From a virus: DNA of 27,837 nt. Where the stretch lies: positions 1-27,837 of IMG/VR virus record IMGVR_UViG_3300032236_001165; one strand, written 5' to 3'. The position numbers were made by a program, and so were the translations under genes. The number at the start of each line of letters is the position of its first letter. Position 1 is the first letter of the stretch. Below the pieces are notes generated by a model. The model saw only the letters and a list, made by a program, of their open reading frames with translations. It searched no databases and had not been told where the DNA came from. Below, piece after piece: positions 1 to 27,837 of this stretch.

Positions 1-2
1 AA

Positions 3-59
3 ACAGGTAACTACCGAGCATCCAAAGCAACTGTAAAAAGGCGTATTAGACAAGGATAA
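3..59 (+). CDS. C-terminal end of an upstream gene (partial)
   Basis: An open frame enters from the left edge and stops at TAA 57-59, three bases before the GTG of the next gene. The 18 visible residues are strongly basic (TVKRRIRQG at the end), as in a nucleic-acid-binding C-terminus. The Shine-Dalgarno-like AAGGAT of the next gene lies inside this tail. Too little is present to assign a function. Confidence 0.35.
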   Translation, partial: TGNYRASKATVKRRIRQG

Positions 60-62
60 ACT

Positions 63-551
63 GTGAACATACTCGTATCATTAGATGGCGTACTAAGTTC
101 GGAATCAGGGGAACCAATCCGTGCTGGAGTCGCACTTTATTACGCCCTAAACATCAACAACCGTGTAGCCATCATGACTTCTCGTGGAGAAGCAGATGCT
201 AAACACTGGCTGCAATCGCACGGCATCATCAACTATGACGATTTGATTGATTCTTCTTTTGCATTGGAAGGTGAGAACTTAAAGAAGAGACAGTTCACTA
301 TGTCTCGTTCAAGAGCTCCCATTGAGATGTACGTAGACTCAGACCCAACCATGTGTGCTTGGGTATTTGAAGAGCAACATATCCCAGCAGTCCTCTTTGC
401 TCATCCCGGCTTTGCTGCCGTAGAGAACCGACCAGATGCCCCAAAGAAGGTACGACGCTGGTCTGACATTGAAGACTCAATAACACGGGTGAACATAGCC
501 CGCTCAGAGAACGCTCAAAAGCCTAAAGAAGCAGAACTCTGGTCTGACTGA
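63..551 (+). CDS. HAD-like protein with degenerate nucleophile motif
   Basis: The 162-residue protein has the layout of a small HAD-superfamily phosphatase. Motif I is ILVSLDGVL (residues 3-11), motif II is MTSRG (38-42), and an acidic VDSDP (91-95) follows a hydrophobic strand. In active HAD enzymes motif I is DxD; here the first Asp is Ser6 and only Asp8 remains, so the usual phosphoaspartate chemistry is unlikely. It may be an inactive or repurposed HAD fold. The start is GTG after AAGGAT; its stop overlaps the next ATG by one base (TGATG), implying translational coupling. A second HAD protein with an intact DLDGT motif lies at 23928-24389. Confidence 0.6.
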   Translation: MNILVSLDGVLSSESGEPIRAGVALYYALNINNRVAIMTSRGEADAKHWLQSHGIINYDDLIDSSFALEGENLKKRQFTMSRSRAPIEMYVDSDPTMCAWVFEEQHIPAVLFAHPGFAAVENRPDAPKKVRRWSDIEDSITRVNIARSENAQKPKEAELWSD

Positions 552-2056
552 TGCGTATCATCTTTAGCGGAGCTGAAGTAGGCTCCAATCGCAATCTTCT
601 TTTTGGCTCTAAAGTTGAGTCAATGGGACTCAATTATTGGACCCTACGCAAAAGAGGTTTACCAACTACCAAAAGATGGTTGATTTCTGAGCACTATGAC
701 TCAGCTACTCAGGTGTTCATTGAGTCTGGTGCAGCTCAAGCTGAGAAGGCAGGGTTGTCAAAAGAAGAGCTAACTTCTTTAGCAGCCGATTATCAGGAGT
801 TCCTGGTTGATAACAGCGAGCGAGCTACAGCTTACATGGAGTTTGACTCACTGGTTCTGGGAAAAGACTGGGTTGAAGCTCAACGCCCTTTCTACGAGCA
901 TGACCCTAAGTTCTGGGTTGTCTGGCATGAGGAGTACGGCTTACCAGCCCTTAAAAGCCTTTCTGAGACCTACAAGAACGTGGTCATACCCAACGACGAA
1001 ATTGAGTCAGTCACCAGCCTAGCCGCCCTTACACGGGGCTATCAGAGGCAGGTTGGCACCCAGTACCACGCCCTTGCCTGTGCCAAGCCAGACAACCTAC
1101 GGCAGATACCATTTAGCACTGCAAGCACATTGTCATGGCTTTCCCCGATGCGCCGAGGGGAAACAATCGTGTGGGATGGCACCCAGATTAAGCGTTACCC
1201 AAAGAGAATGAAAGACCAAGCCAGACCTCGTTACAAGGCTATAGTGCAGAAGGCTGGACTGGACTATTTGGGGTTTAGCCAAGATAACACCCTAGAAGCA
1301 ACTAAAGTTGCAGTCTGGTCATACCTACAATTGGAGTCATCCATGGATAAGAAAAGCCCTAACTTTCACATCATTGAAGGTGGCAATAAGCCCGAAGTAT
1401 CTGATAACAGTGATACCCCACTTATGTCAGGTATGATGGAATTAGGGGGGTACCCTTCTGATAACAGTGATGTTGAAGTGCGGAAAGTTTCTCCTACAGA
1501 ACTGGTACAAAGGGCCCCTGAAGAGGTGACTAACCTTCCTGTTTTTGGCTACAAGATGAAGACCGTAGTGGAGACAGACGAGAACGGCAAGGACGTCTTG
1601 ATGGACATCCCTGTAGTTCAGACTCAACAATCTTCTTTAAGGCAGTGCGACACTTGCTTTGTAGCTGCTAACTGCCCAGCATTTAAGCCAGCAAATACCT
1701 GTGCCTTTAACCTTCCAATTGAGGTAAAGACTAAAGAACAATTAAAGGCTTTGATGACTTCAATGATTGAAATGCAGGGTCAAAGAGTGGCTTTTATGCG
1801 TTTTGCTGAAGAAATGAACGGTGGCTATGCAGACCCTAACGTCTCCCAAGAAGTTGACCGCCTTATCAAGATGGTAGAAAAAATCAACGATATGAACTCG
1901 GACAAAGAGTTCATTCAGATTACTGCTAGCCGTCAATCTTCTGGTGGAGTTCTTTCCGCTATCTTTGGAGACAAGGCTCAGGCTCTTCGTGAACTTCCTG
2001 AAGCATTGAAAGAAGAGCAAGTCACTAAGATAATTCAATCATCTTTAGAAGATTAA
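551..2056 (+). CDS. TGT/DpdA-like TIM-barrel protein with Cys cluster (tentative)
   Basis: This 501-residue soluble protein begins with a beta strand (RIIFSGAEVG), followed by FIESGA, a YMEFDSLVLG strand, an FWVVWHEEYG strand, NVVIPNDEIE and a late TASTLSWLSPMRRG segment. That order resembles the tRNA-guanine transglycosylase-like TIM barrels of phages (DpdA-type 7-deazaguanine transferases), where DSGA-like and late SxxWL motifs occur; this is a fold-level impression, not a proven match. After a low-complexity linker holding two copies of SDNSD, a C-terminal part carries Cys-x2-Cys-x5-Cys-x8-Cys (CDTCFVAANCPAF and a fourth Cys), suitable for zinc or Fe-S. No preQ0 synthesis gene lies nearby. 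It is coupled to the upstream HAD gene. Confidence 0.5.
   Translation: MRIIFSGAEVGSNRNLLFGSKVESMGLNYWTLRKRGLPTTKRWLISEHYDSATQVFIESGAAQAEKAGLSKEELTSLAADYQEFLVDNSERATAYMEFDSLVLGKDWVEAQRPFYEHDPKFWVVWHEEYGLPALKSLSETYKNVVIPNDEIESVTSLAALTRGYQRQVGTQYHALACAKPDNLRQIPFSTASTLSWLSPMRRGETIVWDGTQIKRYPKRMKDQARPRYKAIVQKAGLDYLGFSQDNTLEATKVAVWSYLQLESSMDKKSPNFHIIEGGNKPEVSDNSDTPLMSGMMELGGYPSDNSDVEVRKVSPTELVQRAPEEVTNLPVFGYKMKTVVETDENGKDVLMDIPVVQTQQSSLRQCDTCFVAANCPAFKPANTCAFNLPIEVKTKEQLKALMTSMIEMQGQRVAFMRFAEEMNGGYADPNVSQEVDRLIKMVEKINDMNSDKEFIQITASRQSSGGVLSAIFGDKAQALRELPEALKEEQVTKIIQSSLED
1400..1471 (+). repeat. Pair of 15-bp direct repeats TCTGATAACAGTGAT
   Basis: Identical 15-mers lie at 1400-1414 and 1457-1471, both in frame, each encoding SDNSD. 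The core TGATAACAG also occurs at 808-816, 2063-2071 (after the stop codon) and 4471-4479, so it is not simply a protein repeat. Confidence 0.6.
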
Positions 2057-2080
2057 GTTATCTGATAACAGCAAGTGGAG

Positions 2081-2131
2081 GATAGTGGAACAAGGTGGAG
2101 GCTAGTTTAGCCATTCAAGCCACCCCCTATC
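2081..2131 (+). promoter_or_regulatory. Nested stem-loop leader upstream of the reductase gene
   Basis: Three nested pairings can be drawn: GATAG 2081-2085 with CTATC 2127-2131, GGTGG 2094-2098 with CCACC 2120-2124, and GGCTA 2100-2104 with TAGCC 2108-2112. A separate perfect 6-bp hairpin (AATAGG, loop TCTT, CCTATT) lies at 2176-2191. No T-run follows either, so they are not classic terminators. A cis-regulatory leader of the reductase is possible. No B12-box consensus was recognised. Confidence 0.4.
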
Positions 2132-2230
2132 AGTCAACAAAGTTAACAAGTGCGTGGTAGGTTTCCACCCATCACAATAGGTCTTCCTATTGAGGGGTAT
2201 TTACTAATAATTAGAAATGGTGGTATAGAG

Positions 2231-4261
2231 ATGGGTTTGTTCTCTTTTGAACTAGCCAATGAATTCGTAGAATCCTACAAGGGCAAGAAGGCTCCGTTTG
2301 GGTATCAAGATGCAGCAGGAAATTCGGTAGGGGAGATTACCTTTCTCCGTACCTATTCTCGTCTGAAGGAAGATGGTACTAAGGAAACGTGGGTAGACGT
2401 CTGCCAGAGGGTAATCAACGGGATGTACTCCCTGCAGAAAGACCACGCCAAGTTGAACCGCCTTCCATGGTCAGATGCTAAGGCAGCAGCCTCGGCTAAA
2501 GAAGCTTTTGACCGTCTTTTTAATCTTAAGTGGACACCACCTGGACGAGGCTTGTGGGTCATGGGTACTCCTCTCGTCAACGAACAACGTAACTCAGCAG
2601 CCCTACAAAATTGCGCCTTTGTATCAACAGGGTCAATGACTAAGACAGACCCAGCAAAACCATTCGCCTTCCTCATGGAAGCCTCAATGCTTGGAGTGGG
2701 CGTTGGCTTTGATGACAAGGGAGCAGACAAGGACTTCACAATCTATGAACCAAAAGAAACCTACGACTATCAAATCCCTGACACCAGAGAAGGCTGGGTT
2801 GAATCAACCGCTGCCCTCATCAATTGCTACCTTAAGCCAGATACGAAGAGCCCTGTCTTTGACTACTCGCTCATCCGACCTGCTGGGGCGCCAATCAAAA
2901 CCTTTGGTGGAACAGCAGCAGGACACGAGCCTCTAAAGAAGTTACATGACCATATCGTTGCTATGTTTGCCGGTAGAGCTGGAAACAAGCTCACTCGCAG
3001 AGACCTTGCTGACATTGGCAACATGATTGGTGTTTGTGTTGTTTCTGGAAACGTACGCCGTAGTGCGGAACTTCTTATGGGCCGTCTTGATGACCAGAAC
3101 TTCCTTGACCTAAAGAACTATGAGAAGAATCCTGACCGCATGGCTTACGGATGGATGTCTAACAACTCCGTAGAAGTATCTGTTGGTCAAGACCTTTCTC
3201 CAATCATTGATGGCATCTCACTTAATGGTGAGCCTGGAGTTATTTGGATGGATGTATCTCGTCAGTATGGTCGTCTTGCAGACCCAATCAACAACAAGGA
3301 CTGGCGTATTGCTGGATATAACCCTTGTGCTGAGCAGTCTCTTGAGTCTTACGAGTGTTGCACATTGGTTGAGACTTATTTAAATCGCCATGAGAACTTA
3401 GAAGACTTCAAAAGAACTTTGAAGTTTGCTTATCTTTATGCCAAGACTGTAACTCTCATTCCTACACACTGGCAAGAGACCAATGCCATTATGCAACGCA
3501 ACCGTCGTATTGGAACTTCAATCTCTGGAGTAGCAAACTTTGCAGATAATAATGGTTGGTCTGTTCTTCGTACCTGGATGGATGAAGGTTACAAAGTCAT
3601 AAAGAACTATGACATTAACTATTCAGAGTGGCTTGGTATTCGTGAGTCCATAAAGACGACTACCGTTAAACCTTCAGGAACAGTTTCTATCCTTGCCGGT
3701 GAATCTCCGGGGGTTCACTGGGCTTCAGGTGGAAAGTTCTTTAACCGAGCAATCCGCTTCTCAAACAATGACCCTATGCTTCCGCTATTCAAGATGGCTA
3801 ACTATCGGGTTGAGCCAGCAAACGAATCGCCCGAAACTACGAGTGTTGTTTTCTTTCCTGTAAAGACAGAAGCAAAGAGAGCCGAAAAAGAAGTTTCAAT
3901 TTATGAAAAGGTTGCTCTTGCAGCTGCAGCTCAAAGATACTGGTCAGATAACTCCGTCTCAGTCACCGTTACCTTTGATGGTGAGAAGGAAGCAGACTCC
4001 ATTGAGTCCGTGCTTCACATGTATGACGGACAGTTAAAGACGATTAGTTTCTTGCCTATGGGTAATCAGGTTTATCCCCAGATGCCATACACACAAATCA
4101 CGGAAGAAGAGTATGAGGCAGAGGGTGTCATGAAACTTTTCCCTATTGACTTGTCAGGTGTCTATGCTGGTATGGCTGCTGACGCTATAGGTGAGGCTTA
4201 CTGCACTACTGATGCTTGTGAAGTTAAGTTGATTAAAGACAACACCTCTGCTACGGTGTAA
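2231..4261 (+). CDS. nrdJ: Adenosylcobalamin-dependent ribonucleoside-triphosphate reductase (class II RNR)
   Basis: Reduces ribonucleotides to deoxyribonucleotides for phage DNA synthesis using coenzyme B12, without a separate radical-generating subunit. From the ATG at 2231 (676 residues) the key residues match the monomeric Lactobacillus-type enzyme (about 740 residues): Cys128 in LQNCAF, the thiyl/active-site pair Cys366-Ala-Glu368 in NPCAEQ, Cys377 eleven residues later, PSGT at 481-484, and a C-terminal Cys658-x4-Cys663 pair for re-reduction. The frame is open back to a GTG at 2150, but those extra 27 residues show no family similarity and overlap the leader hairpins, so ATG 2231 is preferred; its ribosome-binding site is weak. 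It is followed by a strong terminator. It requires host cobalamin or salvage. Confidence 0.93.
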   Translation: MGLFSFELANEFVESYKGKKAPFGYQDAAGNSVGEITFLRTYSRLKEDGTKETWVDVCQRVINGMYSLQKDHAKLNRLPWSDAKAAASAKEAFDRLFNLKWTPPGRGLWVMGTPLVNEQRNSAALQNCAFVSTGSMTKTDPAKPFAFLMEASMLGVGVGFDDKGADKDFTIYEPKETYDYQIPDTREGWVESTAALINCYLKPDTKSPVFDYSLIRPAGAPIKTFGGTAAGHEPLKKLHDHIVAMFAGRAGNKLTRRDLADIGNMIGVCVVSGNVRRSAELLMGRLDDQNFLDLKNYEKNPDRMAYGWMSNNSVEVSVGQDLSPIIDGISLNGEPGVIWMDVSRQYGRLADPINNKDWRIAGYNPCAEQSLESYECCTLVETYLNRHENLEDFKRTLKFAYLYAKTVTLIPTHWQETNAIMQRNRRIGTSISGVANFADNNGWSVLRTWMDEGYKVIKNYDINYSEWLGIRESIKTTTVKPSGTVSILAGESPGVHWASGGKFFNRAIRFSNNDPMLPLFKMANYRVEPANESPETTSVVFFPVKTEAKRAEKEVSIYEKVALAAAAQRYWSDNSVSVTVTFDGEKEADSIESVLHMYDGQLKTISFLPMGNQVYPQMPYTQITEEEYEAEGVMKLFPIDLSGVYAGMAADAIGEAYCTTDACEVKLIKDNTSATV

Positions 4262-4280
4262 CCCCTTACTGCGTGGAAGG

Positions 4281-4310
4281 AAGCCCTGCCTTTTGGTGGG
4301 GCTTTCTTAT
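4281..4310 (+). terminator. Rho-independent terminator after the class II reductase
   Basis: AAGCCCTGCC and GGTGGGGCTT form a GC-rich stem around a TTTT loop, followed by TCTTATTTGTT. It starts about 20 bases after the reductase stop and abuts the stop of the convergent minus-strand gene, so it may serve both directions. Confidence 0.8.
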
Positions 4311-4678
4311 TTGTTCTTGTTGTTAGCCGCTGCAGAACGAAGACGCTTCTTTTCTAATTGCGCTTTACGATTGGCTTTTGATTTATCTGAACTTGATTTT
4401 GCTTCTGCTTGGGCTTTGACATGTTGTTGCTGAGAAAGCACAGACTCTCGGTAAGGCTTGCTTGTATCTCTGATAACAGTCACAATCTTCTTTGGGTGAG
4501 GGGTTGTCACGACCTTGATGATGTGGTCAATGTTGTCAGGGTCACGCATTTGGTGCATGATGTGACCGTTATCTTGGATGCTTTGAGCGCCTTCGTTGAT
4601 TACCTTTTGTGCCAATGGTCCAGAGATGTCACGCTCAAACGAACGGTCACCAGCATGGCGTGAAGGGTCAAAACTCAT
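4307..4678 (-). CDS. DUF4258-like small protein
   Basis: From the ATG at 4678 the protein has 123 residues. Its N-terminal half reads RHAGDRSFERDIS, then a helix ending VINEG, and a strand KKIVTVIRDT. This is the HA-x2-R-x-x-x-R-x-I-S ... vvTV pattern of DUF4258, a small fold related to RelE/BrnT-like toxins and to inactive relatives. The C-terminal third is Lys/Gln/Ala-rich and probably helical or disordered. The frame extends to 4711, but those codons lie inside the 4692-4728 terminator, so 4678 is preferred. A TACCCT hexamer ends 6 bases before this ATG. Toxin activity is not shown; no obvious antitoxin is adjacent. Confidence 0.65.
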   Translation of the reverse strand: MSFDPSRHAGDRSFERDISGPLAQKVINEGAQSIQDNGHIMHQMRDPDNIDHIIKVVTTPHPKKIVTVIRDTSKPYRESVLSQQQHVKAQAEAKSSSDKSKANRKAQLEKKRLRSAAANNKNK

Positions 4679-4684
4679 AGGTAA

Positions 4685-4690
4685 AGGGTA
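4685..4690 (-). promoter_or_regulatory. Putative -10 (TACCCT) for the DUF4258-like gene, leaderless spacing
   Basis: On the minus strand TACCCT is followed by six bases and then the ATG at 4678, just downstream of a terminator. The hexamer itself is weak; support comes from seven similar arrangements in the window. Confidence 0.3.
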
Positions 4691-4691
4691 C

Positions 4692-4728
4692 AAAAAAAGC
4701 CCCAATAGCACTTGGCTATCGGGGCTTC
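4692..4728 (-). terminator. Rho-independent terminator (minus strand)
   Basis: Read on the minus strand, AAGCCCCGATAGC pairs with GCTATTGGGGCTT around a CAAGT loop and is followed by seven T. It ends the transcript of the 48-residue gene at 4740-4886 and insulates the DUF4258-like gene. Confidence 0.9.
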
Positions 4729-4739
4729 TTCTAAGGCTT

Positions 4740-4886
4740 TTACTTATTTAACGGTGGCAATTTAACGTAACCAGTCTTCTTACGATTCATAGAACCTGGC
4801 TTCTTAAAACCAGTTCCTTTTGGCATATTTGCAATACGTGCTTCTAATGCTGCTTTAATCTTCATTTGATTTTTGTGTGCGCCCAC
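4740..4886 (-). CDS. Small basic protein, 48 residues, unknown function
   Basis: A short gene between two terminators. A GTG start at 4884-4886 is preceded by a strong GGGGG Shine-Dalgarno at a 6-base spacing; an internal ATG at 4863-4865 has none. The peptide is rich in Lys, Arg and Gly (KKPGSMNRKKTGYVKLPP near the end) with no Cys and no membrane segment. A nucleic-acid-binding or virion-associated role would fit the charge but cannot be shown. It is followed by the 4692-4728 terminator. Confidence 0.6.
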   Translation of the reverse strand: MGAHKNQMKIKAALEARIANMPKGTGFKKPGSMNRKKTGYVKLPPLNK

Positions 4887-4917
4887 TTAGTTCCCCCTTT
4901 CATTAGAGATACTATCA

Positions 4918-4948
4918 GAAAAGCCCTGCCATTTCTGACAGGGCTTCT
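4918..4948 (-). terminator. Rho-independent terminator after the transglycosylase gene
   Basis: On the minus strand AAGCCCTG and CAGGGCTT form an 8-bp stem around a 10-base loop, followed by TTTTCT. It lies 14 bases past the stop of the transglycosylase gene. Confidence 0.85.
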
Positions 4949-4961
4949 CGTATGCCTTCTG

Positions 4962-5582
4962 CTATTGCTTTGGCTTTTGCTTAGGCTTTGCTTTACGTAT
5001 GGCTTTCGTCTGATAGCCAATCGTCTTTATCTTAGCCTTTGCTTTTGCTACGGCTTTATGTGCCTGAGTGTGTGCCTTGTATGGGTACTGAGCAAGCCAG
5101 TCTTGTACGACCTTCTGCTTTGTGCCCTTCCATGCACTCCAATTTTTGCCCCCATTACTCATTTGATAAGCAACGGTGGCGTTCTTCACAGGATTTAGCA
5201 GTTCGGCATTGTAAGCCAAACCGTAATAGGCTCTTCTATCTGCGCCCATAGAGCCAAGCATGTTGATTTGGAACAATCCATACGAGTGGTCTCCAGTATG
5301 AATGTTGCCATTGTAATCAAGCGCATTTCCATGTGATTCTTTCATCGCTACTGCCCACGCATACTTCAAGTTTTGACCTTGAAATCCTACGGCTTGTAAC
5401 AGTCCTACTAAGTCCTTCGGAGGAAGAACCGCCTCGTTCTGATACTTCTTTAGCATTAGCATTTGTGCTTCTGCCTTACTTGGTGCTACTGCCGGAGCAG
5501 CAAGACCTACAAGTAAGATAGTCATTACAGGCATTGTGGTCATCATTCCGAGAACCCTTTTGCCTCTGCTTGTTAGTTTCAT
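4962..5582 (-). CDS. Membrane-anchored lytic transglycosylase / lysozyme-like protein
   Basis: A 206-residue protein predicted to cleave peptidoglycan. Residues 11-39 are hydrophobic (MMTTMPVMTILLVGLAAPAV), a signal peptide or anchor after the basic MKLTSRGKR. The SLT/lysozyme-like core has the catalytic Glu82 in AMKESHGN, SYGLFQINM at 100-108, NP..NA..AY at 130-139 and NWSAW at 147-151. The last 35 residues are a Lys/Ala/Gln tail that could hold it to the anionic wall. ATG 5582 is chosen because GGAG sits five bases upstream; the GTG at 5588 overlaps that site. It begins immediately beyond the integrase stop, so both are probably cotranscribed, an unusual pairing. Confidence 0.8.
   Translation of the reverse strand: MKLTSRGKRVLGMMTTMPVMTILLVGLAAPAVAPSKAEAQMLMLKKYQNEAVLPPKDLVGLLQAVGFQGQNLKYAWAVAMKESHGNALDYNGNIHTGDHSYGLFQINMLGSMGADRRAYYGLAYNAELLNPVKNATVAYQMSNGGKNWSAWKGTKQKVVQDWLAQYPYKAHTQAHKAVAKAKAKIKTIGYQTKAIRKAKPKQKPKQ
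4965..5061 (-). repeat. Degenerate GCTTTTGCTA-type repeats in the transglycosylase tail
   Basis: Plus-strand GGCTTTTGCTTAGGCTTTG near 4970 and CCTTTGCTTTTGCTACGG near 5036 resemble the repeat inside the integrase gene (5831-5905), but are read in another frame, giving AKAKAK and KPKQKPKQ instead of SKSLSK. Confidence 0.5.
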
Positions 5583-5584
5583 AA

Positions 5585-6910
5585 TCACTCCAAATAGTCA
5601 TTAACGAGTTCACTCGCCTTTGACTGCTGGTGGCGGATTCGGTGCAGATACCTTTCCGTCGTTACGATTGACTGGTGACCTAACCTCTCTTTGACCTCAT
5701 GCACATCCACCCCGTTCTTTAACAACTGGGTAGCGTTAGCGTGCCGAAGGTCGTGAGTGGTGGGATACCAACCAATACCTGACTTGTTGATGGCTTCGTT
5801 CCAAATGGCTCGCCACTTGTCACGAGGTAGATGGCTTTCGCTAAGGCTTTTGCTATGGCTTTCGCTTTTGCTAAGGCTTTTGCTAGTGCTTTTGCTAAGG
5901 CTTTCTACCTTGCCCTTTCCCTTGTCCTTTCTATAGTGATTGCGGTACTCCCTAACCGCTTGCTTACAGTCCTCACACCGACAACCGCCGACATTGTACG
6001 AATACGCCGTTGCGTGTTGGAATGTTCTGCTTCCAATGATGTAAGGCTTTCCTACTTTTTGGGTAGGACTTCCTATTTTACTAGCCTTCTCAACCAGGTG
6101 CTTTGAGAAGACCAATTCTTCTTTTGATAAGGCTTTTGCTATTACAAACGTCTTTATCTCTGCTACGAGCTTATCAGACAGCACAACTGTTCTTTTGTTG
6201 CCGTTCTTTGTCGCCGCCACTACGAGAAATCTTTTCCCCTCGGAATGATATTTAGAGCCTACATCTGAAACAGTTCTTCGTACATAGACTTCTTTAGATT
6301 GAAAATTGAAGTCTTTTACTCTTAACTCTGTTGCTTCCCCGTACCGGCAACCGGACGCTATGAGGAATCTTGCTAAAAGACGACTACCTTCTGTGGGCAA
6401 GTTCTTTAGTATCTTATTGAAGTCCTGCGGGTCAAGTGTGTAGGTGGGGTCAGGCTTTGGTACTGGTATGCGTATGCGGTGGGTGGGATTGGTGGCTATC
6501 GCTTCGTCATCTACGGCGAGCCTAAAGAGAGAACCTAAAGAAGTCTTTAGGTGGGAGATAGTGCTTGGGCTTAGACCCTTACTTGCAAGTTCATCTAGTA
6601 ATGCTTTAATGTCTTTCTTGGTGATTGCGGAGATGCGCCTAGTACCTAAAGTCGGTTGGGCATACTTCTTTAGCAGGGTTAAATAAGTCTTACGAGTAAT
6701 GACCCTAATCTCCTTGTTGTTCGCAAGTTGTTCAAGGTAAGTGTTGAATGTGTTTTGATTATTGGGCATGAGATTAAACTCGCCTTCTTCGGCAAGTAGT
6801 CCAGCGTTAAGTGCTTTAGCCCTAGAGTTGAATGTGCCTACCGATTTGACTTTTCCGTCATGGCGGTAATAGGCGGTAAATCTTCCATTTCGTTCTACTG
6901 TGTAAGCCAT
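5585..6910 (-). CDS. int: Tyrosine site-specific integrase with an inserted Cys motif
   Basis: Catalyses integration or excision of the element. From ATG 6910 (441 residues): an N-terminal arm-binding-like region (1-45), a core-binding SAM-like domain (about 52-145), then the catalytic domain with Arg189 (SGCRYGEA), Lys235 (TKNGNKR), His386-x-x-Arg389-His390, His412 (LGHQS) and nucleophile Tyr421. All six residues are present, so it should be active. Between Lys235 and the HxxR box lies an insertion with a CRC-x2-C motif (Cys310, 312, 315) and a Ser/Lys repeat (336-358). The frame extends to 6973, but this overlaps the 6944-6986 terminator. It is coupled to the transglycosylase gene. Confidence 0.92.
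   Translation of the reverse strand: MAYTVERNGRFTAYYRHDGKVKSVGTFNSRAKALNAGLLAEEGEFNLMPNNQNTFNTYLEQLANNKEIRVITRKTYLTLLKKYAQPTLGTRRISAITKKDIKALLDELASKGLSPSTISHLKTSLGSLFRLAVDDEAIATNPTHRIRIPVPKPDPTYTLDPQDFNKILKNLPTEGSRLLARFLIASGCRYGEATELRVKDFNFQSKEVYVRRTVSDVGSKYHSEGKRFLVVAATKNGNKRTVVLSDKLVAEIKTFVIAKALSKEELVFSKHLVEKASKIGSPTQKVGKPYIIGSRTFQHATAYSYNVGGCRCEDCKQAVREYRNHYRKDKGKGKVESLSKSTSKSLSKSESHSKSLSESHLPRDKWRAIWNEAINKSGIGWYPTTHDLRHANATQLLKNGVDVHEVKERLGHQSIVTTERYLHRIRHQQSKASELVNDYLE
5831..5905 (-). repeat. Short tandem repeat in the integrase gene (Ser/Lys coding)
   Basis: Imperfect repeats built from GGCTTT(T/C)GCTA units encode SLSK/SKSE blocks at residues 336-360 of the integrase, a likely flexible or length-variable linker just before the HxxR catalytic box. 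Confidence 0.8.
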
Positions 6911-6917
6911 AACTGCC

Positions 6918-6923
6918 AGCCTA
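6918..6923 (-). promoter_or_regulatory. Putative -10 (TAGGCT) for the integrase, leaderless spacing
   Basis: On the minus strand TAGGCT is followed by seven bases and the integrase ATG at 6910, directly downstream of a strong terminator. No clear Shine-Dalgarno or -35 is visible. Confidence 0.3.
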
Positions 6924-6943
6924 CCAGCGAGTAGCAAATAGAA

Positions 6944-6986
6944 CAAAAAAAGGGAACAGATTGCACTTGGCAACCTGTTCCCTTTT
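6944..6986 (-). terminator. Strong terminator ending the long minus-strand operon
   Basis: On the minus strand a stem of about 19 bp (AAAAGGGAACAGGTTGC with its complement, one G-U pair) closes a CAAGT loop and is followed by a T-run. It separates the 7.0-16.8 kb operon from the integrase. Confidence 0.93.
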
Positions 6987-7001
6987 AGTTAAAGATTCCT
7001 A

Positions 7002-7193
7002 TTATGAATCTTCTTTTGCAACTTTTCTTCGTTGTGCTTGGCTTGTTAAGTGCCACTTGTTACAGATGTTGCATTGGTAAGTTGCACATGGCTTCCTTCT
7101 ATTGTTATTTAACCATTGACTTTTCCAAATCATAGTCATGGCTCGTTCTGCATTGTATCTAGTTGCGTACCCTTTCTTTTCTTCACAACGCAT
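7002..7193 (-). CDS. Small zinc-ribbon protein (63 residues)
   Basis: Starts MRCEEKKGYATRYNAE and ends with YQCNICNKWHLTS. The pattern C...K..Y.T...A ... Y-x-C-x2-C-x-x-W-H-L-T is common in small phage proteins and gives Cys-x2-Cys plus His as metal ligands. ATG 7193 is preferred over the in-frame start at 7238: it lies within ATGCGTTGTGA, overlapping the stop of the preceding gene, whereas the longer start would put 45 bases inside that gene. Last gene of the long operon; terminator directly after. Function unknown, possibly nucleic-acid or protein binding. Confidence 0.65.
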   Translation of the reverse strand: MRCEEKKGYATRYNAERAMTMIWKSQWLNNNRRKPCATYQCNICNKWHLTSQAQRRKVAKEDS

Positions 7194-7356
7194 TTCGCTT
7201 TTCTTTCTCAACGCAGTTGTAACAGAACCACATAACAAACTCGCCTTGACTTGTTGTTATGTCTTTACCATTGGCTTTTATTCCTTCTTGATTGCATTTA
7301 TCACAAATCCAAACTTGGTCTTGGTCTGTGATACGGCGAATAAACAACTCACCCAT
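7183..7356 (-). CDS. Small double-CxxC zinc-ribbon protein (57 residues)
   Basis: A 57-residue frame with two Cys-x2-Cys knuckles (WICDKCNQ and FCYNCVE) about 24 residues apart, a standard four-Cys zinc ribbon. The start ATG 7356 has AAGGAG six bases upstream, inside the end of the preceding gene. Its stop overlaps the start of the next gene by 11 bases. Likely a small DNA-, RNA- or protein-binding factor; no specific family recognised. Confidence 0.65.
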   Translation of the reverse strand: MGELFIRRITDQDQVWICDKCNQEGIKANGKDITTSQGEFVMWFCYNCVEKEKRNAL

Positions 7357-7357
7357 T

Positions 7358-7474
7358 TCATTCTCCTTCCTTTACTTGTAACCATACGAAACCTTCTTGG
7401 TGTCGTGTTATCTGTCCGAGTATCTGAAACCATTGTTCATCTACTTCGGCAGTTATCTTGTAGGTACTCATCAT
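7358..7474 (-). CDS. Very small protein (38 residues), unknown
   Basis: Begins with two consecutive ATG codons; the first forms an ATGA overlap with the stop of the HNH-like gene. The sequence contains ITAEVDEQWFQILGQI and ends in VKEGE, which holds the Shine-Dalgarno of the next gene. No Cys or membrane segment. Support comes from the coupling on both sides rather than from homology. Confidence 0.5.
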   Translation of the reverse strand: MMSTYKITAEVDEQWFQILGQITRHQEGFVWLQVKEGE

Positions 7475-7872
7475 GCTCTCGCTTTCTTATAGATTTTATT
7501 TGTCTTTACATACTTGTTTAGGTAGTCATTGTTCTTTTTACTTGTTCTTACTTTATGGTGATAGGCACATCTAACAACACACTTGTTTATCTCCTTCTGT
7601 AACTTAATAAGAGGAATACCGCTTTTGATACCTTCCGATACATCAAACAACTTTCTTCCTCTTACATGGTCAAAGTCCAAACCTCTTATGTCGTTGTTGG
7701 TACAGTTCTTTTCAACGCAAGGATTGTTCTTTTTGTATTCGGCTACATAAGCCTGTAATAACGCACGCCTTTTTGCTTTAGCGTACTTAGTCTGCTTAAT
7801 CATTATCTTGTGATTAACCTTGTAAGTATCAGCACTAGACTTCTTTTGACAGTTACGGCATTGAGTCTGCAA
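7471..7872 (-). CDS. HNH-family endonuclease-like protein (N-terminus uncertain)
   Basis: The core is an HNH nuclease of the small phage type: CVEKNC, then GLDFDHVRGRK (His of the active site), a helical LQKEINKC and CAYHHKVRT (last metal-binding His). The first canonical start is TTG 7872, but the frame stays open upstream to a stop at 7963-7965, and those 30 codons encode RCFKCNRYK, which with the CRNC at the TTG start would complete a four-Cys ribbon typical for the N-terminus of these proteins. The only well-placed start there is an ATC codon (7960-7962) after AGAGGA. The true product may therefore be about 163 residues. Confidence 0.7.
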   Translation of the reverse strand: MQTQCRNCQKKSSADTYKVNHKIMIKQTKYAKAKRRALLQAYVAEYKKNNPCVEKNCTNNDIRGLDFDHVRGRKLFDVSEGIKSGIPLIKLQKEINKCVVRCAYHHKVRTSKKNNDYLNKYVKTNKIYKKARA

Positions 7873-7965
7873 CTTGTCAGGGCGTGCGCTATTACGATTA
7901 AAAAGATGAGTGGCTTTGTAGCGATTGCACTTGAAACATCTTTTTGTGGTCTTGCTTTTGATTTA

Positions 7966-8151
7966 TTATTCCTCTTTCTGCTCTGCCACAACTCTCAACA
8001 CATACTTCTTCTTATTGAGGTCTTGGTCGTTGATTATCTCCTGTGCTTTACCAACTACGACTTCCCATAAACTATTTGGCGATTCTTCTTTATCGTCAAT
8101 AGTTACTGATACTGCCGTTGTTAGTTCTACCTTGTATGACTTAATTGCCAT
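7966..8151 (-). CDS. Small hypothetical protein (61 residues)
   Basis: Begins MAIKSYKVELTTAVSVTIDD, which looks like a beta hairpin, followed by a helical middle and another strand (KKYVLRVVAEQ). Charged, soluble, no Cys. Lies six bases after the preceding gene, whose last codons (GGAAGGG) act as its Shine-Dalgarno. No family recognised. Confidence 0.55.
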   Translation of the reverse strand: MAIKSYKVELTTAVSVTIDDKEESPNSLWEVVVGKAQEIINDQDLNKKKYVLRVVAEQKEE

Positions 8152-8157
8152 TCTTCT

Positions 8158-8397
8158 TTACCCTTCCCATAGTTGTAATTCATTGTCTAATTGGTATCGG
8201 TCTGCTTCTACACATCTCTCTACCCATGCTTTTGTTTTGTATCTTCTTTTGTCTTTAGTCACCCATTGAGTGCCGTCAGTTACTTGCCATGACCAACCCT
8301 CATCAAACTTGATAATGAGGTATCTATTGTCGTCAGTAAGGTATTGACCTGCCGTTACCTTATGCAACTTCAACTTGTTGTTGGGCTTGACTTTCAT
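8158..8397 (-). CDS. Small Trp-rich hypothetical protein (79 residues)
   Basis: Contains NRYLIIKFDEGWSWQVTDG followed by a basic segment and KTKAWVERCV. The strand-turn-strand with a central W-x-W and a terminal helix is typical of small phage proteins, but no named family is recognised. The start at 8397 follows GGAG in the repeated junction cassette and lies 38 bases inside the upstream gene. Confidence 0.55.
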   Translation of the reverse strand: MKVKPNNKLKLHKVTAGQYLTDDNRYLIIKFDEGWSWQVTDGTQWVTKDKRRYKTKAWVERCVEADRYQLDNELQLWEG

Positions 8398-8992
8398 TTA
8401 TTTCTCCTTCCCATAGTTCTTCCTCTATGTCTTTTGTTTTGAGTTCGCACTCATCACATAGTTCGGGTGTCTTATCTCCTTCACACCCAACTGATTCCCA
8501 ACACTCTTTGCATTGGTGGTGTTCACCCATTAAATACTCCAGCCGTTCACAACCTGCGTCACCTAGTGAACCGCCTTCGTATGAAACTTCTTTACCCTTT
8601 TTGTATTCATGTTCGCCCCAGAAGTCTGAGCCACCTTCCCAGTAGTTATAGGTAAAAGAAAGTTTCCTATGTTCTTTTGCAAGTGCAGAGATGACCTCAA
8701 TTACCGGACTCCACGCACTCTCAAACGAGTAGCGCACTAATCCGTTCTCCCATTCTGATTCATCTCGTCTAGGGTCGCTTAAATCCCATTTACTACCCCA
8801 GTTCTCTATGTTCCAGTTGTACCAGTTGTTGTTCTCTATCTCAGGTCGTGGAATAACCTTGTGACATGAGAACACGCTTTGGTAATGCTCATCAGTTGAT
8901 TCGCTCGGTGTTATCTCAACCTGCTTCATCAACTTGCTAAGTTCTTTTGGAGAACCTTCAACTACGAGTTCATTTATGCACCAGTTAGGCAT
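8360..8992 (-). CDS. Api92/DUF1281-like ferredoxin-fold protein
   Basis: The 210-residue protein opens with MPNWCINELVVEG, has NWGSKWD near residue 65, SFESAWSPVIEVI near 90 and YWEGGSDFWGEHEYKKG near 120. This set of motifs is characteristic of the Api92/YubB-like (DUF1281) family found in phages and plasmids, whose function is not established. An extra C-terminal part carries several Cys (HHQCKECWE, CDECE), possibly a metal site not usual for the family. It overlaps the upstream HTH gene by 8 bases and the downstream gene by 38. Confidence 0.75.
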   Translation of the reverse strand: MPNWCINELVVEGSPKELSKLMKQVEITPSESTDEHYQSVFSCHKVIPRPEIENNNWYNWNIENWGSKWDLSDPRRDESEWENGLVRYSFESAWSPVIEVISALAKEHRKLSFTYNYWEGGSDFWGEHEYKKGKEVSYEGGSLGDAGCERLEYLMGEHHQCKECWESVGCEGDKTPELCDECELKTKDIEEELWEGEINESQAQQQVEVA

Positions 8993-9611
8993 TGTCCTTT
9001 ACCTTTCTATGTTTAATTGCCTTGTAACTTTTTGATTCACCTTTACTTGTTGAGTAGCCGTATCGCACTAAGCGAAAGGCAATAGCACCATGAGTAATGC
9101 CAAGTTCTTTTGCTAGGCGATAACCCGATACACCACTCATTAAAGTTTCGTGAATGAGTCGTGTGTATTCCTCTGCTTCTTCACGATACTTAACACTCTT
9201 ACCTCTTACTGCACTTGCTTTAGGTTGAAGTTCTTTTAGTCGTGCCAGCACTTCAGGGTCGGTTGTCTTTCGTGTTGTAACTGTCTTAAAGACATCTGCT
9301 TTTGGTAGTTCAGGTATAGGTAGTTCACTTACTTCAGCAAGAATGGTGTCACTATGTTGGCACTTTTCATAAAGACGAATAGCCTCTCTTGTAATGCCAA
9401 GCGGTGTAGCGATAGATTGCAGAGTCCAGCCAGCCTTACGCAAGAGAGTTGCATACGCCTTGCGTTGTGGCAGATTGAGTCGTGACAATACATCAGCAAC
9501 TTCTTTAGGCAGAGAATGTCCGTTCTTAATAGTTCTAGTTCCTACTGCCTTGTATTCTTTTTGCACCTTGGCTTTATACGAGGCGTATTTGTTGGGATTG
9601 TTTAGTTCCAA
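8985..9611 (-). CDS. Protein with two helix-turn-helix segments
   Basis: 208 residues with two likely HTH units: AGWTLQSIATPLGITREAIR near 60-80 and VSGYRLAKELGITHGAIAFR near 160-180, joined by a charged linker. This layout suggests a DNA-binding regulator or a DNA-processing accessory protein; no catalytic motif is seen. The start is TTG 9611, chosen because AAAGGAG lies six bases upstream. It overlaps the end of the upstream gene by 38 bases, and Lys-rich ends fit nucleic-acid binding. Confidence 0.65.
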   Translation of the reverse strand: MELNNPNKYASYKAKVQKEYKAVGTRTIKNGHSLPKEVADVLSRLNLPQRKAYATLLRKAGWTLQSIATPLGITREAIRLYEKCQHSDTILAEVSELPIPELPKADVFKTVTTRKTTDPEVLARLKELQPKASAVRGKSVKYREEAEEYTRLIHETLMSGVSGYRLAKELGITHGAIAFRLVRYGYSTSKGESKSYKAIKHRKVKDNA

Positions 9612-10023
9612 TTCGGACTCCTTTGTTAGTCATAGTTGTTAGTTCTTCTTGTAGTCGTACCATTTCTTTTGCAAACGCTTCTCTTGCGTAGTCATGGTAT
9701 TCATCAGGGATTTGGTCTATCGTCTTTTGCTCTAAGTGATAGACATACTCGCTTCTGTATCGCAAGCCACCATCTTTCTTAAATCCTCTCACCTCTATTT
9801 GATTGAGATGAACAGTATTTTCTTTATAGTCAGTTGAGTAGTTCAGTTCTTCTAGTCGTACCTTCTTTAGCACTCCTGTTGGTACGAGATTGCCACCTTG
9901 CCATTCTCGTTCTTCAAGGTCAATGAGAATCTGCTTGTTATCTTCCAGCACTACACGACATGAGAAAGATAGATTGCTACTTTCATTTACTTTTGTTTCG
10001 TTATTTATTTCTAGTGTTGCCAT
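9574..10023 (-). CDS. Hypothetical protein (149 residues)
   Basis: Mostly beta-type sequence (SFSCRVVLEDNKQILIDLEER, VHLNQIEVRGF) followed by a C-terminal helical tail (YAREAFAKEMVRLQEELTT). Soluble, no metal motif. It starts at ATG 10023 with GGAG in the second junction type (GGAGTAACAAATG). It might be a structural or regulatory accessory protein; no family recognised. Confidence 0.55.
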   Translation of the reverse strand: MATLEINNETKVNESSNLSFSCRVVLEDNKQILIDLEEREWQGGNLVPTGVLKKVRLEELNYSTDYKENTVHLNQIEVRGFKKDGGLRYRSEYVYHLEQKTIDQIPDEYHDYAREAFAKEMVRLQEELTTMTNKGVRIGTKQSQQIRLV

Positions 10024-10026
10024 TTG

Positions 10027-10365
10027 TTACTCCGTATCCCATAGGTCTTTGTCTATTAGTTCTTCTTCGGCTAACTTCTTTTGTTCTTCTAATAAGTCGT
10101 TAAACTTATCCCTAGTTGTGTCGTTAAGTTCTTCATTGAACCTATCCCACACATACTCAGCACTATCAACAGAAGACATAACTTCATAAATAAAGTCCTC
10201 TGTTATTACATCTTTATCAACAGTAATTAAATTGTCATTTTCATCTGACATTTCAGAATCGTTGATAATCGCTATGAGTTCATCTCTATCAACCCAAATA
10301 CACCAAACTTTTTCGTCAGGGTTCATGTTGCTAAAGACTGTTGCAAGTTCTTTTGCCGTTCTCAT
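10027..10365 (-). CDS. Highly acidic small protein (possible DNA mimic)
   Basis: 112 residues with about 33 Asp/Glu and only 11 Lys/Arg, spread over the whole length (VDRDELIAIINDSEMSDEND, LLEEQKKLAEEELIDKDLWD). Size and charge resemble those of T7 Ocr (117 residues), a DNA mimic that blocks type I restriction enzymes, but no sequence match is claimed. It could also simply be an acidic binding partner. Start ATG 10365 follows GGAATAAATAA, the repeated junction cassette. Confidence 0.55.
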   Translation of the reverse strand: MRTAKELATVFSNMNPDEKVWCIWVDRDELIAIINDSEMSDENDNLITVDKDVITEDFIYEVMSSVDSAEYVWDRFNEELNDTTRDKFNDLLEEQKKLAEEELIDKDLWDTE

Positions 10366-10383
10366 TTATTTATTCCTTTCTTT

Positions 10384-11100
10384 TTAGTTGTAACGCTTTG
10401 CACAAATCGGTCCGATACCACCAGCAACACTCTTTAATACTGTGAGTGTGCGACCACAATGGCAACAGATACCTGTCTGTACCGAGTATTTGATTGCGTT
10501 CTCTAGTGTGAGTCGGTCAGTAGGTTGTACCTTCTCCAAGATTGAATCTTCTTTTACTTTGTTAGGTTCACGAAGATACTTTCCAAACTGCTTGTCATAC
10601 GACCACACTTGCCACTTCTTAGATTGAACACCCATACGAATTGAATAGATAGTTCCGTCTAGTAAGTAAGCACCAACCTCTGTGATTGTGATTGGTACTG
10701 CTTTGTTAGGCGTGCGTTGCAGTTGAGCGATAATCTCAGATACATCTTTGCGGTCTAGTTGCTCAATAGAATTAACTTTGCGATTGTAAAGATAATGATT
10801 GAGAGTATCTAAGCCACCTTCCTTCTTTTGGATTAAAGAAGTTGCATAAGAGATTTGTTTCTCTGTTGCATGAATAACTACACCAGCCTTGTTAGGTAGT
10901 GCTAGTAACTTTGTTATTACTTCACCAGCACCCTGCACATTAAGACTTGAAGTATCTATGTTTCCTAAAGAATGTTCTTTAGTTTCCAATAGTGTCTTAA
11001 TGAATAGTTGTTGCTTCTCGCTTGCATGGCGCACTTGATACTCGCCATAACCATTTGCACCTCGGCTACCACCTGTGCGGTGTTTAGTTGTTGTTGTCAT
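10384..11100 (-). CDS. DUF6011-type zinc-binding protein
   Basis: The 238-residue protein ends with GICCHCGRTLTVLKSVAGGI and then GPICAKRY, the Cys-x2-Cys-G-R-x-L ... S-x3-GIGPxC signature of DUF6011, common in actinobacterial phages. The N-terminal part has two related segments, HASEKQQLFIKTLL (near 25) and HATEKQISYATSLI (near 78), each an A-T/S-E-K-Q helix that looks like a duplicated binding motif, followed by a beta region (IYSIRMGVQSKKWQVWSYDK). Probably a DNA- or protein-binding factor; molecular role unknown. It overlaps the upstream gene by 17 bases. Confidence 0.72.
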   Translation of the reverse strand: MTTTTKHRTGGSRGANGYGEYQVRHASEKQQLFIKTLLETKEHSLGNIDTSSLNVQGAGEVITKLLALPNKAGVVIHATEKQISYATSLIQKKEGGLDTLNHYLYNRKVNSIEQLDRKDVSEIIAQLQRTPNKAVPITITEVGAYLLDGTIYSIRMGVQSKKWQVWSYDKQFGKYLREPNKVKEDSILEKVQPTDRLTLENAIKYSVQTGICCHCGRTLTVLKSVAGGIGPICAKRYN

Positions 11101-11500
11101 TTGTTATCTCCTGTTCTGTGTTGTTGTCTTCCATTTCTTTTTCCATTCTTTCTTCTGCCCATTTCTTATACTGTTTTTTTGCTTGCTTCTTTATCTCTCG
11201 TACCTCTTTAGCGGTTATCTTTTGTAGTTCTATTAACTCGTACTCATAGTTGTTGTTTTGTTCAGCACTAAACTTCTTTTGCCGATTAAAGTTTCGTTGT
11301 GCCAAGTCAAGTCGTGCATGACACCAACCATAAGTTTCTATTTGTTCCGGACGAAAGTGTGGTGCTTTGATACACACAACAGAGTGCGTGTATCTATCGT
11401 CATGACTTCCACGAATAAACTTCAAGCCCGTACTTGTAATTGCTAAATAATAAGTACGAGGATTGCGTGTCCAATTTACATTTAATAGTTCTTGACCCAT
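11084..11500 (-). CDS. Hypothetical protein with coiled-coil tail (138 residues)
   Basis: The N-terminal half is strand-rich (YYLAITSTGLKFIRGSHDD, VVCIKAPHF) and the C-terminal half is a long charged helix (ITAKEVREIKKQAKKQYKKW) ending in an Asn/Asp/Glu-rich tail. Start ATG 11500 follows GGAGAATAAA directly after the 45-residue gene. No known family recognised. Confidence 0.55.
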   Translation of the reverse strand: MGQELLNVNWTRNPRTYYLAITSTGLKFIRGSHDDRYTHSVVCIKAPHFRPEQIETYGWCHARLDLAQRNFNRQKKFSAEQNNNYEYELIELQKITAKEVREIKKQAKKQYKKWAEERMEKEMEDNNTEQEITNDNNN

Positions 11501-11501
11501 T

Positions 11502-11639
11502 TTATTCTCCGTTCTTTATTCGTGCTTGTAACTTACTTATCTCATGAGCAGACTCTCTCAACCCTTGCGAGTTGAGATAAGCCTTCTCCTTTCCTAGTGC
11601 TTGAAGTATTACTGCTAGTTCTGTATTTGTTAGTTCCAT
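11502..11639 (-). CDS. Small helical protein (45 residues)
   Basis: A short gene coupled on both sides: its ATG overlaps the upstream stop by one base (TAATG) and its last codons provide GGAG for the next start. The sequence (ELAVILQALGKEKAYLNSQG, then AHEISKLQARIKNG) predicts two amphipathic helices, possibly a helical hairpin that dimerises. Function unknown. Confidence 0.6.
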   Translation of the reverse strand: MELTNTELAVILQALGKEKAYLNSQGLRESAHEISKLQARIKNGE

Positions 11640-12226
11640 TATGCAACCACCGCCTTTCCTTCATAAGCAAGTTCTAATAGTCGCTCAAACTCTGCAAGAG
11701 AGATTGACACAACTGCTTTGTAATCAACTCCATAACCATTTGCATTTACATCAACAACTGCACCAGCACCTAATAAATCTTTTGCACTAGTGATTACTGA
11801 GGTAGTTGAGCGAGCGACTTCTTCTTCAACCTTACGGCGAATCTCTTGCTCTTTGATTGCTTGCTCTTTGCGCTTGCGGTCTTCTTCCTGTTCAGCAGAT
11901 TGCTTTGCTCTCCACTTAGGTTCAAGCACCGACCACTCTGCAACTACATCTGCAAGTCGTGAAGTCCAATAATAATCTGTGCCGTTGCTATCAGTTGCTT
12001 TGACCAAGATACCTACTGAACGATTACCTGCTTGTGCTTTTACGAAGTCAGAAGCAGATTGCTTTTTAATTGAAGGTTCATACTCATACTTATCAAGAGA
12101 GATAACTGTTGCTTTGACTACATCATTCTCTCGGACTCTATCTACATCTCTTGCACTCTGATTGTTGTAAGTCCATGAAGGTACGATTGCATACTCACCA
12201 TTTAATTTGATTTCAGATAGTTTCAT
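11639..12226 (-). CDS. Hypothetical protein with central coiled coil (195 residues)
   Basis: N-terminal beta region (IKLNGEYAIVPSW, VVKATVISLDKYEY, SVGILVKATDSNG), then a charged helix (EQEEDRKRKEQAIKEQEIRR) likely to form a coiled coil, and a C-terminal globular end (YKAVVSISLAEFERLLELA). No enzymatic motif. The start follows GGAGCAATAAATAA. It lies downstream of the VWA gene across an intercistronic hairpin. Confidence 0.55.
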   Translation of the reverse strand: MKLSEIKLNGEYAIVPSWTYNNQSARDVDRVRENDVVKATVISLDKYEYEPSIKKQSASDFVKAQAGNRSVGILVKATDSNGTDYYWTSRLADVVAEWSVLEPKWRAKQSAEQEEDRKRKEQAIKEQEIRRKVEEEVARSTTSVITSAKDLLGAGAVVDVNANGYGVDYKAVVSISLAEFERLLELAYEGKAVVA

Positions 12227-12256
12227 TTATTTATTGCTCCATTTCGTATTTGTTAT

Positions 12257-12281
12257 TGGGGCAACCAATTTGATTGCCCCA
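12257..12281 (-). terminator. Intercistronic hairpin after the VWA gene (attenuator or processing site)
   Basis: On the minus strand GGGGCAATC pairs with GGTTGCCCC around an AAATT loop. No T-run follows (AATAACAAAT), so it is a poor intrinsic terminator; it may reduce read-through or protect the upstream AAA+/VWA message. Confidence 0.4.
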
Positions 12282-12293
12282 GTTGTATCTTCT

Positions 12294-14303
12294 TTAAGCA
12301 TTAACAAGATTGCGCTTGATTGACACTTTCACAAGTTCTTTACCGAGTGAGAGAATGTCTTTTGCATTTGCGATTGAAGTCATTAACTCAAACGAATGGC
12401 GATACTGATTGAGTTGTTCTGCATTAGGTTGATAGCCACCTGTGATTAAGGCTTGGCAAGTAAGAACACCAGCGTTCTTCATCTCAACTACTGCCTTCTC
12501 TCCTTTGTCTGTCTGCCATGCGCCGTCAGTAATCATGAATAGAATCTTGATTGCTTTGTCGCTCTCTGCAAGAACACGCTTTGCATAGAGAATTGCAGAC
12601 TCAGGATTAGTGCCACCACTTGCGCCCGAATCACGAACAGTTGTGCCAGCCTTATCATCAGCACCATAAAGAAGATGAGTGCCATAATCAAACGCCACAA
12701 CAGTTGTGCGTGCTTCAACACGCTCTAGTGCCTTCTTGATTGCCCACATAGATTTGTAAGCGTTATCAGCATTATCGCCGTCCATGCTTCCGCTTCTATC
12801 AAGAAGAATGACCGCTTCAATACTCACTACATCATCACGACCCTCACTCCACTCATCAAACACAGAGTCAAGGTCATCACCACGCAAGTATCTATCGGCA
12901 TTTAATTTTCCAGCACGCTCTCCTGTAAGCCATGCAGGGTCGTAGTCAGCACGCAAACGCTCTAACTCAACACCGAATTGCTTTGCAGTAATCGCAAGGT
13001 CATCAGGTACTCGTACCTCATTGTAGTTAGCCTTTTTCGGTGTCTGCTCGTTACCACCATTGAGGTCTGACTCAATACCTAACTGATTTGCGATTGAGTT
13101 AATTTCTTTTGCAAGAGAATCAACTACATCAGAGAGAATGTCGTTGAGAGTATCTGTGACTTGTGAATTAGTACCAGTAGTACCTTCTTTATTACCTGCA
13201 CTCTTACTTGGTGATTGAGTCGGCTTCTCTGAATCAGAATCAGAATCATTGAAGTCATCATCACCGAAGTCATCACCGAAGTCATCAGAGTTCATTGGTG
13301 CAGGGCAACCATTCTTAGGCGCACTAGGCTTTTGCACCTCGGACTCATCACCAGCAGAATCAGAAGATGAATCTTCTTTTGTATTTTCTTTTGGTGTTGT
13401 GTCAATAGTTATCTCCACAACTTTCTGATTTGCTTTTGCTTTGTCACGCTCTTGCTCGCTCTTAGTTGCAGGGCGATTGGAAGATGACTCGTATCCGTCA
13501 GTAGGTCGTGTGTCGTGTCCATGAGGATTTGGTACACGAATGATTACTGTCACTTCACCTTCACCTTCTCCGTTACCTTCACCGCCATTTGGATTATCCA
13601 TTGGTGGCAACTCTTTGAGTAACTCATTGAATTGTTGAATGAGTGAGAAGGCACGCTCTGTGTTGTCATCATTACCAGTAAGAATCAACGAGTTGTATTC
13701 GTCAATTACATTGGCGAGTTCCTGTTGAATCTCAGGCTTAATGAAGTTGTCACTTGATAACTGTCGCAACTCAACTGGGAGATACTTGCGACCATACACA
13801 AGAGGGAATGAACGACCGATTGCTTCTTCATTAGTCATCAAGTAATCAACCATAGTTGCAGTAAGCCATGACTTAATTGAAGGCAACCAACCAGTTAAAA
13901 GAAGTTCAATACGAGAGTCTTCTAAACAGTTGAATGATTGCCACAATTCTTTTGAGTTGTCTTGGCTCTTGATTAGTTGAACAAGATTGCTTCCGTTACG
14001 AGGCGTGTAACGAAGATGACCGAGTTCATGAAACGCAACTCCATTGTGTGAAGCGATTGAACGAGAAGTAAAGTCATCTTTAATCTCTGCAAGATTAAGC
14101 CAAACTTCTTTTGTGCTACTCCAAGCAGGAGAAGCCATGTCATGTCGTTCAACTACATTGACACTTATCTTGTGTGAAGTAAGAACAGAGAGTGTTTTAC
14201 TGAATACACCAGCGAGTGCAGTAATGCGCTTACGCTTTAATGTTTCACGCTCTTGCTTCTCTGATTGTGCTTCTTCATGAAGTGTAGGAATGTATGTACG
14301 CAT
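12294..14303 (-). CDS. CobT-like metallopeptidase-motif + VWA protein
   Basis: A 669-residue partner of the adjacent AAA+ ATPase. The N-terminal domain has FHELGH (His92-Glu93-x-x-His96) and FNCLEDSRIE at 124-133, a pairing typical of CobT/VWA-like metallopeptidase-domain proteins. The centre (about 235-390) is acidic and low-complexity with Gly/Glu and Asp/Ser runs. The C-terminal VWA domain has a full MIDAS: DRSGSM near 503, GGTNPES near 562 and ITDG near 592. Its ATG begins directly after the AAA+ stop. In known pairs (CobS-CobT, NorQ-NorD, MoxR-VWA) the ATPase and VWA protein form a complex that inserts metal or remodels a target; the target here is unknown. Confidence 0.85.
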   Translation of the reverse strand: MRTYIPTLHEEAQSEKQERETLKRKRITALAGVFSKTLSVLTSHKISVNVVERHDMASPAWSSTKEVWLNLAEIKDDFTSRSIASHNGVAFHELGHLRYTPRNGSNLVQLIKSQDNSKELWQSFNCLEDSRIELLLTGWLPSIKSWLTATMVDYLMTNEEAIGRSFPLVYGRKYLPVELRQLSSDNFIKPEIQQELANVIDEYNSLILTGNDDNTERAFSLIQQFNELLKELPPMDNPNGGEGNGEGEGEVTVIIRVPNPHGHDTRPTDGYESSSNRPATKSEQERDKAKANQKVVEITIDTTPKENTKEDSSSDSAGDESEVQKPSAPKNGCPAPMNSDDFGDDFGDDDFNDSDSDSEKPTQSPSKSAGNKEGTTGTNSQVTDTLNDILSDVVDSLAKEINSIANQLGIESDLNGGNEQTPKKANYNEVRVPDDLAITAKQFGVELERLRADYDPAWLTGERAGKLNADRYLRGDDLDSVFDEWSEGRDDVVSIEAVILLDRSGSMDGDNADNAYKSMWAIKKALERVEARTTVVAFDYGTHLLYGADDKAGTTVRDSGASGGTNPESAILYAKRVLAESDKAIKILFMITDGAWQTDKGEKAVVEMKNAGVLTCQALITGGYQPNAEQLNQYRHSFELMTSIANAKDILSLGKELVKVSIKRNLVNA

Positions 14304-15641
14304 TTATTCACTTACCTTTCCGGTGAGTTCTAGTTCAAGATTGTGGCGTTGTGAATCTAAAAGAAGTTTCACAGATGAGCGTTCATCATCTCTGAAATTA
14401 TTAACGAAGTTATCAACTGCGAAGTCGTAGTTGAGGTTCTGTGCTAAATCAACAAACTGCTTTAGCAAACGAGTTGAGATTGGTGTTTCATAAACACCAG
14501 CGATTGCGTCATCACGCATTGACTTAGCAAGGTCTAACAATGTTGAAGAAGGAATAAACTTCTTTTCAATGTTAGTGTCGTACTCAAAGTTCAACTTCAC
14601 ATAGAAGCGGTCAGAGAACGCTTCATTAAACTTAGAAGTACCTCGGTACGAATCGTTGTAGCACATAGCGATAAGAAGATTTGGGTGAGCAGTAATAACT
14701 TCTCCTTCATGTTCAAGAAGTGTTAATACTCTGCGGTCATCTAATACACCATGTAATACAGAAGCGATTTTCTGTGGAAGGAAGTTCGCTTCGTCAATTA
14801 CTAACACTCCACCATGTCTAAAGAAGTGTGTGAATAATCCGTCACGCCAAACTAACTTGCCGTCAGTATCAGGCACTAAGCGACCGAAGAATTGTGAAGG
14901 CTCTACACCTGCGTTGCATGACATAGACCCAAACTCCAAACCCTTCTTAGCAGAGTAAGTCATGAGTGAAGTTGTCTTTCCTGTACCAGCATGACCTTGA
15001 ATCGCTACATTCTTTTTAGTTGTCATAGCGAAGTCATAGATTTGTTCTTCTGTTAGACCACCAGCAAACTTGCGTGGTACATAAGTGCGTACTGACTCGC
15101 TAGTTAAAGAAGGAATGTATGCGAGTGTGCTTTCTTCTTTATCCGCACGCTCTACTCGTTCAATAACTATCGGTGTGTATGTAGATTTGTTTTGCACCTC
15201 GGACTCCTTCTTGATAGTTGCAGACTTATCAGAGCGACCATCACTCCGATACTTACTTAGTAGTGCAGGGTCTTGCTCAATTAGTTGTGTTACTTCATTG
15301 ACTACATCTTCAATAGTGCGAGATGAATCAAGATTGGTATGTCGTAGTCGGTATTGCTTAGTGAGTTTCTGAATCAACACATTTGGTATTTCATTATTAG
15401 ATAGTGCAACTTCATCAACAGTTGTTAATGGTGTTGATAGCACTTCACCAATAATCGGATAAGTAAGTGTGCCGATTTCATGATAGGTATTGAGGTCACG
15501 CTGACTCCATGCGTTGCTCTCACCACGACCGCCATTCGTTACTCGCATGAATGTATGAATTGCGCCGTTATGACTTGCGATAATGAGTTGCTTAGTATCA
15601 GTTGCATTTACTTGACCACTTACGAGGATTGCGTATGACAT
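14304..15641 (-). CDS. MoxR/CobS-like AAA+ ATPase
   Basis: 445 residues. An N-terminal region of about 190 residues has no known match. The AAA+ core follows: Walker A GHAGTGKTT (216-224), the MoxR-type GRLVPDTDGKLVWRDG (253-268), Walker B VLVIDEANF (279-287), sensor-1 Asn329 and an Arg finger in AFSDRF (Arg345). Upstream of the VWA partner with no gap, so subunits are probably made together. Such ATPases form hexameric rings that act on a VWA partner's substrate. The start follows GGAATAAATAA. A cobaltochelatase-like role is a hypothesis based on the partner and the B12-dependent reductase nearby. Confidence 0.88.
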   Translation of the reverse strand: MSYAILVSGQVNATDTKQLIIASHNGAIHTFMRVTNGGRGESNAWSQRDLNTYHEIGTLTYPIIGEVLSTPLTTVDEVALSNNEIPNVLIQKLTKQYRLRHTNLDSSRTIEDVVNEVTQLIEQDPALLSKYRSDGRSDKSATIKKESEVQNKSTYTPIVIERVERADKEESTLAYIPSLTSESVRTYVPRKFAGGLTEEQIYDFAMTTKKNVAIQGHAGTGKTTSLMTYSAKKGLEFGSMSCNAGVEPSQFFGRLVPDTDGKLVWRDGLFTHFFRHGGVLVIDEANFLPQKIASVLHGVLDDRRVLTLLEHEGEVITAHPNLLIAMCYNDSYRGTSKFNEAFSDRFYVKLNFEYDTNIEKKFIPSSTLLDLAKSMRDDAIAGVYETPISTRLLKQFVDLAQNLNYDFAVDNFVNNFRDDERSSVKLLLDSQRHNLELELTGKVSE

Positions 15642-15666
15642 TTATTTATTCCGTTTCTGTTAGTTG

Positions 15667-15927
15667 TTAGTTGTTTATGTCAGTATGAAGTTGTAGTTGT
15701 AGTTCCAACTCTGCAATTTGCAGGATTGTTTTATTTGCTTCCTTGCAGATTTCATTCACATAAGTTGCTAACTTCTTATGCGATTTGAGTTCACTTGCAC
15801 GCCGTACCGAGTTGAATACGACTTCTTCTTTTGACCATTGAGGATTGAGAAGTTGATTGGCACTAAAGAGCGCACCAAGTAAATCCTCAACTGGTGGCAG
15901 AGATTGTTTCTTAAAGAAGTTACGCAT
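15667..15927 (-). CDS. Small helical hypothetical protein (86 residues)
   Basis: Basic N-terminus (MRNFFKKQSLPPVEDLLGAL) followed by helices, ending ILQIAELELQLQLHTD, probably a short leucine-rich coiled coil. Overlaps the upstream gene by 8 bases. Located just before the AAA+ gene, it might be a cofactor of that complex, but this rests on position only. Confidence 0.5.
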   Translation of the reverse strand: MRNFFKKQSLPPVEDLLGALFSANQLLNPQWSKEEVVFNSVRRASELKSHKKLATYVNEICKEANKTILQIAELELQLQLHTDINN

Positions 15928-16156
15928 TTTTATTATTCCGTTTCGCTATTTTCTTTATTGAGTCGTAGTTGTGTGAAGTTGCTACATCAACGATTTCTAC
16001 ATCAGGAGAGTTCACACTACGCAAGTGAGTGTCAATTACTTTTGTAATGCAAACCCCATAGTCGTAATCGTCAGGAGTTAATTCATTTTTATCCAGTATG
16101 AAATTGTCATTGGTGTCGTTGTAATAAACAGTTACTAAGAACGAGCGTTGTTTCAT
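15920..16156 (-). CDS. Small acidic hypothetical protein (78 residues)
   Basis: Contains SFLVTVYYNDTNDNFILDKN, an Asp-rich strand/turn, and a second strand-like part (VEIVDVATSHNY), ending in a basic tail. No known family. The start follows GGAGAATAAATAA, the repeated junction cassette, and the upstream stop TAA is part of it. Confidence 0.5.
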   Translation of the reverse strand: MKQRSFLVTVYYNDTNDNFILDKNELTPDDYDYGVCITKVIDTHLRSVNSPDVEIVDVATSHNYDSIKKIAKRNNKNA

Positions 16157-16264
16157 TTATTTATTCTCCTTTTTATTCAGTAACGATACGAGTTGTGAGT
16201 AGTTAGTAATGTCATCATCAACTAAGAGAGTGATACCAGTTTCATCAACAGTTGCGATTGTCAT
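16157..16264 (-). CDS. Very small protein (35 residues)
   Basis: Starts at ATG 16264, overlapping the upstream stop (TAATG), with AAGGGA seven bases upstream inside the preceding gene. The peptide is MTIATVDETGITLLVDDDIT followed by a short helix and KKENK. Support comes from coupling and position in the operon only. Confidence 0.5.
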   Translation of the reverse strand: MTIATVDETGITLLVDDDITNYSQLVSLLNKKENK

Positions 16265-16431
16265 TACTTGTTCCCTTCATAGTGATAATTGCACTCAGTA
16301 CCGACATCTACTTGCTTGCAAGTATTGGTATCTATTACGACATGGTGTGTCAAGAAGAATGTAAGTGCTAAAGAAGTAATAGCACCAGCGATAAACCCGA
16401 CAACTAAGTGACCTCGTTTAGTTAGTTTCAT
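16264..16431 (-). CDS. Small single-pass membrane protein (55 residues)
   Basis: After a basic MKLTKRGHLV comes a hydrophobic segment VGFIAGAITSLALTFFL (11-27), then an outside-type tail with two Cys (38 and 47) that could form a disulfide. The basic N-terminus predicts N-in topology. The first residues resemble those of the transglycosylase (MKLTSRGKRVLG). Start follows GGAGAATAAATAA. A role at the envelope, such as superinfection control or lysis timing, is possible but not shown. Confidence 0.6.
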   Translation of the reverse strand: MKLTKRGHLVVGFIAGAITSLALTFFLTHHVVIDTNTCKQVDVGTECNYHYEGNK

Positions 16432-16454
16432 TTATTTATTCTCCGTTTCTATTG

Positions 16455-16778
16455 TTAGTTAAGTGTTGAAGTAGTTGCAAGTGCAGACCAACCAGTATTT
16501 TCACAACGATAAGTAATTCCGTTGATTGTTATTTCATCACCGACAGATAGTGCGGTGTGTGTGCGATTTTCAGGAAGTGCAGGTTCAATAAAGTTGCGCC
16601 ATAGATAGCCGTCATACACATTGGTATCGTGAAAGATAATGTCGCAGATAGTTTCATCAACCAATTCAGTTGTGTCGTATTCGGTATCAAAGGTTAAAGA
16701 AGTTACAGGGCGATTAAGAAGTTCAGGATTACTGAACGCCTTGTAAGTGATTGTGATTGTGTTGATTGTCTTAGCCAT
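16455..16778 (-). CDS. Hypothetical protein, first gene of the operon (107 residues)
   Basis: Strand-rich and mildly acidic (INTITITYKAFSNPELLNRP, TSLTFDTEYDTTELVDETIC, DEITINGITYRCENTGW). No family recognised. It is the first gene after the 1.2-kb non-coding region and starts at ATG 16778 behind GGAGTAACAA, so it is probably expressed early with the rest of the operon. Confidence 0.55.
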   Translation of the reverse strand: MAKTINTITITYKAFSNPELLNRPVTSLTFDTEYDTTELVDETICDIIFHDTNVYDGYLWRNFIEPALPENRTHTALSVGDEITINGITYRCENTGWSALATTSTLN

Positions 16779-16812
16779 TTGTTACTCCGTTTCGTATTAG
16801 TTGATTTTTATT

Positions 16813-16832
16813 TGTGCAAGTTTATTTGCACA
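16813..16832 (-). repeat. 7-bp perfect inverted repeat in the operon leader
   Basis: TGTGCAA and TTGCACA flank a 6-base loop, 35 bases before the first start codon of the minus-strand operon. Either an operator or a leader hairpin. Confidence 0.55.
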
Positions 16833-16834
16833 CT

Positions 16835-16871
16835 CTCACTCACTAACTGCTCATAACAATTAGTGAGTGAG
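16835..16871 (-). repeat. 12-bp perfect inverted repeat in the operon leader
   Basis: CTCACTCACTAA and TTAGTGAGTGAG flank 13 bases. It adjoins the 7-bp repeat at 16813-16832, giving two hairpins in a row if transcribed. No T-run follows on either strand. Confidence 0.7.
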
Positions 16872-16973
16872 CGAATGTAAATAAATTATTAAGTTGTATT
16901 AGTAGGAAGTACGACCACCAATAACTCCGCAACGATAAATTGGAGTGAATAAATTATTTTGATTCATAACAGT

Positions 16974-16993
16974 ATTGCAAAGTAATTTGCAAT
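16974..16993. repeat. 8-bp perfect inverted repeat containing TTGCAA
   Basis: ATTGCAAA and TTTGCAAT flank GTAA. Each arm carries the TTGCAA hexamer that recurs across the non-coding region, as expected of a dimeric regulator site. Confidence 0.6.
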
Positions 16994-17519
16994 TATTTGA
17001 TTGCGTACTCGTAAGCAATTTCATGTAAGAGTGATTGCGAGAGTTGCAGAAGTCATGAATGACAATTTATTTAGTCGGTGATTAAAACCAAGTTGCAATA
17101 ACAATTTATTTTTTTAGAAAATAAAAAAGTTATTTTGATTTTCATTCCCGACTCGCAGACCTTGTGGGGGTGGCGGTGTCGTACAGGAGAAGTGTATAGG
17201 CACAGAGTCCGAGAGTGCAACTCGGCAACACGCAGTATAAATCGCATACTTTAGAGAGGTATTTATTGCCGATTGAATGAGTGGCGGATAACTGGGCGTT
17301 ATTGCAGAGTAAGAGATAAAAGAAGAAACGCAAAGTTATTTTGTGTATTTATTTTCAGTAATGATTATGTAATGAATGTAAAAGAAGTTTATTTAATAAT
17401 TATTTTGCTGTTGTTATTACCCGTACAGCGTAAGCGGTAACAATGTTAATAATTCAATGTATCTATTTGTATTTAGTAATTGCAAGTAGTTAAAGATGAT
17501 TGCGAATGGGTGGGGTTCT

Positions 17520-17538
17520 AAAGGGGCGAAGCCCCTTT
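17520..17538. terminator. Compact GC hairpin in the non-coding region
   Basis: AAAGGGGC, loop GAA, GCCCCTTT: a perfect 8-bp stem. It could stop transcripts in either direction, though the T-tracts are short. It lies 440 bases downstream of the HNH stop and well upstream of the long operon. Confidence 0.5.
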
Positions 17539-17979
17539 CAATAAAGAATGAATAGTGTGTGTCAATTACTCATAGAGAATAGATAAAGAAGATAGAGATA
17601 GATACATTCATAAGTGTTGCCATTGAATGTTTCTTACATAGCGTTGATACATAGTTGCATAATCACAATGTAAATTGTTAGTGATTCACAATGCGATTAG
17701 TAGTTGATAACAACTTGCAAAGTGACCGGATAGTCTGGTGGTATTCGCACAAAGAATTAAATAAAAATAAGCAGTAGCCAATAGTTATTTAATACCGCTA
17801 TCAAATCTGCTATCAAACAATTTAATTTCGTTGTTATTACGCAGAGATAGAACAATTAAAACTTCTTTTAGAAACAAGTTGCAAAGATAATCACAAGTTA
17901 AAAAACAAACAGACCCCACCATTAAGTCAAATTACGCACAACTACAGCCAGGTGAGAGGCATGGTTGAGGGTGTGGAGG

Positions 17980-18489
17980 TTAGGCAGTAGCCGTTTTAGC
18001 GCTCTTATCTAGGTTGCAACGGGCATGGGAGGGCTTTACGTTGGATATCAGGTCAGTTCCGCCCTTAGATAGGGGTATCACATGGTCTAAATGTAGGCCA
18101 CCTTCCCAACCAGGTTCGCCACAGTGTCTAGTGAGCCTCATATCTATAGACAAACCACAGATGTGGCAATCTGTACCCCATAAATCCAACACATCTCTAA
18201 AGGTATAGGAAGCTGAGATAGCTCTTTTGCGTCTAGCACGATGTCGTCGCTCTTTAACCCGCTGTTTCTCAGGATATCTTTGGCGATAGTTGCGTTCGTG
18301 CTCTCTAGCCTTCTCTATGTTCCGGTGTCTCCAAGCAACCTCAATATCTCTGTGGTGCTCAATGTTAGACTTTCGGCGGTTTCGCTCATAGGCAGATGCA
18401 GCAGCCTTGCACTCTTGGCAAGCTGTGCCATGAATCTTGCGGCAACGGTAGTAATCAGAGATACCAGCGCCATGAACAAGCGGTTCCAT
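17980..18489 (-). CDS. HNH endonuclease with N-terminal Cys motif
   Basis: 169 residues. The N-terminus has IHGTACQECKAAASAYERNRR, here residues 19-39, the HGT ... C-x2-C-x2-A-x3-Y element seen in many actinobacterial phage HNH proteins. A basic helical middle follows. The C-terminal HNH domain has a CHICG knuckle, LHLDHVIPLSKGG (catalytic His), then NVKPSHARCNLDK. Probably a homing-type or packaging-associated nicking nuclease. TATAGT ends six bases before the ATG, suggesting a leaderless message. It is divergent from the right-arm operon. Confidence 0.85.
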   Translation of the reverse strand: MEPLVHGAGISDYYRCRKIHGTACQECKAAASAYERNRRKSNIEHHRDIEVAWRHRNIEKAREHERNYRQRYPEKQRVKERRHRARRKRAISASYTFRDVLDLWGTDCHICGLSIDMRLTRHCGEPGWEGGLHLDHVIPLSKGGTDLISNVKPSHARCNLDKSAKTATA

Positions 18490-18495
18490 AGGAAG

Positions 18496-18501
18496 ACTAT
18501 A
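18496..18501 (-). promoter_or_regulatory. Putative -10 (TATAGT) for the HNH gene
   Basis: TATAGT differs from the consensus TATAAT at one base and is placed exactly six bases before the ATG at 18489, as expected for a leaderless transcript. Confidence 0.5.
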
Positions 18502-18550
18502 CCTCCCCTAGTTGATATTTTTTTATCCTGTAACAGCTAGGCAGTAGCTC

Positions 18551-18556
18551 TATTCT
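18551..18556 (+). promoter_or_regulatory. Putative -10 (TATTCT) for the right-arm operon
   Basis: TATTCT lies eight bases before the ATG at 18565, which has no Shine-Dalgarno. Together with the divergent site at 18496-18501 it would make this 75-bp gap a divergent promoter region. Confidence 0.35.
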
Positions 18557-18564
18557 TAGCTTAT

Positions 18565-18669
18565 ATGCGCCATGACCCATGGATGTGTAAGGGATGTGGA
18601 AAGGTCTACGTCGTTCCTACCCTTGCACGAGACTGCGAAGCTAAACATGAAGAGGAAAACGCCCTATGA
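18565..18669 (+). CDS. Tiny zinc-finger-like protein (34 residues)
   Basis: The peptide has MCKGCGKVYVV followed by a spacer and CEAKH, i.e. Cys8-x2-Cys11 with Cys24-x3-His28, a plausible zinc finger. First gene of the plus-strand right arm; the stop overlaps the next start (ATGA). Function unknown; probably a nucleic-acid- or protein-binding micro-protein. Confidence 0.55.
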   Translation: MRHDPWMCKGCGKVYVVPTLARDCEAKHEEENAL

Positions 18670-19244
18670 ATCAACCTCCACTTCCTGGAATGGGTAAGGA
18701 CGCCATCAAGGGCAAGAAGAAGCCATCTGTCACTCAGCCAAAATTACCTGGCATGGGCACAATGAAGCGTACAAAGGCAGCAAAGCCAGAGACACCGGTT
18801 GAAAAGCCAGCACGAGCTAAGAAACTCTCCTCTATGGCTAAGTTAGGCCAAGAGATGGACCAGGGTCATTTGCCTATGTACATGACAGCTAAGGAGATGA
18901 CCACTCATCTAGATATGGGTGATGCTCCGATTGCGTTAGAGACGCCGTTTCGTGGAAAGAAGAACGCCCTTCGTAAGCGTGTTGAAAACCGCACTATGAA
19001 TAAGAAGTTAAACGAAGCTCGTGTGGGTAAGGCTATGAACGCTCACAGCGCTCGTTGGAACGATAGTGACCCTACCTTTATGGACTCTCTTAAAGAAAAG
19101 GGCTATGACTATAACGAAGGTGGCTCTTTCCCTATCAGTATGCGTGGAGGTAGCAAAGGCATTATGACCAATGGTCATCACCGTGTTGCAGCTCTTCGCC
19201 ATTTGAACTCTCAGCAGTTCTTGCCGCTTAGGTGGAACCGATGA
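18666..19244 (+). CDS. ParB/Srx-like domain protein
   Basis: 192 residues. The N-terminus is basic and Pro-rich with two PLPGMG-type motifs (PPLPGMG at 4-10, PKLPGMG at 25-31). The C-terminal part has FPISMRGGSKGIMTNGHHRV (155-174) then AALRHL: a turn and NGHHR as in the GxxR/GHHR box of ParB-like nuclease/CTPase folds. Many phage ParB-like proteins of this size are orphans without ParA. Role could be DNA binding, nicking or protein modification. Coupled to the genes on both sides by ATGA overlaps. Confidence 0.6.
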   Translation: MNQPPLPGMGKDAIKGKKKPSVTQPKLPGMGTMKRTKAAKPETPVEKPARAKKLSSMAKLGQEMDQGHLPMYMTAKEMTTHLDMGDAPIALETPFRGKKNALRKRVENRTMNKKLNEARVGKAMNAHSARWNDSDPTFMDSLKEKGYDYNEGGSFPISMRGGSKGIMTNGHHRVAALRHLNSQQFLPLRWNR

Positions 19245-19666
19245 GCGCCCAAGACAGCCTCTCTTCTAAGCAGTTCAACAAGCCATTAACTCGTCCAGCT
19301 GAGATGACAGAGACTGATATGCGTCCTGGCGCTAAGAACTTTCCTCGTAAGAAATTTAACGTCCACAGTGAGATGGGCAAGTCATGGAAAGCCGTGACAC
19401 CACCAAATGCCTTTGACTCAAAGACCGGAGAACAGGTACCTGTTGAGCCAGGAACCATCTCTATCGTCACACCTCAAAATGGTTCGGCATGGACCGATTG
19501 GCCTGAACATACCGATAAGTCCAAGATTAGAGAAGCTAAGAAGATAGTGAAGAACAACTTGACTCGTGAGGCCCAGAAGAGCAAAGACCCAAAGGTTCGT
19601 ATGAATGCTCGTCAAGCTTCTTATAAGGCTAATCAGATACAAGCGAGTTTGAAAAAGACGAAATGA
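19241..19666 (+). CDS. Hypothetical basic protein with SLSSKQF motif (141 residues)
   Basis: The preferred start is ATG 19241, overlapping the previous stop (ATGA); an earlier in-frame GTG at 19232 lacks support. It opens MSAQDSLSSKQFNKPLTRP, has a middle with TISIVTPQNGSAWTDWPEH and ends in a Lys/Ala-rich helix (MNARQASYKANQIQASLKK). The N-terminal SLSxxQF resembles motifs in other short proteins of this arm. No family recognised. Confidence 0.55.
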   Translation: MSAQDSLSSKQFNKPLTRPAEMTETDMRPGAKNFPRKKFNVHSEMGKSWKAVTPPNAFDSKTGEQVPVEPGTISIVTPQNGSAWTDWPEHTDKSKIREAKKIVKNNLTREAQKSKDPKVRMNARQASYKANQIQASLKKTK

Positions 19667-19782
19667 GTTCTCTTTCTCAGAATCAGTTCACAAGTCATAT
19701 GGAGAAAGAACGCTCAGAAGCCGATAACGTAGGCGCCACAATGCCAGATGACAAAGCTACCGTTGGAGCCAATAGTCTCTGA
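19663..19782 (+). CDS. Small protein with SLSQNQF motif (39 residues)
   Basis: Starts at an ATGA overlap with the previous stop and reads MSSLSQNQFTSHMEKERSEA, ending in a disordered Asp/Ala-rich part. The first residues mirror those of the preceding protein (SLSSKQF), suggesting a shared short binding motif. Soluble, no Cys. It ends 14 bases before the tRNA. Confidence 0.55.
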   Translation: MSSLSQNQFTSHMEKERSEADNVGATMPDDKATVGANSL

Positions 19783-19796
19783 TAGGCTGACCACAT

Positions 19797-19869
19797 TGGT
19801 CTGTAGCTCAGTTGGCAGAGCGGGGCACTGTTAATGCCTAGGTCGTAGGTCCGAGTCCTACCAGACCAG
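19797..19869 (+). tRNA. trnN: tRNA-Asn (anticodon GTT)
   Basis: Full cloverleaf: acceptor TGGTCTG with CAGACCA (7 bp), D-stem GCTC/GAGC, anticodon stem GGGCA/TGCCT with loop CTGTTAA (anticodon GTT), T-stem GTAGG/CCTAC, discriminator G73. U1-A72 and G73 are usual for bacterial tRNA-Asn. No CCA is encoded. It reads AAC/AAT codons; it may supplement host translation. Confidence 0.93.
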
Positions 19870-19930
19870 CTTGAAATCTTCCCTCAAAAGAGTAATGTGG
19901 CCCGTGTAGCCGTTACTGAGAGGAAAGAAA

Positions 19931-20017
19931 ATGAATCTTGAAAAATATCTGCCCTACTTATTGGTAGGAGCAATAGCCATTAGCGTATTAGCCGCTTACA
20001 TGGTTAATCATGGCTAA
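19931..20017 (+). CDS. Single-pass membrane micro-protein (28 residues)
   Basis: MNLEKYLPYLLVGAIAISVL followed by AAYMVNHG: almost the whole peptide is one hydrophobic helix. AGGAAAG lies upstream at a suitable distance, and its stop overlaps the next start by eight bases. Such tiny proteins are sometimes holin-like or membrane-activity modulators; nothing more specific can be said. Confidence 0.55.
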   Translation: MNLEKYLPYLLVGAIAISVLAAYMVNHG

Positions 20018-20159
20018 GGGGTATCAATACGACTTCTTTGGTCAGGAGTGGCATATTAACTGTGGCTGTTGCCAGGAGCCACTCTTTGGACAGACACGTA
20101 GCATGATGGCATCCATATACAAGTATCACACAAAGAACGAATGCCTAGGAGGGTATTGA
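20010..20159 (+). CDS. Small Cys-rich protein (49 residues)
   Basis: Starts at ATG 20010 within the preceding gene. It contains NCGCCQEPLFGQTRSMM and, later, HTKNECLGGY, giving three close Cys plus a distant His and Cys, compatible with one zinc site. Its last codons (AGGAGGG) are the Shine-Dalgarno of the next gene. No family recognised. Confidence 0.55.
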   Translation: MAKGYQYDFFGQEWHINCGCCQEPLFGQTRSMMASIYKYHTKNECLGGY

Positions 20160-20422
20160 TGGCTAAAGACTTTATGATTGAGAAACAAAGCGTCGTGGAT
20201 GAAAAGCGATTGCGGGCGTTAGGGTGGCTTACTACCGATGAGTTCTTGCAAAAGTTCAGCGTCGGGCTTGAGTACTACTTGAAAGAAAACACCTATCTCG
20301 GCAGTGACGAGAAGGCACTTCATCATCCAGAAGATTTAATCTTGAATGTTCAGAGCTATGTTGAGGCTGCATATCATGTCCTTGCGAGTTTTGCGCCCGC
20401 ACCTGAGAAGAAAGCCAAGTGA
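20159..20422 (+). CDS. Hypothetical helical protein (87 residues)
   Basis: ATG 20159 overlaps the upstream stop by one base and follows AGGAGG at a good spacing; the in-frame ATG at 20141 would place 18 bases inside the previous gene. The protein is helical throughout (LTTDEFLQKFSVGLEYYLKE, LILNVQSYVEAAYHVLAS) with no catalytic motif. Unknown function. Confidence 0.55.
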   Translation: MAKDFMIEKQSVVDEKRLRALGWLTTDEFLQKFSVGLEYYLKENTYLGSDEKALHHPEDLILNVQSYVEAAYHVLASFAPAPEKKAK

Positions 20423-20428
20423 TACCAA

Positions 20429-20635
20429 ATGGGCAAATGGGAACAACACGAACTACCCTTTCATGAAGCATATAAAGAGGCTTATCATCCTCACCAAATG
20501 AACGCCTCTCAATTCCCCAAAGAAACTAAGAAGAGGAAAGAAGAGTTCTACTCTGCCGTTTCTAAGAAACAAAAACCTGACCCTGCTACTGTTGAGGCCA
20601 TTCTTCAAGAGGAGGAGAACCTTTGGGAGAGCTAG
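20429..20635 (+). CDS. Small charged protein with ASQF motif (68 residues)
   Basis: Contains HEAYKEAYHPHQMNASQFPK and a basic middle, ending in an acidic helix (VEAILQEEENLWES) whose coding DNA includes the AGGAGG of the next gene. Overlaps that gene by 13 bases. The NASQFPKE part resembles the QF motif in neighbouring proteins. No family recognised. Confidence 0.5.
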   Translation: MGKWEQHELPFHEAYKEAYHPHQMNASQFPKETKKRKEEFYSAVSKKQKPDPATVEAILQEEENLWES

Positions 20636-21114
20636 GCTTTGATTATCACAAAGCAATGACAGAAGGTCACGGCTATAACGAAGAGATTGCTCGTCGTTTG
20701 AGAGCTGAGGGCATCAAGTGCACAGTTCCGGAGTTAACGTTAGTAAGCAGTGCTGCTGAGATTGCTCACATGACTAAGACCGATAAAGACATCATCTGTG
20801 ATGACTTAAATTTGGTATTGGAAGTTAAGAGCCGTTCTCTTAGATTTACAGGCGTTGTAAAGAAGTTTCCTGATTGGGACATCATTGTTGATACTGTCTC
20901 CGGCTTTGATAAGAAGGAGGTGAAGCCTTACGCCTACATCATGATTTCTCAAGTTACTCAAGAGACATTGGTAGTACCTACCAGTTCATTCCCCACTTGG
21001 ATAAAAGAGAAACGTTTTGACCCGTTCCGTAAACATTGGGACACATTTTATAAATGCCAGAAGGATGAGTTCTGGACATGGAATGAATTTATTACTAATT
21101 TGAAGGGGATGTAA
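20623..21114 (+). CDS. PD-(D/E)XK-like nuclease (tentative)
   Basis: 163 residues beginning at TTG 20623, chosen because AGGAGG lies six bases upstream. The centre reads KTDKDIICDDLNLVLEVKSR (52-71): an Asp followed by a strand and Glu67-x-Lys69, matching the D ... ExK core of PD-(D/E)XK nucleases. Helices before (YNEEIARRLRAEG) and a strand after (YAYIMISQV) fit that fold. Possible roles are DNA repair, recombination or host-DNA degradation. Coupled to the WhiB gene by a one-base overlap. Confidence 0.6.
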   Translation: MGELGFDYHKAMTEGHGYNEEIARRLRAEGIKCTVPELTLVSSAAEIAHMTKTDKDIICDDLNLVLEVKSRSLRFTGVVKKFPDWDIIVDTVSGFDKKEVKPYAYIMISQVTQETLVVPTSSFPTWIKEKRFDPFRKHWDTFYKCQKDEFWTWNEFITNLKGM

Positions 21115-21389
21115 TGAAGGTCGGTAATAACGCAATTTATGCAATCGTTGATGGCGATGAAGATATGAGTTGGACATCTCAAGCCTCTTGCATAGGAACA
21201 GACCCAGAAGCTTTCTTTCCAGAAGATAAAGGCTATGACTACACACCAGAGGTAAAACGTATCTGTAATAACTGCCCTGTTAAAAATGAATGCCTAAGCT
21301 TTGCCGTTAGATATCGTGTGCAGGGCTATTGGGGTGGAACTACAGAGCAAGAGCGTCGTCGTTTAAGGCGTTACAACTTAGTTGCTTAA
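21114..21389 (+). CDS. whiB: WhiB-family iron-sulfur transcription factor
   Basis: A 91-residue actinobacterial-type regulator. Four conserved Cys (26, 51, 54, 60; C ... CxxCxxxxxC) bind a [4Fe-4S] cluster, and GYWGGTTEQERRRLRR (71-86) is the G[VIY]WGG turn with the basic DNA-binding tail. Mycobacteriophage TM4 encodes a WhiB that interferes with a host WhiB, so this one may likewise act on host cell-division genes or phage promoters. Its stop overlaps by four bases with that of the convergent HNH gene. Strong indicator of an actinobacterial host. Confidence 0.93.
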   Translation: MKVGNNAIYAIVDGDEDMSWTSQASCIGTDPEAFFPEDKGYDYTPEVKRICNNCPVKNECLSFAVRYRVQGYWGGTTEQERRRLRRYNLVA

Positions 21390-21769
21390 ATCCACTCTTC
21401 CAAAGATTCCTCAGCACTGACCCTTCTAGAATGGGTGCGCTCTGTGTGGCAGTTTGAACAGACCAGCTCACACTTATCAATCTCATCTTGAAGGGTCTGT
21501 ATGGAGACGCCCTCACGAACCAGGTTAGCTACAGCCCCACGCTTCTCTCCTGCCACATGGTCAAACTGCATGATGTAGGGCGGATAGATTACCCCACAGT
21601 CCATGCAGGGAGTCGTGGATTTGATTTCATCTACAAAGGCTTTATTCCTCTGTCTAATCCTGACATTAACCTTAGCCACGTTTGCCTTAATAGCCTCTGA
21701 GTTTCTAGCGTAATGTCGGCGCTGAGCCTCTAATTGATTGGCTTTATCCTTAAATGGCATAGCGAACAC
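21386..21769 (-). CDS. HNH endonuclease, antisense to the right-arm genes
   Basis: 127 residues with a basic helical N-terminus, CMDCG knuckle (55-59), MQFDHVAGEKRGAVANLV (catalytic His) and LVCSNCHTERTHSRR, the typical small phage HNH. The same architecture occurs in the gene at 7471-7872. Start GTG 21769 is five bases after a TATAGT; an internal ATG at 21760 is the alternative. As an isolated minus-strand gene it looks like a mobile moron or homing insertion. Confidence 0.85.
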   Translation of the reverse strand: MFAMPFKDKANQLEAQRRHYARNSEAIKANVAKVNVRIRQRNKAFVDEIKSTTPCMDCGVIYPPYIMQFDHVAGEKRGAVANLVREGVSIQTLQDEIDKCELVCSNCHTERTHSRRVSAEESLEEWI

Positions 21770-21771
21770 TT

Positions 21772-21777
21772 TACACT
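21772..21777 (+). promoter_or_regulatory. Putative -10 (TACACT) for the plus-strand genes from 21784
   Basis: TACACT is followed by six bases and the ATG at 21784. It overlaps the minus-strand hexamer at 21775-21780 by three bases, making a compact bidirectional promoter between the two start codons. Confidence 0.45.
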
Positions 21778-21780
21778 ATA
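21775..21780 (-). promoter_or_regulatory. Putative -10 (TATAGT) for the antisense HNH gene
   Basis: On the minus strand TATAGT is followed by five bases and the GTG at 21769. It is one base from the TATAAT consensus. Confidence 0.45.
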
Positions 21781-21783
21781 ACC

Positions 21784-21894
21784 ATGAACTGCATTAAATG
21801 TGACCATGCGATTGAGTATGGTGTCTGCACTGTGGACACCTGCAAATGCATCTGCATGACCACTGAGCTTGAAAGGGGCGAAGATGACCGTTAA
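21784..21894 (+). CDS. Cys-rich micro-protein (36 residues)
   Basis: MNCIKCDHAIEYGVCTVDTC followed by KCIC: six Cys within the first 24 residues (3, 6, 15, 20, 22, 24), suggesting metal binding. The last codons contain AAAGGGG, the ribosome site of the next gene, which it overlaps by 11 bases. No Shine-Dalgarno of its own; see the leaderless -10. Confidence 0.6.
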   Translation: MNCIKCDHAIEYGVCTVDTCKCICMTTELERGEDDR

Positions 21895-22156
21895 GGTCTA
21901 TGGGCCATATGCTGATAAGCAAAAGGGTGGTCGTAAGAGAATGGTCAAGTACAACAACGAGACCGGCAAGATGACCTCTACTAATGCAGCCCGTTACAAG
22001 AAAGAACAACAACTAGGGCGCAAACTCCGCAAGGATGAAGATGTTGACCATACCGACAATAACAAGCACCATGACGGTATCAAGAACCTTAAGGTTATGA
22101 GTCACTCAAAGAATGTAGCAAAAGGCAACCAGCATAGAAAGAAGAAGGCTAAATAA
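21884..22156 (+). CDS. Small HNH-type nuclease domain protein (90 residues)
   Basis: Start ATG 21884, after AAGGGG; an upstream in-frame TTG at 21869 is less likely. The first half is basic (KQKGGRKRMVKY). The second half has RKDEDVDHTDNNKHHDGIKN followed by LKVMSHSKNVAKGN, the H ... D-N-R/K-x-x-N-L ... N pattern of HNH homing-type domains such as those in phage I-HmuI relatives. It overlaps the endolysin start by one base. Confidence 0.75.
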   Translation: MTVKVYGPYADKQKGGRKRMVKYNNETGKMTSTNAARYKKEQQLGRKLRKDEDVDHTDNNKHHDGIKNLKVMSHSKNVAKGNQHRKKKAK

Positions 22157-22965
22157 TGGCACTAGGCAATGTAGGTAATCCAGTCCCACCAGTAACAACA
22201 GCTCAACCAGGAACAGCAGCTCGTATGCTTGAAGTTGCTAAGTCACAGGTTGGCGTTATTGAGGGTCCAAAAGACAACGAAACAATCTATGGAGCTTTCA
22301 CAAAGACTGACTTCCAAGCATGGTGTGGCGCCCTAATGATGTGGTGCGCTGATAAAGCTGGAGTAAAGATTCCTAACACTGTATACACACCAACAGGTGC
22401 AGCAGCCTTTAAGAAGATGGGTAAATGGGCAGATGCCGCTAATGCTCACCCACAACCAGGTGATTTGATTTACTTCTCATTTATCCCACATGCTCTTCCA
22501 TCTAGTCCAATTCAACACGTCGGTATTGTGGTTAAGGACAACGGGGATGGAACCGTAACAACTGTTGAAGGAAATACAACTCCTGACTCAAAGCCAAAGG
22601 GTTCCCCTAATAACGGCGGAGAATGCGCTATGAACGTCCGTGCATACAAGGTGGATAACAAGCGTCACCTCTGGTGTTCTATCGTCGGATTCGGGCGCCC
22701 AGACTATGCAGATGCGACCTCTGACCATCCAGCTACCCCACCAGCTCCTAAATCTATCCCACCGTTCCCAGGACAGATTAAGCCTGGCGATAAGGGTGAC
22801 GGAGTCAAGCTCATCCAGCAAGCCCTTGATTTGGACGCTGACGGCGAATACGGCCCTGCTACAAAGAAAGCAATTATCGCAATTCAGGACAGTCACGACC
22901 ATTTGGACTCAAATGGCGTCGTAGGACCAGCTACCTGGGCTGAGATTATGAAGCATCTGGACTAA
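22156..22965 (+). CDS. Endolysin: CHAP amidase/peptidase with peptidoglycan-binding domain
   Basis: 269 residues. The N-terminal CHAP domain (about 22-180) has catalytic Cys57 in AWCGALMMWC, His121 in IQHVGIVV and Glu138 in VEGNT. After a Pro-rich linker (190-205) comes a PG_binding_1 domain: IKPGDKGDGVKLIQQALDLD and DGEYGPATKKAI, ending VVGPATWAEI. It would cut host peptidoglycan at lysis, after release through the holin. No signal peptide is seen, which agrees with holin dependence. A terminator follows immediately. Confidence 0.92.
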   Translation: MALGNVGNPVPPVTTAQPGTAARMLEVAKSQVGVIEGPKDNETIYGAFTKTDFQAWCGALMMWCADKAGVKIPNTVYTPTGAAAFKKMGKWADAANAHPQPGDLIYFSFIPHALPSSPIQHVGIVVKDNGDGTVTTVEGNTTPDSKPKGSPNNGGECAMNVRAYKVDNKRHLWCSIVGFGRPDYADATSDHPATPPAPKSIPPFPGQIKPGDKGDGVKLIQQALDLDADGEYGPATKKAIIAIQDSHDHLDSNGVVGPATWAEIMKHLD

Positions 22966-22984
22966 TCGGACATTTACCTAAGAG

Positions 22985-23018
22985 CCCCCCTGGATGCTAT
23001 CCTAGGGGGGTTCCTTAT
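22985..23018 (+). terminator. Rho-independent terminator after the endolysin
   Basis: CCCCCC-T-GGAT and ATCC-TA-GGGGGG form a stem around GCT with one bulge, followed by TTCCTTATT. It separates the endolysin from the HslV-like gene, which has its own GGGGG ribosome site. Confidence 0.85.
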
Positions 23019-23030
23019 TAGGGGGTAGAG

Positions 23031-23594
23031 ATGACAACCATCGTGGGAGTCCAGTACGACGATAGAGCAGTCATTGTTGCTGATAATCAAGTAACTGACT
23101 TCTCAACAAGTTCAATGCGTCGTCTTAATCATCCAGATATGAAGAAAATTGCACAACGAGGACCCTTCCTGGTTGCAGGTAGCGGCGAGGTTTCACCATG
23201 CGATATTGCACAACACTTTTGGAATCCACCAAAGATTACGGTAAAAGACCGTGAAGACCTCTACCACTATGTAATTACAAAGGCTATGCCTTCTTTGCGT
23301 AAATGTTTAACCGATAATGGCTTTGACTTTAATGAAGGCAAAAGCGATAGCAAAGCAGATGGTGGCGAACAACGTTTCCGTTTCATTATGGCTGTTGGTG
23401 GAGAGCTTTTTGATATCGCAGACGATTTATCGGTTTGCCGAACAGATGACGGATTTTACGGCGTAGGGTCTGGAGCAGACTTTGCTTTAGGAGCTTTGGC
23501 TGCTGGAGCAACTCCAGAAGAGGCTGTGGAGATTGCTTGTCGCTTTAGTGTTTATTCTTCAGGACCGCTCCTAGTTATGGAGCAAGAGAAGTAA
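23031..23594 (+). CDS. HslV/proteasome-like Ntn hydrolase (threonine peptidase)
   Basis: 187 residues, close to HslV (about 175). After Met removal Thr1 is exposed: TTIVGVQYDDRAVIVADNQV aligns with the HslV start, placing Asp17 (ADNQVT) exactly as in HslV. A Lys pair in PDMKKIAQRG stands for Lys33 after a five-residue insertion; GPFLVAGSGE, GFYGVGSGADFALGAL and a final VYSSGP also fit the family. It should be an N-terminal-threonine hydrolase. No HslU or other unfoldase lies next to it. It may process phage or host proteins, mature virion proteins, or use a host ATPase. It follows a terminator, so it is a new transcription unit or read-through. Confidence 0.82.
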   Translation: MTTIVGVQYDDRAVIVADNQVTDFSTSSMRRLNHPDMKKIAQRGPFLVAGSGEVSPCDIAQHFWNPPKITVKDREDLYHYVITKAMPSLRKCLTDNGFDFNEGKSDSKADGGEQRFRFIMAVGGELFDIADDLSVCRTDDGFYGVGSGADFALGALAAGATPEEAVEIACRFSVYSSGPLLVMEQEK

Positions 23595-23611
23595 TCTGAT
23601 AGGGTTTATCT

Positions 23612-23917
23612 ATGGAACAACTTTCAAATAGAAAGCAAAAGATTGAAGACCGCAAAGCTCTTCAACTAGAGACTCTTATTGCTAAAAAACAACAGGAAGC
23701 TACAGAGCGCTGGACTAACGTTCAGATTAAGGCTGCTGGGTTTCAATCTGTGCTGGACTACGCCGTAGACCAGTACAATCAACACAAGGAAGAATTAGAC
23801 GAAGAAGTGATTACAAAAACAGAAGAAATGATTAAAGAACGTCAAGCAGAAATTGAAAAGTTCTTGATGACAGAAAAAGACTTGTATTTAGAAGCCATGG
23901 GTATTCAAGCTGACTGA
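23612..23917 (+). CDS. Coiled-coil hypothetical protein (101 residues)
   Basis: Almost entirely charged helix: RKQKIEDRKALQLETLIAKK and KHEELDEEV-like heptads, then KTEEMIKERQAEIEKFLMTE. A dimeric coiled coil is likely. It follows the HslV-like gene by 17 bases; a scaffold or adaptor role is conceivable but unproven. No strong ribosome site is seen. Confidence 0.55.
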   Translation: MEQLSNRKQKIEDRKALQLETLIAKKQQEATERWTNVQIKAAGFQSVLDYAVDQYNQHKEELDEEVITKTEEMIKERQAEIEKFLMTEKDLYLEAMGIQAD

Positions 23918-23927
23918 TAATAGGTCA

Positions 23928-24389
23928 GTGAGCAAAAACAACTCGTTTGAAACCGGCAAGGGTAAACACGGCAAGAAAGCTGTCATCTTTGATTTAGATG
24001 GAACTCTTGCTGATACCAACGACCCTAAAGGTCACCATAAGATTAAGCACGAAGGGTTTCGTCAGCACATCAATGAGGCTGATGCAATTCCAAAGACTGT
24101 AGAAAAACTCCGTAAAGCCAAAGACAAAGGCCGAGACGTAGTCATCCTCACTGCTCGTTCTGCCCACTACCGTACAGACACAAAGTCCTGGCTCCATAAG
24201 CACGGCATCCCCTACGACTCTCTTGTTATGCGTCCCACTGACGACCAACGCAAGGACAAAGTCGTAAAGGAAGACCTTCTCAGAGAAGATGTCTTGCCTA
24301 ACTTTAAAGTGAAGAAAGCCTACGACGATAAGTCAAAAAATGTTAAAATGTTCCGTAGCGAGGGCATTGAGGCGAAGAGAGTCAAATGA
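23928..24389 (+). CDS. HAD-superfamily phosphatase (PNKP 3'-phosphatase-like)
   Basis: 153 residues starting at GTG 23928. Motif I VIFDLDGTLAD has both Asp22 and Asp24; motif II is VILTAR (72-77); Lys near 111-114 and AYDDKSKNVKMF (131-142) give motifs III and IV. The layout resembles the 3'-phosphatase domain of T4-type polynucleotide kinase/phosphatase, without a kinase part. It may repair 3'-phosphate ends in DNA or RNA, or act on nucleotides. Coupled to the holin candidate by an ATGA overlap. Confidence 0.8.
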   Translation: MSKNNSFETGKGKHGKKAVIFDLDGTLADTNDPKGHHKIKHEGFRQHINEADAIPKTVEKLRKAKDKGRDVVILTARSAHYRTDTKSWLHKHGIPYDSLVMRPTDDQRKDKVVKEDLLREDVLPNFKVKKAYDDKSKNVKMFRSEGIEAKRVK

Positions 24390-24778
24390 AAGACGGATTG
24401 AAACTAACAGGAAATATTATCCTACGTATTATCGCAGTATTCGCTGCTTCAGGCTTATCAGTCATCGGTGCTGGCTCTGTCGCTGGAATCTCTGTACTTA
24501 AAGCTGTAACAGTTGCTGGTCTTACAGCAGTTGCTGCAGTTGTTGAAAAGCTTGCTCGTGGATTCATGAATGATGGAAAGCTTGACATGGATGAAATCAA
24601 CGCAGCATTTGCAGCAGTTGATGTTAACTCCAAGACTGCAGCTGACCTTCAAGTTGAAGCTAAGCAAACAGGTCAGGACATTGTTATCTCAGCACAGGGT
24701 GGAACAACTGCTGTTGCTCCTGCAGCTCCAGCAACTCTTGATGTTCCTGCAGAAGCAGCTGACCCTAACTACAACTAA
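24386..24778 (+). CDS. Holin candidate (two membrane helices)
   Basis: 130 residues. Residues 11-32 (IILRIIAVFAASGLSVIGAG) and 36-56 (LKAVTVAGLTAVAAVVEKLA) are hydrophobic helices, followed by an acidic, then Ala/Pro-rich soluble tail. Two TM segments with a hydrophilic C-terminus, about 1.4 kb from an endolysin lacking a signal peptide, fit a holin of actinophage type. A different small membrane protein remains possible (for example 19931-20017). Its stop overlaps that of the convergent FmdB-like gene. Confidence 0.65.
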   Translation: MKDGLKLTGNIILRIIAVFAASGLSVIGAGSVAGISVLKAVTVAGLTAVAAVVEKLARGFMNDGKLDMDEINAAFAAVDVNSKTAADLQVEAKQTGQDIVISAQGGTTAVAPAAPATLDVPAEAADPNYN

Positions 24779-24951
24779 TTACCAGTCTTATAAAATCCTG
24801 AGCCTTTGAACTGAAGGCCAAAAGGAGTAAAGACTCGTTGAAGAGCGTAGCCACACTTGTCGCAGGAGTACGTTGGTTCTGCATCATGGATGCTACGCTC
24901 TTTCTCATAATCTAAGTCGCAGTTGATGCAGGAGTATTCGTACTTTGGCAT
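24775..24951 (-). CDS. FmdB-family zinc ribbon protein
   Basis: 58 residues from ATG 24951. MPKYEYSCINCDLDYEKERS with a second CDKCGYALQR gives two Cys-x2-Cys pairs and the MPxYxYxC start of FmdB/CxxC-type regulatory proteins (usually about 60-110 residues). The frame extends to 25035, but these codons overlap a plus-strand gene and lack family similarity. Antisense to its neighbours; TAAGAT ends seven bases upstream. Function of the family is poorly known. Confidence 0.82.
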   Translation of the reverse strand: MPKYEYSCINCDLDYEKERSIHDAEPTYSCDKCGYALQRVFTPFGLQFKGSGFYKTGN

Positions 24952-24958
24952 GGCGAGT

Positions 24959-24964
24959 ATCTTA
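24959..24964 (-). promoter_or_regulatory. Putative -10 (TAAGAT) for the FmdB-like gene
   Basis: On the minus strand TAAGAT is followed by seven bases and the ATG at 24951. The whole divergent intergenic region is only 33 bases long. Confidence 0.4.
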
Positions 24965-24972
24965 CACGAGAG

Positions 24973-24978
24973 TAGACT
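24973..24978 (+). promoter_or_regulatory. Putative -10 (TAGACT) for the genes from 24985
   Basis: TAGACT is followed by six bases and the ATG at 24985, which has no Shine-Dalgarno. Confidence 0.4.
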
Positions 24979-24984
24979 AACAGC

Positions 24985-25152
24985 ATGATATCTCAGACTG
25001 AATTTGGCCAAAATTCTATTACGGCTAATAAACAAGCTATGCCTGAGAAAGACAAGTTTGATGGCCCATCTGGTATTAACACTTCAGGTGAGCAAAATAA
25101 GTTTGCAGCAAATTCTAATTCTTCTTTAGCAAAGCCTGGATTTTCAAGCTAA
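24985..25152 (+). CDS. Small disordered protein (55 residues)
   Basis: MISQTEFGQNSITANKQAMP with later GEQNKFAANSNSSLAKPGFS: Asn/Ser/Gln-rich, with spaced Phe residues (QTEF, NKF, PGF). No fold predicted by eye. Belongs to the set of short proteins with Q/x-F motifs in this arm. Its stop overlaps the next start by one base. Confidence 0.5.
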   Translation: MISQTEFGQNSITANKQAMPEKDKFDGPSGINTSGEQNKFAANSNSSLAKPGFSS

Positions 25153-25352
25153 TGACACTCACAGAGGAAATTGAGCTTACTGCACAAGACCGCTGTGATA
25201 GGTGCAGTGCTAGAGCCATGGTTAGGGCCAAGTTTTTACATGGGGAGCTTTTCTTCTGCGGTCATCATGCCCGTGAGACTGGGTACACACTTTTGTTAAA
25301 AGCCGTGTCTGTGTATGACCCAGAAGGGCTTTTGGTGTATGAAGACCACTAA
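25152..25352 (+). CDS. DUF7455-type zinc protein (66 residues)
   Basis: The sequence LTAQDRCDRCSARAMVRAKF followed by GELFFCGHHARETGY matches the small actinobacterial family with A-x-D-R-C-D-x-C-x2-x-A ... L-x-x-C-x-H-H (DUF7455). Cys15, Cys18, Cys36 and the HH pair are the zinc ligands. Abundant in actinobacteria and their phages; role unknown. Supports the host assignment. Coupled by overlaps on both sides. Confidence 0.8.
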   Translation: MTLTEEIELTAQDRCDRCSARAMVRAKFLHGELFFCGHHARETGYTLLLKAVSVYDPEGLLVYEDH

Positions 25353-25488
25353 TGAACTAACAGACATTGATTACTACAAACTTTGGCAACCAATCTCTGG
25401 TCAACAGTTTAATGGTTTAGGTATGTATGGAGACAGTAAGCAAGACGTTGGGGCTTACGATAAAGAGAATTTGGATAAAACTTCATGA
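25339..25488 (+). CDS. Small protein with SGQQF motif (49 residues)
   Basis: Starts at ATG 25339, 14 bases inside the DUF7455 gene, in another frame, and ends at an ATGA overlap with the next gene. It contains YYKLWQPISGQQFNGLGMYG and a polar tail. Part of the QF-motif set; function unknown. Confidence 0.5.
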   Translation: MKTTNELTDIDYYKLWQPISGQQFNGLGMYGDSKQDVGAYDKENLDKTS

Positions 25489-25811
25489 GCAATCTCAGTC
25501 ATCAATTTGATGGTGCAGAACAGGCATACGAAGATGCACAACGTCGTCGCTATGCTCGCAGACATGAGTCAGGCTTTGTTGGTAATGGCTTCCTAAGTGG
25601 AATCTATCCTGGAGTTGTTGGTGGGTTTGGTACTGGAACAATCACACAAACACAATCTGAACAGTATGAAAATCCAATTCAAGAACTTGGCGAAAACACA
25701 GGTGCTATTGGAAGCAATGGCGAAGAAACTAATGAGACTGCAAATACCGGTTCTGGTATGGGTGAAGGTGGCACTGCAGTAACAGGTGCAGCAGGTGGGT
25801 CAATGCCATGA
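25485..25811 (+). CDS. Gly-rich hypothetical protein with NLSHQF start (108 residues)
   Basis: MSNLSHQFDGAEQAYEDAQR, a basic RRRYARRHE, then a Gly/Phe segment (NGFLSGIYPGVVGGFGTGTI) and a polar Asn/Glu/Thr/Gly tail. Low complexity suggests a disordered or virion-surface protein. QF motif near the N-terminus. Coupled by ATGA on both sides. Confidence 0.5.
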   Translation: MSNLSHQFDGAEQAYEDAQRRRYARRHESGFVGNGFLSGIYPGVVGGFGTGTITQTQSEQYENPIQELGENTGAIGSNGEETNETANTGSGMGEGGTAVTGAAGGSMP

Positions 25812-26020
25812 GCAAACAACTAAACCGTAAAATTTTAAAGATTAATAATCGTTCTAGTGTTAAACAAGTTTTTCAGTATGTAGAACCTACATTTAAGTCT
25901 GTTGCTAATCCGTCAATACTTTCATGGGCAAGTCGTGGAAGAGGAGTTGAAGGAGAGTCAACAAACTCACAAGACCTTGGTTCAAAGCAAATTATTAATA
26001 AGCGTAGAAAACCAATGTAA
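25808..26020 (+). CDS. Small basic hypothetical protein (70 residues)
   Basis: MSKQLNRKILKINNRSSVKQ followed by a middle with SILSWASRGRGVEG and a Lys/Arg-rich end (IINKRRKPM). Basic and soluble; no recognised family. Last of the coupled short genes before the PA14 gene. Confidence 0.5.
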   Translation: MSKQLNRKILKINNRSSVKQVFQYVEPTFKSVANPSILSWASRGRGVEGESTNSQDLGSKQIINKRRKPM

Positions 26021-26073
26021 CTTCTGCTTTAATTAGCACACGAAGAGGGCCTGACAAGTTTCCGAGGGGTCAC

Positions 26074-27837
26074 TTGAAACAACTGCGTACATTCGCAGCA
26101 CAATCTGAAGTTCGTAAACGGATTACACAAACAAGTTTAGGTGGAGCTACTCTATTCTGCCTTTCCTTGGCATTCGCTCAAGGCGCTCACGCTGACGAGG
26201 TCACTCAAAATCCCGTTGTTGTTCCATCAAACGATTCAACGAATAGCGTTGTGCTTCAGCCGATTGTTGCATCCACGGTTGTTGATGGCGCCACGGTTGT
26301 ATCGGTTTCCAGCGCTTCAGGCACATTACAGCCAGTACCCACAGCAGAACCACAGGCATCAGGAGCATCAGACCAAACGCCAACACCAAACTCAACCACA
26401 TCCACGACTCCATCTACTTCTTCTTCTTTATCAAACTCTTCGTTAAACGTTTCGTCAACTCCTGCTCCCGCTCCAACGCAGAGTCCATCGCCTTCACCAA
26501 GTCCAACATCTTCTTCCAGTCCTTCTGATAATTCAGCGCAGCCTGTTGTGCTTGAGCCAATTCCTGCTCCAAGCGCCGAGTCTTCTTCCACCATAGCTCT
26601 GCCACAAATAGCCTCCAAGATTGAAACTGCTACCGCTACGGTGCAGATTGCTGTAACTAACTCTACTACCACTCTCCAAGCAATCCCTGATGTAACTACG
26701 AAAGTTGCAGAACTTCCTGTAGCTCAGGCAGCGATATCAACGGCAACTGCTGCAATTCAAGATACGACTACAAAAGTTACTCTTGCACAGCAGGCCTACG
26801 ACACTGCTACGGCAACTGCTGCTGTTGTACCTGTTGCTCAATCTGGAGTAGACGCTGCAACTGCTGTAGTTGCGGATAAAACGTCTATTGTTGTTCTTGC
26901 ACAAACTGCAGTTGATACTGCAACTGCCACAGTCGCATCAACTGCCTCAACAGTCGCTGCGTTACAGGATGCCCAACCTGCATTAGATGCTGCCGCTGCT
27001 TGCACAGAGGGTTCAGCATGCGTTCACTTCTATACTAATAATGCTGAGCTAGGTCCTTTGCATGACCAGATTTCTGCAGCACAAACATCAGCAGACGCTG
27101 CAGTTGCTGCAGCAGCTGACGCAGTTGTAGCTAATCAAGCAGCAGAAGATGCTCTCAATGCACATACCCCAATTGTTATTGCAGCTCAAGAAGCTAACGC
27201 TGTAGCTAGAGATGCTAACGATGTGGCTCAAGCCGCTTTTACTACAGCTAATCAAGCTGTTGCTGACCAACAGGTAGTAGTAACGCAAGACGTTACTAAT
27301 GTGGCAACCACACAAGCTGCAGCAACGGCCTCTGCTGCACCTGGGTTAAATGTAACTGTATACAGTGACCCGCAGTATGCAGCTCAACCACCAGTAGGTG
27401 CGGGAACCGTTGTTCGTACAACAACTACTTCAAACATTAACTATCAGTGGGGTAGTGGTTCAGTTATGGGCGGACCGTCTGACCGTGTACAAGTTAAGTT
27501 TGAAGGAAATATTACTTCTGATACAACAGGAAATATTCAGTTCTATGCACCAGCAGATGACGGTACCAAGCTTTACGTAAACAACACTCTAGTTATTAAC
27601 GACTGGCGTGATAAAGGTGGTGGAGGTTCACAGTCCGCACCTATTGCGTTTACAGCTAATGTTCCTAAGCCAATTACACTTTGGTTTTATGAAAATGGTG
27701 GAGGCGCTTCTGTTTCTCTCTACTGGTACAAAGCAGGAAGCTCTGGGTACACACTTGTTCCAGCATCAGCATTTACACGTGGAACAGTTGACCCTGCTTT
27801 AGCAGCGGCTGTTACATCTGCTCAAGGAACACTTCAA
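26074..27837 (+). CDS. Secreted PA14-domain protein (C-terminus beyond window)
   Basis: At least 588 residues, open to the window end. TTG 26074 follows GAGGGG. Residues 1-40 are a signal peptide: basic start, hydrophobic TSLGGATLFCLSLAFAQ, then GAHA|DE cleavage. A Pro/Ser/Thr-rich stretch (about 85-165) is followed by an Ala/Thr/Val-rich repetitive helix (about 175-420, e.g. TAVDTATATVASTASTVAAL), which looks like a stalk. A PA14 domain (about 421-562) has NIQFYAPADDGTKLYVNNTL, VINDWRDKGGGG and YENGGGASVSLYW. PA14 usually binds glycans. A signal peptide is unusual for a virion fibre, so it may be exported by the infected host, or be host-derived. Confidence 0.85.
   Translation, partial: MKQLRTFAAQSEVRKRITQTSLGGATLFCLSLAFAQGAHADEVTQNPVVVPSNDSTNSVVLQPIVASTVVDGATVVSVSSASGTLQPVPTAEPQASGASDQTPTPNSTTSTTPSTSSSLSNSSLNVSSTPAPAPTQSPSPSPSPTSSSSPSDNSAQPVVLEPIPAPSAESSSTIALPQIASKIETATATVQIAVTNSTTTLQAIPDVTTKVAELPVAQAAISTATAAIQDTTTKVTLAQQAYDTATATAAVVPVAQSGVDAATAVVADKTSIVVLAQTAVDTATATVASTASTVAALQDAQPALDAAAACTEGSACVHFYTNNAELGPLHDQISAAQTSADAAVAAAADAVVANQAAEDALNAHTPIVIAAQEANAVARDANDVAQAAFTTANQAVADQQVVVTQDVTNVATTQAAATASAAPGLNVTVYSDPQYAAQPPVGAGTVVRTTTTSNINYQWGSGSVMGGPSDRVQVKFEGNITSDTTGNIQFYAPADDGTKLYVNNTLVINDWRDKGGGGSQSAPIAFTANVPKPITLWFYENGGGASVSLYWYKAGSSGYTLVPASAFTRGTVDPALAAAVTSAQGTLQ

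Follow-up and report, generated by a model that had tools for sequence, protein, structure and literature searches.

A BPH-like, stand-alone proteasome-type peptidase gene shared by two families of putative actinobacterial phages

The gene at positions 23031-23594 (plus strand) of a 27,837-base virus record, which was analysed over its whole length and is called the window here, starts with ATG and codes for 187 amino acids beginning M-T-T-I-V. Its product is predicted to be an N-terminal-threonine Ntn hydrolase with the proteasome fold along the whole chain, and by both profile and fold its nearest solved relative appears to be the unfoldase-free peptidase BPH and not HslV. We consider it reasonably probable that this is a late, accessory, self-compartmentalising peptidase of the BPH-like type, catalytically intact as far as can be predicted, which in the lytic phase acts on proteins of the host or the phage. 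The family, the fold, triad conservation, selection, the lack of an HslU/ClpX-type partner encoded by the phage and dispensability among close relatives all came out of the computation, and our confidence in this reading comes mostly from the biochemical identity of the protein.

The assignment to the stand-alone, proteasome-like N-terminal-threonine peptidases draws on PHROG, PDB profiles, fold and residue conservation. The window protein matched PHROG_1040, named 'peptidase HslV family', over residues 1-184 (E 9e-29); by profile it is a member and nothing excluded membership, the family name being an annotation with no tested function behind it. The match to Pfam Proteasome (PF00227) reached 22.4 bits, exactly at the cut-off, with residues 2-25 aligned without a gap, and on the HslV model TIGR03692 residues 2-26 fell on HslV positions 1-25, also gapless and with Thr1 and Asp17 included, in agreement with the alignment on which the original prediction of an HslV-like peptidase had been based. 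HslV identity proper is nevertheless rejected, because the curated equivalog models gave only about 20 bits (20.2 and 19.4 against cut-offs of 137 and 157.75, respectively). A profile built from 35 viral sequences, whose identity to the window protein ranged from 26 to 87%, retrieved BPH first from the PDB (1.7e-11 and 1.6e-9) and HslV next. The AlphaFold2 monomer, run on the same 35-sequence alignment, had a pLDDT of 91.2 and a pTM of 0.87, with pLDDT below 50 only at residues 106-111. In VIA-align searches with this model BPH ranked first (Z 18.4, 2.7 A over 163 residues), model residue 2 pairing with residue 1 of the BPH chain. BPH, HslV and proteasome beta all gave Z of 17-18 over about 160 residues, and since HslV and proteasome beta lie within one Z of BPH and are thus tied with it, the fold match identifies the superfamily and not the subfamily. 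The structure comparison placed the protein in no other Ntn family, which upholds a threonine-nucleophile peptidase of the proteasome fold.

BPH (beta-proteobacterial proteasome homolog; PDB 5ovs, 5ovt and 5ovu) shares with the window protein this fold, the Thr1, Asp17 and Lys33 residues and a long flexible pore loop, and no unfoldase partner has been found for either. BPH forms tetradecamers, binds epoxomicin at Thr1 and has no known unfoldase (PMC5777263). The window protein differs from it in being phage-borne, only about 20-25% identical and known here as a predicted monomer only. Furthermore, the pore loop is highly acidic in BPH, whereas the window loop FNEGKSDSKADGGEQ is of mixed charge and not strongly acidic; in the predicted model, the disordered residues 106-111 coincide with the pore-loop position of BPH. 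With HslV the protein has in common the proteasome-beta fold, the threonine exposed behind the initial Met and the gapless N-terminal alignment, but it has a long pore loop and no HslU besides scoring so low on the HslV models. Proteasome homologs of phages are already known as a kind, PPH and AAH being phage-associated group I proteasome homologs (Fuchs, Alva and Lupas 2021, PMC8665760). PPH is the published phage precedent and, like the window protein, is phage-carried, group I-like and free of a propeptide, but it has about 140 residues and is devoid of helix H2 (PMC8665760), whereas the 187-residue window protein is modelled with helices at 54-63 and 77-95 ahead of the pore loop. Given these two helices and the loop that follows them, the hallmark of PPH is missing from the window protein.

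The active-site residues are almost invariant in the family. Conservation was counted over the 208 distinct sequences found among the intact copies, and the equivalents of Thr1, Asp17 and Lys33 (T2, D18 and K39 of the window protein) were all kept in 207 of them. Thr2, whose loss in homologues would have spoken against the assignment, was present in all 208, and Asp18 and Lys39 in 207 each. The Lys pair previously pointed out does exist (K38-K39), K39 being the conserved member and the Lys33 equivalent. G52 corresponds to Gly47, and G146-S147-G148 to the Ser129 region, in which both glycines were kept in 208/208 and position 147 was Ser in 176 and Thr in 28. The only relative with a broken triad in the alignment (L061) is highly divergent, and its alignment may be wrong. 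One residue counts against the favoured reading: the equivalent of Asp166 varies, being Asp in 90/208 and Ser in the window protein. Among close relatives dN/dS was about 0.03-0.15, many of the dS values being close to saturation, and the low ratio indicates that the protein is under purifying selection.

In the window, the conserved upstream neighbour is an endolysin (22156-22965, plus strand) with CHAP/NlpC-P60 and PG_binding_1 parts recognised by domain and PHROG matches. Between the two genes lies a strong GC-rich hairpin with a weak U tract (22982-23013, plus strand), followed by a Shine-Dalgarno-like AGGGGG (23020-23025, plus strand) read from the sequence 5' of the ATG. The terminator proposed in front of the gene is thus borne out as a strong, terminator-like hairpin, but it was missing from the list returned by a terminator scan. 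The 70 nt 5' of the window ATG fold with an MFE of -28.9, and an MFE below -15 over this distance was found for 63/80 myophage-type copies versus 8/96 podophage-type ones. Downstream, a 101-aa protein, coiled-coil-like by eye (23612-23917, plus strand), is the conserved neighbour, found in 95/193 loci at a median offset of +617 bp and with no credible family match in Pfam or PHROG. The gene had been described as lying between an endolysin and a holin candidate; the endolysin held, but the supposed holin (24386-24778) has a single significant PHROG match, which is labelled 'nuclease'. Elsewhere in the window, an apparently secreted protein with a PA14 domain and a long stretch rich in Ala and Thr (26074-27837) runs off the window end, a relative in G002 carrying extended A/E/R-rich repeats, and a tyrosine integrase (5585-6973) contains a Ser/Lys-rich low-complexity insert (SLSKSTSKSLSKSESHSKSLSES).

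A WhiB-family regulator is also encoded in the window (21114-21389, plus strand; PF02467, E 1.2e-19), and WhiB genes occur in the phages DSL-LC01 and, by sequence, ct2KA10. As WhiB is an actinobacterial marker in the literature (PMC6802176), the window virus probably infects an actinobacterium. A freshwater habitat of these phages is presumed from the lake source of DSL-LC01 and the literature (PMC6802176).

The lack of an unfoldase of the HslU type was confirmed well beyond the immediate neighbourhood, since no AAA_2 (HslU/ClpX-type) match above cut-off was found in 21 records, among them the window, three closed relatives of about 100 kb and the peptidase-bearing phages of about 39 kb. The only AAA+ protein recognised in the window by the searches made is a CobS/MoxR-type ATPase (AAA_5; 14304-15641, minus strand), which is not of the HslU/ClpX type. 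A CobS-like AAA+/CobT-like VWA pair spans 12294-15641 on the minus strand and is likewise present in the closed relatives and in DSL-LC01. That this ATPase unfolds substrates for the peptidase is extremely improbable in our judgement: the two genes do occur together in the window, the closed ~100 kb relatives and DSL-LC01, but AAA_5 exceeded the cut-off only in the large phages; the ~39 kb phages have the peptidase without such a match, which makes it independent of that ATPase in them. The CobS-like gene, moreover, lies on the strand opposite to the peptidase and adjoins its own VWA partner, the usual MoxR/CobST pairing. Alternatively, the peptidase could dock on an AAA+ unfoldase of the host, such as the actinobacterial proteasomal ATPase, and redirect it against host or defence proteins. 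The proteasome fold, the actinobacterial host indicated by WhiB and the missing phage partner would all be in line with such docking, which we still regard as quite unlikely because BPH works with no known unfoldase (PMC5777263).

The family to which the window belongs consists of phages of about 95-100 kb with a contractile-tail (myophage-type) gene set: sheath, tube and baseplate J are annotated in the related phage Alone3, and sheath-, tube- and baseplate-like ORFs, labelled by eye in G002, are common to it and G032. Genomes were called closed where they had terminal direct repeats of 123-127 bases, on which grounds G001, G002 and G003 were taken as closed, as were G029, G031 and G044. The typical gene succession runs from endolysin through peptidase, 101-aa protein and (PNK phosphatase) to a small hydrophobic protein. 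When loci were fetched by the hydrophobic protein, the peptidase was upstream in 18/63 and missing there in 45/63. Most long relatives without it at that site have a divergent copy elsewhere (35-38% identical), which where read stood at the start of a gene block, and a third peptidase type ('MTCIVAI...') was found in further relatives. No genome among the 13 large ones searched had two copies. In some ~100 kb relatives the divergent copy is followed by tandem paralogues sharing 'VDDxGNxRVDFVWGxFPxQPNDQR' (L372:2123-3730, L373:4985-7606, L375:5877-8197), and in G002 a subtilisin-like protein with a signal-peptide-like start, by eye, is encoded near the peptidase (L201:11876-12772; G002 91876-92772, minus strand).

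A second family that carries the gene comprises podophage-like genomes of about 39 kb (ct2KA10, OX376640 and many IMG/VR contigs), kin by their portal (44%) to Streptomyces Beephvirinae. Here terminase and portal are followed by the peptidase, small ORFs, a protein of 1,500-1,900 aa, scaffold and MCP, and the peptidase starts directly after the portal in 66 of the 75 loci with enough flank, a position not seen in the window's own family. The slot behind the portal is the usual place of a prohead protease, which suggested that the peptidase might be one of a different fold, made together with the portal and acting in the procapsid to trim or clear an internal virion protein, the scaffold or the portal. 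We therefore put this reading to the test on closed relatives, and on balance hold it to be rather unlikely. Besides the gene order of ct2KA10-like phages, it gains from the occupation of the portal slot by divergent peptidase lineages, from the lack of an S78 protease in the searched records of either family, and from the large family, in which most ~100 kb relatives keep one copy, which, where read, belongs to the late region and precedes TerL (in G002 the terminase, portal, scaffold and MCP genes lie about 10 kb downstream of it, and in G025 terminase follows at about the same distance). The regularity of the 66/75 slot is also more than a generic cargo gene would predict and so counts against the reading that we favour.

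A prohead protease should be kept wherever the head genes are, and this is not what we found. The closed genome G044, whose portal, scaffold and MCP are 86%, 65% and 68% identical to those of ct2KA10, has no peptidase (best E 3.5 in a profile search at maximum sensitivity), and the Streptomyces phages Kumquat and Alone3, with identical head-gene order, lack it over their whole records. The closed G029 and G031 had zero copies too. So did G033, although with a repeat of only 55 bases its lack of the gene is weaker evidence, as is that in G032 and G046, which have no terminal repeat. The gene is thus dispensable among close relatives. Podophage loci without it have instead a gene of about 76 aa or one of 84-86 aa in the portal slot; the 76-aa gene, seen directly behind the portal in L326, L328, L345, L350, L368 and others, was never alongside the peptidase (0/65 peptidase-bearing loci against 9/19 others). 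In addition, two phages have a separate capsid protease besides the peptidase, seen as an S78-type domain in DSL-LC01 and as an annotated capsid maturation protease in Lifes, and the surroundings of the gene in Pumpernickel, D'Alembert, MTATph1 and phAPEC8 are tRNAs, methyltransferases, metabolic or hypothetical genes, scattered and often non-virion neighbourhoods that favour an accessory role. The maturation of virion proteins, one of the functions first suggested for the gene, is therefore weakened as an obligatory step by the closed relatives that do without it, while the constancy of the portal slot still speaks for it. A broader version, in which a threonine protease of the proteasome fold takes part in virion morphogenesis or genome ejection in two presumed-freshwater actinophage families, is conditionally needed and is interchangeable with the 76-aa protein at the portal slot, we consider unlikely; if true, phage assembly proteases would gain a new fold class.

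The peptidase lineage has also moved between these unrelated phages. A tree of 51 representatives interleaves the large and the small family, with at least 3-4 changes of family label forced by well-supported branches, and the one podophage slot is filled by divergent lineages. This interleaving shows that the gene has been exchanged between ~100 kb myophage-type and ~39 kb podophage-type phages.

Under the accessory reading that we prefer, host methionine aminopeptidase would take off Met1, leaving Thr1 exposed as the nucleophile, which Asp17 and Lys33, to judge by their conservation, may assist. By analogy to BPH, the subunits probably assemble as a homo-oligomeric ring that encloses the active sites in its chamber and bears a flexible pore loop at about residues 97-114, and could cleave peptides or unfolded and flexible proteins with no need of an ATPase. 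BPH itself has no known substrate, so the analogy covers the mechanism and not the purpose. The endolysin and virion-gene block in which the gene lies points to an accessory gene of late infection, a timing read from the neighbourhood only, and its most likely job during lytic growth would be the trimming or removal of a protein of host or phage origin, and not an obligatory step of head maturation.

Stand-alone peptidases of this class had been thought rare in phages, a view that the numbers do not support. tblastn matched 90 phage records, IMG/VR scans, which overlap, returned 61 relatives with the window protein, 202 with the profile, 3 with the DSL-LC01 protein and 144 with the ct2KA10 protein, and the gathered loci held at least 273 intact copies with 208 distinct sequences; PHROG_1040 exists as a family and phage homologs have been published (PMC8665760). 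As to a cellular origin in sequenced hosts, two short-pattern scans of genome contigs gave no relative, which shows only that no close one turned up. Cellular relatives with about 25-31% identity are found on Rhizobium/Sinorhizobium plasmids, and the one on Sinorhizobium fredii GR64 plasmid pSfreGR64b (L401:4001-4546; record 355985-356530), annotated 'hypothetical protein', sits inside a nitrogen-fixation cluster, with nifQ on one side, iron-sulfur cluster/nifS genes on the other and rpoN near. A proteasome-like peptidase inside a nif cluster is worth separate attention.

Lastly, three findings are new: a lineage of the peptidase in actinophages, the passage of the gene between phages of different tail type, and the either/or occupation of the portal slot. 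The 2021 study saw AAH in no phage of actinobacteria (Fuchs 2021, PMC8665760), and phage proteasome homologs now reach a large lineage in actinobacterial phages, where that gap had been noted for AAH. The either/or portal slot provides a direct test system for the function of an unfoldase-free proteasome-like peptidase, a question that concerns BPH and its relatives as well.
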